Positions 1 through 64,000 of a stretch of 64,000 nucleotides of DNA are shown here, one piece after another. The stretch is from Reyranella sp. (GTDB lineage: Bacteria; Pseudomonadota; Alphaproteobacteria; Reyranellales; Reyranellaceae). Where the stretch lies: positions 62,001 to 126,000 of the forward strand of contig NZ_JAUSBN010000055.1 in NCBI RefSeq assembly GCF_030651995.1. The letters are read 5' to 3'. The notes under the pieces were generated by a model. That model had not been told where the DNA came from. It worked only from the letters and a program-made list of their open reading frames with translations, and did not search any database. Position 1 is the stretch's first letter; each line of letters opens with the position of its first letter. Both the position numbers and the translations under genes were made by a program.

Positions 1-360
1 TACCAGGGCGGCACGCCCAGCGAAGCGCTGAACTCTCTGATCAACGACCATGTCGAGACGCTCGAGAAGCTGCATGGCCGGCTGACCTCCTGTCAGGTGA
101 TCGTGCAGGTTCCCGACCGCCATCACCGCACGAGCAACCTTTTCAGCGTCAACATCCACATTGCGCTGCCGGGCCACATCGACGTGAACATCGATCACAT
201 GTCGCACGACGATGAGCGGTTTGCCGATCCGACCTTCGCGGTGAACGATGCGTTCCGGCGCGCCAAGCGCCAGATCAAGGAACGGGCGCGCAAGCAGCGG
301 GGCGAGGTGAAGAACCTGCACGAGCGCGTCGAACGCACGCTCGACCGCGCGGAAGGCTAG
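1..360 (+). CDS. HPF/RaiA-family ribosome hibernation factor, 3' part
   Basis: The reading frame is open from the first base of the window, so the N-terminus lies outside; 119 residues plus a TAG stop are present. The visible part has the beta-alpha pattern of the HPF/RaiA (S30AE) fold, including the segment around residues 25-60 (VIVQVPDRHHRTSNLFSVNI) and a basic C-terminal helix rich in Arg and Lys. The family binds the 30S subunit decoding region and inactivates ribosomes in stationary phase. There is no room for the extra C-terminal dimerisation domain of long HPF, so this is a short form. Its stop shares the bases CTAG with the convergent gene at 357-965. The family call is fairly secure; HPF versus RaiA cannot be settled. 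Confidence 0.7.
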   Translation, partial: YQGGTPSEALNSLINDHVETLEKLHGRLTSCQVIVQVPDRHHRTSNLFSVNIHIALPGHIDVNIDHMSHDDERFADPTFAVNDAFRRAKRQIKERARKQRGEVKNLHERVERTLDRAEG

Positions 361-965
361 CGCCGGCGCGGCACGCTTTTTTCGTCAAGTCTTTCCCGCA
401 GGAGAAAGACTCGATCGCCGCCCCAGAATATCTCGCCGTCGAGGACGAAGCTCGGCACGCCGAAAATGCCCGAGGCCTCGGCCTCGGCGCGGAGCGCGTC
501 ATGCCGGGCTCCCCCTTCGCCGTCGAGAAAGGCGGCGAAGCCAGGCGGCGCGCCAGTCTGTTCGAGCGCCGCACCGACGGCCTTGATATCTTCCGGATCG
601 AGATCGCGCCGCCAGAAACGGTCGAAGGCGAGGTCGTTGTAGGCGCGGAACACGCCGTGCTCCTGCGCATACAGCATGCCGGCATTCATCGGCCGCGCAT
701 AATAGATCTTCTTCGGTCCCATCAGGGTCAGGCCCTGCTTGTTGGCAAAGCGACGGGCATCCATGTAGGAATATCGCACCCGGCGCCAGCGATGCGGACT
801 GCGCTGCTCGACGGAGCCCTGGAACGAGGCGATGTCGAGCGTATAGGGCCGCCACTCGAGGTCGATCTCGTAGTCGGCCTCCAGTTCATAGGCCCACGCC
901 TTCGCCACGAAGGCGTAGGGGCTGACATAGTCGCTCCAGAGGACGACCTTGGCGCGATCCGTCAC
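357..965 (-). CDS. DsbA-family / 2-hydroxychromene-2-carboxylate isomerase-like protein
   Basis: 202 residues with the thioredoxin-like DsbA/HCCA isomerase fold: N-terminal strand with DYVSPYA (residues 12-18), where the Ser-Pro matches the catalytic Ser of HCCA isomerases and replaces the CxxC of true DsbA, and a C-terminal FGVPSFVLDGEIFWGGDR signature. Family members are glutathione-dependent isomerases in aromatic catabolism, but many are uncharacterised. It starts with GTG, overlapping the stop of the membrane-protein gene upstream by GTGA, so it is the last gene of a minus-strand operon with the M20 amidohydrolase and alpha/beta hydrolase. No signal peptide is visible, so a cytoplasmic enzyme is likely. 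The substrate is unknown. Confidence 0.75.
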   Translation of the reverse strand: MTDRAKVVLWSDYVSPYAFVAKAWAYELEADYEIDLEWRPYTLDIASFQGSVEQRSPHRWRRVRYSYMDARRFANKQGLTLMGPKKIYYARPMNAGMLYAQEHGVFRAYNDLAFDRFWRRDLDPEDIKAVGAALEQTGAPPGFAAFLDGEGGARHDALRAEAEASGIFGVPSFVLDGEIFWGGDRVFLLRERLDEKSVPRRR

Positions 966-1495
966 GGTGCGCGCCTCTCATATCGCCACAGCCACCAGAA
1001 GGCGCCGCCGACCGCGACGACCATCAACGTGCCGACCATCAGGAGCATGGCCGAATCCTGGATCCACGCCACCGCGGGCACCGACAAAGCGAGGAACAGG
1101 CCGACCAGGCAGATGCGCCAGACCCGCGCATGGACGCCCGCGACAAAGGTGCCGAGCGCCAGCAGGATCAGGAGCGCGAGGCTCGTCGCATTGTCGTTCA
1201 CCACGCCGCGCACCTCAGGCAGGAACATCAGCCACATCGCCGCCAGGAAGGCGAGCCAATGGAGCGCCTGCGTCACGATGAGTCTCAGGTGATCGGCCGT
1301 CTTGTCGACCTCCCGCCACCCCGACATGACGCAGGCCAGACCATAGATCGGCGCCAGCACCATCCAGTAGGCATAGGTCGTGGGACCGCGGAAGCCCGTC
1401 AGGATGACGCCGCCGACGGCCAGCGCCAGCATCACCACATAGGGCAGCTCCCGCACCAGCCAGTGGCGGCTGGCGCCGTCGCCGGCGGCGCTCAA
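962..1495 (-). CDS. six-helix membrane protein of unknown function
   Basis: About 177 residues with six hydrophobic stretches (beginning LPYVVMLALAVGGVILTGF) separated by short loops; no motif was recognised. An upstream ATG at 1537 would overlap the M20 gene by 46 bases. A TTG at 1495-1493, which overlaps the M20 stop as TTGA, gives a start coupled to the upstream gene and begins SAAGDGASRHW; I prefer it. The stop overlaps the GTG start of the next gene. Translational coupling on both sides suggests it works with the amidohydrolase or isomerase, possibly in uptake or sensing, but nothing in the sequence shows this. Confidence 0.6.
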   Translation of the reverse strand: MSAAGDGASRHWLVRELPYVVMLALAVGGVILTGFRGPTTYAYWMVLAPIYGLACVMSGWREVDKTADHLRLIVTQALHWLAFLAAMWLMFLPEVRGVVNDNATSLALLILLALGTFVAGVHARVWRICLVGLFLALSVPAVAWIQDSAMLLMVGTLMVVAVGGAFWWLWRYERRAP

Positions 1496-2667
1496 CGCGG
1501 ATCCTTCGCCAGCCGCTTCTCGACCACGCGCGCCCACAGGGTCGAGCCCAGCGTGAGCGCCTCGTCGTTGAAGTCGTAGCTGGGATTGTGGACTTCGCAG
1601 CCGCCCTCGCCGCCGCCGTTGCCGATGTTGATGAAGGCGCCCGGGACCTGCTCGAGCATGTAGGAGAAGTCCTCGGAGGCCATCACGAACGGGCCTTCGC
1701 GGTTCATGTTTTCCGGGCCCACGATCTCGGCCGCCACGTCGGCGATGAACTTCACCGCGTCCTTGTCATTCACCAGCGGCGGGAAGGCGATGCGGACGTC
1801 GGCCTTGGCGCTGCCCCCCAGGGTCGCGGCGATGCCGCTGGAGATCGTCTCGATGCGCTCCTTGATCAGCGCCATCGTCTCCTTCCGGAAGGCGCGGATC
1901 GTGCCACGCAGCACTGCCTCCTGCGGGATCACGTTGTAGGCGTCGCCCGAGTGCATCTGCGTGACCGAGATCACCGCCGAATCGAGCGGCGCCACGTTGC
2001 GCGACACGACGCTCTGCAGCGCCGAGATGATCTGCGTCGCGATGATGACCGGATCGATGCCGGTTTCGGGCCGCGCGCCATGCGCTCCCTTGCCGGTGAT
2101 GTGGATGTCGAACAGGCCGCCGCCCGCCATCTGCGGGCCCGAGCGGATGGCGAACTTGCCGACGTCGAGCTTCGGCCTGTTGTGCATGCCGAAGATGATC
2201 TCGCACGGGAATTTCTGGAACAGCCCGTCCTTGACCATCGCCTCGGCGCCGCCGCGGCCCTCCTCGGCCGGCTGGAAGATGAGGTGCACGGTACCGTCGA
2301 AGTTGCGCGTGGCCGCGAGGTACTTGGCGGCGCCCAGCAGCATCGCGGTGTGTCCGTCATGGCCGCAGGCGTGCATGCGGCCCTTGTGCTGGCTGCGATG
2401 GTCGAACGTGTTGAGTTCGTCCATGGGCAGTGCGTCCATGTCGGCGCGCAGGCCGATGGCACGCGGATTGTTGCCGACGCGGATGGTGCCGACGACGCCG
2501 GTCCTGCCGATGCCGGTCGTGACCTCGCAGCCCCACTCCTTCAGCTTCTGGGCCACGATGGTGCTGGTCCGCTCCTCCTCGAAGCCAAGCTCGGGGTGCG
2601 CATGGATATCGCGCCGGATGGCGGTCAGCTCGGCGGTGGCGGCGGCGATCAGCGGTTCGATTTTCAT
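1492..2667 (-). CDS. M20-family amidohydrolase (hippurate hydrolase / aminoacylase type)
   Basis: 391 residues. Metal-binding motifs of the M20D amidohydrolases are present: HACGHDGH at residues 99-106, PAEEG around 134, GMHNRP, and ASEDFSYM near the C-terminus; a dimerisation domain lies between. The family hydrolyses N-acyl amino acids, hippurate or related amides with a two-metal centre. The start at 2667 (MKIEPL) is chosen because the longer reading frame upstream lies wholly inside the neighbouring hydrolase gene in another frame. It follows the alpha/beta hydrolase by 5 bases and overlaps the membrane-protein gene downstream. Cytoplasmic; physiological substrate unknown. Confidence 0.9.
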   Translation of the reverse strand: MKIEPLIAAATAELTAIRRDIHAHPELGFEEERTSTIVAQKLKEWGCEVTTGIGRTGVVGTIRVGNNPRAIGLRADMDALPMDELNTFDHRSQHKGRMHACGHDGHTAMLLGAAKYLAATRNFDGTVHLIFQPAEEGRGGAEAMVKDGLFQKFPCEIIFGMHNRPKLDVGKFAIRSGPQMAGGGLFDIHITGKGAHGARPETGIDPVIIATQIISALQSVVSRNVAPLDSAVISVTQMHSGDAYNVIPQEAVLRGTIRAFRKETMALIKERIETISSGIAATLGGSAKADVRIAFPPLVNDKDAVKFIADVAAEIVGPENMNREGPFVMASEDFSYMLEQVPGAFINIGNGGGEGGCEVHNPSYDFNDEALTLGSTLWARVVEKRLAKDPR

Positions 2668-2672
2668 GGCGG

Positions 2673-3467
2673 TCAGGACTCCAGCAGGAAGGCGGTCATT
2701 ACACGACGAAACTCCGCACCGTGCACGTTCGGATATGCATGGCCGCCGTCCGGCAGCACATAAGCGCGAGCACCCGGGATCAGGCGCACCAGCTCCTCGG
2801 TAAAATAGAGCGGCGTCACCGTATCGTCGCGGGCGCAGACGGCCAGGGTGCGCGCCGCCACCTTCTGCAGCTGCTCCCGCCGGTCGTGGGCCATGATGGC
2901 GGCGATGCGCGACAGGACGATCTCGGGAACGGGAATGGTCTCCAGCGCCTTCGCCTCGGCGACTACGAGGGCGGCATCGTGATCGCGCACCCAGGCGGGC
3001 GAGTTGAGCGCCAGCGCGCTCGACTTCAGGTACGCCGCCGGCCCCAGTTCGCGCAGCATCAGCGAGCGCACCTCGAACAGCCGGCGGAAGAAGGCGTCTG
3101 TCTTCGCCCAGGTGGCGCTCAGCACCAGCCGGTCGATCCGTCCGGGATGGTCGATCGCCAGGATCTGCCCCATCGCCCCGCCGGTCGAGTGACCGCACCA
3201 ATGGACCTTGTCATATCCCAGCCCCTCGATGAGCTGCAGCGCATCGTCGGCCATCTGCTCTACGCTGTAGTCGATCCTCGACAGGCTGCTGCGCGCGGTG
3301 CCGCGATGATCGTGCACGACGACGGTGAAATACTTCGCCAGCTCGGACACGTTGTCGCCCCACCAGCGGCCATCGCCGCCGAGGCCAGCGACCAGAAACA
3401 GCGCAGGGCCGCTGCCCTGGATCTCGTAGTAGAGTTCGGCGCCGTCGCGCAGCTTGAACAGGGCCAT
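2673..3467 (-). CDS. alpha/beta-fold hydrolase
   Basis: 264 residues typical of the alpha/beta hydrolase fold: oxyanion-hole region LVAGLGGDGRWW (residues 25-36), nucleophile elbow GHSTGG with Ser94, an acidic residue in ARDDTVTP, and the catalytic His in DGGHAYPNV near the C-terminus. It resembles RutD-like and 3-oxoadipate enol-lactonase-like members but lacks any decisive signature. AGGAGA lies upstream of the ATG. It is the first gene of the four-gene minus-strand operon ending at 357 and is divergent from the lipoprotein gene at 3518, leaving about 50 bases for both promoters. Confidence 0.85.
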   Translation of the reverse strand: MALFKLRDGAELYYEIQGSGPALFLVAGLGGDGRWWGDNVSELAKYFTVVVHDHRGTARSSLSRIDYSVEQMADDALQLIEGLGYDKVHWCGHSTGGAMGQILAIDHPGRIDRLVLSATWAKTDAFFRRLFEVRSLMLRELGPAAYLKSSALALNSPAWVRDHDAALVVAEAKALETIPVPEIVLSRIAAIMAHDRREQLQKVAARTLAVCARDDTVTPLYFTEELVRLIPGARAYVLPDGGHAYPNVHGAEFRRVMTAFLLES

Positions 3468-3517
3468 TCCGTCTCCTTGGCGATTTGCTATGGTCCGCCC
3501 CGGGAGGAAAGCGCACC

Positions 3518-3865
3518 ATGAAGCGTCTGTCGATTGTCGCGTTGGCCCTGTTGAGCGGATGCGGGCCTCAGGGACAAGCCGTCACGACCACGATCCCGCG
3601 ACCGGCGCCCGAGGAGGCGACGCCGACCGGGATTGCCTATCTCTGCGACGGCAGCAAGGAAGTGTCTGTGGTGTACGCCAAGAACCGCGCCTCGGTGACG
3701 CTGGGCGACCGGACGTGGCGGCTCGAGTACCAAGGCAGCGCGCCGGGCTTCCGCTACGCCAGCACGACGACCGAATGGACGGGCCGCGACGATCTCGCCA
3801 CGCTGCGCGAAACCGCTGGCAATCCACTCGCCTTCAACTGCCGGCCAATGCGCCGCACGACCTGA
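3518..3865 (+). CDS. MliC-type lysozyme-inhibitor-like lipoprotein
   Basis: 115 residues. A lipoprotein signal peptide (MKRLSIVALALLSGCG) has the lipobox LSGC, with Cys at about residue 16. After a Pro-rich linker comes a domain with the MliC pattern: YLCDG, then VVYAKNRASVTLG, RLEYQGSAPGFRYAS, TEWTGRDDLATL and a final NC. MliC/PliC proteins bind C-type lysozyme at the outer membrane or in the periplasm. The ATG at 3518 is preferred over 3485 because GGGAGGA sits about 9 bases upstream and the signal peptide begins there. The gene stands alone, divergent from the hydrolase operon and convergent with argC. Confidence 0.75.
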   Translation: MKRLSIVALALLSGCGPQGQAVTTTIPRPAPEEATPTGIAYLCDGSKEVSVVYAKNRASVTLGDRTWRLEYQGSAPGFRYASTTTEWTGRDDLATLRETAGNPLAFNCRPMRRTT

Positions 3866-3901
3866 GTCGGCGGATTGCATGACTGCGGCGGCCAGCTTTC
3901 G

Positions 3902-4879
3902 TCATGGCCAGACAGGCATGCCGTCCAGCCCCGCGGTTTGCGGCAGGTCGCACATCAGGTTCGCATTCTGCACCGCCTGCCCGGCAGCGCCCTTGCCGAG
4001 ATTGTCGACGACCCCCAACGCGATCACCAGATTGCGCTCCGGATCGGCTGCATAGCTGACGAAAGCGAGGTTCGAGCCGGTCGCCCACTTGGTCTGCGGC
4101 GGCGTGTCGGTCACGCGGATGAACGGTCGCCCGGCGTAGAAGCGCCGGGCCGCAGCCAGACACTGTTCCGTGGTGGCGCGGCCGCGGCAGTAGATGGTGG
4201 CAAGGACGCCGCGTGTCATCGGCACGAGGTGGGGCGTGAACACCAGCCCGGCGGCGCTGCCGCCGCTCAGCCGCTCGATAGTCTTCGCCGTCTCGGGCAT
4301 GTGGGTGTGTTTGAGCAGGCCGTAGGGCACCAGATTCTCGTTGCTCTCGGCGTAGCCGAACCGGCTGTCGGCGCCACCCCGGCCGGCCCCGGAAATGCCG
4401 GTCTTGGCGTCGATCATGATGTTGCCGGGTTCGATCAGCCTGTCGGCGAGCAACGGCGCCAGCGCAGTAAGGGTCGCCGCGGGAAAGCAACCGGGATTGG
4501 CAACGCGGGTCTGGCCCACCAGCTCCGCCGGCCAGACATCGGCCAGGCCATACACCCATCCTTCGACGTAGCGGTGATCGCCGCCGATATCGACGATCTT
4601 CACGTCCTTCGGAACGCGCGCCAGCGCGTCCGCCGAGGCGCCCGTGGGCAGCGACGCGAACAGCACGTCGATCTTCGGCAGGGTCGCAAGATCCCACTTC
4701 TCGATCGTAAGCCCGGCCAACCTGGCCGGCACTCCGGGGAAGCGGTCCACCAGTCGGCTGCCGGCGCTGCCCTCGCCCGCGGCGTAGACCAGTTCGAAGA
4801 AGGGGTGGTTCGCGACCAGACGCAACGCCTCGCCGCCGCCAAAGCCGCTGATGCCAACAATACCGACGCGAATGTTCAT
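3902..4879 (-). CDS. argC: N-acetyl-gamma-glutamyl-phosphate reductase
   Basis: 325 residues. It has the N-terminal Rossmann motif GIVGISGFGGGE (residues 6-17) and the active-site NPGCFPAA with Cys131, followed by the GAGRGG and HTHMPE segments of the type 2 (short) ArgC group. It reduces N-acetylglutamyl phosphate to the semialdehyde with NADPH in arginine synthesis. The start at 4879 (MNIRVGIVGI) follows a GAGAAGGA ribosome site; the 9-residue upstream extension is not conserved in character. A hairpin with a T-tract ends only 25 bases before the start and a short leader ORF lies further upstream, suggesting attenuation. No other arg gene is nearby. Confidence 0.95.
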   Translation of the reverse strand: MNIRVGIVGISGFGGGEALRLVANHPFFELVYAAGEGSAGSRLVDRFPGVPARLAGLTIEKWDLATLPKIDVLFASLPTGASADALARVPKDVKIVDIGGDHRYVEGWVYGLADVWPAELVGQTRVANPGCFPAATLTALAPLLADRLIEPGNIMIDAKTGISGAGRGGADSRFGYAESNENLVPYGLLKHTHMPETAKTIERLSGGSAAGLVFTPHLVPMTRGVLATIYCRGRATTEQCLAAARRFYAGRPFIRVTDTPPQTKWATGSNLAFVSYAADPERNLVIALGVVDNLGKGAAGQAVQNANLMCDLPQTAGLDGMPVWP

Positions 4880-4904
4880 GATCGTGTCCTTCTCGAGTTC
4901 AGGC

Positions 4905-4940
4905 AAAACAAAACCCCCGGAGCCGAGGGCTGCGGGGGTT
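4905..4940 (-). terminator. intrinsic terminator / attenuator just upstream of argC
   Basis: On the minus strand an 8-bp stem (AACCCCCG with CGGGGGTT) encloses a C-C mismatch and a further 4-bp stem with a 3-base loop, directly followed by TTGTTTT at 4911-4905. This is a strong intrinsic terminator by sequence. It lies between the cydX gene and argC but ends 25 bases before the argC ATG, too close to leave room for an argC promoter after it. Transcription reaching argC must therefore read through it, which is the layout of an attenuator. Confidence 0.75.
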
Positions 4941-4991
4941 CAGGAACGCGGGCCGGTCGCTTCCGGCGGGTGGGACCTCAAGGTGAGGAAG

Positions 4992-5069
4992 TCACCACGC
5001 GGACGGACGTGGACAGACGCGCAGCACAAAGAGCCGCCGCTTGGATGCAGGGGCGTCGGCGTCGGTCAT
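4992..5069 (-). CDS. candidate 25-residue leader peptide of argC
   Basis: An ATG-started frame of 25 codons ending in TGA lies between a possible promoter and the terminator hairpin. The C-terminal half contains KRRLFVLRVCPRPSAW, with four Arg codons including a tandem pair. After its stop, two mutually exclusive short stems can form: GGTGA (4996-4992) with TCACC (4986-4982), or CCTCA (4988-4984) with TGAGG (4980-4976). That is what a translation-sensing leader would need. An AGGAA lies about 11 bases upstream of the ATG, rather far for a ribosome site. It is supported by position and codon content only. Confidence 0.4.
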   Translation of the reverse strand: MTDADAPASKRRLFVLRVCPRPSAW

Positions 5070-5099
5070 GAAGGGTTTCGTTCCTGAGCATGTCATTCG

Positions 5100-5128
5100 A
5101 CACTGTCGCCGCCTACAGTGAGCGTCAA
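5100..5128 (-). promoter_or_regulatory. possible promoter for the argC leader transcript
   Basis: A TTGACG hexamer at 5128-5123 lies just downstream of the cydX stop; 17 bases further is CAGTGT, a poor -10 match. The -35 is nearly perfect and the position, about 30 bases upstream of the leader ORF, fits a dedicated leader promoter. The weak -10 keeps confidence low. Confidence 0.3.
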
Positions 5129-5148
5129 GCGGAATGTCCGCCGAGCGG

Positions 5149-5250
5149 CTATTTCAGCCAGAGCTTGATGGCGTAGCCAACCAGCGCCGTGACGCCGACG
5201 CCGGCGGCCCACAGGCCGACGAACCATAGCCATTGGCGCGGGCCCGGCAT
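5149..5250 (-). CDS. CydX-like small subunit of cytochrome bd oxidase (DUF2474 type)
   Basis: A 33-residue ORF starting ATG, 13 bases after the cydB stop: MPGPRQWLWFVGLWAAG, then a single transmembrane helix and a charged end KLWLK. A short protein with a Trp-rich N-terminus, one membrane helix and this location matches the CydX/DUF2474 subunits that stabilise the haem site of bd oxidases in the inner membrane. The ribosome site is weak, suggesting translational coupling to cydB. It is shorter than most gene-calling thresholds. Confidence 0.8.
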   Translation of the reverse strand: MPGPRQWLWFVGLWAAGVGVTALVGYAIKLWLK

Positions 5251-5263
5251 CACCAATCGCCCA

Positions 5264-6265
5264 TCAGTGATAGCCCTCATGGCCGGTCTTGCCGCGGAAC
5301 ACCCAGTAGGAATAGCCGGTGTAGGCGAGGATGATGGGGACCATCACCAGCACGCCCGGCAGCATGAACTTCAGGCTGTCGTCCGGCGCGGCGGCATCCC
5401 AGATCGAGACGGACGGCGGTACCACGAACGGATAGAGGCTGATGCCGAGGCCCGCGAGTCCAAGGCCGAACAGCGCGAGCGCCATAAGGAAGGGCGTGTA
5501 ATGGTGCCCGCGGCGCAGGCTCCAGAACAGCACGAACGTGACGATCGCCACCAGCACCGGCACCTGGGCCGTGAACAGAACCTGCGGCCAGGCGAACCAG
5601 CGCAGCCAGTAGGCTTCCCGCAGGAAGGGCGTCGCGGCACTCACCGCCGCCATCGCCACGATCGTCGCGATGCCCAGCCGGAAGGCCAGGCGGTAGCAAC
5701 GCTCCTGCAGCGAGCCCTCGCTCTTCATGACGAGCCAGGTCGAGCCCAGCAGCGCATAGCCGCAGACCAGGCTGACGCCCACCAGCAGGCTGAACGGCGT
5801 CAGCCAGTCGAACCAGCCGCCAGCATAGGTGCGGTTCTGGACAGCGATCCCCTGCAGCAGCGCGCCCAGGGTGATGCCCTGCGCCAGCGCCGCCACGATC
5901 GAGCCGCCCGTGAACGCCACGTCCCAGAGCGGGCGATGACGCGGGTCGCGCCAGCGGAACTCGAAGGCCACGCCGCGGAAGACCAGCGCCAGCAGCATGG
6001 CGATGATGGGCGCATAGAGCGCCGAGAGGATCATGCCATAGGCAAGCGGGAAGGCGGCCAACAGGCCGCCGCCGCCCATCACCAGCCACGTCTCGTTGCC
6101 GTCCCACACCGGTGCCACCGAGTTGATCGCGCTGTCGCGCTCGCGGCCGACCGGGAGGAACGGAAACAGGATGCCGACGCCGAGGTCGAACCCGTCCAAG
6201 ACAACATAGGCCAGGATGGCGAAGGCGATGATGAAGGCGAAGAACATCGGAAGGTCGAACGGCAT
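5264..6265 (-). CDS. cioB: cytochrome bd-type ubiquinol oxidase subunit II (cyanide-insensitive type)
   Basis: 333 residues, hydrophobic throughout, with the CydB signatures YVVLDGFDLGVGILFP (residues 20-35), PVWDGNETWLV (52-62) and the C-terminal SIWDAAAPDDSLKFML and YTGYSYWVFRGK blocks. Subunit II pairs with CydA and carries no haem of its own in many family members. Its start lies 2 bases from the cydA stop. It acts in the inner membrane as part of a terminal oxidase that reduces oxygen with ubiquinol. Confidence 0.95.
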   Translation of the reverse strand: MPFDLPMFFAFIIAFAILAYVVLDGFDLGVGILFPFLPVGRERDSAINSVAPVWDGNETWLVMGGGGLLAAFPLAYGMILSALYAPIIAMLLALVFRGVAFEFRWRDPRHRPLWDVAFTGGSIVAALAQGITLGALLQGIAVQNRTYAGGWFDWLTPFSLLVGVSLVCGYALLGSTWLVMKSEGSLQERCYRLAFRLGIATIVAMAAVSAATPFLREAYWLRWFAWPQVLFTAQVPVLVAIVTFVLFWSLRRGHHYTPFLMALALFGLGLAGLGISLYPFVVPPSVSIWDAAAPDDSLKFMLPGVLVMVPIILAYTGYSYWVFRGKTGHEGYH

Positions 6266-6267
6266 GA

Positions 6268-7701
6268 TCAGGCCTCCTTGCCGGTCGCGAGCGACTCGGC
6301 CACCGCCGGGGCGGGCGTGATGCCCGCGGCCCGCACCGGCTGGTCGCGCCGCGGCCCCTCCTCGCCGCGATGCGGCGGGTGGGACATGAGCTTCAGGATG
6401 TAATAGGTGCCGGCGCCGAAGGCGAAGAAGTAGACGATCACGAACGCCAGCAGCGACGCCCCGACCGCCGGCGCGTCGAGCGCCGACGCCGAATCGACCG
6501 TTCGCAGCAGGCCATACACCGTATAGGGCTGGCGCCCGACCTCGGTCGTCACCCATCCCGCGATGACGGCGACGAATCCTGCCGGCCCCATCGCCAGCGC
6601 GAAGCGATGCAGCAGCGGCCAGTCGTAGAGGCGCCGGCGCACGCGCGCGAGCAGGCTGACCGCCGCCAGCAACAGCATCAACATGCCCATGCCGACCATG
6701 ATCCGGAAAGCCCAGAACACGACCGGCACCGGCGGCCAGTCCTTGCGGTCGACCGTGTCGAGCCCCTTGAGCGGTGCGTCCCACGAATGCTTCAGGATCA
6801 GCGACGAGGCTTTCGGAATCTCGACGGCGAAGAGGTTCTTGCCCGTGGCCTCGTCGGGCCAACCGAACAGCACCAGCGGCGCACCGTCGGGATAGCTCTT
6901 GAAGTGGCCTTCCATGGCCATGACCTTGACGGGCTGATGTTCCAGCGTGTTCAGTCCATGCTGGTCGCCGGCGAAGATCTGCAGTGGTGCGACGACGGTG
7001 ATCATGGCCATCGCCATCGAGAACATGACGCGCGCACCCTCGTTCGCGTTCTTTTCGGCAGGTATGGCGCGCAGCAGGTGCCACGCCCCGACCGCGCCGA
7101 CGACCAGCGCCGTCGTCAGATAGGCGCCGAAGACCGTGTGCACGAGCCGATAGGGGAACGAGGGATTGAAGATGATCGCCCACCAGTCGGCCGGCACGAA
7201 CTGGCCACCGGCGTTGATCGCGTAGCCGGCCGGCGTCTGCATCCAGCTGTTGGCCGACAGGATCCAGAAGGCCGAGAAGAAGGTGCCGACCGCAACGGCG
7301 AGCGTTGCCGCGAAATGCAGTCCCTTGCCCACGCGGTTCATGCCGAACAGCATGACGCCGAGGAAACCCGCCTCGAGGAAGAAGGCCGTCAGCACCTCGT
7401 AGGCCATCAGCGGGCCGATCACCGGCCCCGCCTTGTCGGAGAAGACCGACCAGTTGGTGCCGAACTGGTAGGACATCACGATGCCCGAGACGACGCCCAT
7501 GCCGAAGGCGAGCGCGAAGATCTTCAGCCAGTACTTGAAGAGGTCGAGATAGACCTGTCTTCCGGTCCACAGCCACAGCCCTTCGAGCACGGCGAGGTAG
7601 CTCGCCAGGCCGATCGAGAAGGACGGGAAGATGAAGTGGAACGAGACGGTGAAGGCGAATTGCAGTCTCGCGAGGAAGATGGCGTCCAATCCCTCGAACA
7701 T
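6268..7701 (-). CDS. cioA: cytochrome bd-type ubiquinol oxidase subunit I (cyanide-insensitive type)
   Basis: 477 residues with multiple membrane helices. Visible features: haem-ligand region FHFIFPSFSIGL with His22, the KIFALAFGMGVVSG helix, the quinol loop, and GWVTTEVGRQPYTVYGLLRT. The quinol-binding loop is short, as in the CioA branch rather than E. coli CydA (about 520 residues). The GRQPW of the E. coli enzyme reads GRQPY here, which I recall as common in CIO-type proteins. GGGAGA precedes the ATG. The MocR regulator ends only 10 bases upstream on the same strand, so the two are probably cotranscribed. Confidence 0.95.
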   Translation of the reverse strand: MFEGLDAIFLARLQFAFTVSFHFIFPSFSIGLASYLAVLEGLWLWTGRQVYLDLFKYWLKIFALAFGMGVVSGIVMSYQFGTNWSVFSDKAGPVIGPLMAYEVLTAFFLEAGFLGVMLFGMNRVGKGLHFAATLAVAVGTFFSAFWILSANSWMQTPAGYAINAGGQFVPADWWAIIFNPSFPYRLVHTVFGAYLTTALVVGAVGAWHLLRAIPAEKNANEGARVMFSMAMAMITVVAPLQIFAGDQHGLNTLEHQPVKVMAMEGHFKSYPDGAPLVLFGWPDEATGKNLFAVEIPKASSLILKHSWDAPLKGLDTVDRKDWPPVPVVFWAFRIMVGMGMLMLLLAAVSLLARVRRRLYDWPLLHRFALAMGPAGFVAVIAGWVTTEVGRQPYTVYGLLRTVDSASALDAPAVGASLLAFVIVYFFAFGAGTYYILKLMSHPPHRGEEGPRRDQPVRAAGITPAPAVAESLATGKEA

Positions 7702-7711
7702 GACGTTCTCC

Positions 7712-9085
7712 CTAGACGATGCGCGACGCGTAAGCGGGCGACTTCAATGCGACGACCAGCACGTCCAGCGCCGCCACGAGGTCAGCGCGGCTGCGCGCCG
7801 CGCCCAGCGCGATTCGAATCGCGTGCTCCGGCTCGCCATCGACGCTGAAACTGTCGCTTGTAACCACGGCCAGCCCCTGTCGCTGAACGTGCGCCGCAAA
7901 TTCCGCGCGGGTCCACGTGGCCGGCAGTCTCAGCCACACGTGAAGCCCCCTGGAGCTGGCGGCGTAGCTCTGGCCCGACAGCGCCTTGATCGTCAGAGCC
8001 TGTCTTGCCGCAGCCTCCGCGGCGACAGCCGACACGATGGCGTCGGCGCTGCCGTCGGTGAACCAGCGCGAGACCAGCGCAACCATCAGCGGCGCGGGCA
8101 TCTGCGACACCGTGCGCAAGGCATTGGCAATCCCCGACGCGGCGGCACGATCTGGCGCCAGCACATGGGCGACGCGCAAACCGGGGGCCATACACTTCGA
8201 CAGCGTCATCGCGAGATAGCTGCGCTCGGGGATGAGCGTCGAAATCGGCAGGGCCTTCGGCTCGAAACTTCCATAAGCGTCGTCCTCGATCAGCATCAGA
8301 TCGTGACGACGAATGGCTGCCGCAAGCTCCCCGCGACGTTCTGGACCGATCGTCGTAGTCGTCGGATTGTGAATCGTCGGCAGAAGATAGACCGCCCTGG
8401 GTGCGTGCAGACGGCAGGCTTCCTCGAGCGCCTGCGGGACCATGCCCTCACTGTCAGAAGCCACGCCGACGAGACGCACGCCGAGCGATGCGGCGGCCGA
8501 CCTGAAGCCCGGATAGGTGAGCCTGTCGGAGAGCACGACGTCGCCCGGCCGCGTCATCGCCAGAAGCAGCGCCACCAGCGCGCTCTGGGTGCCAGGAGAG
8601 ATGACGAGCCGGTCCGCCTCGATCGTGGGAACACGACGCCGCAGCCACTCGGCCGCAATACCACGGTCGACCGCGCTGCCACCCGCCTGCTGGTAACTCA
8701 GGAGATCGGCGAAGCCATGTTCACGTTGCAGGGCCGCCAGCCCCCGCATGATGCGACCTTCGAGATCGGCCTCGATGGGCGACGGCGGCAGGTTCATCGA
8801 CAGGTCGACGTCGATGCCGGCAGCGGTGCGGGCGGCCGGCCGGGTGCGGTTCTCCGCAACGAAAGTCCCCTGCCCCACCTTTGCATCGGTGAGGCCGCGG
8901 CGGCGCGCCTCGTTGTAGGCGCGCGTCACCGTCGTCAGGTCGACGTTCAATGTTCTGGCGAGGGCCCGATGGGTCGGCAGCCGCTGGCCGCGATGCAGGC
9001 GGCCGGAGGCGATATCGCGCTCAAGCGCGTCGACGATGCCCTCGTAGACCGGCCCGACAGTCTCGAGTGTAGGGCTCCAATCCAT
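7712..9085 (-). CDS. MocR-type GntR/aminotransferase-fold transcriptional regulator
   Basis: 457 residues: N-terminal GntR winged helix (about residues 12-76, GRLHRGQRLPTHRALARTL and VTRAYNEARRRGL) joined to a fold-type I aminotransferase domain with the PLP lysine in TLSKCMAPGLR and the IEDDAYG aspartate loop. MocR proteins bind PLP and sense amino acids, B6 vitamers or related ligands. ATG at 9085 follows AGGAGAG; longer frames upstream run into the divergent gene. It precedes cioA by 10 bases on the same strand and is divergent from the DUF983 gene; repeats in the shared promoter probably serve autoregulation. Confidence 0.92.
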   Translation of the reverse strand: MDWSPTLETVGPVYEGIVDALERDIASGRLHRGQRLPTHRALARTLNVDLTTVTRAYNEARRRGLTDAKVGQGTFVAENRTRPAARTAAGIDVDLSMNLPPSPIEADLEGRIMRGLAALQREHGFADLLSYQQAGGSAVDRGIAAEWLRRRVPTIEADRLVISPGTQSALVALLLAMTRPGDVVLSDRLTYPGFRSAAASLGVRLVGVASDSEGMVPQALEEACRLHAPRAVYLLPTIHNPTTTTIGPERRGELAAAIRRHDLMLIEDDAYGSFEPKALPISTLIPERSYLAMTLSKCMAPGLRVAHVLAPDRAAASGIANALRTVSQMPAPLMVALVSRWFTDGSADAIVSAVAAEAAARQALTIKALSGQSYAASSRGLHVWLRLPATWTRAEFAAHVQRQGLAVVTSDSFSVDGEPEHAIRIALGAARSRADLVAALDVLVVALKSPAYASRIV

Positions 9086-9134
9086 ACAATATCTCTCCTT
9101 GTCCTTGAATGTATGGCTCCCCGTATGGATATAC
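9082..9134. promoter_or_regulatory. repeats in the mocR/DUF983 divergent promoter, likely MocR operator
   Basis: Within 53 bases are CCATACA (9082-9088), its inverted copy TGTATGG (9110-9116) and GTATGGATATAC (9123-9134). The GTATGG core of the last two is repeated in the same orientation exactly 12 bases apart, and the third element is itself a palindrome (GTAT-N4-ATAC). MocR regulators commonly bind direct repeats beside their own genes. The first repeat overlaps the mocR start codon. The region is distinctly AT-richer than its surroundings. Confidence 0.5.
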
Positions 9135-9159
9135 AAGCCGACAATCGATGGAGGACATG

Positions 9160-9546
9160 ATGGCTGGGAAGGGTGGGCTTTATCTTTGGCGGGGCATACT
9201 CGGACGCTGCCCGGCCTGTGGCGAAGGCAAGCTGTTCCGTGCCTTCGTGAAGGTCGCCGATCAATGCCCGGCCTGCGGCGAGGACCTGCACCATCATCGC
9301 GCCGACGATTTCCCGGCCTATCTGACGATCTTCCTGGTCGGCCATCTGGTCGTGCCACTCGCGATGTATGTCGAGATCGCCTACCAGCCGTCCTACTGGT
9401 TCCACACCGCCGTGTGGACGCCGCTCGTAATCATCCTGTCGATCGGCCTGCTTCAGCCGATCAAGGGCATGATCGTCGCGTTGCAGTGGCACATGGGCAT
9501 GCACGGCTTCGCCGCGGCGAAGCAGGCCCGCGCCGAATACTGTTAG
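9160..9546 (+). CDS. DUF983 zinc-ribbon membrane protein
   Basis: About 128 residues. Two CPACG knuckles about 22 residues apart near the N-terminus form a zinc ribbon, with a HHH cluster next to it, then two transmembrane helices (YLTIFLVGHLVVPLAMYVEIAY and WTPLVIILSIGLLQPIKGMIV). This is the DUF983 architecture; its function is unknown, and members often sit near respiratory genes. Three in-frame ATGs lie close together; GGAGG at 9150-9154 best fits the ATG at 9160. The stop overlaps the convergent asparaginase stop by four bases (TTAG). Confidence 0.8.
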   Translation: MAGKGGLYLWRGILGRCPACGEGKLFRAFVKVADQCPACGEDLHHHRADDFPAYLTIFLVGHLVVPLAMYVEIAYQPSYWFHTAVWTPLVIILSIGLLQPIKGMIVALQWHMGMHGFAAAKQARAEYC

Positions 9547-10562
9547 CCAAAAGCCTCGAAGACGTCGGCAATCGCCGATCGATCGAGCCCGGCGCGCAGG
9601 CAGGTCTGGAGAAGTACGCGCGCCTTCAGCGGATTGAGGCGGCCCCCCCAGATGAGGCCGGCCTTGCGCAGGGCGATCTCGGAGCTGGGACCGCCATAGG
9701 TCTGACGCAGCAGCGGCCCGCCGCCGGCACGCGGCGACACGACGGTCGGAATGATCTCGGCCAGTTGTCCGACGAGCGAGGCGACCCGCTCGGGAACGTG
9801 ACCGCCGCCCATCGCGCCGACGACGACGCCGCGATAGCCGAGCTGGTCGCGATGATCGACCATCGCCTCGAGGATGTAGCCCGGCTCGTCGAGTCCCAGC
9901 CAGAGCAGAGCCACCGGCTGCTCCCGCCCCTCCGACGCTCCGCCCAGCCGCTTTCGCGCGGCCTCGATCGGGCCTCGCACCGGCAGCGACAGCGGCACGA
10001 CCCTGTCCTCGACCAGCGCCGCCAGCGGGCCGGTCTGCGGCGAGGCAAAAGCATTGAGCCGCGTCGGGTGGATCTTCAGCACGTCGGACGCCGCATAGAT
10101 CTCGTCCAGCATCACGGCCACGACGCCCAGCGCCTTCGCCTGCGTCTTCACCCACGGATCGCAGGCGACGCGCACGGCGGCGAGCAGGTTGCCCGGACCG
10201 TCCGGCGAGGTGAGCGCGGGATTGCGCATCGCCGCCGTCACGATGACGGGAATGTCGCGCTCGACCATCAGGTCGAGCAGGAAGCACGTCTCCTCCAGCG
10301 TGTCGGTGCCCTGCGTCACCACCACGCCGTCGACGTCGAGGCTCATGATCCTGTTCGCGAGCGCATGCATCTGGTCGAAGGACAGCGAATGGCTGCCGAC
10401 CCTCGACACCGTTTCGGCGCGAATGTCGGCGAGCCCGGCCAGCAGTGGCACCGCAGCGACAAGATCGTCGGCGCCCAGCCCCATCTGCATCGCGCCCGAC
10501 GCATCCGGTGCCGTCGCGATGGTGCCGCCGAGGGCCAGGATCTGGATACGCGGAAGGGTCAT
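9543..10562 (-). CDS. asparaginase / glutaminase family protein
   Basis: 339 residues with both asparaginase signatures: LALGGTIATA with nucleophile Thr14, and VVTQGTDTLEET with Thr86-Asp87, followed by TSPDGPGN and the KIHPTRLNAF segment. It hydrolyses asparagine or a related amide. No signal peptide is evident, so a cytoplasmic enzyme is likely although type II members are periplasmic. The ATG overlaps the stop of the upstream secreted-protein gene as ATGA, indicating coupled translation. Confidence 0.93.
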   Translation of the reverse strand: MTLPRIQILALGGTIATAPDASGAMQMGLGADDLVAAVPLLAGLADIRAETVSRVGSHSLSFDQMHALANRIMSLDVDGVVVTQGTDTLEETCFLLDLMVERDIPVIVTAAMRNPALTSPDGPGNLLAAVRVACDPWVKTQAKALGVVAVMLDEIYAASDVLKIHPTRLNAFASPQTGPLAALVEDRVVPLSLPVRGPIEAARKRLGGASEGREQPVALLWLGLDEPGYILEAMVDHRDQLGYRGVVVGAMGGGHVPERVASLVGQLAEIIPTVVSPRAGGGPLLRQTYGGPSSEIALRKAGLIWGGRLNPLKARVLLQTCLRAGLDRSAIADVFEAFG

Positions 10563-11086
10563 GACAGGAGCCTCAGGGAACGGAAGAAGCGCTCGGCCTC
10601 CGGGGCGCGCATCGCATCGGCCGGCGCGAGATAGCCCAGCGAGACGTATTGGCGGCCCTTCAGCACGACGAGCTGCCGAAGCGCATTGCCACCCGCCAGT
10701 GGTCCGGTCGATTCGACGGCCGACGCGCCCTGCACCGTCTTCCAGTCGACGCTGGTCCATTTTCCACCGGCGAGGCGCTGCGCGCGATCGTCGAGCGCGG
10801 ACTGAAGGTTGAGCTTCGGCTGCCGCACGTCGACATCGGCGGGAAAGAGTGCGCTCTGCGCCACGAACGAGAGGCGGCGATACTCGAGACTGTAGGAGTG
10901 ATAGACGAAGGGCGTGCCGCCGGCCGACACCGTATCGAGTACCTTGTAGACCGGCGCGCCCGGCATCTCGACGAAGAACGACTTGTCGGCGCCTTCGACC
11001 GGAAACCAGGAAGCCGATTGCGCCGCGGCATCGGCCGCGAGCAGAACCACCGGCAGGGCGAGGAACGAGCGTCGAGAGGCGCTCAT
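10559..11086 (-). CDS. secreted protein of unknown function
   Basis: 175 residues with a twin-arginine-like signal peptide (SRRSFLALPVVLLAADAAAQ, cleavage near residue 23). The mature part is a mixed alpha/beta sequence with no motif I recognise; a similar layout occurs in small periplasmic proteins of Alphaproteobacteria. It is coupled on both sides: its ATG overlaps the hydantoinase-B stop and its stop overlaps the asparaginase start as ATGA. That places it in one operon with two amide-hydrolysing enzymes. Confidence 0.65.
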   Translation of the reverse strand: MSASRRSFLALPVVLLAADAAAQSASWFPVEGADKSFFVEMPGAPVYKVLDTVSAGGTPFVYHSYSLEYRRLSFVAQSALFPADVDVRQPKLNLQSALDDRAQRLAGGKWTSVDWKTVQGASAVESTGPLAGGNALRQLVVLKGRQYVSLGYLAPADAMRAPEAERFFRSLRLLS

Positions 11087-12780
11087 TCGGCAGCCTGCGC
11101 CGGGCCGAATTTCTCGCGCGCTTCCGCCGCGCTGTAGTAGCCGCGCGCCACGTCTCGGGCGACCGCCTCGGCGCTACGCTTCGCCGGATCGCCGAAGCCG
11201 CCACCGCCCGGCGTCGAGACCCGCACCACGTCGCCGACGCCGATCTCGATGTCCTGATCCTTGGAAATATGCGGCGGGTGATAGGCCTTGCCGCCCTGAT
11301 CGACCTGCACCGTATTGGTGCCGCCGGCGCTGCCGCCCAGCGCGCCCTGCGGACCGGTGCGGCCATGATCCATCACCATCGAGACGCGCGCCTCGCCGCG
11401 CCGCAGCTTGATGGCGTAGTTGATGCCGAAGCCGCCGCGGAACTCGCCGGCGCCGCCGGAGCCTTCGCGCAGGGAAAACTCCTCGAACAGCACGGGGTAG
11501 AACTGCTCCAGCACCTCGACCGGCGGCATCTTGGAAATGCCAATGGTCGAGCAGCCGTTGCTCAAGCCATCGCCGCCCTGGAAGCCGCCGTAACCGCCGC
11601 CGGTAAACAGATACATGATGTAGTTGCGCTTGCGCTCCGGATCGTAGCCGCCGATGCCGAGATTGCCGGAGGTTCCGGCGGGCGCGGCGAACAGCAGGTC
11701 GGGAATGGCCTTGGTGAGCGCCGCGAACACCGCCTCGGCGATGCGCTGGCTCACCTCGGCCGCACAGCCCGATACCGGCCGCGGATACTTCGCATACAGG
11801 AAGGTCCCCTCGGGCTCGACGATGCGCAGCGGCTCGAAGGTGCCGGCATTGATCGGCACGTCGGGAAAGATGTGCTTCACCGCGAGATAGATGGCCGACT
11901 TCGTCGTGGCGATCACGCTGTTCATCGGACCGCGACAGGGCGGGCTCGATCCGGTCATGTCGAAGGTGAGCTCGTCGCCCTTCTTCGTGATCTTTATCCT
12001 GATCGTGAGCGGCTCGTCCACGACGCCATCGCTGTCGACCTGCGAGGTGCCTTCGTACACGCCGTCGGGAATGTCGGCGATCTTGGCGCGCATCTGCCGT
12101 TCGGCGCGGTGGCGCATCTCCGCGATCGCGGATCGCACCACGTCGGCGCCGTAGCGATCGATCAGGTCGGTGAGCCGCACCTCGCCGGTGGTGAGCGCGG
12201 CCGCCTGCGCCTTGATGTCACCGATGCGCTGGTCGGCGATGCGGATGTTGGACATGATGATGGACAGGATCTCCTGGTCCATCTCGCCCTTCTTGAAGAA
12301 TTTCACGGGTGGCAGGCGCAAGCCCTCCTGCTCGACCTCCGTCGCGCTGGCGGAGAAACCGCCCGGCACCATCCCGCCGACATCCGGCCAGTGCCCGGTA
12401 TTGGCCAGCCAGGCGAACAGCTCGCCCTTGTAGAAGAACGGCTTGACGAAGCGCACGTCCATCAGATGCGTGCCGCCGAGATAAGGATCGTTGACGATGA
12501 ACACGTCGCCCGGATCGACCCTGCCGGCATAGTGCGTCTTGACCCTCTCGATCACCGCGCGGGTGGAAAATTGCATGGTGCCGACGAAGACCGGCAGGCC
12601 GAGTTCGCCCTGGGCGATCAGCGAGCCGTCGACGGTGTCGTAGATGCCGTCGGAGCGGTCCATGCCTTCGGAGATCACCGGCGAGAAGGCGGCGCGCACG
12701 AAGGCCAGGTCCATCTCGTTGCAGACCTGGACCAGGCCGTTCTGGATGACTGTCAATGTGACGGGATCGAGGTTCGACAT
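11083..12780 (-). CDS. hydantoinase B / oxoprolinase family protein
   Basis: 565 residues. Family features are the N-terminal LDPVTLTVIQNGLVQVCNEM, NDPYLGGTHLMDV around residue 110, FEPLRIVEPEGTFL and the glycine-rich C-terminal STPGGGGFGDP. HyuB subunits act with HyuA in ATP-dependent hydrolysis of N-methylhydantoins, 5-oxoproline or related rings, or in acetone-carboxylase-like reactions. The start at 12780 (MSNLDPV) matches the second HyuB in this window (54597). No hyuA is adjacent: the divergent neighbour is a CoxL-like gene, so this copy is an orphan B subunit heading an operon with the secreted protein and asparaginase. Confidence 0.88.
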   Translation of the reverse strand: MSNLDPVTLTVIQNGLVQVCNEMDLAFVRAAFSPVISEGMDRSDGIYDTVDGSLIAQGELGLPVFVGTMQFSTRAVIERVKTHYAGRVDPGDVFIVNDPYLGGTHLMDVRFVKPFFYKGELFAWLANTGHWPDVGGMVPGGFSASATEVEQEGLRLPPVKFFKKGEMDQEILSIIMSNIRIADQRIGDIKAQAAALTTGEVRLTDLIDRYGADVVRSAIAEMRHRAERQMRAKIADIPDGVYEGTSQVDSDGVVDEPLTIRIKITKKGDELTFDMTGSSPPCRGPMNSVIATTKSAIYLAVKHIFPDVPINAGTFEPLRIVEPEGTFLYAKYPRPVSGCAAEVSQRIAEAVFAALTKAIPDLLFAAPAGTSGNLGIGGYDPERKRNYIMYLFTGGGYGGFQGGDGLSNGCSTIGISKMPPVEVLEQFYPVLFEEFSLREGSGGAGEFRGGFGINYAIKLRRGEARVSMVMDHGRTGPQGALGGSAGGTNTVQVDQGGKAYHPPHISKDQDIEIGVGDVVRVSTPGGGGFGDPAKRSAEAVARDVARGYYSAAEAREKFGPAQAAE

Positions 12781-12859
12781 GTCCGAATCACTAGCACAGC
12801 CCATGCCTCACTGCGCTATGATGCCGTTCAAATCCCCCACTTTTGGAAGCAGAATTCCC

Positions 12860-15196
12860 ATGAACGCGCCCCTTGATGCGGACAATCTCGATTTGATGAA
12901 ATTTGGCGTCGGCCAGCCGGTACCGCGCCAGGAAGACCCGACCCTGCTGCAGGGCCAGGGCCGCTACACCGACGACATCAACCTCCCGGGCCAGGCCTAT
13001 GCGGTGATGGTACGCAGCCAGGTGGCGCACGGGCTGCTCAAGGGCATCGACGCCGAGGAGGCGCGCGGCATGCCGGGCGTGCTCGGCATCTGGACCGGCG
13101 CGGACCTCAACGCTGCGGGCTACGGCGCGCTGAAGACGGTGATGATGGTGCCCAATCGCGACGGCTCGCAGATGAAGACGCCGACGCGCTATTCGCTCGC
13201 CACCGACAAGGTGCGCTTCGTCGGCGATCCGGTGGCCTTCGTCGTCGCCGAGACCCAGGCGCAGGCACGCGATGCGGCCGAGGCGGTCGTGCTCGACATA
13301 GAAGCTCTGCCCGCCGTGACCGAGGCGCGCGCCGCCGCTCAGCCCGGCGCGCCGACCGTGTTCGACGACGTCCCGGACAATGTCTGCGCCGACTTCCAGT
13401 TCGGCGACAATGCGAAAGTCGCCGAGGCGTTCGCCAGAGCCGCACACGTGACCAAACTGCATCTCGTCAGCAACCGCATCGTCGTCTGCGCCATGGAGCC
13501 GCGCACGGCGATCGGCCACTACGACAAGGAGACGGATCGCTCGACGCTCCATGCCGGCTGCCAGGGGGTGTTCGGCCTCAAGAACCAGATGGCCGCCCTG
13601 CTCGGCATCAAGCCCGCGCAGATGCGCGTCGTCACCGGCAATGTCGGCGGCTCGTTCGGCATGAAGGGCTCGCCCTATCCGGAATATGCCGGCCTCTTCC
13701 ATGCCTCGAAGATCCTCGGCCGTCCGGTGAAGTGGACCGACGACCGCTCCGGCAGCTTCCTCAGCGACCAGCATGGGCGCGACCACGATTTCGACGCCGA
13801 GCTGGCCCTCGACAAGGACGGCACCTTCCTCGCCGTGCGCCTCAAGGGCTACGCGAACCTCGGCGCCTATCTCTCGAACGTCGGCGCGGCCATGGGCGCG
13901 CTGGGCGTCTCGCGCAATCTGGCCGCGGTCTACCGCACGCCGTTGATCGAGGTGCAGACCAAGGTGGCCTTCACCCACACCTCGCCGATCGGCGCCTATC
14001 GCGGCGCCGGCCGGCCCGAGGCCAACTATTTCATGGAACGGCTGATCACCACCGCCGCCCGCGAGATGGGCCTCGACCAGATGGAGATGCGCCGGCGCAA
14101 CCACATCAAACCCGAGGAAATGCCTTACAAGACCGCGTCGGGCACGACCTATGACAGCGGCGAGTTCACCGTGCTGCTCGACAAGGCGCTGGAGCTGGCC
14201 GACGTGGCGGGCTTCGAGGCGCGCAAGGCGGAGAGCGCCAAGCGCGGCAAGCTGCGCGGCCTCGGCATCGGCGACTATCTCGAAGTGACGGCGCCGCCCA
14301 CGAACGAGATGGGCGGGCTGCGCTTCGAGGAGAATGGCGACGTCACGATCATCACCGGCACGCTGGACTACGGCCAGGGCCACTGGTCGGCCTTCGCCCA
14401 GGTCCTGACGACCAAGCTCGGCATCCCGTTCCATCGCATCAAGCTCAAGCAGGGCGACAGCGACCTGCTGATCGCCGGCGGCGGCACCGGCGGCTCCAAG
14501 TCGATCATGGCCTCGGGTGCGGCCATCATGGAAGCGTCGGACAAGGTGATCGAAAAGGGCAAGGAGATCGCGGGAGTCGCGCTCGAAGCCTCAGCCGCCG
14601 ACATCGAGTTCAAGCTCGGCCGCTTCGAGATCGTCGGCACCGACCGCGGCATCGGCATCCTGGAGCTTGCGAGCAAGCTGCGCAGCGGCATGAAGCTGCC
14701 GGAGGGTGTGCCCACCACGCTCGACGTCAGCCATGTCCACGAGGCGGCGCCGTCGGCCTATCCCAACGGCACCCATGTGGCCGAGGTCGAGATTGATCCC
14801 GACACCGGCCATGTCGAGGTCGTGAAGTACACGATGGTGGGCGACTTCGGCACGGTCATCAATCCGCTGCTGGTCGAGGGCCAGAGCCATGGCGGCGTGG
14901 TGCAGGGCATCAGCCAGGCGATCTTCGAGCATGTCGTCTACAGCGAGGAAGGCCAGCCGCTGACCGGCAGTTTCACCGACTATGCGATCCCGCGGGCAGG
15001 CGATGCCCCGTCCTTCACGATCGACTACCACTCGGTGCCGGCCAAGACGAACGTGCTGGGCGCCAAGGGCTGCGGCGAGGCCGGCTGCGCGGGCTCCCTG
15101 CCCTCGGTGATGAACGCCATCTCCGACGCGCTGGGCGGCAAGCACATCAACATGCCGGCGACGCCCGAGCGCGTGTGGGCGGCGCTCAACGGCTGA
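12860..15196 (+). CDS. xanthine dehydrogenase family molybdopterin-binding (CoxL-like) subunit
   Basis: 778 residues: an N-terminal fragment domain (PRQEDPTLLQGQGRYTDD, residues 21-38) and the molybdopterin-binding domain with GNVGGSFGMKG, the active-site loop AYRGAGRPEANYF and the catalytic Glu in KGCGEAG near the C-terminus. The AYRGAGR loop marks a form II/aldehyde-oxidase-like enzyme, not true CO dehydrogenase (AYRCSFR). It hydroxylates a carbon using water. The FAD (CoxM) and 2Fe-2S (CoxS) subunits it would need are not adjacent. The start at 12860 (MNAPLDADN) fits the family better than the upstream extension, which overlaps the divergent gene. Confidence 0.9.
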   Translation: MNAPLDADNLDLMKFGVGQPVPRQEDPTLLQGQGRYTDDINLPGQAYAVMVRSQVAHGLLKGIDAEEARGMPGVLGIWTGADLNAAGYGALKTVMMVPNRDGSQMKTPTRYSLATDKVRFVGDPVAFVVAETQAQARDAAEAVVLDIEALPAVTEARAAAQPGAPTVFDDVPDNVCADFQFGDNAKVAEAFARAAHVTKLHLVSNRIVVCAMEPRTAIGHYDKETDRSTLHAGCQGVFGLKNQMAALLGIKPAQMRVVTGNVGGSFGMKGSPYPEYAGLFHASKILGRPVKWTDDRSGSFLSDQHGRDHDFDAELALDKDGTFLAVRLKGYANLGAYLSNVGAAMGALGVSRNLAAVYRTPLIEVQTKVAFTHTSPIGAYRGAGRPEANYFMERLITTAAREMGLDQMEMRRRNHIKPEEMPYKTASGTTYDSGEFTVLLDKALELADVAGFEARKAESAKRGKLRGLGIGDYLEVTAPPTNEMGGLRFEENGDVTIITGTLDYGQGHWSAFAQVLTTKLGIPFHRIKLKQGDSDLLIAGGGTGGSKSIMASGAAIMEASDKVIEKGKEIAGVALEASAADIEFKLGRFEIVGTDRGIGILELASKLRSGMKLPEGVPTTLDVSHVHEAAPSAYPNGTHVAEVEIDPDTGHVEVVKYTMVGDFGTVINPLLVEGQSHGGVVQGISQAIFEHVVYSEEGQPLTGSFTDYAIPRAGDAPSFTIDYHSVPAKTNVLGAKGCGEAGCAGSLPSVMNAISDALGGKHINMPATPERVWAALNG

Positions 15197-15259
15197 GCGG
15201 CGCCAGCGATGAGTGCGTCCCGTTGGAGAGACGCCGCTGATCGGCTATGAGCAGGCTCG

Positions 15260-16513
15260 ATGAAGCACAAGCGTCTCTGGTTCTCGGGCATCTTCGTGGC
15301 CCTGCTCGTGGCGGTCACGGTGGCCGGGCTCGAACTGCTCAGCTCCCTCGTCGTGCCGCCCTGGCCGTCGCGGGAACTGCGGCCGATCGAGGTTTCAAAC
15401 GCGTCGGTCGCGAGCACGCTGACCGGCACGCAGCCGGTTCCGACCTACAACAGCTGGGGCATGCGCGACCGCGAGCATTCGCTGCAGAAGCCGGCCGGGA
15501 CCTTCCGAACCGTCCTGGTCGGCGACAGTTTCCTCGAAGGCGCGTTCGTCGAAGAATCGGTCGGCATGAAGCTCGAGGAGCTGTGGCGGTCGGAAGGCCA
15601 CCGCGACTGGGAGGTGACCACGCTGGGCATCTCCGCGACGGGTCCCCCTCAATATTACTACCGCATCCGCAACATCGCCTTGTCGCTGCAGCCCGATGCG
15701 CTCGTCCTCATGTTCTTCTCGGGCAACGATTTCGTGTCCGATGCGCTCTCGCCGTGGCGCATTCCGCCGCCCATTGCCGAGCGGCCTCAGCCTTCGTGGC
15801 TGGGTGCGGTGGCACCCCGTCTGACCTGGCTGCTGGTGAACCGTCTGGGCCTCTCGGAGTTCGGGCGCGGCAACAAGGCTCCGCCGGCCGAGGCGCAGAA
15901 GATCATCACGCTGCCGCGTGCCGACCGCCTCGACGCCATGGTCCGGCTGGTCAAGACCTACTACTATCCCGACAAGGACGAGAAGGTCATTCGCGAGATC
16001 CTCTCGCGCGGCGGCGACACGTTCTGGGACCGGCTCGAACCGCGCGACCGCGACGAGGAATACATCCAAGCCTGGTGGCTCGCCAGCATGGTCGACTGGG
16101 AGACCGCCACCTGGACGATCCCCCTGACTCCGGCGGAACTCGAACAGTCGGTGGACAGAAAGGCGATCGCAGCAACCATGACCTGGCTGCTGGGCGCCCG
16201 CGACCTGGCGCGCGAACGCGGCATCGAGTTCGCGGTCGCCCTGGCCCCGGTGGGCATCGTCGATCCCAGCTATGCCGAGTTCTGGGCGCCGTGGCCGAAG
16301 TACATGAGCTATCCGAAACAGCGGGCGCTGATGCACCGCATCCTGCGCAAGGAGCTCGAAGCGCAGGGTATCAAGGTCGTCGACCTCGAGGATGATTTCA
16401 AAGGCGTGCCGAACACCTACCGGGTGTCCGACGGTCACTGGACCGAGCTCGGCACCGAGATCGCCGCCAAGCGCCTTGCGACGGCGCTCGGGAAGATGCG
16501 GGAGGCTCGCTAA
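15260..16513 (+). CDS. SGNH-hydrolase-fold protein with N-terminal membrane anchor
   Basis: 417 residues: one N-terminal transmembrane helix (about residues 7-30), then an SGNH-like domain with LVGDSFLEG (about residues 86-94, nucleophile Ser), FFSGND (about 150) and DGHWTELG near the C-terminus supplying the Asp-His pair. The GDS/GND/DxxH arrangement fits SGNH esterases and polysaccharide O-acetyltransferases of the AlgX/AlgJ kind. The catalytic domain probably faces the periplasm. No polysaccharide gene lies nearby. The last codons and stop lie inside a 30-base palindromic repeat that recurs at 17994. Confidence 0.75.
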   Translation: MKHKRLWFSGIFVALLVAVTVAGLELLSSLVVPPWPSRELRPIEVSNASVASTLTGTQPVPTYNSWGMRDREHSLQKPAGTFRTVLVGDSFLEGAFVEESVGMKLEELWRSEGHRDWEVTTLGISATGPPQYYYRIRNIALSLQPDALVLMFFSGNDFVSDALSPWRIPPPIAERPQPSWLGAVAPRLTWLLVNRLGLSEFGRGNKAPPAEAQKIITLPRADRLDAMVRLVKTYYYPDKDEKVIREILSRGGDTFWDRLEPRDRDEEYIQAWWLASMVDWETATWTIPLTPAELEQSVDRKAIAATMTWLLGARDLARERGIEFAVALAPVGIVDPSYAEFWAPWPKYMSYPKQRALMHRILRKELEAQGIKVVDLEDDFKGVPNTYRVSDGHWTELGTEIAAKRLATALGKMREAR

Positions 16514-16525
16514 AGCCTCCCGCCA
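16496..16525. repeat. 30-bp palindromic repeat, copy 1
   Basis: GGGAGGCT and AGCCTCCC form a hairpin with a short loop; the element contains the last codons and stop of the SGNH gene. A copy differing at two loop bases lies at 17994-18023, so the two flank the monooxygenase gene. There is no T-tract. Confidence 0.65.
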
Positions 16526-16583
16526 AAAGCAGAACGAGGCCCTATACCTCGACAGGCTGAAGTCGCTGCGCTACCCCGGCGCG

Positions 16584-17993
16584 GTGACTTCCGCGATATC
16601 TCCCGACGTCGCCATCCTGGGTTACGGCCCGGTTGGCGCGCTGCTGGCAAACCTGCTGGGCCAGGCTGGGCTGTCTGTCGCCGTGCACGAGCGCGGCACG
16701 GTGATCTATCCGCTGCCGCGCGCGGTGCATTTCGACGGCGAGGTGATGCGGATCTTCCAGTCGGTCAGGCTGGCGGAGAAGATCGCCGCGATGGCGCGGC
16801 CCTCGTCGAAGGGCATGCATTTCGTCAACGCCGACGGCCAAACCTTGATGGTTCGGCGCGGCATCGACGGGCCTGGGCCGCACGGCTGGGCCGGCAACTG
16901 GTATTTTCACCAACCGGAGCTCGAAGAAATCCTGCGCGTCGGCGTCGCGCGCTTCCCGAACGTGACGGTCCATCTCGGTCGCGAGATCGCCGACGTGGGC
17001 GAACTCGACGCCCGCTACATCGTCGGATGCGACGGCGCGCGCTCGCTGGTGCGCCGCGCGATCGGAAGCCGGCAGGACGACCTCGGCCTGCACCAGCCAT
17101 GGCTGGTGGTCGACCTGCTGTGCAATCCCGACTCGCCGCGGGTGAAGGCCCTGCCCGACCATACCGTCCAGCTCTGTGATCCGGCGCGGCCGATGACGGT
17201 GGTGCATGTCGGCGGCGCGCGGCACCGCTGGGAGATCATGCTGATGCCGGGCGACGATCCGGAGCGGCTGGCCGACCCGGACATATTCTGGCCGATGATG
17301 GCGCGCTGGGTCGGGCCCGACGACGCGCGGATCGAGCGCGCCGCCGTCTACACCTTCCATTCGGTCGTGCAGGAAGGCTGGCGCCGGGGAAAGCTGCTGC
17401 TGGCGGGGGATTCCTGTCACCAGACGCCGCCCTTCCTCGGCCAGGGCATGTGCGCGGGGATGCGCGACGCCGGCAACCTTGCCTGGAAGCTCGCCGCCGT
17501 GCTGCGCGAGGGCGCGCCCGAGTCGCTGCTCGACACCTACGAGAGCGAGCGCCTGCCGCATGTCCGCGCCTTCATCGAGCTCGCGGTGAAGCTCGGCGCC
17601 GTGCTGCAGGAGACCGATCCCGCCGCCGCCGCGGCGCGTGACGCGCGCTTCGCTGCCGGTGCCCAGATGTTCGACTTCCCGCAGCCGCAACTCGGGCCGG
17701 GCTGCCGCACCGACGCGCCGCCACCTGTCGGCACGATCTTCCCGCAGCCGCGTCTCGCCGACGGACGGCTGATGGACGAGGTCATCGGCCAGCGCTTCGC
17801 AATCGCGGGCGACGCCGAGATGCTCGCGGGTCTTGAAACCTCAGCCGCGCTGCTGCCGGGCGTTGCAGCCGACTGGCTGGCGCGTCACGGTTCACGCGCC
17901 GCGATTCTGCGCCCGGATCGCTACGTCTTCGCTCTCGCAGATAACCGGGCGGATCTGGAGACCCGCCTTCGATCCGCCATGAATTGGAAATGA
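16584..17993 (+). CDS. MhpA-like FAD-dependent aromatic monooxygenase
   Basis: About 469 residues. FAD motifs are GYGPVGALLANLLGQAG (residues 11-27), GCDGARSLVRR, and GDSCHQTPPFLGQGMCAGMRD with the Asp that binds FAD ribityl. The overall resemblance is to 3-(3-hydroxyphenyl)propionate hydroxylases and related phenol hydroxylases, but MhpA C-terminal thioredoxin-like regions are poorly represented here. I take the GTG at 16584 (VTSAISPDVAIL) as the start because residues before it come from bases inside the preceding gene; no clear ribosome site is seen, so the start is uncertain. It is bracketed by two copies of a palindromic repeat and has no obvious catabolic partner adjacent. Confidence 0.82.
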   Translation: MTSAISPDVAILGYGPVGALLANLLGQAGLSVAVHERGTVIYPLPRAVHFDGEVMRIFQSVRLAEKIAAMARPSSKGMHFVNADGQTLMVRRGIDGPGPHGWAGNWYFHQPELEEILRVGVARFPNVTVHLGREIADVGELDARYIVGCDGARSLVRRAIGSRQDDLGLHQPWLVVDLLCNPDSPRVKALPDHTVQLCDPARPMTVVHVGGARHRWEIMLMPGDDPERLADPDIFWPMMARWVGPDDARIERAAVYTFHSVVQEGWRRGKLLLAGDSCHQTPPFLGQGMCAGMRDAGNLAWKLAAVLREGAPESLLDTYESERLPHVRAFIELAVKLGAVLQETDPAAAAARDARFAAGAQMFDFPQPQLGPGCRTDAPPPVGTIFPQPRLADGRLMDEVIGQRFAIAGDAEMLAGLETSAALLPGVAADWLARHGSRAAILRPDRYVFALADNRADLETRLRSAMNWK

Positions 17994-18023
17994 ATGCGGG
18001 AGGCTCGCTGGAGCCTCCCGCCA
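17994..18023. repeat. 30-bp palindromic repeat, copy 2
   Basis: The same element as at 16496-16525 with two changed loop bases; the stem here is GGGAGGCTC with GAGCCTCCC. It begins right after the stop of the monooxygenase and 7 bases before the convergent DUF35 gene, so it may act as a two-way transcription stop, though no T-tract follows on either strand. Confidence 0.65.
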
Positions 18024-18030
18024 ACGAGCG

Positions 18031-18426
18031 TCAAACCGGTGTGAACATCGCCAACGGCGGACCGCCGTCGGTCGGCTTGAAGACCAGCTTCACGGCCTGC
18101 TCACACTTCAGCGCGTCGAAGTCGCAGTCGACGATGTTGGTCACCATGCGCGGGCCCTCGGCCAGCGTCACGTACGCCATGGCGTACGGGACAGGCGCGC
18201 GGCGCATGACGCTGAACGAATAGATCGTGCCCTTGCCCGAAGCTTCGACCCATTCGGTGTCGTCGCTGAAGCAGAACGGGCAGATCGTGCGCGGATAATG
18301 GTGCGCCTGGCCACAGCTCTTGCACTTGCGCACCAGCAGCTTGCCCTTGCCGGCAGCGTCCCAGTAGGCCTCAGTCTCCTGGCTGATGGCGGGCGCGGGC
18401 AGCTTGCGTTCCTTGGCCTCGGCCAT
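18031..18426 (-). CDS. DUF35 / OB-fold zinc-ribbon acyl-CoA-associated protein
   Basis: 131 residues: a rubredoxin-like zinc ribbon (CKSCGQ ... CPFC, about residues 35-52) followed by an OB fold (SGKGTIYSFSVMRRAP). DUF35 proteins associate with thiolase-like or HMG-CoA synthase-like partners and bind CoA. Here the start is 3 bases after the stop of a thiolase-fold gene, the usual arrangement. It most likely forms a complex with that protein. Confidence 0.88.
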   Translation of the reverse strand: MAEAKERKLPAPAISQETEAYWDAAGKGKLLVRKCKSCGQAHHYPRTICPFCFSDDTEWVEASGKGTIYSFSVMRRAPVPYAMAYVTLAEGPRMVTNIVDCDFDALKCEQAVKLVFKPTDGGPPLAMFTPV

Positions 18427-18429
18427 GGT

Positions 18430-19602
18430 CTACTCCCTTTCCAGAATGATGGTGGCGCTGCCGTGCCGCAGGCCGAGCGAGCCGCCCGTGCCGTGCGCGA
18501 CCGCCAGATTGCAGTTCGCCACCTGCACCTTGGGGTGCGCCTCGCCGCGGAGCTGACGCACCGCCTCGAGGACCTTGGTGAGGCCGCCACGGTTGCCCGG
18601 GTGGTTGCTGCAGAGGCCACCGCCATCGGTGTTGAACGGCAGCTTGCCCGTCCCGGAGATCAGGTTGCCGTCAGCGACGAAGGCGCCGCCCTTGCCCTTC
18701 TCGCAGAAGCCGAGATCCTCGAGCTGCATCAGGACCGTGATGGTGAAGCTGTCGTAGATCGAGGCGTACTTGATGTCGGCGGGCTTGACGCCCGCCTCGG
18801 CGAAGGCCGCCGCGCCGGTGAAGCGCGCACCCGAGTAGGTGAGATCGACCTTGCCGCCCATCTGCGTCTTCACGAACTCCGAGGCGCCCAGCAGCTTGAC
18901 CTTCGGCCGTTTGAGCTTGGCCGCGATCTCCGGCGCCACGACGACGATCGCGCCACCGCCGTCGGTGATGACGCAGCAGTCGAGCCGATGCAGCGGATCG
19001 GAGATCATCGGCGAGTTCACGACCTCCTCGACCGTGACCACGTCCTTCAGCAGCGCGTGCGGATTGTATTGCGCATGGTGCGAGGCGGCGACCTTGATCC
19101 AGGCGAGTTGCTCGGAGGTCGTGCCGTACTCGTACATGTGGCGCATGGCGCACATCGCGTACATGTTCACCACGGTCGGACCGTAGGGAAACTCGAACGG
19201 TTCGTCGGGGGTCGGCGTGCCGCCGCGGCTGCGCGGCACGGTGCCGGTCGCCATGCCCTCGGCGCGCGGCCGGCCGGCGAGGGTGATCAACGCCACCTTG
19301 CACTTGCCGGCGGCGATCGCCTCGGCGGCGTGGCCGACATGCAGCACATAGGAGGAGCCGCCGGTGTCCGTCGAATCGACGTGGCGCGGCTTCAGCCCCA
19401 TGTATTCGACCATGGACATCGGGCCGAGGCCCGGTGCGTCGCCGGCGCAGAAATAGCCGTCGACATCGTCCTTCGTGAGGCCCGCATCCTCCAGCGCGCC
19501 CTTGGCGCACTGCGCATGGATCTGGGCCAACGAGATATCCTTCGCGAGCCGCGTCGGATGCTCATAGATTCCCGCAATATAGGCCTTGCCCTTGATGCTC
19601 AT
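18430..19602 (-). CDS. thiolase-fold protein (lipid-transfer / SCP2-thiolase type)
   Basis: 390 residues with thiolase-superfamily features: DSTDTGGSSYVLHVGHAAEA in the N-terminal half, NPHALLKD, DGGGAIVVV, and the C-terminal NTDGGGLCSNHPGNRGG and AHGTGG (His). At the place where biosynthetic thiolases carry the nucleophilic Cys this protein has GGSS, as I recall for many DUF35-partnered homologues, so it may be a lyase or claisen-type partner rather than a standard thiolase. The start at 19602 follows AAGGGGGA; a 12-codon upstream extension exists. It is the first gene of a two-gene unit with DUF35. Confidence 0.82.
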   Translation of the reverse strand: MSIKGKAYIAGIYEHPTRLAKDISLAQIHAQCAKGALEDAGLTKDDVDGYFCAGDAPGLGPMSMVEYMGLKPRHVDSTDTGGSSYVLHVGHAAEAIAAGKCKVALITLAGRPRAEGMATGTVPRSRGGTPTPDEPFEFPYGPTVVNMYAMCAMRHMYEYGTTSEQLAWIKVAASHHAQYNPHALLKDVVTVEEVVNSPMISDPLHRLDCCVITDGGGAIVVVAPEIAAKLKRPKVKLLGASEFVKTQMGGKVDLTYSGARFTGAAAFAEAGVKPADIKYASIYDSFTITVLMQLEDLGFCEKGKGGAFVADGNLISGTGKLPFNTDGGGLCSNHPGNRGGLTKVLEAVRQLRGEAHPKVQVANCNLAVAHGTGGSLGLRHGSATIILERE

Positions 19603-19734
19603 CGGCGAGCCATCCCCCTTGTCGATTGTGCAGCGCACATGGTGGGGGATCGCAGCCTCACAGGAAAGTGCGCTCTTTCGCTCCGAAGAACGATGCTCGG
19701 CTCTGCGGAACGCGAGAGGACTCCCCGGCGACGA

Positions 19735-20949
19735 TCAATCGCCCGCGACGTCGCGCGCGCCGGGCGTGCGGGCGCGGAATTCCTCGGGGGCTTCGCGGCC
19801 GGCATCGGTGAAGGCCTTCTTCACCGCCGCCACGTTCGGACCGAAGATGCCCTTGCGATTGTCCTTGGCCCACTGGTTCGAGTTGATGATCGTGTCGAGC
19901 GAACCCTGGAAGCGCGGCATCACGTAGCGCGCGAACAGCTCGTAGGAGCGCAGGATCTGCTCGCGCGTCGCCCATTCGTGGGCGCGGAACAGGACGCCGC
20001 CGAAGCCGCCGTTGGAGAAGCCGAGGAGCCGCTCGATGCCCTTGGCCACCGTGTCGGGACTGCCGACCAGGGTCGTGCCCATCTTTACGCCGTCGCGCAG
20101 CGGATCGTCGGCGCGGCCCGGCGGGCGGCCGAGCGTGTCCTCGAAATAGGTCATGGTCTCGCGACGCTCGCCGGCATGGACCTCGCGCAACGCCTGCTCG
20201 TCATCCTCCGTCACATGGCAGTTCACCACGACGCGCCACTTGCTGCGGTCCGCCGTCTTGCCGTGCTTGGCCGCCGTCTCCTCGTAGATGCCCCACTGCT
20301 TGCCGAGCATCTCTGGCCCGCCTGGGATACCGGCGCCGATCGACAGGACGCCGAGGCCGTGCTTGCCGGCGGCAATCATGCCCGACGGGGTGATGGTGCT
20401 GGCGCAGGCGATCGGGAAATGCGGGTAGCTGTAGGGCGCGAGATGGAGCCGCGCCTCCTTCAGCTCGAACCAGTCCGTCTTCATCGTGACCGGCTCCTTG
20501 CATTCCAGCAGGCGCATGATCGCCTCGAGCGCCTCCTCCATGCGCGGGCGCTGGGTCGAGGGATCGATGCCCATCATGTAGGCATCCGACGGCAGCGCCC
20601 CGGGACCGCAGCCCAGCATCGTGCGGCCGCGCGACATGTGGTCGAGCTGCACGAAGCGGTTCGCGACCATCAGCGGATGATGATAGGGCAGACTGGTCAC
20701 GCCGGAGCCGAGGCGGATGTAGCGTGTGCGCTCGATGGCGGCGCCGATGAAGACTTCCGGCGACGCGATGGTCTCCCAGCCGGCGGAATGATGCTCGCCG
20801 ATCCAGGCTTCGTCGTAGCCCAGCTCGTCGATCCACTCGATCAGCTCCATGTCGCGTGCCATCGAGAGAGTCGGGTTCTCGCCGACGCGATGGAACGGCG
20901 CCAGGAAGATGCCGAACGTAAGTCCCTTGTGATTACCGGTCTGTGCCAT
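19735..20949 (-). CDS. LLM-class flavin-dependent oxidoreductase
   Basis: 404 residues of the bacterial luciferase-like (TIM barrel) superfamily: FGIFLAPFHRVGENP at the N-terminus, EWIDELGYDEAWIGEHH (about residues 38-54), RLGSGVTSLPYHHP, and TTLVGSPDTVAKGIE near the C-terminus. These enzymes use reduced flavin from a partner reductase to oxygenate or desulphonate organic substrates. The gene is divergent from the CaiB fusion gene and 132 bases from the thiolase operon. Substrate unknown. Confidence 0.9.
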   Translation of the reverse strand: MAQTGNHKGLTFGIFLAPFHRVGENPTLSMARDMELIEWIDELGYDEAWIGEHHSAGWETIASPEVFIGAAIERTRYIRLGSGVTSLPYHHPLMVANRFVQLDHMSRGRTMLGCGPGALPSDAYMMGIDPSTQRPRMEEALEAIMRLLECKEPVTMKTDWFELKEARLHLAPYSYPHFPIACASTITPSGMIAAGKHGLGVLSIGAGIPGGPEMLGKQWGIYEETAAKHGKTADRSKWRVVVNCHVTEDDEQALREVHAGERRETMTYFEDTLGRPPGRADDPLRDGVKMGTTLVGSPDTVAKGIERLLGFSNGGFGGVLFRAHEWATREQILRSYELFARYVMPRFQGSLDTIINSNQWAKDNRKGIFGPNVAAVKKAFTDAGREAPEEFRARTPGARDVAGD

Positions 20950-21026
20950 TGAAGTCCTCCATCACGCGCGACGGTAGCATGTGCGCGACGTTGACCGCAG
21001 CACCGGCTTGCGCAGATCATCGCGCA

Positions 21027-23366
21027 ATGTCCGAGACTCCTTCCCTGCCGCTCGCGCGCTTCACGATCGTCGAGGTTAACGACGCAAAAGCGCCGCTCTG
21101 CCTGCGTCTTGCGACATCTCTCGCGGCCAAGATCGCGGCCGATCTCGGCGCCGACGTGCTGAAGATCGAGCCGCCTGAGGGCGATCCGGTGCGTCGTGCG
21201 CCGCCCTTGCTGCCGCAGGGCGGAAGCGCGCTGTTCGAGTTTCTCAACACGTCGAAGCGCTCCCTGGTGCTCGATCTTGCAAGCGAGTCCGGCCGCACCG
21301 CGCTTGCCCGTCTGGTCGACAAGGCCGACGTCGTGCTGTTCGAAGAGTCGGCTTCCGTCGCTGCATCCCTGCGGAAGGCGAAGGCCACGCCGGTCGAGAT
21401 CGCGGCTTTTCCGCTCGAGATGGATGCAGCGCAGCGTCCCGTCAGCGAGCTGGTGATACAGGCGCTGGGTGGGCTGATGCACATGGTGGGCGAGCCGGCA
21501 CGCAAGCCGCTGAAGCTGGGTGGCCACCAGGCTCCCTATCCCGCTGGGCTCACCGCCTTCACCGGGCTCATGACGGCACTCGCCGCGCGTGACACCGGGC
21601 GCCGGGCGCCCTCGGTGCGCGTGTCGCTCGCTGAAGTGATGCAGTGGGTGAACTGGAAGGCGGCCTCCGGCGCCGCCGCCACGGGCATCTCGCCCGGCCG
21701 CGAGGGCAAGAACTCGGAATTCCAGGTCCTGCCGTGCCGCGACGGCCATGTCGCCGTCGTCTACACCGTCACCCAGTGGCCGGCGACGCGCGCCCTGATC
21801 GGCGATGCACGGCTCGACGATCCGAAGTTCGGCACGCGGGCCGGCCGTCGCCAGAACATCGCCGAACTCTATGCCGCACTCGCGCCGTGGTTCGCCGACA
21901 AGACGCGCGACGAGATCCAGAAGGTCGCGCAGGCCAAGGGCGTCCCGTTCGGCCCCATCTTCTCGCCGGCCGAGCTGCTGCAGACGGAGCAATACGTGGC
22001 GCGCGGCTTCCTGGCCGACATGGCGCATCCCACCGAGGGCACGCTGCGCCTGCCGCAACTTCCCGTGCAATGGAACGGCCGCTCCTTCACCCCGCGGCCG
22101 GCGCCTGATCTTCCCCCTCCCCATTCAAATGGGGAGGTGCCCTCGTCATACGAGGGCGGAGGGGTCAGAGGCCGACCCGCGAAGGATATGACCCCTCCGT
22201 CGAGGATGACCGCGACACCTCCCCATTTGAATGGGGAAGTTGGCGACCACCCCCTCACCGGTGTGCGCGTGCTCGACTTCGGACTGCTGACCGCGGGCGC
22301 GAACACCTCGGCCATGCTGGCCGATCTCGGCGCCGACGTGATCAAAATCGAGTCCGGCGCCTATCTCGATCCGTTCCGCGTCGTCGGCAAGATCGACAGC
22401 GACGAGGGCTGGTGGAACCGCTCGCCGCAGTTCCGCTTCACCAACCGCAACAAGCGCGGGCTGGCGCTGAACCTGAAAGACCCCGAGGGCCAACGCGTCA
22501 TCCGCGAACTCGTCACGCACTGCGACGTCGTGGTCGAGAATTTCCGCCGCGGCGTGCTCGATCGCGCGGGTCTCGGCTACAAGGAGCTGAGCGCGATCAA
22601 CCCGCGCCTGGTGTTCGCCGCCATATCGAGCCAGGGCGACACCGGGCCCGAGCGCATGAACGTGTCGTTCGGCAGCACGCTCGACGCCACCTCGGGCATC
22701 GCCTCGCTCACCGGCTACGAGGGCGAGGAGCCGCGCATCTCCGGCATGGACGTGAACTATCCCGACCAGATCGTGTCGCTGTTCGCCACCGGCATCGTCA
22801 TCGCCGCCGTTGCCGAGGCGCGCCGCACCGGCAAGGGCGCGTTCCTCGACTTCTCCCAGCGCGAGGTGGCGTCGTTCACGCTCGGCGAGGAGATCCTTGC
22901 TGCGTCGGCCGATCCGAACCATCGGCTGGCGCCACGCGGCAATACCGAAGCCGGCGTGGCGCAGCAGGACTCCTATCAGTGCGGCGACGGCAAATGGCTG
23001 GCCGTGACTCTCGACACACCCGATCCATCGATGGCGACTTTCTGCGCCGCCAGAGATCGGGACGACGCATTGAAGATGCTCCTCGGCAAAGGCATCGCCG
23101 CCGCCCCCTGCCTCGACGGCAACGATCTCCTGCGCGACACCAAACTGCAGGGCGTCACGCTGGTGCGCGACGAGAATGGCAGCCTCGTGAAGGGTCTGCC
23201 TTACCGGCTCGACGGCAAAGGTCTCGCCATCGAGCGGCCCGCCCCGGATCTCGGCCAGCATACCGAGGAGGTTTTGCGCGAGCTGTTGGGCTACGAGGAC
23301 GCCCGCCTGAAGCAGTTGAACGATAGCGGCGTGACCTCGACCACGCCCACCATCGGAGAGGTTTGA
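21027..23366 (+). CDS. fused two-domain CaiB/BaiF family CoA-transferase
   Basis: 779 residues made of two CaiB/BaiF (class III CoA-transferase) domains, about residues 10-360 and 410-775, each with the nucleotide-fold signature (KIAADLGADVLKIEPPEGD; MLADLGADVIKIESGAYLD). In domain 2 the region of the catalytic Asp reads MDVNYPDQIVSLFATG and keeps an Asp; in domain 1 the matching region (HQAPYPAGLTAFTG) has none, so domain 1 is probably not catalytic by itself. The linker (about residues 363-404) is translated from a palindromic DNA element. The start at 21027 (MSETPSLPL) avoids a non-conserved extension into the divergent promoter. It is followed at 3 bases by a nitronate monooxygenase gene. 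Confidence 0.85.
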   Translation: MSETPSLPLARFTIVEVNDAKAPLCLRLATSLAAKIAADLGADVLKIEPPEGDPVRRAPPLLPQGGSALFEFLNTSKRSLVLDLASESGRTALARLVDKADVVLFEESASVAASLRKAKATPVEIAAFPLEMDAAQRPVSELVIQALGGLMHMVGEPARKPLKLGGHQAPYPAGLTAFTGLMTALAARDTGRRAPSVRVSLAEVMQWVNWKAASGAAATGISPGREGKNSEFQVLPCRDGHVAVVYTVTQWPATRALIGDARLDDPKFGTRAGRRQNIAELYAALAPWFADKTRDEIQKVAQAKGVPFGPIFSPAELLQTEQYVARGFLADMAHPTEGTLRLPQLPVQWNGRSFTPRPAPDLPPPHSNGEVPSSYEGGGVRGRPAKDMTPPSRMTATPPHLNGEVGDHPLTGVRVLDFGLLTAGANTSAMLADLGADVIKIESGAYLDPFRVVGKIDSDEGWWNRSPQFRFTNRNKRGLALNLKDPEGQRVIRELVTHCDVVVENFRRGVLDRAGLGYKELSAINPRLVFAAISSQGDTGPERMNVSFGSTLDATSGIASLTGYEGEEPRISGMDVNYPDQIVSLFATGIVIAAVAEARRTGKGAFLDFSQREVASFTLGEEILAASADPNHRLAPRGNTEAGVAQQDSYQCGDGKWLAVTLDTPDPSMATFCAARDRDDALKMLLGKGIAAAPCLDGNDLLRDTKLQGVTLVRDENGSLVKGLPYRLDGKGLAIERPAPDLGQHTEEVLRELLGYEDARLKQLNDSGVTSTTPTIGEV
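22113..22239. repeat. palindromic repeat element inside the CaiB fusion gene
   Basis: About 127 bases built of nested palindromes. Both ends carry CCCCATT-N2-AATGGGG hairpins and are inverted copies of each other. Inner arms GGAGGGGTCA and TGACCCCTCC pair across the centre, and a CCCTCG-N5-CGAGGG hairpin lies in the left half. It is translated in frame as a Pro/Gly/Ser-rich linker between two CoA-transferase domains. Elements of this kind are usually intergenic in Alphaproteobacteria. Confidence 0.8.
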
Positions 23367-23369
23367 TCC

Positions 23370-24350
23370 ATGCCGCGCGCCGAAGTGCACAAGTTGATGG
23401 AGCGCATGGCGATCCCCGCCATCGCCGCTCCCATGTTCCTGGTTTCCAATCCCGCGCTGACGCTCGCCTGCTGCGGCGAGGGGCTGATGGGCAGCTTCCC
23501 CGCCCACGGCACACGCAGCCGCGAGGAGTTTCAGGCCTGGCTCGACGAGATGGTCGAGGGCATGAAGCGCCTGGAGGATGCCGGCAAGAAGCCCGCGCCC
23601 TGGGCGGTCAACCTCGTCGTCCATGCCTCGAACCCGCGCTATCAGGGCGATCTGGAACTGGTCGAGAAATACAAGGTGCCGGTCGTGCTCACCTCGAAGG
23701 GCGCGCCGGGCGATGCCATCCAGCGCATCCACGGCTGGGGCGCCGTGGCGCTCCACGACATCGCCAACCGCCGCCACGCCGAAAAGGCGCTGGAGGCGGG
23801 GGTCGACGGCGTGATCGCGGTGGCAGGAGGCGCCGGCGGCCATACCGGCACCATCAACCCCTTTGCGCTGATGAACGAAGTGCGCCAGCTGGGCGACAGC
23901 TTCGCGATCGTGCTGGCCGGCGGCCAGACGACGGGCCGTGACGTGCTGGCCGCCGAGGCGATGGGCGCCGACCTCGCCTATATCGGCACGCGCTTCATCG
24001 CGACGCAGGAGGCGATGGCGGCACAGGCGCACAAAGACATGATCCTGGGCACGCGCGCGACCGACGTGTTCCTCACCGCCTCGATCGACGGTGCGCCGGC
24101 CAACTGGCTGACGCCCAGCCTGCTGGCCGCCGGCATCGACCTCGACGTGCTGCGCACCACGCTGCCCGGCAAGATCGTGGCGGCAGCGGAGAACAGGAAG
24201 CGCTGGAAGGACATCTACACGGCGGGTCACGGCGTCGGGAACATCGACGACGTCCCCGCCGCCGCCGACCTCGTCCGGCGCCTGATCCGCCAATATCGCG
24301 AGGCGAAGGCTGAAATGGCGCGCAGCCTCGCCGGCCGCGCCGCAGCGTAG
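23370..24350 (+). CDS. nitronate monooxygenase family FMN protein
   Basis: 326 residues, TIM-barrel FMN enzyme: N-terminal IPAIAAPMFLVSNPAL (residues 15-30), GGAGGHTGTI with the His near the flavin, IVLAGGQTTGRD and GADLAYIGTRFIAT phosphate-binding loops. The family includes class I nitronate monooxygenases and trans-2-enoyl-CoA reductase-like proteins. It sits 3 bases downstream of the CaiB fusion gene, suggesting a CoA-linked or flavin-linked step in the same pathway. Confidence 0.9.
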   Translation: MPRAEVHKLMERMAIPAIAAPMFLVSNPALTLACCGEGLMGSFPAHGTRSREEFQAWLDEMVEGMKRLEDAGKKPAPWAVNLVVHASNPRYQGDLELVEKYKVPVVLTSKGAPGDAIQRIHGWGAVALHDIANRRHAEKALEAGVDGVIAVAGGAGGHTGTINPFALMNEVRQLGDSFAIVLAGGQTTGRDVLAAEAMGADLAYIGTRFIATQEAMAAQAHKDMILGTRATDVFLTASIDGAPANWLTPSLLAAGIDLDVLRTTLPGKIVAAAENRKRWKDIYTAGHGVGNIDDVPAAADLVRRLIRQYREAKAEMARSLAGRAAA

Positions 24351-24407
24351 ACGGTGGGCGTCCCCCTGCTCTAGGTTTCGGCTCCAGAGTTTCGAGGGGG
24401 TATCCGC

Positions 24408-25520
<1,113 letters not shown>

Positions 25521-25561
25521 CGGCGCTCTTCTCGCCGTCCCATTCCGGAGGAAGCCACGCC

Positions 25562-26443
25562 ATGACCGTGCGAAAGCTGGGCGGAGCCACCATCGAGAAG
25601 GTCGAGGAGATTTGCGGTCCGGGCTTCAAGCCCGGCCGCATGTTTCCCAGGTTCGACCAGGAAGCCTTCGACGCCCAGAAGGGCTGGATGGTGCCGGAGC
25701 ACGTGCAGGAGGGTAGCGACCGGCTGATCGGCTCGGTCCATACCTGGGTCGTCAAGACACCGAAGCACACGATTCTGATCGACACCTGTCTCGGCAATCA
25801 CAAGCAGCGCCACAATCCCGGCTGGAGCGGCCTCAACACACCGTTCCTCGATCGGCTCAAGGCCTGCGGCTGCCCCGCAGAGTCCGTCGATTTCGTGATG
25901 TGCACACACCTGCACGTCGACCATGTCGGCTGGAACACCAAGCTCGAGAATGGTCGCTGGGTGCCGACCTTCCCGAACGCCAAGTACCTGTTCGCCAAGC
26001 GCGAGTACGCGCACTGGGAGAGTGAGCGCAAAGCGCAAGGTGAAGGCAAGGTGAACGATGGCTCGTTCGACGATTCGGTTCTACCCATCGTCGAAGCCGG
26101 CAAGGCAGTGATGATCGAGAGCGACCACCAGCCCGATCCGCTGCTCACCATCAGGGACTATCCCGGCCACACGCCGGGCTCGATCGCGATCAACCTCAAG
26201 GACCAGGGCAAGCAGGCCTGTTTCTCGGGCGACATCATGCACCACCCGATCCAGGTCTATCACCCCGACTGGTCGAGCCAGTTCTGCTGGGACCAGGCCA
26301 TGTCGGCGGTCTCGCGCCGCAAGCTTCTCGAGGATTGCGTCGAGAGCAACGCGCTGCTCTGCCCCGCCCATTTTCCCGGCGCCAATGCGGGCTACGTCAA
26401 ACCCCAGGGCAACTCTTTCCGCATCGAATGGGACCGGCCATGA
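25562..26443 (+). CDS. metallo-beta-lactamase fold hydrolase
   Basis: 293 residues with the zinc motif THLHVDHVG (about residues 118-126), an upstream LIDTCLGN, GHTPGS and FSGDIMHHP, and a final PAHFP. This is the lactonase/hydrolase branch of the MBL superfamily. The stop overlaps the start of the SMP-30 gene as ATGA. CGGAGGA lies ahead of the ATG. With a second lactonase-type gene next to it, a role in hydrolysing a lactone or ester intermediate is reasonable inference. Confidence 0.88.
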   Translation: MTVRKLGGATIEKVEEICGPGFKPGRMFPRFDQEAFDAQKGWMVPEHVQEGSDRLIGSVHTWVVKTPKHTILIDTCLGNHKQRHNPGWSGLNTPFLDRLKACGCPAESVDFVMCTHLHVDHVGWNTKLENGRWVPTFPNAKYLFAKREYAHWESERKAQGEGKVNDGSFDDSVLPIVEAGKAVMIESDHQPDPLLTIRDYPGHTPGSIAINLKDQGKQACFSGDIMHHPIQVYHPDWSSQFCWDQAMSAVSRRKLLEDCVESNALLCPAHFPGANAGYVKPQGNSFRIEWDRP

Positions 26444-27279
26444 AGCTCGAACCGCTGCTCGACGGCCTCTCCTTCGGCGAAGGCCCGCGCTGGCGTGACG
26501 ACCGGCTGTTTTTTTCGGACTTCTATGTCCGCCAGGTGCGGACCGTCGACGAGAGCGGCAAGACCGAAACGATCGTCGAAGTGCCGGGGCAGCCCTCCGG
26601 ACTGGGCTGGCGTCCGGACGGCACGATGCTGATCGTCAGCATGACCGACCGCCGTCTGATGCGATTCGCGGGCGGCAAGCTCACCGTCGAGGCAGAGCTG
26701 GGCGGGATCGCGACCGGCCTGTGCAACGACATGATCGTCGATGCCAAGGGCCGCGCCTATGTCGGCAATTTCGGCTTCGACCGGCACGCGGGCGAGAAGC
26801 CGCGTCCCGCCGTGCTGGCCCGGGTCGATCCCGACGGCTCGGTTCATGCCGCCGCCGACGAGCTGATGTTCCCCAACGGGACCGTCATCACGCCCGACGG
26901 CAGGACGATGATCATCGGCGAAACCTTCGCCAAGCGTCTCACGGCCTTCGACATCGCCGACGACGGCACCCTGTCCAACCGGCGCATCTGGGCCGAGACG
27001 CCGACCTGCAATCCCGACGGCATCTGCCTCGATGCCGAGGGCGGCATTTGGGTCACCGGCGCCTTCACCCACCACATGGTCCGCGTGCTCGAAGGCGGCA
27101 AGGTCACGCACGATCTCGATCTCGGCGAACGCGCGGCCTATGCCTGCATGCTGGGCGGCAGGGACCACCGCACGCTTTTTGTCGTCACGAACAGCGGCAG
27201 CGGCCCCGCCATTGCCGACAAGAAGGATGGCCGCATCGAAACGATGCGCGTCGACGTGCCCGGCGCCGGCCTGCCCTAG
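26440..27279 (+). CDS. SMP-30/gluconolactonase family protein
   Basis: 279 residues forming a six-bladed propeller: FGEGPRW near the N-terminus supplies the metal-binding Glu, CNDMIVDAKGRAYVGN (about residues 94-109) and NPDGICLDAEGGIWV supply Asn and Asp ligands. The family hydrolyses sugar or other lactones with a divalent metal. Its start overlaps the MBL gene and its stop is 9 bases before the next SDR, so it lies in the middle of a plus-strand operon. Confidence 0.9.
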   Translation: MKLEPLLDGLSFGEGPRWRDDRLFFSDFYVRQVRTVDESGKTETIVEVPGQPSGLGWRPDGTMLIVSMTDRRLMRFAGGKLTVEAELGGIATGLCNDMIVDAKGRAYVGNFGFDRHAGEKPRPAVLARVDPDGSVHAAADELMFPNGTVITPDGRTMIIGETFAKRLTAFDIADDGTLSNRRIWAETPTCNPDGICLDAEGGIWVTGAFTHHMVRVLEGGKVTHDLDLGERAAYACMLGGRDHRTLFVVTNSGSGPAIADKKDGRIETMRVDVPGAGLP

Positions 27280-27288
27280 GAGGAAACT

Positions 27289-28110
27289 GTGAAAGGTCCA
27301 GAGGACGATGCCGGCCTGGCCGGCAAGGTGGCGATCATTTCCGGCGGCGGCGCCGCCGGCGACGGCATCGGCAACGGACGCGCCGCGGCGATCCTGCTGG
27401 CCCGCGCCGGCACCCGCGTGCTGGTGGCCGACAGGGACCTCAAGCTCGCGCAACGCACCGTCGAAATGATCCAGGCCGAGGGCGGCCTGCCTGCCGCGGC
27501 CCATGCCGGCGACATGACGCAGGAGGCCGAGTGCAAGCGGCTGGTCGATGCCGCGGTCGATCGCTGGGGACGGCTCGACTTCCTCGACAACAATATCGGC
27601 ATCGGCAGCCGCGGCTCGGTCGTCGACGAGAAGCCCGAGGAGTTTCGTCGCGTGATGCAGGTCAACGTCGAGACGATGTTCCTGCTCTCCAAGCACGCGA
27701 TCCCGGCCATGATCAAGACCGCCAAGGGCGGCTCGATCGTGAACATTTCGTCGATCTCGGCGCTGCGGCCGCGCGGTCTCACGACCTACACGGCCTCCAA
27801 GGCCGCCGTCATCGGCCTCAGCCAGGCGATGGCCGTCGACCATGGCCGCGACGGTATTCGCGTGAACTGTATCTGCCCCGGCCCGGTCTACACACCGATG
27901 GTCTATGCCCGCGGCAACGGCATGAGCGAGGCCGCGCGCGCCCAGCGCGCCAAGGCCTCCGTCCTCAAGACCGAGGGCACGGGCTGGGACGTCGGCCATG
28001 CGGTGCGTTTCCTGCTGAGCAACCATGCCCGCTACATCACCGGCCAGGTCCTTGTCGTCGACGGCGGTGTGACGCTGCAGGGTCCGGAACGCGAGTCGCA
28101 AGATCACTGA
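27289..28110 (+). CDS. SDR-family oxidoreductase
   Basis: 273 residues, classical short-chain dehydrogenase: nucleotide loop SGGGAAGDGIGNGRAAA (an extended glycine motif also present in the SDR at 28687), DNNIG in place of NNAG, Ser in NISSISA and catalytic YTASK. GTG start after AGGAGGA. It is NAD(P)-dependent; the alcohol or ketone substrate is unknown. It lies between the SMP-30 gene and a CMD-family gene. Confidence 0.9.
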   Translation: MKGPEDDAGLAGKVAIISGGGAAGDGIGNGRAAAILLARAGTRVLVADRDLKLAQRTVEMIQAEGGLPAAAHAGDMTQEAECKRLVDAAVDRWGRLDFLDNNIGIGSRGSVVDEKPEEFRRVMQVNVETMFLLSKHAIPAMIKTAKGGSIVNISSISALRPRGLTTYTASKAAVIGLSQAMAVDHGRDGIRVNCICPGPVYTPMVYARGNGMSEAARAQRAKASVLKTEGTGWDVGHAVRFLLSNHARYITGQVLVVDGGVTLQGPERESQDH

Positions 28111-28132
28111 ATAAAAGGGAGAAACAACCAAG

Positions 28133-28687
28133 ATGGCCCGCCTGCCCTACCTCGAGCCCGACCAAGTCGCGCCCGAATATCGCGACATGCTCAAGCGCAA
28201 CACCAACCTGCACAAGCTTCTGGTCAACTCGCCCGACATGGCGCGGGCCTTCAGCGGGCTGGGCGGCTACATCCGCTTCAAGAGCAAGCTGGATCCCCGC
28301 CTGCGCGAGCTCGCCATCCTGCAGGTCGGCTGGCTTGAGAAGTCGGAGTACGAATTCACCCACCATGTGAAGATCGGCAAGGAGTTCGGCGTCACCGACG
28401 AGGACATCCAGGCCCTGATGGCGGAGACCGAGGGCAAGCCCTCGAAGCTCGAGCCGCTCGCCAAGGCGATCCTCAGGGGCGCGCGCGAGATGGTGAAGGA
28501 CCTCGCGATGTCCGACGCCACCTTTGCGGAGATCAAGAAGGAATTGTCCGACGAGCACATGACCGACCTCGTGCTCACCATCGCCTTCTACTGCGCCGTC
28601 GTCCGCGTGCTCGCCACCATGCAGATCGACAATGAGCCGCAGTACAAGGAAGTGCTCAAACAGTACCCGATCCCGGGAGTGAAGTGA
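28133..28687 (+). CDS. carboxymuconolactone decarboxylase (CMD) family protein
   Basis: 184 residues with the CMD/AhpD-like helical pattern: LDPRLRELAILQVGWLEKSEYEFTHHVKIGKEFGV (about residues 55-90). The CxxC of peroxidase-type AhpD proteins is absent and a His-His pair takes its place, which fits the lactone-decarboxylase-like group. GGGAGAAA precedes the ATG. It shares its last base with the start of the next SDR (TGATG). Homologues occur in many aromatic and terpenoid catabolic operons. Confidence 0.85.
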   Translation: MARLPYLEPDQVAPEYRDMLKRNTNLHKLLVNSPDMARAFSGLGGYIRFKSKLDPRLRELAILQVGWLEKSEYEFTHHVKIGKEFGVTDEDIQALMAETEGKPSKLEPLAKAILRGAREMVKDLAMSDATFAEIKKELSDEHMTDLVLTIAFYCAVVRVLATMQIDNEPQYKEVLKQYPIPGVK

Positions 28688-29487
28688 TGCGCCTGAAAGA
28701 TCGAGTCGCCATCGTCGTCGGCGCCGGACAGAGCCCCGGCGAAGGCATGGGCAACGGCCGCGCCACCGCCCTCACCTTTGCGCGCGAGGGCGCCAAGGTC
28801 CTCTGCGTCGATCACAATCTCGAGTCGGCGAAGGAAACCGTCGAGATGATCGGCGTCAACCAGGGCACGGCGGTCGCCTTCAAGGCCGACGTGACCAAGG
28901 GCGCCGACCTCAAGGCCATGGTCGATGAGACGCATGCGCGCTGGGGCCGGGTCGACATCCTGCACAACAATGTCGGCGTCTCGCTGGCGGGCGGCGATGC
29001 CGAGCTGCTCGACATCACCGAGGAAGCCTTCGACCGCTGCACCGCGATCAACCTCAAGAGCTGCATCTTCGCCGCCAAGCATGTGCTCCCGATCATGCGC
29101 GAGCAGCAGAGCGGCGTGATCATCAACATCTCGTCGATGGCCGTGATCACCACCTATCCCTACGTCGCCTACAAGGCAACCAAGTCGGCGATGGTGTCCT
29201 TCACCGAGCAGCTCGCCTACCAGAACGCGCAATACGGCATCCGTGCCAACGTGATCCTGCCTGGGCTGATGAACACCCCCATGGCCGTCGACACGCGGGC
29301 CCGGACGTTCAAGAAGAGCCGGGCCGAGGTCGAGGCCGAACGCGATTCCAAGGTGCCGCTGCGCAAGAAGATGGGCACCGGCTGGGACGTCGCAAACGCC
29401 GCCCTCTTCCTCGCCTCCGACGAGGCGAGCTTCATCACCGGCGTGACCCTCCCGGTCGACGGCGGCGCCAGCGTGCGGCGCGGCTAG
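28687..29487 (+). CDS. SDR-family oxidoreductase
   Basis: 266 residues; classical SDR with GAGQSPGEGMGNGRATA (extended glycine motif like the SDR at 27289), HNNVGVS, NISSMAV and catalytic YKATK. The two SDRs probably descend from one gene. ATG at 28687 overlaps the CMD stop as TGATG; a GTG one codon earlier is the alternative. Substrate unknown. Confidence 0.9.
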   Translation: MRLKDRVAIVVGAGQSPGEGMGNGRATALTFAREGAKVLCVDHNLESAKETVEMIGVNQGTAVAFKADVTKGADLKAMVDETHARWGRVDILHNNVGVSLAGGDAELLDITEEAFDRCTAINLKSCIFAAKHVLPIMREQQSGVIINISSMAVITTYPYVAYKATKSAMVSFTEQLAYQNAQYGIRANVILPGLMNTPMAVDTRARTFKKSRAEVEAERDSKVPLRKKMGTGWDVANAALFLASDEASFITGVTLPVDGGASVRRG

Positions 29488-29519
29488 CTAGAGGCACGAA
29501 CTTTGCGTCGGCTGGCACC

Positions 29520-30278
29520 ATGAACCGACTTGCCGGCAAGACCGCCCTCATCACCGGTGCCTCCTCGGGCATCGGCCGTGCCATCGCCAGGAAGTTCCAG
29601 GCGGAAGGGGCGACCCTTCTGCTGATGGACATCACCGAGTCCGTGGTCGAAGGCGGCGAGCCGACGCACAGGATCCTGAACGTGCCCTTCTTCCAGGGCG
29701 ACGTGTCGAAGGAGGAGGATGTCGAGGAAGCCGTGCGCCGGGCCGCCTTGCCGACCGGCCGGCTCGACATCGTGGTCAACGACGCCGCCATCCGCTCGGC
29801 GAAGAAGCTCACCGACACCAGCCTCGCGGAATGGAACCGCGTGATGGAGGTGAACGTCACCGGCGTCTTCCTGATGTGCCGCGCCGCGGTGCGCCGGATG
29901 CTGACGCAGGAGATCCGCAACGAGGCGCGCGGGCGCATCGTCAACATCTCCTCGCAGCACGGCATGATTTCCTCGCCCGAGGATTTCTCCTATGGCGTAT
30001 CGAAGTCGGCGGTCGTCTACATCACGCGCCAGATCGCCTCGGACTACGGCCGTGACAGCGTCATCTGCAACGCCGTGGCGCCGGGGAAAATCCTCACCGG
30101 CAAGACCGGCCGCGCGATCGAACCGCGCTGGATCGACTATTCCCATGCCCGCACGCCCCTGCCGCGGCTCGGCCGCTCCGAAGACGTGGCCAATGCCGCC
30201 CTGTTCCTCGCCTCCGACGAAGCGACGTTCATCACCGGCGAGAACTTGATGGTCGACGGCGGCTGGATGGCGAACTGA
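29520..30278 (+). CDS. SDR-family oxidoreductase (glucose/3-oxoacyl reductase-like)
   Basis: 252 residues; canonical TGASSGIG nucleotide motif (residues 13-20), NDAA where most SDRs have NNAG, NISSQHG, catalytic YGVSK and the C-terminal FITGENLMVDGG. It differs from the two SDRs upstream in its glycine motif, so it belongs to another SDR branch. It is the last gene of the plus-strand cluster, and its 3' end overlaps the convergent LysR gene by 47 bases. Confidence 0.9.
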   Translation: MNRLAGKTALITGASSGIGRAIARKFQAEGATLLLMDITESVVEGGEPTHRILNVPFFQGDVSKEEDVEEAVRRAALPTGRLDIVVNDAAIRSAKKLTDTSLAEWNRVMEVNVTGVFLMCRAAVRRMLTQEIRNEARGRIVNISSQHGMISSPEDFSYGVSKSAVVYITRQIASDYGRDSVICNAVAPGKILTGKTGRAIEPRWIDYSHARTPLPRLGRSEDVANAALFLASDEATFITGENLMVDGGWMAN

Positions 30279-31143
30279 CCGGCAGCAGGCCGGCCAGTAC
30301 CTGAAGGAAGGCATGCACGAGGCGCGCCTTCTGCCGTTCCTTCAAATGCACGACATGGGCGTAGGTATAGATCTCTGCGTCCGCGATCGGCACGGGCCGG
30401 ATGCGCGGATCGGGAATGAACTCCGCCTCCGACACCACGCCCATCCCGATCCCCTTGGCCACCGCCTCGCGGATCGATTCTCGGCTGCCGATCTCCATGA
30501 CGATCCGGGGCCGCACGTTGGCCTCCCGCATCGCCTGGTCGAAGGCGCGGCGCGTCGTCGATCCCGCCTCGCGCACGATCAGCCGTTGCCCCTCCATGTC
30601 GCGGGCGCGGATGCTGCGCCGCTGCGCGAAGGGATGATCGATGGGGCAGAAGGCGATGACCCGGTGGCGGCGATAGGGAATCGCGACCAGCCGCGGATCG
30701 GGATCGACATGGGCCAGCACCGCCACGTCGGTCCGGTAGTCGAGCAGGTCGCGCAGCGCGTCGCGTGAGTTGCCGACGGTCACCGAAACGTAGAGGCCGG
30801 GATGGCGCGCGTTGAAGGCCGCCAGCATGTCGGTGACGTGATAGGGACCGACCGCGCCGACGCGCAGATGGCCGGTCTTGAGGCCACGCGTCTCGTTGAG
30901 ATAGTCCGCGGCTTCCTTCTCATCGGCGAACAGGCGGCGCGTGATGTCCAGCAGACCGCCGCCGGTCTCGGTGAGCTCGATGCGCCGGCCGCGGCGCACG
31001 AACAGCTCGACGCCGAATTCCTGCTCCAGCGACTTCACCTGCGTGGTGATGGTGGGCTGGCTCACGCCCAACTCGCGTGCGGCCGCGGTGAAGCTCAACC
31101 GCTGCGCCACGGCATGAAAGGAGCGGAGCTGGGTGTGCCTCAT
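30232..31143 (-). CDS. LysR-family transcriptional regulator, probably of phosphonate genes
   Basis: 303 residues: N-terminal winged HTH (FHAVAQRLSFTAAARELGVSQPTITTQVKSLEQEFG, about residues 9-43) and a LysR effector domain with GSRESIREAVAKGIGMGVV. The N-terminus resembles the LysR group associated with 2-aminoethylphosphonate catabolism. It is divergent from an Fe-alcohol dehydrogenase and phnDCE, which supports that role. The start at 31143 is chosen from the family; an upstream ATG is possible. The C-terminal Ser/Arg-rich tail (VSSPSSRRRPSSSRR) is encoded by the overlap with the convergent SDR and is unlikely to be functional. Confidence 0.88.
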   Translation of the reverse strand: MRHTQLRSFHAVAQRLSFTAAARELGVSQPTITTQVKSLEQEFGVELFVRRGRRIELTETGGGLLDITRRLFADEKEAADYLNETRGLKTGHLRVGAVGPYHVTDMLAAFNARHPGLYVSVTVGNSRDALRDLLDYRTDVAVLAHVDPDPRLVAIPYRRHRVIAFCPIDHPFAQRRSIRARDMEGQRLIVREAGSTTRRAFDQAMREANVRPRIVMEIGSRESIREAVAKGIGMGVVSEAEFIPDPRIRPVPIADAEIYTYAHVVHLKERQKARLVHAFLQVLAGLLPVSSPSSRRRPSSSRR

Positions 31144-31158
31144 ATTGATTTTCTCAAT
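31144..31158. promoter_or_regulatory. LysR-type operator ATTGA-N5-TCAAT
   Basis: A perfect inverted repeat (ATTGA, TTTTC, TCAAT) containing the T-N11-A core of LysR sites, immediately upstream of the lysR start codon and about 105 bases upstream of the divergent dehydrogenase. The intergenic region is AT-rich. Position fits autorepression plus control of the phosphonate genes. Confidence 0.55.
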
Positions 31159-31261
31159 GCGACTTGGAGAATGTTTGAATTGGATAAATGTGAGCAGCGG
31201 CCGGAGGATTGTCAAAAGGACGACAAGTCCAAAGCCAGTGAGCCATGGGAGTGAAGCGCGG

Positions 31262-32374
31262 ATGTGGCGCTACCGGAATCCGGTCGACGTGAAATTCGGC
31301 GCCGGCGTCTTCGAGACGCTGGGCACGGTTCTGGCCAGCCGTGCCTATTGCCTCGTCACCTACGACGACGCCAACGGCGGCGGGGTCTTCGCCGAGCTCG
31401 CGCGGCGCGTCGTGGCCCAGTCCGGCGCGCCGGCCGTGACGGTGAGCAATATCGGCCCCAATCCCGACTTCATCGGCCTCACCCAGTCCTGCCGGACCTA
31501 TGCAGCGTCGTCCCGCCCCGTCGAGGTCATCGTTGCGCTGGGCGGCGGCTCGGTGATGGACGCCGCCAAGGTACTGGCCGCCGCCAAGGGCGACTTCGAG
31601 ACGGTCCGGCGCCACCTGGAGACCGGCAAGGACGGCGAGGCGCTGGGCCGCACGCCGATCATCGCCATTCCCACGACGGCGGGCACCGGAAGCGAGGTCA
31701 CCTCCTGGGCTACCGTCTGGGACACCGGAGCGATGAAGAAGTACTCGCTGGCCCGCGAGACGCTCTACCCCGAAGCGGCGCTGGTCGATCCGCTGCTGAC
31801 CCTCGGCCTGCCGCGCGCGATCACGATCAGCACCGGCCTCGATGCGCTCAGCCACGCGCTGGAAAGCATCTGGAACGTCAACGCCAACCCGGTGTCGAGC
31901 TCACTCGCCGAGGTTGCCGCGCGCGAAGTGATCGAGGCCCTGCCGCTGCTGGCTGACGATCTGCGCAGCGAGGCGCTGCGCACGCGGCTGGCACGCGCCA
32001 GCCTGTTCGCGGGCCTCGCCTTCTCCAACACCCGCACCGCGCTCGCCCATTCGCTGTCCTATCACCTGACGTTGCACCACGGCGTTCCGCACGGCATCGC
32101 CTGCTCGTTCAGCCTGCCGATGGTGATGCGCGCGGTCGCGGGCTGCGACGCGGCCTGCGATGCCTCGCTGCGGCGCATCTTCGGCAACGACCTGGTCGCC
32201 GGCGCCGCGCGACTCGAGACCTTCCTGAAGAAACTCGGCATCTCGCCCGATGCCACCGCACACGGTATCGCCGCGCGCGACTGGTCGCGTCTCGTAGACG
32301 ACGCGCTGGCGGGCGACCGCGGACGCAACTTCATCGGACGCCGGGAGGCGCTGTTGGCCGAAATGGCCGCTTAG
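31262..32374 (+). CDS. iron-containing alcohol dehydrogenase, phosphonate-associated type
   Basis: 370 residues, group III (Fe) alcohol dehydrogenase: GGGSVMDAAKVLA (NAD site), IPTTAGTGSEVTSWA, and metal ligands in GLDALSHALES, the later HSLSYHLTLHHGVPHG His cluster and an Asp. Members next to phosphonate genes are annotated as phosphonate-metabolism Fe-ADH or phosphonoacetaldehyde reductase-like. The start at 31262 (MWRYRNPVDV) follows GGGAG. It heads the gene row phnD-phnC-phnE, 32 bases before phnD, so it probably interconverts an aldehyde and alcohol derived from the imported phosphonate. Confidence 0.88.
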   Translation: MWRYRNPVDVKFGAGVFETLGTVLASRAYCLVTYDDANGGGVFAELARRVVAQSGAPAVTVSNIGPNPDFIGLTQSCRTYAASSRPVEVIVALGGGSVMDAAKVLAAAKGDFETVRRHLETGKDGEALGRTPIIAIPTTAGTGSEVTSWATVWDTGAMKKYSLARETLYPEAALVDPLLTLGLPRAITISTGLDALSHALESIWNVNANPVSSSLAEVAAREVIEALPLLADDLRSEALRTRLARASLFAGLAFSNTRTALAHSLSYHLTLHHGVPHGIACSFSLPMVMRAVAGCDAACDASLRRIFGNDLVAGAARLETFLKKLGISPDATAHGIAARDWSRLVDDALAGDRGRNFIGRREALLAEMAA

Positions 32375-32406
32375 TCAGTCAAGAAAAGAAAACATGGAGG
32401 AAACGA

Positions 32407-33282
32407 ATGACCAGGATGACGCGTCGCGATTTCGGGCTTCTCACCGCGGGTTCGCTTCTGGCCGGCGGAACCGTCGCCACCGCCCAGGCCCAGCAGGTCC
32501 TGAAGGTGGGCCTGATCCCCTCCGAGGACTCGCGGGCGATGCTCGCCCAGAGCAAGGACATCCTCGACGCGGTCGAGAAGAACTCCGGGATGAAGGTCCA
32601 GGGCTTCGTTGCCACCGACTATAACGGCGTTATCGAGGCCCTGCGCGCCAAGCACCTCGACATCGCCTATCTCGGGCCCTTCTCCTACGTTCTGGCCACC
32701 ACCGTGACGCCGGTCGAGGCCTTCGCCATCGCCGAGACCGCCAAGGCAGGCCGCACCTACTATCACTCCAAGATCATCGCGCTGAAGTCGAGCGGCATCA
32801 AAACGCTCGCCGATCTCAAGGGCAGGAACTTCGCCTTCGTCGACCCCGCCTCGACGTCGGGCTACGCCTTCCCGCTGGCGGGCCTGCTCAAGGCCGGCAT
32901 CGAACCCAAGCGCGACTTCAAGACCGTGATCTTCACCGGCGCGCACGACGCCAATGCGCTGGCCGTCGCCAACGGCAAGGTCGATGCCGCGACCATCGCC
33001 GACCGCATCCTCGACGCCGCCATCGCCAAGGGCCACATCAAGGCCGACCAGATCCAGGTCGTCTGGGAGTCCGCGCCGATCCCGGAATCGCCGATGGTGT
33101 GGCGCAAGGATCTCTCGCCCGAGACCAAGGCCAAGGTGAAGGCCGCCTTCCTGTCGATCAAGAACCTCAACTGGTCCGACCAGGGCAAGCTGAACGGCTT
33201 CAAGGAGACCAACGACCAGGCCTACGACGTCGTGCGCGAGACCGCCAAGCTCGCGAACATCGATCTCAAGAAGCAGAAGTAG
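32407..33282 (+). CDS. phnD: phosphonate ABC transporter substrate-binding protein
   Basis: 291 residues with a twin-arginine-like signal (TRRDFGLLTAGSLLAGG), then a PhnD fold: VGLIPSEDSRAM, ATDYNGVIEALRAKHLDIAYLGPFSY and FVDPASTSGYAFP, the last resembling the phosphonate-binding Ser/Thr loop. It delivers phosphonates (or phosphite or similar) to PhnCE from the periplasm. GGAGGAA precedes the ATG. Ligand identity cannot be read from sequence. Confidence 0.92.
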   Translation: MTRMTRRDFGLLTAGSLLAGGTVATAQAQQVLKVGLIPSEDSRAMLAQSKDILDAVEKNSGMKVQGFVATDYNGVIEALRAKHLDIAYLGPFSYVLATTVTPVEAFAIAETAKAGRTYYHSKIIALKSSGIKTLADLKGRNFAFVDPASTSGYAFPLAGLLKAGIEPKRDFKTVIFTGAHDANALAVANGKVDAATIADRILDAAIAKGHIKADQIQVVWESAPIPESPMVWRKDLSPETKAKVKAAFLSIKNLNWSDQGKLNGFKETNDQAYDVVRETAKLANIDLKKQK

Positions 33283-33312
33283 CCGCACGCCTGCTTCCAG
33301 GGAGATCGACCG

Positions 33313-34155
33313 ATGATCGAAATCCGCGGCCTCGCCAAATCCTATGGCGACCACCAGGCGCTGCAGGATGTGAGCCTCTCGATCCGGCCCGGCGAGTTCG
33401 TCGTCGTGCTCGGACCATCCGGCGCCGGCAAGTCGACCTTGCTGCGCTGCATCAACCGGCTGATCGAGCCAACGGCCGGCGACATCGTGGTCGACGGCAC
33501 GTCGCTGTCGTCCAACCGCCGCGACCTGCGGCTGCTCCGGCGCAACGTCGCCATGATCTTCCAGCAGCACAATCTGGTGAAGCGCCTGAGCGTGCTGAAG
33601 AACGTGCTGGTCGGCCGCATGGCCGATCTCTCGCCGATCCTCAGCAGCCTGCAGCTCTTCCCCGAGGCCGACGTGAAGATCGCACTTCATTGCCTCGAGC
33701 AGGTCGCGATGTCCCATAAGGCCCGCAGTCGTGCCGACGCGCTGTCGGGCGGCGAGCAGCAGCGCGTCGGCATCGCCCGGGCGCTCGCCCAGCAGCCCAA
33801 GTTCATGCTGGCCGACGAGCCGGTGGCCAGCCTCGATCCCAAGACCTCGCGCACCGTCCTCAATTATCTGAAGAAGAGCTGCAAGGACTCCAACATCGCG
33901 GTTCTCTGCAATCTTCACCAGATCGACTACGCGCTGGAGTTCGCCGAGCGAGTCGTGGGCCTGTCGGCGGGTCGGGTCGTCTATGACGGCGCACCGGCCG
34001 GTGTCAGCGGCGACGTGATCCGCAGCATCTATCCCGGCCTCGACGATCCGAACGTGCTCGATGCCGCACAGCGTCTCACCGAACGCCGCCGCGCCGCGGC
34101 GGAAGCCGAGACTGCGCTCGCGGCCTCCGCCACCTCTGTCGAGGAGAGGGCTTAG
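33313..34155 (+). CDS. phnC: phosphonate ABC transporter ATP-binding protein
   Basis: 280 residues: Walker A GPSGAGKST (about residues 36-44), Q-loop region FQQHNLVKRL, signature LSGGEQQRVGIARAL, Walker B MLADEPVASLDP and switch His in LHQIDY. It powers phosphonate import with PhnE and PhnD. Spacing of 30 bases after phnD and 2 bases before phnE shows one operon. Confidence 0.94.
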   Translation: MIEIRGLAKSYGDHQALQDVSLSIRPGEFVVVLGPSGAGKSTLLRCINRLIEPTAGDIVVDGTSLSSNRRDLRLLRRNVAMIFQQHNLVKRLSVLKNVLVGRMADLSPILSSLQLFPEADVKIALHCLEQVAMSHKARSRADALSGGEQQRVGIARALAQQPKFMLADEPVASLDPKTSRTVLNYLKKSCKDSNIAVLCNLHQIDYALEFAERVVGLSAGRVVYDGAPAGVSGDVIRSIYPGLDDPNVLDAAQRLTERRRAAAEAETALAASATSVEERA

Positions 34156-34157
34156 CA

Positions 34158-34952
34158 ATGTCCCTGCAATTCGTCGTCAATAAGCCGCGCGGTCCGCTCG
34201 GCTGGTGGATCATGGTCCCGATCGGGGGCCTTACGGTCGCTGCCCTCTGGTGGTCGGCCGTCGGCACGCGTCTCAGCATATCGGGCTTCATCGACGGGCT
34301 GCCGTGGATCGGCGACTTCGTCGGCCGCATGCTGCCGCCCAACTTCGCCTTCATGCAGAAGCTGGTGCAACCGGCCATCGAGACCGTGCAGATCGCGCTG
34401 TGGGGTACCCTGCTCGGCATCGTACTGGCCCTGCCGGTGTGCTTCTTCGCCGCCCGGAACCTCTCGCCCTATGCCTGGGTGTTCCACGGGCTGCGTCAGG
34501 TCCTGAACGTGATGCGCGGCATCAACGAGATCATCCTGGCGCTGATCTTCGTCGCCGCCGTCGGCCTCGGTCCCTTCGCGGGCGTGCTCGCCATCGCGCT
34601 GCACGGCGCCGGCATGCTGGGCAAGTTCTTCGCCGAGGCGATCGAGGAGATCGACGAGGGTCCGCTCGATGCGTTGCGCGCGGCCGGCGCAGGCACCCTG
34701 CAGCGCATCGTGTTCGGCGTGCTGCCTCAGGTCATGCCCGCCTGGATCGGCGTCGTGCTCTATCGATTCGAAACCAACATCCGCGTGTCGACGGTGCTGG
34801 GCATGGTCGGCGCGGGCGGCATCGGCTTCGAACTGATCAGCTCGATGAAGCTGTTCGCCTACGAGGACACGGCGGCCTGCGTCATCGTGATCCTGATCCT
34901 GGTGCTCGCAGCCGACCTGATGTCGTCAAAACTGCGTGCCATGATCCGATAG
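34158..34952 (+). CDS. phnE: phosphonate ABC transporter permease
   Basis: 264 residues with about six transmembrane helices and an EAA loop EAIEEIDEGPLDALRAAGAG contacting PhnC. The FVGRMLPPNFAFMQKLVQPAIETVQIALWGTLL region is typical of PhnE. It is the last gene of the transporter; no C-P bond cleaving enzyme follows. After it, 81 bases without a gene lead to an unrelated binding-protein gene. Confidence 0.94.
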   Translation: MSLQFVVNKPRGPLGWWIMVPIGGLTVAALWWSAVGTRLSISGFIDGLPWIGDFVGRMLPPNFAFMQKLVQPAIETVQIALWGTLLGIVLALPVCFFAARNLSPYAWVFHGLRQVLNVMRGINEIILALIFVAAVGLGPFAGVLAIALHGAGMLGKFFAEAIEEIDEGPLDALRAAGAGTLQRIVFGVLPQVMPAWIGVVLYRFETNIRVSTVLGMVGAGGIGFELISSMKLFAYEDTAACVIVILILVLAADLMSSKLRAMIR

Positions 34953-35033
34953 GACAATCCGCTAGCCGGACGGGCCCTCTCGACGCGGGACCTGCATCGC
35001 GCCATCCTGCCAGCAACGGGTATGGGAGGATCA

Positions 35034-36629
35034 ATGATGCGGCTATCGATCAGACTTCTCGGTGTCGTGGCGGCGCTCGGCCTATCGGCCGGGCCTGCGC
35101 TCGCGCAGAAGAGCGGCGGCACCCTCAAGATGTATGTCGCGGACAATCCGCCCAGCACCTCGATCCACGAGGAAGCGACGACCTCGACGGTCGTGCCCTT
35201 CATGGGGCTCTACAACAATCTCGTCGTCTTCGATTCGCAGATTCCGCAGAACAGCATGGAGACGATCCGCCCGGATCTGGCCGAGAGCTGGTCCTGGAGC
35301 CCGGACGGCAAGAAGCTGACCTTCAAGCTGGTCGGTAATGCCAAGTGGCATGACGGCAAGCCCTTTACCTCGGCCGACGTGAAGTGCACCTGGGATATGC
35401 TGACGGGCAAGAGCGAGACCCAGAAGCTGCGCAAGAACCCGCGCACCTCCTGGTACTGGAACCTCAACGAGGTGACGACCAACGGCGACCGCGAGGTGAC
35501 CTTCCATCTCGGCCAGCCGCAGCCCTCGATGCTGATCCTGCTCGCCTCGGGCTACAGCCCCGTCTATTCCTGCCACGTGCCGACGGCGCAGATGCGCACC
35601 AAGCCGATCGGCACCGGCCCCTTCAAGCTCGGCGAATTCAAGCAGAAGGAAATCATCAAGCTCGTCCGCAACCCGGACTACTTCAAGAAGGGCAAACCCT
35701 ATCTCGACGCGGTCGAGATGCCGATCGTGCCGGCGCGCGGCACGGCCATACTGGGCTTCGTGTCGGGCCGCTACGACATGACGGCGCCCTACGCCGTCAC
35801 CATCCCGCTGCTCAAGGACGTCAAGGCGCAGGCCGCCGACGCCATCTGCGAAGTCGCGCCGATGAACAACAACACCAACCTGATCGTGAACAGCGTAGCG
35901 CCGCCGTTCGACAATGCCGACATCCGCCGGGCGATGCTGCTCACCATCGACCGCAAGTCGTTCATCGACATTCTCGCCCAGGGTTACGGCGAGGCCGGCG
36001 GCGTCATGCAACCGGCACCCGGCGGCGTCTGGGGCATGCCGAAGGAGATGTTCGACAAGGTCCAGGGTTACGGGCCCGACGTCGCCAAGAACCGCGCCGA
36101 GGCGCAGGCGATCATGAAGAAGGCGGGCTACGGGCCCGACAACAGGCTGAAGCTCAAGGTTTCGACCCGCAATCACCTGCTCTATCGCGACCCGGCCGTC
36201 ATCCTGATCGACCAGCTCAAGGAGATCTACATCGACGGCGAACTCGATCTGGTCGACACCGCCCTGTGGTTCAACAAGGTCGCGCGCAAGGACTACTCCA
36301 TCGGCCTCAACACGACCGGCAACGGCGTGGACGATCCCGACCAGACCTACTTCGAGCACTACGCTTGCAAGTCGGAGCGCAACTATGTCGGCTACTGCAA
36401 CCCTGAGATCGAGAAGCTTTTCCCGATCCAGTCGGCCGAGCGCGACATGGAGAAGCGCAAGAAGCTCGTTTGGGAGATCGACAAGCAGATCCTCGAGGAG
36501 GGCTTCCGCCCGATCGTCATGTGGAACGTGTCGGGAAGCTGCTGGCATCCCCACGTGAAGGGTTTCCGCCCGATGGTGAACAGCCTCTACAACGGCTCGC
36601 GCTTCGAGGACGTCTGGCTGGACAAGTAG
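35034..36629 (+). CDS. family 5 extracellular solute-binding protein (peptide/oligopeptide type), orphan
   Basis: About 531 residues: Sec signal peptide (cleavage near ALA-QKS), then the SBP_bac_5 fold with DLAESWSWSPDGKKLTFKLVGNAKWHDGKPF (about residues 80-112) and SADVKCTWD. Such proteins feed Dpp/Opp-type ABC importers with peptides, opines or other solutes. Two in-frame ATGs (35034, 35037) follow GGGAGGA; either could be used. No permease or ATPase gene of that family is nearby. A strong hairpin follows the stop. Confidence 0.88.
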   Translation: MMRLSIRLLGVVAALGLSAGPALAQKSGGTLKMYVADNPPSTSIHEEATTSTVVPFMGLYNNLVVFDSQIPQNSMETIRPDLAESWSWSPDGKKLTFKLVGNAKWHDGKPFTSADVKCTWDMLTGKSETQKLRKNPRTSWYWNLNEVTTNGDREVTFHLGQPQPSMLILLASGYSPVYSCHVPTAQMRTKPIGTGPFKLGEFKQKEIIKLVRNPDYFKKGKPYLDAVEMPIVPARGTAILGFVSGRYDMTAPYAVTIPLLKDVKAQAADAICEVAPMNNNTNLIVNSVAPPFDNADIRRAMLLTIDRKSFIDILAQGYGEAGGVMQPAPGGVWGMPKEMFDKVQGYGPDVAKNRAEAQAIMKKAGYGPDNRLKLKVSTRNHLLYRDPAVILIDQLKEIYIDGELDLVDTALWFNKVARKDYSIGLNTTGNGVDDPDQTYFEHYACKSERNYVGYCNPEIEKLFPIQSAERDMEKRKKLVWEIDKQILEEGFRPIVMWNVSGSCWHPHVKGFRPMVNSLYNGSRFEDVWLDK

Positions 36630-36657
36630 CCGACGCAGCGAAAGCCTCAGGACTGCC

Positions 36658-36685
36658 GAAAGCCGCGCCCCGTAGCGCGGCTTTC
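36658..36685 (+). terminator. hairpin terminator after the family 5 binding protein
   Basis: An 11-bp perfect stem, GAAAGCCGCGC with GCGCGGCTTTC, and a 6-base loop lie 28 bases after the stop. The stem ends in TTTC but no long T-tract follows, so it may be a weak intrinsic terminator or a transcript-stabilising hairpin. Confidence 0.6.
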
Positions 36686-36782
36686 GTGCGATGGGGCCTG
36701 ACATCGCCATGGCCCCGAGGATAGTGTCGAAGCCAACGGAGGTCGCGACCAACGCGGCCCCATACACTCCCGGGGGGCAGAC

Positions 36783-37784
36783 ATGAGATCTTCACGTCGA
36801 GTACTGACGCGCCGGCGCGCCCTGACGGGGACGCTGCTCCTCGCATCACCAATGCTCGCCACGGGCAAGGCCGTGGCGGCCGACTGGCCGGAGCGCCCGA
36901 TCCGCATGATCATACCGTTCGCCGCGGGCTCCGGCGCCGACACGGTCGGCCGGACCTTCGGCGAGCAGCTCGCGAAGGCGCTGGGCCAGCCCGTCGTCAT
37001 CGACAACAAGGGCGGCGCCGGCGGCCTGCTGGGCACCGCGGAGGGTGCGCGGGCACCGGCCGACGGCTATACGCTGCTGCTCACGTCGCAGGGCGCGACG
37101 GTGTTCAACATGGGTCTCTACAAGGCGCCGGGCTACGATCCGCTGAAGGATCTCATTCCGGTGTCGACGACCGGAATCCTGACCAACGTCATGGTCGTCT
37201 CGACCGCCAACCCGGCCAAGACCGTCGCTGATGTGGTCGCACAGGCGCGCGCCAGGCCGGGCGAACTCACCTACGGGTCGAGCGGCGTCGGCAGCAGCCT
37301 CCATATGTCGGGCGTGATCCTGGAGCAGCGCACCGGCGTCAAGCTGCAGCACGTGCCCTATCGCGGCGCGCCCGCGGCGGTGCTCGCCGTGATCAATGGC
37401 GAGGTCACCACGGGCTTCTTCAATGCGCCCACGGTGGTGAGCCAGATCAAGGCCGGCAAGCTGAAGGCACTGGCCGTCACCACCAAGGACCGCTCTGTCA
37501 TCCTGCCCGACGTGCCGACCATGATGGAGACAGGCATCCCCGACTATGTCGTCGCGACCTGGCTCGGCTTCGCGGTGCCGGCCGGCACCCCCGCGCCGAT
37601 CGTGGCCCGCCTCAACGCCGAGATCGGCCGCATCGCCCAGATGCCGGAGGTGAAGGAGAGGCTCCTGGTCCAGGGCTTCGAGGTGCTGCCACCCGACACG
37701 CCCGCGGCCGCCCGCAAGCTGATCGCCGACGACCAGGCGCTGTGGCTGCCCATCATCAAGGCCTCGGGCGCGACGGCGGAATAG
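36783..37784 (+). CDS. Bug-type (tripartite tricarboxylate transporter) substrate-binding protein
   Basis: 333 residues with an RR-containing signal peptide and the Bug/TctC pattern: WPERPIRMIIPFAAGSGADTVGR (about residues 37-59), DNKGGAGGLLGT, YTLLLTSQG, HVPYRGAPAAVLAVINGEV and VLPDVPTMMETG. These periplasmic proteins bind carboxylates for TTT transporters; many stand alone as here. It has no TctA/TctB partners in the window. Confidence 0.92.
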   Translation: MRSSRRVLTRRRALTGTLLLASPMLATGKAVAADWPERPIRMIIPFAAGSGADTVGRTFGEQLAKALGQPVVIDNKGGAGGLLGTAEGARAPADGYTLLLTSQGATVFNMGLYKAPGYDPLKDLIPVSTTGILTNVMVVSTANPAKTVADVVAQARARPGELTYGSSGVGSSLHMSGVILEQRTGVKLQHVPYRGAPAAVLAVINGEVTTGFFNAPTVVSQIKAGKLKALAVTTKDRSVILPDVPTMMETGIPDYVVATWLGFAVPAGTPAPIVARLNAEIGRIAQMPEVKERLLVQGFEVLPPDTPAAARKLIADDQALWLPIIKASGATAE

Positions 37785-37866
37785 GGCGCCGACAATCGCC
37801 CGCTACGGAGTGCTTTGGTTGGTCCGTTAGGTCCTTTGCCGCGCTCAGGACGATAGGGAGGTTGGC

Positions 37867-38604
37867 CTACCAGTCAACGGCCGCCAACTTGTGGCCCGGC
37901 ACTCCCGCGATCTCCTGGATCAGCTTCTTGGTCAGGGCACGGCCGAACGCTGCGTGAGTCTCGGCGACGATGGTGAAGGCACCGGGGCCGCCGATGACGT
38001 TCTCCTGGAAGTACTTTTCAAGCCCCCCCGGCGGATTGGTGTGCTCCGGCCGGAACGCCTCCTCGATCGGCGTCAGGATCACCAGCGCGTTGATCGTGAT
38101 GTTCTTTGCCACGGCATCGTCACGCGCGTCGGTGATCGGGCGGCCGCCGATGTTGTTGCCGTCACCCGACACGTCGATGACCCGCCGGTCCGACAGGAAG
38201 GGCGCGCGGTCGAACTGTCCCACGGCGAAGTCGATGGCGGCGCTGATCGAGGTGCTGGCGGCAAAGGAGCGCGGCGTCTCGATCAGCCGGTCGCCGAAGC
38301 GGCGCGCCGAGTCGCCGTCGCCGATCACCATCCAGTCGATGACCACCTTCTGCATGTTGGCCGACGCCCATTCGACGAAGCACACGGCGATGCGCCGGTG
38401 CGGGCCCGACGTGATCGCCCGCACGACATCCGGATGGGTAATGGCGGCGGCGGCGCCCTCGCGCTGAAGCCTGAACTTGGGACCGGTCACGCTGCGCGAG
38501 ACGTCGGCGGCCAGCACGAGCAGCATGTCGACCGGCTCCGCTGCCCGCGCCGTCGGAGAGACGAACGCCAGGGCCAGTCCCAGCAGCGCGACAAGCATCT
38601 TCAT
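37867..38604 (-). CDS. DUF1194 secreted VWA-like protein
   Basis: 245 residues: Sec signal peptide (MKMLVALLGLALAFVSPTARA), then a von Willebrand A-like domain with VLAADVSRSVTG (a metal-site-like DxSxS) and DVSGDGNNIGGRP. These match DUF1194, a secreted family of unknown function in Alphaproteobacteria. The start at 38604 follows AGGAG; the upstream extension is rejected because it precedes the signal peptide. It is divergent from fpr across 246 bases. Confidence 0.8.
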   Translation of the reverse strand: MKMLVALLGLALAFVSPTARAAEPVDMLLVLAADVSRSVTGPKFRLQREGAAAAITHPDVVRAITSGPHRRIAVCFVEWASANMQKVVIDWMVIGDGDSARRFGDRLIETPRSFAASTSISAAIDFAVGQFDRAPFLSDRRVIDVSGDGNNIGGRPITDARDDAVAKNITINALVILTPIEEAFRPEHTNPPGGLEKYFQENVIGGPGAFTIVAETHAAFGRALTKKLIQEIAGVPGHKLAAVDW

Positions 38605-38750
38605 TGCACGGCTCCTCGCTTCCCCGGTTCGCCCAAGTATAGGACACCGGCCTTCAACTGCGATCCGCACAAGCGGCTCCCGCAGAAAATCCCCTCACCA
38701 GCAGCCTTATGGGGACATTCTTCCGCCAAGGACCTCGGGCATACGACAAA

Positions 38751-38807
38751 TTTGCTATTGCGACTTACTTGCAAATATGGAATTCTATGCTGCACTGCAC
38801 TATATTC
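38751..38807 (+). promoter_or_regulatory. AT-rich promoter region of fpr with inverted repeat
   Basis: In the 246-base gap between the DUF1194 gene and fpr, bases 38751-38810 are strikingly AT-rich. They hold an inverted repeat ATTTGC (38751-38756) and GCAAAT (38772-38777), with an inner TTGC-N9-GCAA, and a TATATT at 38802-38807 that could be a -10 element about 44 bases upstream of the GTG start. The rest of the gap shows nothing else. A Fur/Mur-like or redox-regulator site is possible. Confidence 0.35.
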
Positions 38808-38850
38808 ACCCGTCGGGCGTCCGCCGGCACCGTTGCGTAGGAGTGTTTGC

Positions 38851-39621
38851 GTGAGCGCGTTGAGGAACGAGACCGTTTTGTCGGTGCATCACTGGACCGA
38901 CGAGTTGTTCAGCTTCCGGACCACCCGCGACAAGGGGTTCCGCTTCGCCAGCGGCCAGTTCACGATGATCGGCCTCAAGGTCGAGGGCAAGCCGGTGCTG
39001 CGAGCCTACTCCATCGCCAGCCCGCACTACGTGGACGAGCTGGAGTTCTTCTCGATCAAGGTGCCCGACGGCAAGCTCACCTCGCACCTCAAGAACCTGA
39101 TGCCGGGCGATCCCGTGCTGGTCGGCGCCAAGGCCGTCGGCACGCTGCTGCTCGACAGCCTGACCCCCGGCCGCAATCTCTACCTGCTGGGCACCGGCAC
39201 CGGCCTCGCCCCCTTCCTGTCGATCGTGCGCGATCCGGAAGTCTACGAGCGCTACGAAAAGGTCATCCTCGTCCATGGCTGCCGCCATGTCCGGGACCTC
39301 GCCTACCGCTCGGCACTGGCCGACGAGCTGCCGGCCGACGAGATCCTGGGCGACATGGTGCGCGACAAGCTCGTCTACTACCCGACCGTCACCCGCGAGC
39401 CCTTCAAGTATCGCGGCCGCATCTCCCACCTGATCGAGAACGGCACCCTGGCGAACGACGTCGGCCTGCCGCCGATGTCGCGCGAGAACGACCGGTTCAT
39501 GCTGTGCGGCAGCATCCAGATGCTGGCCGACATCCGGGCGCTCCTGGAAGGCATGGGCCTCACCGAGGGCAGCACCACCTCCCCGGGCGAATTCGTCGTC
39601 GAAAAGGCCTTCGTCGAGTAG
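38851..39621 (+). CDS. fpr: ferredoxin-NADP reductase
   Basis: 256 residues: FAD-binding RAYSIASPHY (about residues 51-60), VPDGKLTSHL, NADP-binding GTGTGLAPFLSI, VHGCRHVRDLAY, FMLCGSIQM and the C-terminal GEFVVEKAFVE ending in an acidic residue, as in bacterial Fpr of subclass I. It passes electrons between NADPH and ferredoxin or flavodoxin. The GTG start follows TAGGAG. It converges with the heteroaromatic catabolic operon, to which it might supply electrons, though Fpr is generally a housekeeping enzyme. Confidence 0.92.
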   Translation: MSALRNETVLSVHHWTDELFSFRTTRDKGFRFASGQFTMIGLKVEGKPVLRAYSIASPHYVDELEFFSIKVPDGKLTSHLKNLMPGDPVLVGAKAVGTLLLDSLTPGRNLYLLGTGTGLAPFLSIVRDPEVYERYEKVILVHGCRHVRDLAYRSALADELPADEILGDMVRDKLVYYPTVTREPFKYRGRISHLIENGTLANDVGLPPMSRENDRFMLCGSIQMLADIRALLEGMGLTEGSTTSPGEFVVEKAFVE

Positions 39622-39645
39622 ACGCCCCCGATCGGGAACCCCTTG

Positions 39646-40629
39646 CTACGCTCTTTGCTCTGGCGCCAGCACCTCGCCTGCCTTCACCACCTGGCGGTCG
39701 TCGAGCCAAACCGTGGCGTCGCGCAGCGGGATATCGAGATGCAGTGGTGCGCGGCGCGTGCCGCCTCCCGAGACGTTGGGGCCGGTCGAGAAAAGGAAGT
39801 TGCCGTAGTGTCCGCGGCCGTCCTGCCCCTCGATATCTTTCTTGTCGTAGAAACCCAGTGCATCCCATCGCGAGTTGCGGCTGAGACCCCAGCCAAGGTG
39901 TGAGACGGCGAACACCTCGGGGTTGGCGTAGGAATCGAGCGTTGCCTTGAGCAGCATGGCGTCGACACCGCCCTCGATCGCACGGATATACCCTCCTTCG
40001 ATCCGGAGCGTGATGGAAGTGCGGACATATTCCTTCTGAGGGAAGATCATATCGCCCTCGGCGATCACGACGGTGCCGTTGGCCGAGCCCTCGTTCCCGT
40101 AGGTCGTCACGAAGGCACCTGGCCACTGGTCCCAATGGCCGGGTTCGTCCGAGAACCCGTACTGGCAGTTGCCCGACAGTTCGCCGAGCCGCACCTCGAA
40201 GTCCGTGCCTGCTGCAGTGGACACACGCATGCTCTTCGAGGCCCTGATACAGGCCTGGGCATGCTCGACGCGGCCCTTGTCGGCTTCGCAGGGCAGCATG
40301 CGCTCCAGAATCTCCGGCGGCTCGAGCACGACCAGCGTGCGCGTACCGTACGGTGCGAGACGCCGGATCTCCGGATCGTGGCTGTGCGAGAGGTCGACCA
40401 CGAAGTCGGCGTCGCGAAGCGCCGCGAGCGCGGTCGACGGCAGGCGGTTGGCGTTCTCGACCTCGAGATAGGCCGCGGCTGCACCGCGCTCGCGCGCTAC
40501 CTGCAGGGCGATGGCGCGGTAGCGCGTGTCGACGCCCTGGGCGCCCAGCACGATGGCCGTCTCACCCTCGTGCAGCTTGCAGAGGCCCAATACATGGTGC
40601 CACGCGGCATGCTGGCCGTTGGTGAACAT
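39646..40629 (-). CDS. NicX-like 2,5-dihydroxypyridine dioxygenase-family protein
   Basis: 327 residues in the M29-like fold shared by NicX (2,5-dihydroxypyridine 5,6-dioxygenase). His244 (AVSHLGWGLS), His297 and Asp299 (APLHLDIPL) have the same 53- and 2-residue spacing as the Fe(II) ligands His265, His318 and Asp320 that I recall for Pseudomonas NicX. NicX opens the pyridine ring with O2 to give N-formylmaleamate. The ATG at 40629 follows GAGGAGA; a much longer frame upstream is inside another gene. It is the last gene of the catabolic operon, 14 bases after the deaminase gene. An aminopeptidase of the same fold is the alternative. Confidence 0.75.
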   Translation of the reverse strand: MFTNGQHAAWHHVLGLCKLHEGETAIVLGAQGVDTRYRAIALQVARERGAAAAYLEVENANRLPSTALAALRDADFVVDLSHSHDPEIRRLAPYGTRTLVVLEPPEILERMLPCEADKGRVEHAQACIRASKSMRVSTAAGTDFEVRLGELSGNCQYGFSDEPGHWDQWPGAFVTTYGNEGSANGTVVIAEGDMIFPQKEYVRTSITLRIEGGYIRAIEGGVDAMLLKATLDSYANPEVFAVSHLGWGLSRNSRWDALGFYDKKDIEGQDGRGHYGNFLFSTGPNVSGGGTRRAPLHLDIPLRDATVWLDDRQVVKAGEVLAPEQRA

Positions 40630-40643
40630 GTCGCTTCTCCTCA

Positions 40644-41990
40644 CTAAGTGGCGATGACCTTGCTGCGCGCGACGACACGGTCGAGCTTGCGGTAGTCGGG
40701 CAGCACAGCGTCGACGCGCTTTCCGCCGCGGATCACCAGCCGGTCGGGCTGGCGCCGCGCCAGAAGCTCGCTGTAGTCGCGTGCGCCGAACAGCTGGAAG
40801 TCGGCCGGGCCGCCGGGCCGGATGCGCCCGCCCTCGGGCACCCCCAGCACCGCGGCCGGCACCGTCGTCACCGAGGAGGGCCAGCGATCGAGCTCGGCCT
40901 CGAGATGCCCGATGCGCACACCCGCGCCGAACACCTCGATCATGTCGTGGTCTCCGAACGCATGATACGGGTCGCGACAATTGTCGCTGGCCAGCGCCAC
41001 GTTCACACCGGCCGCCTTCAGCTCGTGCAACAGCGGGATGCCCCGCCAACGCGGCGTACCGCCGCCATCGATTCGGCCCTGCAGGAACTGATTGACCATC
41101 GGCAGGCTGACGATGGTGAGACCCGCATCGCGCGCGAGTCCGATGGTGCGCCTGTAGGTCGGCTCGTCCTGCATCGACATGCTGCAGCAGTGACCGCACA
41201 CGACATGGCCCTCATAGGCGTTTCGCATCACCGCCTCGGCGACCTGGGCGAGCGTCGTCGAGGACGGCGCGCCGTTCTCGTCGACATGCAGATCGACATC
41301 GAGCCGGCGCGATTTTGCCAGCGCCAGCAGCCGGTCGAGCCGCCGGTCGAGGAGGACCGGGTCCTCGGCAGGATCCAGCCGGTAGGTGATGCCGCCCAGC
41401 CGCGCACCCGACTCCGCAATGAGATCGACCAGCGCGCCGTTCTCCGGCGTGTCGTAGAGGTCGGTGCTGACCAGCGCCGCCGCCTCGACGACCATGCGCC
41501 CGGCCCACCGCTCGCGCAGCCGGCGGAACACCGCGAAGCTTACTTCGGCCTGGCCCGGCACGAAGCAGTCGATGTGCGTGCGGACCGCGCCGGTACCATG
41601 GGCATAGGCGCATTCCAGCGCGAACTCGAAACGCGCCTCCACATCCTCCTCGCGCCAATGTCGCTCGGTATCGGAGCGCGTCGCGGCGCGGGCACCGGCC
41701 AGCGTGCCCTCGGGATTGCGCGCCCGCGGGAAGATGTGGCCTTTGTCGAGATGCGCGTGAAGGTCGGCGAAGGGCGGCAGCAGCATGCCGCCATCGGCAT
41801 CGCAGCCAGCGCCGTCCACGAGCGCCCCGGTCGGCAGCAGCGCGCCGACGTGCCCGCGCTCGATCACCAGGTCGAGCGTCACCAGCCCCTCTTCGTCGGC
41901 GAGACCGGGGGCGCCCTCCGCCAGCACCTGCGACGGGATGCGGACATTGGCGAGGTGGATGCGGTCGTCCCGTGGCCAGGATGGAATCAT
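40644..41990 (-). CDS. CodA-like amidohydrolase (cytosine-deaminase type)
   Basis: 448 residues of the amidohydrolase superfamily: DLHAHLDKGH (His78, His80) for the metal, DLHVDENG with His and the catalytic Glu, VVCGHCCSMS with His, and ASDNCRDPYHAFG with the metal Asp. This set, especially HxHLDK and SDNxRDP, is that of cytosine deaminase CodA and its relatives. It should remove an amino group from, or open, a nitrogen heterocycle. It lies 10 bases after the molybdenum large subunit. The substrate is not predictable; a true cytosine deaminase would be unexpected in this context. Confidence 0.82.
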   Translation of the reverse strand: MIPSWPRDDRIHLANVRIPSQVLAEGAPGLADEEGLVTLDLVIERGHVGALLPTGALVDGAGCDADGGMLLPPFADLHAHLDKGHIFPRARNPEGTLAGARAATRSDTERHWREEDVEARFEFALECAYAHGTGAVRTHIDCFVPGQAEVSFAVFRRLRERWAGRMVVEAAALVSTDLYDTPENGALVDLIAESGARLGGITYRLDPAEDPVLLDRRLDRLLALAKSRRLDVDLHVDENGAPSSTTLAQVAEAVMRNAYEGHVVCGHCCSMSMQDEPTYRRTIGLARDAGLTIVSLPMVNQFLQGRIDGGGTPRWRGIPLLHELKAAGVNVALASDNCRDPYHAFGDHDMIEVFGAGVRIGHLEAELDRWPSSVTTVPAAVLGVPEGGRIRPGGPADFQLFGARDYSELLARRQPDRLVIRGGKRVDAVLPDYRKLDRVVARSKVIAT

Positions 41991-42000
41991 GTCTGCACCT

Positions 42001-44355
42001 TCACAGGCGGTTGAGCGCGGCGAGCATGCGCTCGGGTGTCATCGGCAGCTCGGTGATAGACGCACCGAGCGGCCGGATCGCGTCGTTGACGGCGTTGAGA
42101 ACGGCGCCGACCGCGCCGGTGGTGCCGGCCTCGCCCGCACCCTTGGCGCCCAAAACGGAATGCGGCCACGGAGTCTCGACATGATCGATCACCATGTCGG
42201 GCAGGTCGGAGGCCAGCGGCACGAGATAATCGGCGAGCGTGGCGTTCTGCACCTGGCCCCCGGGGTCGTACACCAGCTCCTCGAACAGTGCCTGGCCGAT
42301 ACCCTGGGCGATGCCGCCTCGCACCTGCTCGGCCACCAGCAGCGGGTTGACGATCGTGCCAAAATCGTCGACCGCCCAGTGGCGCAACAGCCGCACTGCG
42401 CCCGTTCGCACATCGACCTCGACCAATGAGGCTTGCACGCCGTTGGTCGGCACCAGCGCGGGCCAGTCGTGGCCGAGATGGCGCGATAAGGAGAGGCTCA
42501 CCTGCGCCCCCCTGGGCAGCAGCTGGGGTTTGAAGTGCACGACCTCGGCCAGGTCGGCCAGGCTGATGCCGTTGCCCTCTTCACTGCCGGCAGGGAAGAT
42601 CATTCCGTCGGTCATCGACAGCCGCTCGGCGCCGGTCTGCAGCAGCTGCGCCGCCGCCTCGAGGATTACCGCGCGCAACTCGCGTGAGGCCTGGAGGGCC
42701 AGCTCGCCGCCGACCGCGGTACCGCGCGACGCACGCACGCCCGAGCCGTAGGGTGTGGCTTGGCTGTCACCGGAAACGATGCGAACACGATCGAAGGGGA
42801 CGCCGAGCTCGTCGGCGATCACCTGCGCCACCACCGTGTGCGTGCCCTGCCCCTGGTCGGTAACGCTGATGGCACAGCGCACCGCGCCCGAGGGGTCGAC
42901 CGACAGAGTGATGCCGTCCTGCGCCGTGGCCTTGCGGATATGGGCGTTGGAGGGCGCATTGGTCGCAGTGCGCTCGATGAAGCAGGCGATGCCGAAGCCT
43001 CTGTGGATGCCTTCGCCACGCAGCCGTTCATTCTCGGCGCGGAGGGCCGGGATGTCGATGATCTCCCCGAGCCGGCGCAGGCAGGCCTGATGCGACAGCG
43101 CGTCGAGATCGATGCCTGTACGCGTTTTCACCGGATAGGCGTCGTCCGGTACGTAGTTGGCGAGCCGCAGTGCCACGGGATCGAACCCCATAGCGGCCGC
43201 CGCCTTCTCGATCAGGTGTTCGCCGATGGCCGCGGCGATCGGATGACCGACGCCGCGATACTGGCCGACGATGTTCTTGTTCTGGAACACGACCTCGAGC
43301 CGGCCGCCGACATGCGGCACGCGATAGGGCGCCATGGCCAGCCGCACCGCCTCGTCAGCTTCCTGCACGCTGGAGCCCGGATGGGTCGAAAAGGCGCCCA
43401 TGGCGAGACGGGTCTCAGCCCGCCACGCTACGAACCTGCCCTCCGCGTCGAGCGCCAGCTTCGCCGTCACGATCTGCTCGCGGGCATGGATGTCGGCCAG
43501 CAGCGCTTCCATGCGGTCGGCGATGTACTTTACCGGCCGGCCGATCAGGCGCGAGATGGCCACGGTCGCCACCTCGTCGGAATAAAGATGGATCTTGGCG
43601 CCGAACGAGCCGCCGACATGCGGGCAGATCACGCGAATGCGACCCTCGTCGAGGCCGAGATGGGTGGCATAGAGCGAGCGCAGCTGATGCGGCGCGGTGT
43701 GGCTCTGATACACGCTCAGACTGCCGTCGCCCGGCAGGTAGCTCGCCACGACGCCGCGCGTCTCCATCGGCATCACGGTCTGTCGGTTGAACCGGAAGGC
43801 GGCCTCAACGACGCAGGCCGCCTCATCGAACAGCGCGCGGTTCTCCGGATCGCCGACGTCGGCCTGATAGGCAAGGTTGCCCGCAAGATCGGGATGGGCG
43901 CGCGCCGCGTCCGGCGCCATCGCGCCTTCCAGGTCGCAGGCCGGCGGCAACAGCTCCCAATCGATCTCGACCAGCTCGACCGCATCCTCGGCGAGCGCGC
44001 GGCTCTCAGCCACCACCGCAACGACGGCCTGGCCCACGAACACGACGCGGTCCGTCGCCAGCGGATACTGGGTGCGGAGCACGTAGCCTGGATAGGTCTG
44101 CGAGGTCTGCCACCCCTTGCAGAGCGGCGCCAGGTCCGCGGCGGTGACGACGCGCACCACGCCGGGCATCGCGTCGGCGTGGGCGGTGCGGATGGCAACA
44201 ATCCTAGCATGCGCGTGCGGTGAGCGCAGGAAGGCCACATGCAGCACGCCCGGCACCGCGACATCGTCGATGTAGGTGCCGCGGCCACCGACGAACAGCG
44301 TGGCGTCGCCGCGCCGATGCGACGAGCCGACCGCCTTGGTCGTCGCGCCTGTCAT
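42001..44355 (-). CDS. molybdenum hydroxylase large (molybdopterin) subunit
   Basis: 784 residues, CoxL/XdhB type: DATLFVGGRGTYIDDV near the N-terminus, PHVGGSFGAKIHLY, an active-site loop reading QYRGVGHPIAAAIGE instead of the more usual AYRGxGR, and the catalytic Glu in KGAGEAGTTG near the C-terminus. The start at 44355 overlaps the small-subunit stop as ATGA; the longer frame upstream is a shadow of that gene. With the two following subunits it forms a complete hydroxylase that inserts oxygen from water beside a ring nitrogen. No XdhC/CoxF maturation gene is adjacent. Confidence 0.92.
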   Translation of the reverse strand: MTGATTKAVGSSHRRGDATLFVGGRGTYIDDVAVPGVLHVAFLRSPHAHARIVAIRTAHADAMPGVVRVVTAADLAPLCKGWQTSQTYPGYVLRTQYPLATDRVVFVGQAVVAVVAESRALAEDAVELVEIDWELLPPACDLEGAMAPDAARAHPDLAGNLAYQADVGDPENRALFDEAACVVEAAFRFNRQTVMPMETRGVVASYLPGDGSLSVYQSHTAPHQLRSLYATHLGLDEGRIRVICPHVGGSFGAKIHLYSDEVATVAISRLIGRPVKYIADRMEALLADIHAREQIVTAKLALDAEGRFVAWRAETRLAMGAFSTHPGSSVQEADEAVRLAMAPYRVPHVGGRLEVVFQNKNIVGQYRGVGHPIAAAIGEHLIEKAAAAMGFDPVALRLANYVPDDAYPVKTRTGIDLDALSHQACLRRLGEIIDIPALRAENERLRGEGIHRGFGIACFIERTATNAPSNAHIRKATAQDGITLSVDPSGAVRCAISVTDQGQGTHTVVAQVIADELGVPFDRVRIVSGDSQATPYGSGVRASRGTAVGGELALQASRELRAVILEAAAQLLQTGAERLSMTDGMIFPAGSEEGNGISLADLAEVVHFKPQLLPRGAQVSLSLSRHLGHDWPALVPTNGVQASLVEVDVRTGAVRLLRHWAVDDFGTIVNPLLVAEQVRGGIAQGIGQALFEELVYDPGGQVQNATLADYLVPLASDLPDMVIDHVETPWPHSVLGAKGAGEAGTTGAVGAVLNAVNDAIRPLGASITELPMTPERMLAALNRL

Positions 44356-44825
44356 GGTTTCACCTTCGCTGCGGCGGCGACGGCATCGACGATCGCCTCG
44401 TAACCGGTGCAACGGCAGATGTTGCCGGACAGCGCCTCCCGGATTTGCTCGCGCGAGGGACTGGGCTCGCGCGACAGCAGCTCGGCCGCGATCAGGAGCA
44501 TGCCAGGCGTGCAGAAGCCGCATTGAAGCGCGTTGCGGTCGACGAAAGCCGCCTGCAACGCGGCAATACGGCCGCTGTCGCTCGCCCCCTCGATGGTCTC
44601 GACGTCGGCGCCGTCCAGCTGTACCGCAAAGACTAGGCAGCCGCGCACCACCGCGCCGTCGAGCACGATGGAACAGGCGCCGCAAACGCCGTGCTCGCAA
44701 CCGACATGTGTACCGGTGAGACCGGACACGTGCCGGATCATGTCGGCCGCACTGGTCCGCGGTTCGACATGCTTGGCCACGGCGCGGCCGTTCAGCCGGA
44801 ACTTGATCGTGTGGATGCCGCTCAT
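44352..44825 (-). CDS. molybdenum hydroxylase 2Fe-2S small subunit
   Basis: 157 residues with the N-terminal ferredoxin-like cluster CEHGVCGAC (about residues 43-51) and the C-terminal helical cluster QCGFCTPGM (about 101-109) plus NICRCTGY. This is the CoxS/NdhS type that relays electrons from molybdenum to FAD. It overlaps both neighbours by four bases, as expected for an M-S-L subunit order. Confidence 0.95.
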
Positions 44826-45667
44826 GCCGTCACACCCGCGCGATCGATATCTTCGCGGCAGCGCCGCGCCAGTTCAGCGGCGATCACGAGCTTGGCCCGT
44901 CCCGCGGTGCCTGCACCCGCCGTCGATGGCAGGTCGATCGCGAGCGCCGCCAGCATCTCGGCTTCGCCGGCCTGCGGCCTGTCCGCAAGCACTGTTTCGA
45001 GATGGAAAAGCCGAACGGCGCGATCCTCGATGCCGAACGCCGCCCAGCGCTGCACCCCCTGCCCGCGCCGGCCGACGATACCCGCCAGCGCGAGATCGCC
45101 GTGACGGCGCGACATCTCGTGGAGGGCGGCCCGATCGCGCGCTGCGGTCAGCGGAATCGACACGCCGGTCAGCATCTCGCCCGGCTCGAGGGCCGTAGCG
45201 AACATGCCGCGGAAGAAGTCGCCAGCCGCGACGGTGCGCTCGGACCCGGACGAGGCAATGTGCAGGGTCGCCTCGAGCACAAGCATGCAGGCGGGAAACT
45301 CCGCCGCCGGATCGGCATGGCAGAGGCTGCCGCCCAGCGTGCCGCGGTTGCGCACCGCTTGGTGCGCCACATGCCGCACCGCGCTCGCCAGCAGTGGCAC
45401 GTGACGCGCCACCAGCAAATCGGTCTCGACCTGGCGGTGGCGGACCAGTGCACCGATATGCAGCGCGTCGCCGGCCAGCGTCACCCTCTGCAGCTCGGCA
45501 AGGCCGCCGATATCGACCAGCAGCCCGGGCGAGACGAGACGAAGATTCATCATCGGCACGAGACTTTGGCCACCCGCTATCACCCGCGCATCGACCGGCC
45601 CGTCCAGCAGGCTGCATGCCTCCTCGACCGAGGTCGCGCGCCGATAGGCGAACGGCCGCGGCTTCAC
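44822..45667 (-). CDS. molybdenum hydroxylase FAD-binding medium subunit
   Basis: 281 residues: PFAYRRATSVEEACSLL at the N-terminus, AGGQSLVPMMNLRL (FAD pyrophosphate loop, about residues 31-44) and VRNRGTLGGSLCHADPAAEFP (second FAD motif). This is the CoxM type. The start is a GTG at 45667 (VKPRPFAYRR) that overlaps the stop of the FAD monooxygenase as GTGA; the long upstream frame is a shadow. It passes electrons to an unknown acceptor. Confidence 0.92.
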   Translation of the reverse strand: MKPRPFAYRRATSVEEACSLLDGPVDARVIAGGQSLVPMMNLRLVSPGLLVDIGGLAELQRVTLAGDALHIGALVRHRQVETDLLVARHVPLLASAVRHVAHQAVRNRGTLGGSLCHADPAAEFPACMLVLEATLHIASSGSERTVAAGDFFRGMFATALEPGEMLTGVSIPLTAARDRAALHEMSRRHGDLALAGIVGRRGQGVQRWAAFGIEDRAVRLFHLETVLADRPQAGEAEMLAALAIDLPSTAGAGTAGRAKLVIAAELARRCREDIDRAGVTA

Positions 45668-46788
45668 AGCGCACCGGTCGGCGGTCGCAGCGCCGCACAG
45701 CGTATCGTGTGCTCGCGCAGCCACGCGTTGCCCGTGAGCAGCTTCAGCGTCAGCTTGCGCAGGGCTTGTGGCATCAGCGCAAGGTCGCCGTAGAGGCGCG
45801 AGACGGTCTGTACCCATTCCACGAAGCGCCGCTCGTCGGCCTGCCAGCTCGCCAGCGCCGTCTCGACGTCGTCGTGCCGACCGAGCGCGTCGGCCAGCGA
45901 CAGCGCCGACGTCATGGCGACGCCGCCGCCCTGACCGAGGAACGGCGGCTGGGCGCTGACGGCATCGCCGATCAGAGCAACGTGGCCGCGTGCCCAGGAA
46001 TGCACGCGCACGACCTCGAACCAGTCGCCCTTGCCGTCCTCGGGGATACGCTCGATCACCCAGTCGAGATGCGGAAAGGTCTCGAGCCACGAGGCGCGGT
46101 CAAACGGAGCGCCGGCCGCCGGATCGCCGCGCACGGAGGTGAGCTGGACATAGACCTGCTGCGGGCTGCTGGGCGCATAGAGCAGCCGCCGGCTGCCATT
46201 CCAGTGCTCGCTGATGCGGCTGCGGGATTCGTGCGCGGCTTCGCCCGGCTGGCGGTCGATCATGATGCGATAGCCGTATTGTCCCACCGGCTTCCTTGAG
46301 CGCAGTAGCCCGAGGCTGTCTCGCACCCGGCTGTTGACGCCGTCGGCACCGACCACAAGATCACCGTGCTCCACCGTGCCGTCGCGGAAGCGCAGCGCGC
46401 CGCTGGGATCGGCGCCCTGTATCGGCTTGCCGAAATGAATCTCGCCGCCCGCCGACAGCACCGCATCCTTGAGCGAAGTCAGTAGCGCACGGCGCATCGG
46501 CAGGAAGAGGCGGCCACTCGCCGCCGTGTTTTCGACGCCCAGCAGCTCGCCTTTCGCGCCACGCCGCTCGCGCACCTGCACCTGCTGGATGCCCGCGATC
46601 ACCTGCTCGTAGACGCCCAGCGTCTCGAGCACGCGAAGACCGTTCTCCCAGATGTAGATCGCCGCGCCCAAGATCCGGATATCGTCGCTCTGCTCGTAGA
46701 TGCGGACCTGCCAACCCTTGCGCAGCAACGCCAGGCCGGCAGCCAGACCGCCGATTCCTGCGCCTGCGACGATCGCATTGCCCTTCAT
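45664..46788 (-). CDS. FAD-dependent monooxygenase resembling pyridine-ring oxygenases of B6 breakdown
   Basis: 374 residues, group A flavoprotein: AGAGIGGLAAGLALLRKGW (residues 8-26), VGADGVNSRVRDS and GDAVSAQPPFLGQGGGVAM. Beyond these generic motifs, segments such as GAAIYIWENGLRVLETLG and RRLLYAPSSPQQVYVQL match from memory the ring-opening 2-methyl-3-hydroxypyridine-5-carboxylate oxygenase (MHPCO) better than salicylate hydroxylase. That enzyme hydroxylates and opens a 3-hydroxypyridine. Its ATG overlaps the ABC ATPase stop as TGATG and its stop overlaps the medium subunit start. Hydroxylation without ring opening (NicC-like) is equally possible. Confidence 0.82.
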   Translation of the reverse strand: MKGNAIVAGAGIGGLAAGLALLRKGWQVRIYEQSDDIRILGAAIYIWENGLRVLETLGVYEQVIAGIQQVQVRERRGAKGELLGVENTAASGRLFLPMRRALLTSLKDAVLSAGGEIHFGKPIQGADPSGALRFRDGTVEHGDLVVGADGVNSRVRDSLGLLRSRKPVGQYGYRIMIDRQPGEAAHESRSRISEHWNGSRRLLYAPSSPQQVYVQLTSVRGDPAAGAPFDRASWLETFPHLDWVIERIPEDGKGDWFEVVRVHSWARGHVALIGDAVSAQPPFLGQGGGVAMTSALSLADALGRHDDVETALASWQADERRFVEWVQTVSRLYGDLALMPQALRKLTLKLLTGNAWLREHTIRCAALRPPTGAL

Positions 46789-47549
46789 CAGACGTACCGC
46801 ATCAGGGTGGCGAGCACGGCACGTTGCGTTTCGTACTGCGCCGGGTCATCGTACGTGCGCGGCCGGCGCAGATGGCCGAGCCCGATCTCTTCGCAGATGC
46901 GGCTATTGGGGCCACTCTTCATCACCACGATGCGGTCCGAGAGATAGACCGACTCCAGTGAATTGTGTGTCACGAACAGAACGGTGCGGCGATCGGCTTC
47001 CCACAGCGATAGCAACAGCTGGCGCATGCGGAGCGCAGTGATCTCGTCGAGCGCGCTGAACGGCTCGTCCATCAGCAGCAATTCCGGCTCAATCGAGAAG
47101 GCGCGCGCGATCGAGACACGCTGCTGCATGCCACCTGACAGCTGTAGCGGAAAATAGTCGGCGAACGATGCGAGGCCGACGGCCTGCAGCCAGCGTTCGC
47201 AGCGCGCCGGCCATTCGGATTTGGGGACGCGCGCCGCATCGAGCGCGAACTCGATATTGCCGCGTACCGTGCGCCACGGCAGCAGGCGGGGCTCCTGGAA
47301 CAGATATGCGATGCGCGGCTTGGCGGCGCCCACCGCGCTGCGACCGATCTCGACTACTCCCTCGAAACTCGTGTCGAGCCCGCTGAGTGCATTGAGCAGG
47401 GTGGATTTCCCACAGCCCGACGGCCCAAGGATCGTCACGAACTCGCCGGGCGCCACCTGCAGGTCGACGTTCTCCAGCACACGAAGGCGGGAGCCATCAG
47501 CGGTCTGGAACTCCTTCGCAAAATCCCGAATAGCGATGGATACCGACAT
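46788..47549 (-). CDS. NitT/TauT-type ABC transporter ATP-binding protein
   Basis: 253 residues: Walker A GPSGCGKST (about residues 40-48), Q-loop YLFQEPRLLPWRTV, signature LSGGMQQRVSIARAF, Walker B LLMDEPFSALD and switch His in VTHNSLE. The LFQEPRLLPWRTV sequence is characteristic of the nitrate/taurine/sulphonate/pyrimidine-precursor group. It overlaps the FAD monooxygenase start and lies 4 bases after the permease gene. Confidence 0.93.
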   Translation of the reverse strand: MSVSIAIRDFAKEFQTADGSRLRVLENVDLQVAPGEFVTILGPSGCGKSTLLNALSGLDTSFEGVVEIGRSAVGAAKPRIAYLFQEPRLLPWRTVRGNIEFALDAARVPKSEWPARCERWLQAVGLASFADYFPLQLSGGMQQRVSIARAFSIEPELLLMDEPFSALDEITALRMRQLLLSLWEADRRTVLFVTHNSLESVYLSDRIVVMKSGPNSRICEEIGLGHLRRPRTYDDPAQYETQRAVLATLMRYV

Positions 47550-47553
47550 CGCG

Positions 47554-48324
47554 TCAGGCCAGCCGCGCCGCGGGCCGCCAGCGGAACAGGCGGCGCTCGA
47601 TACCGCCCAACACCACGACCTCGATCAGCAACATGATGGCGACGAAGAACACGGTGTATTCCAGCACACGGCCAAGATCGAACAACTGGTGGTAATACTC
47701 GATCTGGTAGCCAATGCCGTTGCTGCGGCCGAGCAGCTCGACAAACAGCACCATCTTCCAGACGAGGCCGAGACCGAACCGTGCCGATGCCATCAGCGAC
47801 GCGGCCAGCTGCGGCAGGACGACGGACGTCACGATGCGTACCGACGATAGGCCGAACCCGCGCGCCATCTGGATCAACTTCACATCAACGGCCTTGGCGC
47901 TCTCCCAGATGTTGATGGTCAGTACCCAAACCACGGCCAGCGCTGCCGCCACGACAGCCGCGAACTCGTTCAGGCCGATCGAGGTGTAGGCGAGGATGAT
48001 GAAGACGAGGCTGGGAATCATCAGCCCGATGACCACCCAGGAGCCGAACAGATGGCGGGCGAACGCCGAGAAACCCAACGCGATCCCGAAAGGTATGGCG
48101 ATCGCCATCGACAGGGCAAATCCCAGAAAGATGCGCATCAGCGTCACGCCCAGATGCTTCCAGATTTCCGGCTTCTGGATGTCCTGCGCCAGGTAGATCA
48201 GCACCTGGTGCGGCGGCGGCAACAATGGCTTGGCCGGCAGCCAAGCCGCCGCGTACCAGATCGTCAGCAGCATTGCGACCGACGCCAGCCTCGGCACCGC
48301 GCCCACGAACAGACGCGACTTCAC
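47554..48324 (-). CDS. NitT/TauT-type ABC transporter permease
   Basis: 256 residues, about six transmembrane helices, with the EAA-type loop around LIQMARGFGLSSVRIVTSVV and a C-terminal IERRLFRWRP. It forms the membrane channel of the importer. It lies 6 bases after the binding-protein gene and belongs to the catabolic operon. Confidence 0.93.
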   Translation of the reverse strand: MKSRLFVGAVPRLASVAMLLTIWYAAAWLPAKPLLPPPHQVLIYLAQDIQKPEIWKHLGVTLMRIFLGFALSMAIAIPFGIALGFSAFARHLFGSWVVIGLMIPSLVFIILAYTSIGLNEFAAVVAAALAVVWVLTINIWESAKAVDVKLIQMARGFGLSSVRIVTSVVLPQLAASLMASARFGLGLVWKMVLFVELLGRSNGIGYQIEYYHQLFDLGRVLEYTVFFVAIMLLIEVVVLGGIERRLFRWRPAARLA

Positions 48325-48330
48325 GGTCTG

Positions 48331-49335
48331 TCAGCTCGAGAAGCTGGTGTTGAAAATGCCCGTCGGCAGGGCGTCGACACCCATGGCTTCCTTGCCGCCC
48401 GTCGCATAGAGCAAGTCGAAGAGCTGCTTGGTCTCGGCCATCGGGTCGGCCGAGAAACGTGCCATCGTCACGTCGCGGCTGTAGTCGCGCATCAGCGGCA
48501 CGACAGCCGCGTCGGTGATGTTCTGCCGCGCCAGGCACTCGACCCAGATCGGGTCGTTGGTGCGCAGGTATTCGACGGCGTCGCGATAAGCCATGGCGAA
48601 GGCGCGGACGTTCTTTGGATTCGAGCGGCCATAGGCTTCACGGAACGCGACCGACGTCAGCATCGTACTGGTGGGCATGCCCGCAAGCTTGAGCAGATCC
48701 TTGCTGTTGAACAGGATCCGGTACTCGCCCGAGGCAACCATCGGCATGGCGAGGTTGTAGAAGATGAACGTCGCGTCGAGCTGCTTCTGATCCATTAGGC
48801 CGCGCAGGAGGCCCGGGCCCGCATCCTGGATGGTGCTGTCGGTGCGCGGGTCGTAGCCGAACTTCGCCTTGGCGGTAGCAAGGTAAAGCACCCATTCCGG
48901 ACTGAAGCGGTTGTACGTGCCGACCTTCTTGCCTTTCAGGTCGGCTACAGTCTTGGCCGGCGAGTTCTTCGGCACGACCCAGACATTGGGCATCTCGAGG
49001 AAGGGCACGATCGCGGCGATCTCCTCGCCCGCCGTCCGCACGCGCGCCAGTTCCAGCCAATTCATCAGGCCGCCCTCGACCGCACCCGATCGGAACGCGG
49101 TCAACGCCGCGCCGCCGGGCTGCACCGACACGTTCTCCAGCTCGAACCCGTACTTGCGGTCGAGCCCGAGCTTGGCGATCGCCCAGAACGGATAGTCGTT
49201 GCCCCCGGGGAATGAGGCGACCCGCACCTTGCCGCCCTCCCCTTTGAAATCCTGGGCCGTCGCACGCGTTGTGGTGAGGCCTGCCACGGGCAAAAGGGAC
49301 GAGAGAATGCTGAATGATCGCCGGGTCAGAGCCAT
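48331..49335 (-). CDS. NitT/TauT-type ABC transporter substrate-binding protein
   Basis: 334 residues: signal peptide with an RRSF motif (MALTRRSFSILSS), cleavage near ATA-QDF, then the SsuA/ThiY-like fold with FPGGNDYPFWAIAKLGLDR, SGAVEGGLMNWLELA and LKGKKVGTYNRF. Relatives bind sulphonates, nitrate, thiamine-precursor pyrimidines and aromatic carboxylates. It is the first gene of the operon, with two palindromes 60-95 bases upstream, and probably fixes the pathway's substrate in the periplasm. Confidence 0.9.
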   Translation of the reverse strand: MALTRRSFSILSSLLPVAGLTTTRATAQDFKGEGGKVRVASFPGGNDYPFWAIAKLGLDRKYGFELENVSVQPGGAALTAFRSGAVEGGLMNWLELARVRTAGEEIAAIVPFLEMPNVWVVPKNSPAKTVADLKGKKVGTYNRFSPEWVLYLATAKAKFGYDPRTDSTIQDAGPGLLRGLMDQKQLDATFIFYNLAMPMVASGEYRILFNSKDLLKLAGMPTSTMLTSVAFREAYGRSNPKNVRAFAMAYRDAVEYLRTNDPIWVECLARQNITDAAVVPLMRDYSRDVTMARFSADPMAETKQLFDLLYATGGKEAMGVDALPTGIFNTSFSS

Positions 49336-49397
49336 GTTCGGCCTCCAGAGGAATCGGAATTTCGATCACTCTACGGAGCGCCCACCACCCGGTGCAG

Positions 49398-49429
49398 GGT
49401 AGCTACCGTTATTGGGGGGTATGCTACCC
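49398..49429. promoter_or_regulatory. paired palindromes in the catabolic operon promoter
   Basis: GGTAGCTACC (49398-49407, perfect palindrome) and GGGTATGCTACCC (49417-49429, near-palindrome with GGGTA/TACCC arms) share the GGTA/TACC half-sites. Their centres are about 20.5 bases apart, two helical turns, so a dimer pair could bind one face. They lie 63-94 bases upstream of the first operon gene and just after the stop of the TolB/TPR gene. Confidence 0.55.
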
Positions 49430-49440
49430 GGCCGCTTCGG

Positions 49441-51072
49441 CTAGGCGTCGAGGCCTGCCTTGCGCAGGCCTTGGTGCAGGTGCTCTGACAGCGCATCAAC
49501 TCCCGAGAGATAGCGGAAATACCGGTCGGCGAACCGTGGAAAGTGAGGCCATTTGCGACGCACCTCGGCCATGGCGAGGGCTGCCTCCTCGGACCGGCCC
49601 AGCTGGCCGAAAGCGGCGGCGCGGAGCAACGAGGGCGTGAACTGCTCACCGGCCGGGTAGGCCTTCAATTCGTTCAGCGCGCCCAGATAGTCCCGCTGGC
49701 GATAGGCATTGAGGAAGGTGGCCCGAAATGCCCAGCCCGGCGGATGGCGGATCACTGCCAGCGCTTGCGCCATGAGCTGCGCGCCGGTTTCCCAATCTCC
49801 CGCCAGAGAGCGGAAAAAGCCGGCGCTGAGTTTGGTACTCGGCGCATGAGCATTTCCAGCCGCCAAGCGCTCGCAGACTTCCAACGCGCCGGCGAGATCA
49901 CGACGGTACATCGCGATAGTCGCGGCTGCCACGTGTGCATGGGCGCAGCCCTGGTCGAGTTCCATGGCGCGCTGGGTATAGCGGTCCGCGGTCTGCAAGA
50001 AATCGACGTCATCATCGAAGCCCAGGCAATTGCCCGTGAAGGCGGTGTGTGCCAGCGCCGCCCACATCATCGCCGAATAGGGTGTGCGCCTGACGCCGAT
50101 CTCCAGGTCGGCCCGGGCCAGGCGGTAGACCTGCTCGTTGGTGATGCGCGTAAGATAGCGATGGCGCTGGATGGCGACGTGCGGCGTCCACACGTGATCG
50201 GCATCGCAGCCTCCCGCCTCGCTACTGACCGACTCGAAGGCGAGCAGCCGGCAGATCACGCCGTGGAAGTCGGCGATCTCGGCCGAGACACGGCGTGCGA
50301 TCGCGTCCTGCACCTCGATGGTGGCAGTGGCGTCGGGCGGGCCGTCGAAGGAATCGGTCCAGATGATCGCGTTGGCCTGCAGATCGTGCAGCTTCAGGAC
50401 GGCGCGCAGTCGCCTCCCACTCTGGCGCGCGCTGCTGGTCACGATGAAGCGCGCCCTCGTCGACAGGGCCAGAGACGCAGGCGATGCACCTTCGGGAAGG
50501 ATCGGGATCGCGGGCGCCACCGAGAGGTCCGGATAGCGCGCCAGCTCGACCGTGAGCTGTTCGGTCAATCCCTGGGAAAAGGACGCAGCCTCCGGGCCGA
50601 GTCCGCTGGTCTGCACAACCAGCAGCCGCGTTGGTGCGAGCGTGCCCAGCATCGCGACGCCCGCGTCCGGGCGCATTGGCGACACCCGTTCGAAGGTCGG
50701 CACGTAACTCCCGCGCGGCACAGAAATGCGAACCGGGTCGCCGGCACCCTGGTTGGCATAGTAGCTGTCGAGGTTGCGGCGCAGTTTGCCCGCTTCCAAT
50801 CGCACCAGCGGGTCGCAATCTGGATCGAACTCCGGACCGCGGCCGAGCGCCTCGGTGGCGATGCTGTACTGTTTCAACAGGCGCGCCTCGCCCGCCAGAG
50901 CACGCTCGACGATGTAGGCGAGGAAGCGCCTGCTGCGCGTTGAGGTGGCGAAGCAGGGGGCACCGAGAATGCGGCGGAGCTGCATGCCGATATCCATCGC
51001 GGAAGGCGCCGAATCGGCCGTGCCGGTCGCGCTCGCTTCCTCGGCGTCAGACAGGGGCCTGGCGGTGACCAT
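49441..51072 (-). CDS. TolB-like/TPR protein with conserved N-terminal domain, possible regulator
   Basis: 543 residues. The N-terminus (about 25-125: RRILGAPCFATSTRSRRFLAY, then DPLVRLEAGKLRRNLDSYY and ISVPRGSYVPTFE) is a conserved domain I recall from proteins annotated as adenylate-cyclase-like or TolB N-terminal regulators in Alphaproteobacteria. The middle (about 140-260) resembles the TolB amino-terminal fold, with QGLTEQLTVELARYPDLSV, and the C-terminal half has TPR-like helical pairs. No standard DNA-binding HTH or catalytic motif is evident. It ends 105 bases upstream of the catabolic operon on the same strand and may regulate it. Confidence 0.65.
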   Translation of the reverse strand: MVTARPLSDAEEASATGTADSAPSAMDIGMQLRRILGAPCFATSTRSRRFLAYIVERALAGEARLLKQYSIATEALGRGPEFDPDCDPLVRLEAGKLRRNLDSYYANQGAGDPVRISVPRGSYVPTFERVSPMRPDAGVAMLGTLAPTRLLVVQTSGLGPEAASFSQGLTEQLTVELARYPDLSVAPAIPILPEGASPASLALSTRARFIVTSSARQSGRRLRAVLKLHDLQANAIIWTDSFDGPPDATATIEVQDAIARRVSAEIADFHGVICRLLAFESVSSEAGGCDADHVWTPHVAIQRHRYLTRITNEQVYRLARADLEIGVRRTPYSAMMWAALAHTAFTGNCLGFDDDVDFLQTADRYTQRAMELDQGCAHAHVAAATIAMYRRDLAGALEVCERLAAGNAHAPSTKLSAGFFRSLAGDWETGAQLMAQALAVIRHPPGWAFRATFLNAYRQRDYLGALNELKAYPAGEQFTPSLLRAAAFGQLGRSEEAALAMAEVRRKWPHFPRFADRYFRYLSGVDALSEHLHQGLRKAGLDA

Positions 51073-51228
51073 CTTGCGGGACGAAGCAATAGGTGTGCCT
51101 ATTGCAAGGAGCCTTCGTCGAGCAGACGGTTCCGCTTCGCGAGCCTCTTCAAGTAGCCTGTGACGGCCGCCGGCGGCTAGGATGCTGGGGACAAACGCAT
51201 GCCGTCAGGCTCGGGAAGAGGATTGAAA

Positions 51229-52368
51229 GTGACACTACCGCTTGAGGGAGTTCGCGTCATCGAAGTGGGCCAGGCGCTGGCCGGTCCGCTGGCCGGGGTG
51301 ATCCTGGCCGACATGGGCGCCGACGTGATCAAGATCGAGAAGCCCGATGGCGGCGACGATGCCCGCATCTGGGGGCCTCCGTTCGGTCCCGACGGCAAGA
51401 CCTCGCTCTACTTCTACTCGCAGAACCGCAACAAGCGCTCGGTCGTGCTCGACCTCAAGCTCGCCGAAGACGTCGACAAGCTCCACAAGCTCTGCGAGAC
51501 GGCCGACATCCTGATCCAGAACCTGCGGCCCGGCGTGGTCGACGAGGTCGGCATTGGTCCCGAGACCATGCTCGCGCGCCATCCGCGCCTGATCTACTGC
51601 TCGATCTGGGCCTTCGGCTACCAGGGGCCGCTGCGCATGAAGCCGGCCTTCGATCCGCTGCTGCAGGCCTATGGCGGCATGATGAGCGTGACCGGCCGGC
51701 CGGAGGATCCGCCGACCTTCTGCGGCGCCTCGATCAACGACAAGGCGACCGGCATGTTCTGCACCATCGGCGCGCTGGCGGCGCTGCGGCTGCGCGACAA
51801 GACAGGCAAGGGCTGCCTGGTCGACACCTCCCTGTTCGACTCGGCGGTGCACTGGGTCGAGGGCCAGGTGAACGGCTATCTCGCCAACGGCACGGTCTCC
51901 CAGCGGCACGGCACCGGCAGCCCGGTGATCGTGCCCTACCAGACCTTCGACACGGCCGATCATCCGATCTGCCTGGCGCCCGGCAACGACCGGCTGTGGG
52001 CGCGCTGCGCCAAGGTGCTGGGTCGCGACGAATGGGCCACCGACCCGAAGTTCGCCAAAAGCGCGCAGCGCGTCGCCCACAAGGCCGAGCTGCTGCCGAT
52101 GATTGCCGAGGCGCTGAAGGCCAGGCCGCGCGCCGAATGGCTGGAGGCGATGGAAAAGGCCGGCGTGCCCTGTGCCGCCGTGAACGATATCGGCGAGCTG
52201 GCGCGCACCGAGCAGATGGAGGCGTCGAAGCTCATCCAGCAACTGCCGGGCGGACCGAAGGTGGTCGGCCTGCCGATCGCGTTCGACCATGTACGGCCGC
52301 ATTCGGCGCGCTCGGCACCGACACTGGGCGAGCATACGGACGAAGTGCTGGAAAGCCTTCCGAAGTGA
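51229..52368 (+). CDS. CaiB/BaiF family CoA-transferase
   Basis: 379 residues: class III CoA-transferase with VIEVGQALAGPLAGVILADMGADVIKIE (about residues 10-37), NRNKRSVVLDLK, and the catalytic-Asp region ASINDKATGMFCTIGALAAL. It moves CoA between carboxylic acids. The GTG at 51229 is preferred over the ATG at 51199 because AGAGGA lies 7 bases upstream. Its stop overlaps the hyuA GTG start as GTGA, joining CoA transfer with a hydantoinase/oxoprolinase pair in one operon. Confidence 0.9.
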   Translation: MTLPLEGVRVIEVGQALAGPLAGVILADMGADVIKIEKPDGGDDARIWGPPFGPDGKTSLYFYSQNRNKRSVVLDLKLAEDVDKLHKLCETADILIQNLRPGVVDEVGIGPETMLARHPRLIYCSIWAFGYQGPLRMKPAFDPLLQAYGGMMSVTGRPEDPPTFCGASINDKATGMFCTIGALAALRLRDKTGKGCLVDTSLFDSAVHWVEGQVNGYLANGTVSQRHGTGSPVIVPYQTFDTADHPICLAPGNDRLWARCAKVLGRDEWATDPKFAKSAQRVAHKAELLPMIAEALKARPRAEWLEAMEKAGVPCAAVNDIGELARTEQMEASKLIQQLPGGPKVVGLPIAFDHVRPHSARSAPTLGEHTDEVLESLPK

Positions 52369-54449
52369 CGGCCTCGTCCGCCCTCGTCGCCCCCTGGCGC
52401 ATCGGTGTCGATGTCGGCGGCACCTTCACCGACATGGTGCTGCGCGACGCCGCCGGCGCCGTGCGCATCTTCAAGGCGCCATCGGTGCCGGCCGACCCCA
52501 GCGAAGGCGTGCTGGGCGTGCTGCGGCTGGCCGCGCAGCAACTCGACATCACGCTGACCGCACTGCTGCGCGACTGCGCGCTGTTCGTGCACGGCTCGAC
52601 CGTGGCGACCAACACGATCCTGGAGAAGAAGGGCGCCAGGGTCGGGATGCTGACGACCGAGGGCTTCCGCGATTCGCTGGAGATCCGTCGCGGCATCCGC
52701 GAGAACCAGTGGGACCATCGCGCGCCGTTCCCGCAGGTGCTGGTGCCACGCTACCTGCGCCTGCCGGTACGCGGGCGCATCGCTGCCGACGGCACGGAAT
52801 TGGCGCCACTGAGCGCCGAGGATGTCGATGCCGCCGCCAGGGTCTTCGCCGAGGAGGGCGTGGAGTCGGTCGCGGTCTGCCTGTTCAACTCCTTCCTCGA
52901 TGGCGCGCACGAACGCGCCGTCGGCGGCCAGCTCGCCAAGGCGTGGAACGGCAAATGGGTCTCGCTGTCGAGCGAGGTCATGCCGACGATGGGCGAATAC
53001 GAGCGCGGCTCGACCGCCGTCGTGAACGCCTACGTTGCGCCCAAGGTGACGAGCTACCTGCGCGCGCTTGACGAACAGTTGCGCCAGTTCGGCCTGCCGC
53101 GTTCGCTGCTGCTGCTGCAGAGCAATGGCGGCGCCGTCTCCGTCGACCAGGTGGCGGCGCGGCCGGTGATGCTGGTCCTGTCCGGCCCGGCGGCCGGCGT
53201 CGGCGCCCTCAAGGGCTGCGCCGCGCCGGGCGAGAAGGCAAACCTGATCTCGATGGAGATCGGCGGCACGAGCTGCGACGTGATGGTGATGGCGCGCGGC
53301 GACGTGCCCGTCACCGACGAGCTCACCATCGACGGCTACCATCTCACGACCCCTTCGGTGGAGATCCACACGGTCGGCGCGGGCGGTGGCACGATCGCCT
53401 GGGTCGACGATGCGGGCCTCCTCCATGCGGGCCCGCAGGGCGCCGGCGCCCGGCCTGGCCCCGCAGCCTATGGGCTGGGCGGCGAAAACCCAACCGTCAC
53501 CGATGCGCAGCTCGTGCTGGGCCGCCTGCGCCCCGGCCCGCTGGCCGGCGGCGCCGTCACGCTCGACGCCACGCTTGCCCGCAAGGCCATCGAGACCAAG
53601 CTCGCCAAGCCGCTCGGCCTCTCGGTCGAGGAGGCCGCGGCCGGTGTCATCCGCCTGCTGGAGCAGAACCTGCTGCATGCCGTCGAGCGGCTCAGCATCG
53701 AGCGCGGCCACAATCCCGCGACCTTCACCCTCGTCGCCGCGGGCGGCGCCGGCCCGATGCACGGCACCGCGGTCGCCCGCGCGCTGGGATGCCGCCGCGC
53801 CCTGCTGCCGCGCGCCGCCGGCGCCTTCTGCGCCATGGGCATGCTGCAGTCCGACGTGCGTCAGGACTATCTGCAGGTCTTCCTGGCCGATCTCGACAAG
53901 GTCGAGACCGCGGCGCTCGAAGCAGGCTTTACCCAGCTCGAAGCGCGTGCCCGCGAGGCGCTAGCGCGTGATGGTTTTGGCGAGGATGAGGTCGCGATCG
54001 AGCGCCAGCTCGACCTGCGCTATGACGGCCAGCAATGGCCGGTGCGCGCGCCGCTTTCGGCCTCAGGCTTCGATGCCGCCGCGGCACGAAAAGCCTTCGA
54101 GGCCGAGCACCAGCGGCTGTTCGGCCATATCCAACCGGGCGGCCGCATCGACATCACCGCGCTGCGCGTCGTGGGTCGTGGCCGGCTCGACTGGACGCCG
54201 CCCGCGGCGCGCTCGCCCCAGACCGCTGCGCCGAAGCCGCTCGAGACCCGCAAGGTCTGGATCGATCCCGCGACCGGCTGGCTCGACGTCCCCATCTACG
54301 ACGGCGCCGACCTGCGGCCGGGCTGTCGCCTCGACGGCCCCCTGCTGGTCGAGGAACGCACGACGACAGCGTTCGTCGGCCCCCGCGACGTGCTCGAAGT
54401 CGACGAGCGCGACGATTTCCTCGTGCATGTCGGCTCCAATGCCGCGTAG
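52365..54449 (+). CDS. hydantoinase/oxoprolinase subunit A (HyuA)
   Basis: 694 residues in the ASKHA ATPase fold: GVDVGGTFTDMV (about residues 14-25, phosphate loop), GSTVATNTILEKKGA, GGTSCDVMV and VGAGGGTIAWVD. It hydrolyses ATP to open or carboxylate its substrate ring together with HyuB. GTG start coupled to the CaiB gene. A 110-bp palindromic repeat separates it from hyuB, so the two subunits are not translationally coupled. Confidence 0.92.
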   Translation: MTASSALVAPWRIGVDVGGTFTDMVLRDAAGAVRIFKAPSVPADPSEGVLGVLRLAAQQLDITLTALLRDCALFVHGSTVATNTILEKKGARVGMLTTEGFRDSLEIRRGIRENQWDHRAPFPQVLVPRYLRLPVRGRIAADGTELAPLSAEDVDAAARVFAEEGVESVAVCLFNSFLDGAHERAVGGQLAKAWNGKWVSLSSEVMPTMGEYERGSTAVVNAYVAPKVTSYLRALDEQLRQFGLPRSLLLLQSNGGAVSVDQVAARPVMLVLSGPAAGVGALKGCAAPGEKANLISMEIGGTSCDVMVMARGDVPVTDELTIDGYHLTTPSVEIHTVGAGGGTIAWVDDAGLLHAGPQGAGARPGPAAYGLGGENPTVTDAQLVLGRLRPGPLAGGAVTLDATLARKAIETKLAKPLGLSVEEAAAGVIRLLEQNLLHAVERLSIERGHNPATFTLVAAGGAGPMHGTAVARALGCRRALLPRAAGAFCAMGMLQSDVRQDYLQVFLADLDKVETAALEAGFTQLEARAREALARDGFGEDEVAIERQLDLRYDGQQWPVRAPLSASGFDAAAARKAFEAEHQRLFGHIQPGGRIDITALRVVGRGRLDWTPPAARSPQTAAPKPLETRKVWIDPATGWLDVPIYDGADLRPGCRLDGPLLVEERTTTAFVGPRDVLEVDERDDFLVHVGSNAA

Positions 54450-54464
54450 CTCTCACCCACACCA

Positions 54465-54574
54465 CCTCATCCTGAGGAGCGCGCCGCAGGCGCGCGTCTC
54501 GAAGGATGGGCAACAGGCAAGGTGCTCGTGCCGACCCTTCGAGACGGCCGCTGCGCGGCCTCCTCAGGGTGAGG
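54465..54574. repeat. 110-bp intergenic palindromic repeat between hyuA and hyuB
   Basis: Outer arms of 15 bases (beginning CCTCATCCTGAGGAG and ending CTCCTCAGGGTGAGG) pair with one mismatch; inner arms CGTCTCGAAGG and CCTTCGAGACG pair perfectly; two further GC-rich hairpins lie between. This is the familiar CTCATCCTGAGG-type element found in many copies between genes of Bradyrhizobium-like Alphaproteobacteria. It could form a cruciform RNA structure in the hyuAB transcript. Confidence 0.85.
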
Positions 54575-54596
54575 TAAACGACTGGAGGATCAGCCC

Positions 54597-56324
54597 GTGA
54601 ACCTCGATCCCGTCACGCTTGCACTGGTGCAGAACCGGCTCGACCATATCTCGCACCAGATGGGCTGGGTGATGACGCGCACCGCGCGCTCGCCGATCTT
54701 CAGCCAGAGCCACGATTTCTCCTGCTTCATCGCCGACGCGCGCGGCACCCTGATCAGCCAGGCCGACGGCATCCCGATCCATACCGGCGGCGGCGGCTTC
54801 GCCGTGCGCGCCATCCTGCGCGACTTCAAGGATACCATCGCGCCCGAAGACGTGTTCCTGTTGAACGATCCCTATACGGCGGGCGGCAACCACCTGCCCG
54901 ACTGGGTGATCACGCGGCCGGTGTTCGTCGGCGGCAAGCTCGTCGCCTTCGCCTGCAACCGCGCCCATCAGGCCGATATCGGCGGCGGTGCGGCCGGCAC
55001 CTACAATTCCGCCGCGACCGAGATCTTCCACGAAGGCATCCGCCTGCCGGTGCTGAAGCTGATCGAAGCCGGCAAGGTCCGCGACGACCTGTGGCGCCTG
55101 CTGATGCTGAACACACGCCTCCCCGAGGCGCTCGACGGCGACCTGCGCGCCATGATCGGCTCGACCCGCATCGGGGCCGAGCGGCTTGCCTTGCTGGTCG
55201 AGGAGCTGGGGGTCGACCGTGCCGACGAATTCTTCGAAGGCGTGCTCGACCATGCCGACCGGCGTTTCCAGACCTGCATCGATCGCCTGCAGCAGGGCGT
55301 ATGGACAGGCGAAGAGCCGGTCGACAACGACTGCTTCGAGCCGATCGATGCGAAGATCGCCGTCACGATCACGGTGAAGGGCCGCAAGCTCGTCGTGGAT
55401 TTCGCCGGCACCTCGCCGCAGGTGCGCGGCTTCAAGAACAGCTCCGTCGCCAACTCGACCTCGGCGGTGTTCATGGCGCTGGCCTCCTTCTTCGAGCCCG
55501 ACCTGCCGAAGAACGAGGGCGCTTTCCGCAGCGTCGAGATCCGGCTGCCCGAAGGCACGCTGGTGAATGCGCGCATGCCGGCGCCGATGACCATGAACAC
55601 GGTGTTCGTGGCGCACGAGATCATCCACGCGATGTGGAAGGCGCTGGCCCAGTCCCTCCCCGAGCGCGCCTCGGCCGGTTGGTCGAAGGCGGTGCATGCC
55701 GTCACGGCGGGCTTGCGTGACGACGGCGGGCGCTACGTCATGTACCAGTGGGCCGGCGCGCCGGCCGGCGGCGGTGTCGAGGGCCGCGACGGCTTCCACC
55801 TGATCGGTCACCTCATCACCCTGGGCGGACTCACGCTGCCCAACCTCGAGACCTACGAGCAGCTCTACCCGGCGCGCTTCCATCGCCAGGAGCTGCGCTG
55901 CGACACCGCGGGCGCAGGGCGCTTCCGTGGCGGCGCCGGCTGCGACTACGAAGTCGAGATCTTCACCCCGGCGGACTACGCCTTTCGCGGCGAGGGCGCC
56001 GGGGCGCCGTCGAGCTTCGGCGTCGCGGGCGGCCGGGCCGGCGCCGGGGGCGAGGTGGTGCTCACCCTGAGCGACGGCAGGCGCATCCAGGCGCCGAAAT
56101 ACGGCGTGGAACGCCATGGCCCGGGAACCTACCGCGCGCTGTCGCCCGGCGGGGGCGGCTACGGCGATCCGCGGACTCGCGATCCGGAGCGCGTGCTGCG
56201 CGACGTCCGGGACGGACTCGTGAGCATCGAAAGTGCCGGGCGGGACTATGCCGTCGCGATCGACGCGAATGGCCGCAGCATCGATGCCGCACGCACGGCG
56301 GAGTTGCGCAAATCCCTGCCCTGA
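54597..56324 (+). CDS. hydantoinase/oxoprolinase subunit B (HyuB)
   Basis: 575 residues: N-terminal LDPVTLALVQNRLDHIS, NDPYTAGGNHLPDW (about residues 89-102), NTVFVAHEI and the C-terminal glycine-rich SPGGGGYGDP. It partners HyuA. A GTG start follows TGGAGGA. It is the second HyuB of the window; the orphan copy at 11083 is similar in size but clearly a different lineage in its middle region. Confidence 0.92.
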   Translation: MNLDPVTLALVQNRLDHISHQMGWVMTRTARSPIFSQSHDFSCFIADARGTLISQADGIPIHTGGGGFAVRAILRDFKDTIAPEDVFLLNDPYTAGGNHLPDWVITRPVFVGGKLVAFACNRAHQADIGGGAAGTYNSAATEIFHEGIRLPVLKLIEAGKVRDDLWRLLMLNTRLPEALDGDLRAMIGSTRIGAERLALLVEELGVDRADEFFEGVLDHADRRFQTCIDRLQQGVWTGEEPVDNDCFEPIDAKIAVTITVKGRKLVVDFAGTSPQVRGFKNSSVANSTSAVFMALASFFEPDLPKNEGAFRSVEIRLPEGTLVNARMPAPMTMNTVFVAHEIIHAMWKALAQSLPERASAGWSKAVHAVTAGLRDDGGRYVMYQWAGAPAGGGVEGRDGFHLIGHLITLGGLTLPNLETYEQLYPARFHRQELRCDTAGAGRFRGGAGCDYEVEIFTPADYAFRGEGAGAPSSFGVAGGRAGAGGEVVLTLSDGRRIQAPKYGVERHGPGTYRALSPGGGGYGDPRTRDPERVLRDVRDGLVSIESAGRDYAVAIDANGRSIDAARTAELRKSLP

Positions 56325-56333
56325 ATCTGCCAT

Positions 56334-56354
56334 CTACCGTTCGGCTGGCGGTAG
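56334..56354. terminator. weak hairpin after hyuB
   Basis: CTACCG and CGGTAG form a 6-bp stem with a 9-base loop just after the hyuB stop. No T-tract follows, so it is at most a weak or Rho-assisted stop. The remaining 86 bases before the next gene hold only its promoter and an AAGGGAAGGA ribosome site. Confidence 0.3.
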
Positions 56355-56440
56355 GAGGCATCGCACTCGTGTTGCCGCAACGCGAAGTCCCGACTTAGTT
56401 TCCTCCCCGACAACGAAAACAAACAAGGGAAGGACTCCAC

Positions 56441-57403
56441 ATGATCCAGCGTCGTAGTTTCGTGGCCGGCACCGCCGCTGCCCTCACCCTGCCCTCGATC
56501 GCCTTCGGGCAGAGCGGGCAGATCCGCCTCGTCGTCCCCTACGGTCCCGGCGGTTCGACCGATACGGCCGGCCGAGTCCTGGCCGAGCGCATGGCGGCCG
56601 ATACCGGCAAGAACATCGTGGTCGAGAACCGGCCGGGCGGTGGCACGATGGTCGGCATGGTGAACGTCGCCAAGAGCAAGCCTGACGGCACCAGCCTGAT
56701 GATCCTGACCACTACGGCGGCGCTGCAGCCGGCGTTCGACATTCCCATGCAGATAGACCCGCAGAAGGACCTCGCGCCGGTGGCGCAGCTCGCAGACATT
56801 CCCTGCGTGCTCGCCGTCAATGCCAACAATCCGGCCAAGACCTTCGCCGAATTCATCGAATGGGTGAAGGCACAGCCGGGCCCCGTGCACTACTCGACCT
56901 CCAGCTCCGGCGGCCTGCCGCACCTCTGGGGCGAGGTGATCGCCACGCGCACCAACGGCAAGCTCCAGCATATCCCCTACAAGGCCGCCGCCGAGGCGCT
57001 GCGCGACGCGGTCGCGGGCCACGTCCCGGCTTTCGTCGACGTGACCACACCGGTCGACGCGCAGATCCGCGCCGGCACGATGCGCGGCCTGCTGTGCGGC
57101 GCCAAGAGCCGCGTCCCCAACATCCCGACCGTGCCGGTGGCGAGCGAACTCGGCATGCCGGAGCTCGAGGCCGCGGTCTATTTCGGCGTGGCAACGACGG
57201 CGGGTACGCCGCCCGAGACGATCCAGCAGCTCAACGCCGCCGTGAATGCCGCCCTGAAGGCGGAGGCGGTGCGCGAGAGACTGACGTCGCTCGGCTTCAT
57301 CCCGACCGGCGGCACGCCGGAAGCCTACGCCAAGCGCCTGGCCGACGAGACCGTGCGCTGGCGCAAGGTGATCAAGGACGCGAAAATCCCGGCGCCGACC
57401 TGA
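56441..57403 (+). CDS. Bug-type (TTT) substrate-binding protein
   Basis: 320 residues: signal peptide MIQRRSFVAGTAAALTLPSIAFG, then IRLVVPYGPGGSTDTAGRV (about residues 28-46), ENRPGGGTMVGM, HIPYKAAAEALRDAVAGHV and IPTVPVASELGMP. It is a periplasmic carboxylate-binding protein. Its position after caiB-hyuAB suggests it binds that pathway's substrate. No TctAB genes lie nearby. Confidence 0.9.
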   Translation: MIQRRSFVAGTAAALTLPSIAFGQSGQIRLVVPYGPGGSTDTAGRVLAERMAADTGKNIVVENRPGGGTMVGMVNVAKSKPDGTSLMILTTTAALQPAFDIPMQIDPQKDLAPVAQLADIPCVLAVNANNPAKTFAEFIEWVKAQPGPVHYSTSSSGGLPHLWGEVIATRTNGKLQHIPYKAAAEALRDAVAGHVPAFVDVTTPVDAQIRAGTMRGLLCGAKSRVPNIPTVPVASELGMPELEAAVYFGVATTAGTPPETIQQLNAAVNAALKAEAVRERLTSLGFIPTGGTPEAYAKRLADETVRWRKVIKDAKIPAPT

Positions 57404-57422
57404 GCGGCAGGACACGCGCAAC

Positions 57423-58139
57423 CTAGAACGAGCCGGTGAACTCGAACTCGATCGAGTTCCTCACATTGTCGATCTTCCAGGAGCTGAGGCGGCGCAGGAA
57501 GCTCTGCCCCAGCAGGGCCCGGCTGCGCGCCGGGCTCACGGAAGCCATGACATTCTCCATCGTGCGCTCGCCGATCCTGATTGAGCGCAGGCGCACGATA
57601 CGCTGCTGAAGCCCGCTGCCGTCGGCCAGGGTGAAGCGCCGCTGACCCAGCGAATCGGCTTCGGTGAGCGTGCCGTTGCGCCTCAGCTCCTCGGCGAGTT
57701 CCTCCGGGATCTGGACGTTGGCCGCACCGGAATCGACGATGAAGTACGCCATCGACGTGCCGTTCACGGTGGCCGGCAGAACGAACACGCCGCCCATCCT
57801 CTGGAACTGCGCGGTCGCCCGCGCCAATGCCGCGTCCGCGAGCGCCTTGGCGCTCGGCCTGCCCGACGCGGGATCGCCGCCGCAGGGTGTCCAGCCGGCC
57901 GGCGTGCCGTCGCCCGGCCCGTAGCAGTAGTCCGAAGCCGACAGCAGCTTCGAATAGGTGTCGCGCTGCTCGCAGGCGGCGATCGCTTCGAGGCCGGGCG
58001 TGGCGGGCGCACGGCAGGCGGCATTGCTCCTCTGCCACTGCGCGATGAACTGCGCCGCCTCCTGTGGCTGCGCCTGCGGTGCTCCGGCCTCGAAGACCAG
58101 CGTCGCGGCAAGCGTTGCCAGGAAGAGTGTCGGTCTCAT
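57423..58139 (-). CDS. secreted retropepsin-like aspartic protease
   Basis: 238 residues: Sec signal peptide (about residues 1-23), a Cys-containing linker region with an LADAALARA helix, then a single retropepsin-type lobe with FIVDSGAANVQIP (DSGA in place of DTGA) and the partner loop ALLGQSFLRRLSSWKID. Such clan AA proteins act as dimers in the periplasm or membrane; DSG also occurs in active members. Substrate unknown. Confidence 0.8.
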   Translation of the reverse strand: MRPTLFLATLAATLVFEAGAPQAQPQEAAQFIAQWQRSNAACRAPATPGLEAIAACEQRDTYSKLLSASDYCYGPGDGTPAGWTPCGGDPASGRPSAKALADAALARATAQFQRMGGVFVLPATVNGTSMAYFIVDSGAANVQIPEELAEELRRNGTLTEADSLGQRRFTLADGSGLQQRIVRLRSIRIGERTMENVMASVSPARSRALLGQSFLRRLSSWKIDNVRNSIEFEFTGSF

Positions 58140-58371
58140 CGTTTCGTCCCAATCACCACTGCAGTCGGTTGGACACTCCCGCGCTCAACCTGTACGAAGT
58201 CTATACCATCGCCCACCAAATGGTCGGCCTGCGATGGCTGAGAGATGTGTGTGCTCCCGCCCACGTACTGAGGCGACCGCATCTGGACCGGCCCGAGTTG
58301 CCGGTCTCGTTCTCGAGCTTCCTCGTTCTGTCGAACGCCGGCTGTGCAATCCCGCGCGCGCCGAGCTGACA

Positions 58372-58387
58372 GGGGCCGCACGGCCCC
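58372..58387. other. short perfect hairpin before the small membrane-protein gene
   Basis: GGGGCCG-CA-CGGCCCC lies 14 bases upstream of the ATG at 58402. It might occlude the AAGGA ribosome site region or be fortuitous in such GC-rich DNA. The rest of the 262-base gap between 58140 and 58401 shows no gene and no other clear structure. Confidence 0.35.
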
Positions 58388-58401
58388 GGAAGGATATTTC
58401 C

Positions 58402-58764
58402 ATGGAAATGCCAAAGAACATCTCCACTCTGATCTGGACCGCCGTCGGTGGCGCCGTGCTCTGTGCGGTCGTCGGATTCACCTGGGGCGGATGGGTCACC
58501 GGCGGAACGGCGCGCAAGGAGGCCGCCTCGGCAGTCCGCGACGCCGTCGTCGTTGCCCTGGCGCCGATCTGCGTCGACCGCTTCAGCCGCCAGCCCGACG
58601 CGGCGACGAAGATCACCGAACTCAGCAAGGCCAGCACCTGGGACCGTGGCAACGTGATCGCCAAGAGCGGCTTCGCCACGATGCCGGGCGCCAAGGACGC
58701 TGATTCCGACGTGGCGCGCGCCTGCGCCGAAATCCTGGCGAACCCGCCGACGCCCAAGACCTGA
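58402..58764 (+). CDS. small single-helix membrane protein of unknown function
   Basis: 120 residues: one transmembrane segment (about residues 9-35, IWTAVGGAVLCAVVGFTWGGWVTGG) followed by a soluble part with two Cys residues (APICVDRF and ARACAEIL) that could pair in the periplasm. I do not recognise the family. The ATG follows GGAAGGA by 8 bases, which decides the start over a much longer open frame. Convergent with the acetolactate decarboxylase gene. Confidence 0.6.
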   Translation: MEMPKNISTLIWTAVGGAVLCAVVGFTWGGWVTGGTARKEAASAVRDAVVVALAPICVDRFSRQPDAATKITELSKASTWDRGNVIAKSGFATMPGAKDADSDVARACAEILANPPTPKT

Positions 58765-58819
58765 CCGCCAGTTCCGGGCCGGCGGACTTAACCCCGGCCC
58801 CGGGACCGGCAGGGCGGAA

Positions 58820-58846
58820 CACGGGACGGAGATCATCCGTCCTGTG
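58820..58846. terminator. hairpin between convergent genes
   Basis: CACGGGACGGA and TCCGTCCTGTG form an 11-bp stem with one G-T pair and a 5-base loop. It lies between the small membrane-protein gene and the acetolactate decarboxylase gene, both ending here, so it can serve both strands. No T-tract. Confidence 0.5.
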
Positions 58847-58853
58847 TGACGGC

Positions 58854-59690
58854 CTATCGATCCTTGGCCATCTCGGCCTTCTCGAGCGCGGCGGCCGGAT
58901 CCTGGGTCAGGTCGGCATGCAGGAATTCGCGCGTCTCGGGGATCGCCAGATGTAGATCGTCGAGGTCCTGCACCTGCACGTCGAGCGAGACCGCCTTGCA
59001 GCCCAGCACATGGCCGCCCGCCTTGCGATCCTCGGTCAGGAAATGCAGATGCCAGCCCGCCACGGCAATGGTGCGCGAATAGGCCGGCGACCAGAAGCCG
59101 ACCATCGTTCCCTTGATATTGCTCTGCCGGAATTCGGCCTGGGCATCGGTCGCCTTGTCGAGATGAACGCCCGCCTCGACCTTGCAGGCGACCCGCCAGT
59201 AGACCTCGTCGAACAGGCCGTCGACGCGCACCGCGAAGAACAGATTGTCCGACCGGCGCAACTTGTCGAGTTCACCGGTGAGCGACGACATGGACGTGAC
59301 GTTCTCGATCTTGCCGCGATGCTGCGGCTGGAAGTTGGTCAGGGTCGCGAAGGGCACGGGCGCCGCGTCAGCAGGTGCAGTGATGCTGCCATCGGCATGG
59401 GCCTGATAGAATTTTCCGTCGAGGACGACCATCTCGCCGTCGAGCCCCTCGAACGTGCCGAGCCCGAAATCGCCGTGCGTCCTGAGGCCTCCCACCGTGA
59501 CCGCTTCGTTGTAGACCCCCTGCACCAACGCGCCCGTGGTCGAGACCTGGAAGAGCGTCGAATGGTCGAGGCCCAGCGCTTCGGACAGCGCCCGAGACAC
59601 GAAATGGCGCAGGGGTTGGCCGGTCTTCTCGCAGTGCGCCAGAAGCGCATCCATGAGCGATTGATAGACTTCGGTAGTCAGCCTCGGCAT
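58854..59690 (-). CDS. budA: alpha-acetolactate decarboxylase
   Basis: 278 residues: LFQVSTTGALVQGVYNEAVTV (about residues 46-66), GTFEGLDGEMVVLDGKFYQ, and the zinc-binding GWHLHFLTEDRKAGGHVLG with three His residues. It converts 2-acetolactate to acetoin in the cytoplasm. About 45 residues precede the conserved core, somewhat more than in Bacillus AlsD. It is divergent from the catabolic acetolactate synthase gene, together making an acetoin-forming pair. Confidence 0.93.
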   Translation of the reverse strand: MPRLTTEVYQSLMDALLAHCEKTGQPLRHFVSRALSEALGLDHSTLFQVSTTGALVQGVYNEAVTVGGLRTHGDFGLGTFEGLDGEMVVLDGKFYQAHADGSITAPADAAPVPFATLTNFQPQHRGKIENVTSMSSLTGELDKLRRSDNLFFAVRVDGLFDEVYWRVACKVEAGVHLDKATDAQAEFRQSNIKGTMVGFWSPAYSRTIAVAGWHLHFLTEDRKAGGHVLGCKAVSLDVQVQDLDDLHLAIPETREFLHADLTQDPAAALEKAEMAKDR

Positions 59691-59727
59691 TGCGCCATCC
59701 TTCCATCGCGGGCGACAAGGGCGGCCC

Positions 59728-59749
59728 GTCCGGGCATGATCGCCCGGAC
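59728..59749. promoter_or_regulatory. palindrome in the budA/alsS divergent promoter
   Basis: A perfect inverted repeat GTCCGGGC-ATGATC-GCCCGGAC lies between the two divergent starts (59690 and 59780), flanked by further GGCC arms. Its central position fits an operator that coordinates both genes; no regulator gene is adjacent. Confidence 0.45.
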
Positions 59750-59779
59750 GCGGCCTGGAATCGAGAGCGGAGCAACACG

Positions 59780-61438
59780 ATGAGCGACCCGAAGAACGGC
59801 GCGCACCTGCTGGTGCGTAACCTCGAGGCGCAGGGCGTCGAGTACATATTCGGCATTCCCGGCGCCAAGATCGATCCCGTCTTCGATGCGCTGGTCGACT
59901 CGAAGATCAAGCTGGTCGTCTGCCGGCACGAACAGAACGCGACCTTCATTGCGGGCGGCATGGGCCGGCTGACCGGCAAGGCCGGCGTCGTGCTCGTGAC
60001 CTCCGGCCCCGGCGTCTCCAACCTCGCCACCGGCCTCGCCACCGCCAACACCGAGGGCGATCCCGTGGTGGCGCTGGGTGGCGCCGTACCGGTCGCCGAC
60101 CGGCTGAAACAGGCCCACCAGAGCATGGACACGGTGGCGCTGCTGCGGCCCATCACCAAGTACGCGGCCGAGATCGATTCGCCATCGGCGATCTCCGAAG
60201 CGACCGCCGCCGCGTTCCGTGCCGCCGAATCCGGCCGGCCGGGCACCGCCTTTCTCGGATTGCCCAAGGACGTCATGAAGGCCCCCGCTCCCGGCGCCGT
60301 CCTCACCCCAGCAACCGTACCGGCAATGGGCGCCGCCAGCACCGAAGCGATCACCGCCGCCGCCGCCATGATCGAGGCGGCGCAACGGCCAGTGGTGCTG
60401 CTCGGCATGCTGGCGAGCCAGGGTCCCGTCGCCCAGGCGGTTCGTGCGCTGCTCGCCCGAACGCGGCTCGCCGTCGCTGGCACCTACCAGGCCGCGGGCG
60501 TGGTGCCGCGAGACCGGCTCGACTGTTTCGGCGGACGGGTCGGCCTGTTCCACAACCAGCCGGCCGATCGCCTGCTCGACGAGGCCGACGTCGTGATCAC
60601 TGTGGGGTTCGATCCCGTAGAGTACGACCCCGCCCTCTGGAATGCCGGACGCAAGCGCAAGCTGATCCACATCGACTGCATCCCGGCGGACTACGATCAA
60701 TGTTACCGTCCGGACGTCGAGCTGATGGGCAACAGCGCCGCCACCCTGCGCGCCCTGTCAGCGCTGTTGCAGCCGAAGGATCGCCCGACACAAGCGGCGC
60801 TGCTGGCCGAGATCCAGCGCGAGCGTGCGACGGTGGCCGCAGAGTCGGCCAAGAGCACCGGCGCCCCGGTCCATCCGCTGCGCCTGGTGCATGAGCTGCA
60901 GAAGCTGATCGACGAGGATGTGACCCTCTGCTCCGACATGGGCTCGTTCCACATCTGGATGGCGCGGCATCTGATCAGCCACCGGCCGCGGCAGATCCTG
61001 ATCAGCAACGGGCAGCAGACGCTGGGCGTCGCACTGCCCTGGGGCATTGCCGCCTGCCTCGCCGAGCCCGGCCGCAAGGTGTTGTCGGTGTCGGGTGATG
61101 GCGGATTCCTGTTCTCGGCCGTCGAACTCGAGACGGCCGTGCGCCTCAAGTGCAATTTCGTGCATCTGGTCTGGATCGACGGCAGCTACGACATGGTCGG
61201 CATCCAGCAGGTCGCCGCCTATGGCCGCGATTCAGGTGTGCATTTCGGCCCCGTCGACCTGGTGAAGTTTGCCGAATCGATGGGCGCCCAGGGTCTGATG
61301 ATCAAGCACGCCGATGACGTCGGCCCGACTCTCAGGAAGGCGATGGCGATGGAAGGTCCGGTGCTGGTCGGCGTCCACGTCGACTATCGCGACAATCCGG
61401 GCCTGATGGCCGCGATGCACGAGGACGTCATCATCTGA
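59780..61438 (+). CDS. alsS: catabolic acetolactate synthase
   Basis: 552 residues, TPP-dependent: GVEYIFGIPGAKIDPVFDAL (about residues 19-38), CRHEQNATFIAGG with the catalytic Glu, TSGPGVSNLATGL, and the TPP-binding GDGGFLFSAVELETAVRLK. The RHEQNA and FSAVELETA sequences mark the AlsS/BudB catabolic type rather than IlvB. It condenses two pyruvates to acetolactate. Start MSDPKNGAHLL at 59780 follows a weak AGCGGAG site. Confidence 0.93.
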   Translation: MSDPKNGAHLLVRNLEAQGVEYIFGIPGAKIDPVFDALVDSKIKLVVCRHEQNATFIAGGMGRLTGKAGVVLVTSGPGVSNLATGLATANTEGDPVVALGGAVPVADRLKQAHQSMDTVALLRPITKYAAEIDSPSAISEATAAAFRAAESGRPGTAFLGLPKDVMKAPAPGAVLTPATVPAMGAASTEAITAAAAMIEAAQRPVVLLGMLASQGPVAQAVRALLARTRLAVAGTYQAAGVVPRDRLDCFGGRVGLFHNQPADRLLDEADVVITVGFDPVEYDPALWNAGRKRKLIHIDCIPADYDQCYRPDVELMGNSAATLRALSALLQPKDRPTQAALLAEIQRERATVAAESAKSTGAPVHPLRLVHELQKLIDEDVTLCSDMGSFHIWMARHLISHRPRQILISNGQQTLGVALPWGIAACLAEPGRKVLSVSGDGGFLFSAVELETAVRLKCNFVHLVWIDGSYDMVGIQQVAAYGRDSGVHFGPVDLVKFAESMGAQGLMIKHADDVGPTLRKAMAMEGPVLVGVHVDYRDNPGLMAAMHEDVII

Positions 61439-61463
61439 CGTCCGTTCCGGTCACGGTCCGCGG

Positions 61464-61973
61464 TCAGCGCAGACCGTAGGAGCGGCGGCCGGCCGACGTG
61501 AGGTCTACCGCCCAGGCGCCGAGCAGGCAGAGGAAGGCCAGGATCGCACCGAGCGAGCGGACGTGGTTCCACGACGCCCACGGAACGGAGAAATCCTTCC
61601 AGTAGCTCGCGGCATTGGCATCGGCGCCCGCCACAGTGGCGAGCGTCTCGTTCAACGGCACGTTGACCTGTAGGGTGACACCGATCACGGCGGCGGCGTA
61701 GATCAGCGCCGCGAGGGCGGCGAGACGCGCCGCGCCACGATGCCCCGCCGAGCGGGCGCCGAGCGCGGCCAGCAGCGGCAGGATCAGGGCGCCGAAAAAG
61801 ACGATGGCGAAGAGGGGACTGCGCACGATGGTGTTGATGCCGTGCATCGTATTCACGGCCGACATGGCGCCGCCGAGATCGAGGCCCGGCATGACGATGG
61901 TCGAGAAGGAATAGAAGATGCCCGCGTTCAGCGCGGTGCACAGCAAGGCGAGGACGAAGAAGACGTGGCGCAT
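61464..61973 (-). CDS. DUF1772 membrane protein
   Basis: 169 residues with four transmembrane segments: N-terminal FFVLALLCTALNAGIFYSFS, then the conserved VNVPLNETL and the WNHVRSLGAILAFLCLLGAW region. This is the DUF1772 (anthrone-oxygenase-like) family, function unproven in bacteria. It is the last of three minus-strand genes, 39 bases after the flavin monooxygenase gene. Confidence 0.85.
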   Translation of the reverse strand: MRHVFFVLALLCTALNAGIFYSFSTIVMPGLDLGGAMSAVNTMHGINTIVRSPLFAIVFFGALILPLLAALGARSAGHRGAARLAALAALIYAAAVIGVTLQVNVPLNETLATVAGADANAASYWKDFSVPWASWNHVRSLGAILAFLCLLGAWAVDLTSAGRRSYGLR

Positions 61974-62012
61974 CCCTGAAACTCCGCTGACCCACCCTAC
62001 GAAGCTGCAGCC

Positions 62013-63191
62013 CTAGCCGAGGCCGTTGCCGCCGTAAAGCCACTCCAGAGAATCGAGCCATTGATCCTGCGTCCGCGCCCCCATCATCGCGTTGCGCAAG
62101 GCCGCGTGCGGCCCGGCCGGATGGTAGACGTGATCGCCCATGGCACGGGACATCAGCTGTGTTCTTGCCGTGCGCAGGACGCGGCGGTCGCGGTAGGTCA
62201 CCAGACCGCTCTCGACGGAATTGCTGCGGGACAGGGAATCGGCGAGACAGACGGCATCCTCCATCGCCATGCAGCCTCCCTGTGACATGTACTGCAGCAT
62301 AGGGTGTGCAGCGTCGCCCAGGAGCGCCACCCGCCCATCGACCCAACGGTCGACCGGATCACGGTCGCAGAGAACCCACATGTGCCAGTTTTGGCCACGG
62401 CCTATGATGTTCTGTGCCCGTTCGCAGACATGGGCGAAGCCCTTGCGGACCTCTTCCGTATCGACCGGCCTGCCGGCCACGGGCTCGGGCGCGTGGTTGT
62501 GATAGGTCACGACGAGGTTGAAGAGCTTCCACCCCGATAGCGGATAGTGGACGATGTGGCACTTCGGCCCGGCCCACAGCGTCGCGGCGTTCCAGCGCAG
62601 ATCCTCCGGCATCTGGTCGGTCGGAATCACCGAGCGGTAGGTCGTATGGCCCGACACGCGCGGCGACCCGTCGTTGGTCACCTGCGCGCGCACGTTCGAC
62701 CACAGCCCGTCGGCGCCGATCAGGGCGCGGCCCCTGACCGTCTCGCCGTTGCGCAGCCGGGCGGCGACCGACGTGCCATCCTGGTCGTAGCCGGTGACTT
62801 CGGCACTGGTGCGCAGCTCGATCAGGCGATGATCCTCGCACCCCTTCAGCAGTACGCCGTGAAGATCGCCGCGATGCACGACGGCGTAGGGATTGCCGAA
62901 GCGGGCACGAAACCTCTCCCCGAGGTCGATGTGGCAGATCTCGCCGTCGGCCAGCGCATCCATCAGCCGCAGCTGGTCGATATAGACCGCCATGCCGCGC
63001 GCCGCCTCGCCGACACCGAGCCGGTCGAAGCAATGGAAGGCGTTGGGCCCGAGCTGGATGCCGGCGCCGATCTCGCCCAGTCGGCTCGCTTTCTCCAGCA
63101 CCTGCGAGGCGATGCCCTTCTGGGCGAGCGCCAGCGCCGTCGCCAGTCCGCCGATGCCGCCGCCGGCGATGAGGATCCTATCGGGGGCCAC
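62013..63191 (-). CDS. 3-hydroxybenzoate 6-monooxygenase-like flavoprotein
   Basis: 392 residues, group A FAD monooxygenase: IAGGGIGGLATALALAQKG (about residues 8-26), IGAGIQLGPNAF, GADGLWSNVR and GDAAHPMLQYMSQGGCMAMED. The LQYMSQG loop and the GAGIQLGPN region recall salicylate/3-hydroxybenzoate hydroxylases of the gentisate route. The start is a GTG at 63191 (VAPDRILIAGGG), overlapping the upstream CoA-transferase gene by 14 bases; the long upstream frame is a shadow. Other aromatic or heterocyclic substrates are possible. Confidence 0.85.
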   Translation of the reverse strand: MAPDRILIAGGGIGGLATALALAQKGIASQVLEKASRLGEIGAGIQLGPNAFHCFDRLGVGEAARGMAVYIDQLRLMDALADGEICHIDLGERFRARFGNPYAVVHRGDLHGVLLKGCEDHRLIELRTSAEVTGYDQDGTSVAARLRNGETVRGRALIGADGLWSNVRAQVTNDGSPRVSGHTTYRSVIPTDQMPEDLRWNAATLWAGPKCHIVHYPLSGWKLFNLVVTYHNHAPEPVAGRPVDTEEVRKGFAHVCERAQNIIGRGQNWHMWVLCDRDPVDRWVDGRVALLGDAAHPMLQYMSQGGCMAMEDAVCLADSLSRSNSVESGLVTYRDRRVLRTARTQLMSRAMGDHVYHPAGPHAALRNAMMGARTQDQWLDSLEWLYGGNGLG

Positions 63192-64000
63192 CGATGACCT
63201 TGTCGTCGTGCAACCGGGCGATCTCGTGCCCGGGCAGGCCCAGGATACCGGACAGGATCTCGTCCGTATGCTGGCCGAGGACGGGCGCCGGCTGCGGCAG
63301 CTGGCGCGGCACCGCGCCGAACTGCATCGGCGAGGCGGCGACCGGATAGCGGCCGATGCCTGGCTGGTCGAGGATGGTGAACAACGGATTGTCGAGCACG
63401 TTCGCCCTGTCGGCGGCCAGCTCCCGGAACGTCTGGTAAGGCGCCCAAAGCGCACCGGCCTTCTTCAGGGCGGCCGAGACTTCCGCTGCATGGTGGGCGG
63501 CGACCCACGGCTCGATCACGGCAATGAGCTGCTGGCGGGCGTTCCAGCGGCCGGCATCGCTCTTGAGATCGACACCCGTCTCGACCTCGATCTTCCTGAA
63601 GGCGTCCGTGAACCCACCGGCGGCTGCGAGCGCATCGACGTGGCGATCCGAGAAGATGCAGATCATCACGAAGCGGCCATCCTTCGTGCGGAAGTCACGA
63701 CCGAAGGTGCCGAAGATCTCGTTTCCGAAGCGCGGCCGGTCGACATCGTTCACGACCGCTTCGCCGATGTAACCCAGGGCCGAGGTGGTCGCGAGCGCCA
63801 TATCCTGCAGCGGCAGCACGATCTTCTGCCCCTGCCCCGTCATCCGGCGATGACGCTCGGCCGCCAGCAGCGACAGGGCGCCGGCATAGGCCGCGGCGAG
63901 ATCCCAGGGCGGGCAGACCGCATTCACCGGCCCTTCATGGCCGACCGGGCCGGTGACCATGGGAAATCCGGTGATGGCGTTCACGGTGTAGTCGACATGG
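63178..64000 (-). CDS. CaiB/BaiF family protein, 2-methylfumaryl-CoA isomerase-like, 3' part
   Basis: The frame is open to the edge of the window; 273 codons are visible and the N-terminal Rossmann half is missing. Present are HVDYTVNAITGFP, PPWDLAAAYAGALSLLAAERHRR with the catalytic Asp, PLQDMALATTSALGYIGEA, RPRFGNEIFGTFGRDF and a C-terminal GQHTDEIL. The DYTVNA and FGNEIFGTFGRDF segments match, from memory, the 2-methylfumaryl-CoA isomerase (Mct) branch, which moves CoA within mesaconyl-CoA. A GTG in this frame at 63984 is probably internal. It overlaps the monooxygenase start downstream. Confidence 0.8.
   Translation of the reverse strand, partial: HVDYTVNAITGFPMVTGPVGHEGPVNAVCPPWDLAAAYAGALSLLAAERHRRMTGQGQKIVLPLQDMALATTSALGYIGEAVVNDVDRPRFGNEIFGTFGRDFRTKDGRFVMICIFSDRHVDALAAAGGFTDAFRKIEVETGVDLKSDAGRWNARQQLIAVIEPWVAAHHAAEVSAALKKAGALWAPYQTFRELAADRANVLDNPLFTILDQPGIGRYPVAASPMQFGAVPRQLPQPAPVLGQHTDEILSGILGLPGHEIARLHDDKVIGGPR

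Follow-up and report, generated by a model that had tools for sequence, protein, structure and literature searches.

A palindromic repeat at the junction of two CoA-transferase subunit genes and their probable fusion in Reyranella

A nested palindrome, related to repeats found across the genus Reyranella, lies in frame between the two halves of a fused family III CoA-transferase gene. Since no fusion with a plain linker was found and orthologues without the element are encoded as two genes, the single gene is most likely a product of the element. We regard it as quite probable that this happened by the joining of two adjacent subunit genes at their stop/start junction. In the mechanism proposed here, a mobile-type, REP-doublet-like Reyranella repeat would insert at the stop/start of two adjacent, probably translationally coupled genes, each of which would encode a different subunit of one family III CoA-transferase. 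In doing so it would displace the stop codon of the first gene and the start codon of the second. Provided that the element offers a suitable open frame and its net length fits, the ribosome would read through and produce one chain, in which a non-catalytic and a catalytic subunit would be tied together by about 45 disordered residues.

The fused gene and its palindromic linker

The window analysed here is a stretch of 64,000 nucleotides, positions 62001-126000 of contig C32 in a 5.5-Mb draft genome (G000); its features are collected in Table 1. The reading frame of 779 residues is also open from an upstream GTG at 20943, which represents an alternative start. CoA_transf_3 is the sole Pfam family matched (E 2.3e-141, in three stretches). 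The fused protein has its close relatives in Reyranella and in metagenome genomes near this genus. The surroundings of the fused gene (window 18430-25520) contain likely acyl-CoA metabolism genes, which we take to be thiolase-like and LLM flavin oxidoreductase-like genes, both on the minus strand, together with nitronate monooxygenase-like and alcohol dehydrogenase-like genes.

Table 1. Coordinates of the fused gene, its palindromic element and a second gene carrying the element (window positions unless a contig is named)
Feature	Position	Strand	Remarks
Single open reading frame, 779 aa, two family III CoA-transferase domains and palindromic linker	21027..23366	+	ATG start
Domain 1, BbsE-like	21027..22106	+	Pro at the site of the Asp of solved relatives (Ser in most relatives); separate gene in most relatives
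Linker segment, predicted disordered	22107..22244	+	residues 361-406, pLDDT <50
Domain 2, BbsF-like	22251..23363	+	Asp kept in GMDVNYPDQ; separate gene in most relatives
Palindromic element, REP-doublet-like, nested	about 22113..22240	.	arm analysis and RNA fold
Hairpin A, outer, left half	22116..22137	.	arms 22116-22125/22128-22137
Hairpin B, left variable stem	22139..22157	.	GCCCTCGT/ACGAGGGC
Inner stem	22157..22199	.	22157-22167 with 22189-22199; 11 nt, 100% complementary, 21-nt loop
In-frame ATG within the element, possible internal start	22188..22190	+	second ATG at 22206-22208
Hairpin B', right variable stem	22200..22215	.	one mismatch
Hairpin A', outer, right half	22217..22240	.	arms 22217-22227/22230-22240
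UPF0280-like gene with in-frame element	C24:47092-48096 of G000 (L273)		also L271, L272, L274, L275

The sequence-only reading of this DNA had described a nested palindrome, in frame and free of stops, between two folded domains, and had predicted a very strong hairpin in the middle of the mRNA. These points were borne out. The outer arms (22118-22149 and 22206-22237) span 32 nt and are 88% complementary, and the computed RNA fold of 22100-22256 reaches -94.3 kcal/mol, compared with a mean of -59.0 (sd 4.3) in shuffled sequences (z -8.2; none of 200 shuffles as stable). The reading frame is open across the palindrome, with 44 stop-free codons from 22119 to the start of domain 2 at 22251. Matches to Rfam, for instance to animal miRNA families, were far under the gathering scores and were set aside as chance matches to a long hairpin.

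With regard to the protein, an AlphaFold prediction based on a 32-row alignment yielded a mean pLDDT of 73.7 and a pTM of 0.82 in the best of five models (55 to 64 in the others). Residues 361-406 (22107-22244) have a pLDDT below 50 and lie between the domains, with CoA_transf_3 domains on either side; a stretch of domain 2 (537-577) is also below 50. The Asp of the solved relatives is present in domain 2, in the motif GMDVNYPDQ, and we take it to be the catalytic Asp, in line with the titles of PDB entries of mutants and adducts. This residue is found in 60 of the 61 rows of the alignment, the remaining row being cut short. For domain 1 the corresponding motif could be located in 54 of the 61 rows; the residue is Ser in 49, Ala in two, Pro, Cys and Tyr in one each, and Asp in none.

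Fold comparison ranks family III CoA-transferases highest, and first among them the two-subunit enzyme BbsEF (succinyl-CoA:(R)-benzylsuccinate CoA-transferase; PDB 9fn0, 9fol). In pairwise alignments the A chain of 9fn0 has a Tyr at the position where domain 1 of the window has a Pro, so that both lack the Asp. The title of one BbsEF entry names a D178-CoA adduct. Whereas BbsEF consists of two chains, the Reyranella protein is one chain with a palindrome-encoded linker. As domain 1 is devoid of the Asp and domain 2 retains it, the product of the fusion is probably a BbsEF-like heterodimer in a single chain. The full-length fusion is presumably translated, and its two halves would pair in the manner of BbsEF.

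The same junction in other Reyranella genomes

A search of the genus matched 58 of 65 genomes, and the junction was readable in 55 of them and unreadable in three. The gene is fused in 17 genomes, with 16 complete junctions and one (G063) that is split over two contigs ending inside the palindrome. In all 38 unfused genomes read, the two halves are separate, adjacent genes. With the addition of a second G013 locus and five outgroup loci, the unfused set amounts to 44 rows. The overlap of stop and start reads ATGA in 40 of them and GTGA in three, and in one row the two codons stand apart. In every one of these rows the start codon of gene 2 is in frame, and gene 1 and gene 2 are mutually out of frame.

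A full-length element was identified in 12 complete linkers and in both halves of G063, and the linkers of G077, G005 and G024 have clearly different stems. The linkers of G008, G076 and G051 are pieces of the element, matching the full linkers better than 300 of 300 shuffles. The linker of G065 shows a sequence match to the element that is not above chance (71 of 300 shuffles were as good); its fold surpasses those of all 200 shuffles, and G077, the closest to it in the tree, has the full element. Overall, 16 of the 17 fused linkers clearly represent the element, whole or in part, and the G065 linker is palindromic but can no longer be recognised from its sequence. If G065 is counted among the element-bearing genomes and kinship is disregarded, the association between fusion and element has a Fisher p of 1.5e-14.

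Among the 55 genomes with a readable junction, none was found to have a fused gene with a plain, non-palindromic linker, so that the same linker without palindromic DNA, which would have spoken against the earlier interpretation, did not turn up. That the gene might really be two genes, also considered in the sequence-only reading, is true of most orthologues and not of the window, where the frame is intact. The picture of an element inserted into an already fused gene does not seem to hold, given that the element-less orthologues are two adjacent genes in 38 of 38 cases and plain-linker fusions were not found. Fusion first via a plain linker with later insertion of the element appears very improbable, for even though the same element family enters existing genes in frame (UPF0280-like and LivG) and the G065 linker can no longer be recognised as an element, none of the fused linkers in the 55 readable genomes is non-palindromic and G065 itself is palindromic, next to a relative with a full element.

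An assembly artefact as the source of the fusion was rejected, the fused gene being present in many separate accessions, one of them an isolate (Reyranella aquatilis KCTC 52223). A fused and an unfused locus occur together in one draft, G013 (contigs C65 and C41), which may be a mixed bin, with 6% contamination.

A family of palindromic repeats

The element had been taken for a type usually found between genes, and this fits what the genome search revealed: related palindromes are dispersed through the genome of the window, and their organisation is REP-doublet-like. A half-site motif was defined as GGGGAGGTG, followed by 8-30 bases of any kind and GGAGGG, without presupposing the variable stem. 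It occurs 15 times in the genome of the window and is present in 63 of the 65 Reyranella genomes, with 0 to 367 sites per genome, compared with 0 to 3 per strand for the reversed motif used as a control in the 65 genomes. The half-sites are often arranged in pairs inverted to each other, as an inverted doublet of REP-like units, and the whole therefore forms a REP-doublet-like hairpin. A 28-bp match inside a restriction-enzyme gene (C4:9218) was considered a chance match and excluded from the elements.

The covariation of the stems was assessed in 76 distinct half-sites from three genomes, 65 of which have a stem of suitable length. Their 5-nt arms are paired at a mean of 4.51 of 5 positions, whereas 5000 permutations gave 2.81 on average and 3.31 at most. 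Given that this pairing is high despite the presence of 20 different left arms among the 65 half-sites, the copies differ in stem sequence and yet stay complementary. Stem position 2 is C-G in 63 of the 65 half-sites and position 1 is T-A in 32. By eye, a terminal CGTC (or TGTC/CCTC) is seen in many half-sites, those ending GACGGAGGG, and CGCC or CGGC in others.

Several copies on other contigs of the same genome (L198, L199, L205, L207, L208 and L209, and also L190, L192, L194 and L196) are broken at the CATTCAAATG loop. Beyond the break they run into similar sequence (caggagtgtccggggaaag... or caggctgtccggggaaaat...), and many are near contig ends, as if insertion sequences targeted the hairpin loop of the element.

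The number of copies does not differ significantly between fused and unfused genomes (medians of 63 and 30, p 0.28). With regard to a possible mover, a Y1_Tnp domain was detected in 33 of the 65 genomes, the drafts among which are incomplete. It was not found in the draft of the copy-rich G006 (367 half-sites), and G016 has two Y1_Tnp and no half-sites; half-site count and Y1_Tnp show a weak rank correlation (0.28, p 0.02). The sole Y1_Tnp match in the genome of the window lies at C92:168583-168810 (L210), and the motifs GGGGAGG or GGAGGGGTC are absent from its 3-kb locus. A RAYT-type transposase as the sole mover appears unlikely, on the grounds of this locus without element motif and of the weak genus-wide link. 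Empty and filled sites are too diverged for a target-site duplication to be defined; transposition is presumably how the element moved. REPINs consist of two REP-like units in inverted orientation that form one long hairpin. The Reyranella element resembles them in being an inverted doublet of REP units and differs in having no clear RAYT partner.

Copies in frame within other genes

The sequence-only reading had proposed to look for further copies and to count those inside genes; a second in-frame copy was found in the same genome. Using a codon-bias test of the flanks, 56 elements sampled from G000, G024 and G043 (with one more at an edge) were divided into three in-gene copies, 32 with flanks on the same strand and 21 with differing flanks. 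Of 11 control loci given, the ten detected were all called in-gene, L010 being without the exact motif; as some of these caiB genes had also gone into training the codon-bias table, the controls are not independent. One of the three in-gene calls is the caiB gene of G043 and the other two hold up. Three of 56 is a lower bound, the exact motif having missed the UPF0280 copy in the genome of the window.

In this gene, which we take to be UPF0280-like and for which Pfam found no family, the element adds 138 nt in G043, G079 and G070 and 162 nt in G000. In G063 (L275) there is a mixed insert of 144 nt, with a different palindromic sequence in place of the left half, and 25 of the 30 loci read lack the element. 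The second case is a transporter gene in which LivM and LivG are fused (Pfam BPD_transp_2 and ABC_tran); here the element adds 126 nt in G024 (L301) and 156 nt in G005 (L302), inside the ATPase domain; LivG is free of the element in 28 of the 30 loci read. All seven inserts in these two genes are in frame and open.

The genome of the window thus has at least two in-gene copies, in the caiB fusion and in the UPF0280-like gene. Pfam analysis of ten ORFs overlapping its other copies revealed no clear further in-gene case. The UPF0280 copy escaped Pfam as well, so that a copy without Pfam support need not be intergenic.

Effect of the fusion

The fused enzyme may work just like the two-gene form and be merely tolerated. 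This reading of the fusion as a neutral accident concerns its effect rather than its origin, so it is compatible with the element having joined the genes, and we hold it to be nearly as probable as its opposite. Between G079 and G053, nine linker codons differ non-synonymously and four synonymously, compared with 29 and 81 in domain 2, which suggests that amino acids change freely in the linker; moreover, 38 relatives do without the fusion. Conversely, the frame has been kept through large deletions within the element in G008, G076 and G051, so that the fused state is at least maintained. Free amino-acid change with the frame kept fits a role of the linker as a spacer. Signs of constraint at the nucleotide level are mixed: in four of eight pairs, similarity is higher in the linker than in either of the flanking domain stretches.

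Number of origins

On a quick tree of both domains with the linker left out (61 rows), the fused label has to change six times, and starred branches force at least five of these changes. Five fused genomes form one clade (support 98), and the fused G074 stands alone within an unfused clade (support 97). In approximately unbiased (AU) tests on 54 of the 61 rows, from which four distant outgroups as well as G019, G075 and G080 were left out, a single clade of all 17 fused rows was rejected (p 0.00018). Holding together the main and the five-member fused groups, which were named after the tree had been seen, was also rejected (p 4e-9). G074 is also placed among unfused species in a 54-row tree of the neighbouring gene downstream, which splits the five-member group; with just three starred branches, this tree on its own neither requires a second change nor excludes one origin.

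Against this background, it is unlikely that there was one ancient insertion and fusion in the genus, from which most lineages reverted when they recombined with unfused alleles. Such a history would explain why G074, although placed in an unfused clade, has an element with the same stems and the same 21-nt loop as the main clade, and why G024 shares one stem with that clade, and it is left standing by the neighbour-gene tree. However, besides the rejection of one fused clade by the AU test, no remnant of the element was seen by eye in the 44 unfused rows, whose best scores against the full linkers (at most 35) are within the shuffled range. Furthermore, 15 of 15 alignment windows of 150 codon-aligned columns each place G074 nearest to one of three unfused relatives, the panel consisting of these three and seven fused genomes; a local recombination event that could have given rise to its fusion was looked for in these windows and not seen.

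The sharing of stems by G074 could reflect transfer rather than independent insertion. Two unfused genomes, G017 and G046, lie inside the main fused clade and have an ancestral-looking junction, which calls for an explanation by loss, by allele exchange or by repeated insertion. We conclude that the fusion apparently arose more than once, either through insertion or through transfer of a very short stretch. It is possible, and proposed here tentatively, that the self-complementary repeats found throughout the genus are a recurrent maker of linkers, the subunit genes having been joined several times independently at the same stop/start overlap, with the stems turning over.

Linker frame and internal starts

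The element could instead act on the mRNA or the DNA, the two domains being made separately from an ATG supplied by the element and the open frame being incidental. In 14 of the 16 complete fused junctions an in-frame ATG is indeed found in the linker, so that domain 2 could also start there, and the hairpin predicted in the mRNA is very stable. These ATG codons are situated further upstream, as none lies in frame within seven codons of domain 2 in any of the 16 junctions (there is a GTG at four codons in G015). This alternative appears quite unlikely, since the linkers of G065 and G051 are without any ATG, GTG or TTG and these genes are nevertheless fused. Moreover, the linkers have nine different lengths (96, 99, 108, 114, 147, 165, 168, 171 and 174 nt), all of which are multiples of three and stop-free, which would be needless for separate translation. 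The frame in use is open in all 16 complete linkers, by definition of fusion, and each of the other two forward frames is open in three of 16. Across 15 intact genomic copies of the element, 26 of 90 frames are open, so that openness alone is unremarkable. Joining of the two genes into one reading frame by the element is our preferred explanation.

Relation to known repeats and implications

The sequence-only reading had drawn a parallel with the protein-coding palindromes of Rickettsia, and the two further in-frame insertions, each with orthologues that lack the insert, strengthen it. The Rickettsia palindromic elements (RPE) are described as palindromic repeats of 105-146 bp that are found between genes and in frame within unrelated genes (PMC2229807, PMC10969869). 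The Reyranella element is likewise a palindrome of about 100-150 bp with copies elsewhere and in frame in several unrelated genes, and orthologues without the insert are found here too (caiB in 38 of 55 genomes, UPF0280-like in 25 of 30, LivG in 28 of 30). The comparison with RPE is by description; unlike RPE, the Reyranella element occurs in genomes of free-living type, joins two genes rather than entering one, and has stems that vary strongly between copies and stay complementary. On this analogy, RPE are the closest mechanism, to which the joining of two partner genes would add a new twist.

The closest repeats are the CGTC-tagged REPs of alphaproteobacteria, one defining stem feature of which is absent here. 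They are presented as short palindromes, mostly HH dimers, often near the 3' ends of genes and sometimes intragenic, and their insertions are suggested to be possibly neutral in flexible linkers or loops (PMC3733652). Their defining A-T pairs at stem positions 1 and 2 are not seen in the Reyranella half-sites, in which the CGTC tag is not constant either, and the joining of two genes is not described in the sections of that source considered here (PMC3733652). Fusions of MITE reading frames, in which the frames of small mobile repeats are fused to host genes, have been reviewed by Delihas (PMC2229807); in the passages considered here, the repeat peptide is added to one gene, and the joining of two partners is not described. 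In a literature search that left subscription papers mostly outside its reach, we found no report of a repeat joining two partner genes, nor of such repeats in Reyranella.

In-frame palindromic repeats have so far been described, in the accessible literature, as additions to existing genes. Here, the states before and after the event coexist in one genus, with an overlapping gene pair in most species and a repeat-linked fusion in others. The upkeep of stems that are complementary and variable in sequence raises the question of how such palindromes are maintained. The locus offers a testable case of gene fusion and of interdomain linkers arising from repeat DNA, as well as of the effect of fusing a two-subunit enzyme. 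If the repeats do act as recurrent makers of linkers, the stop/start overlaps of partner genes would be hot spots at which extragenic palindromes create multidomain proteins.
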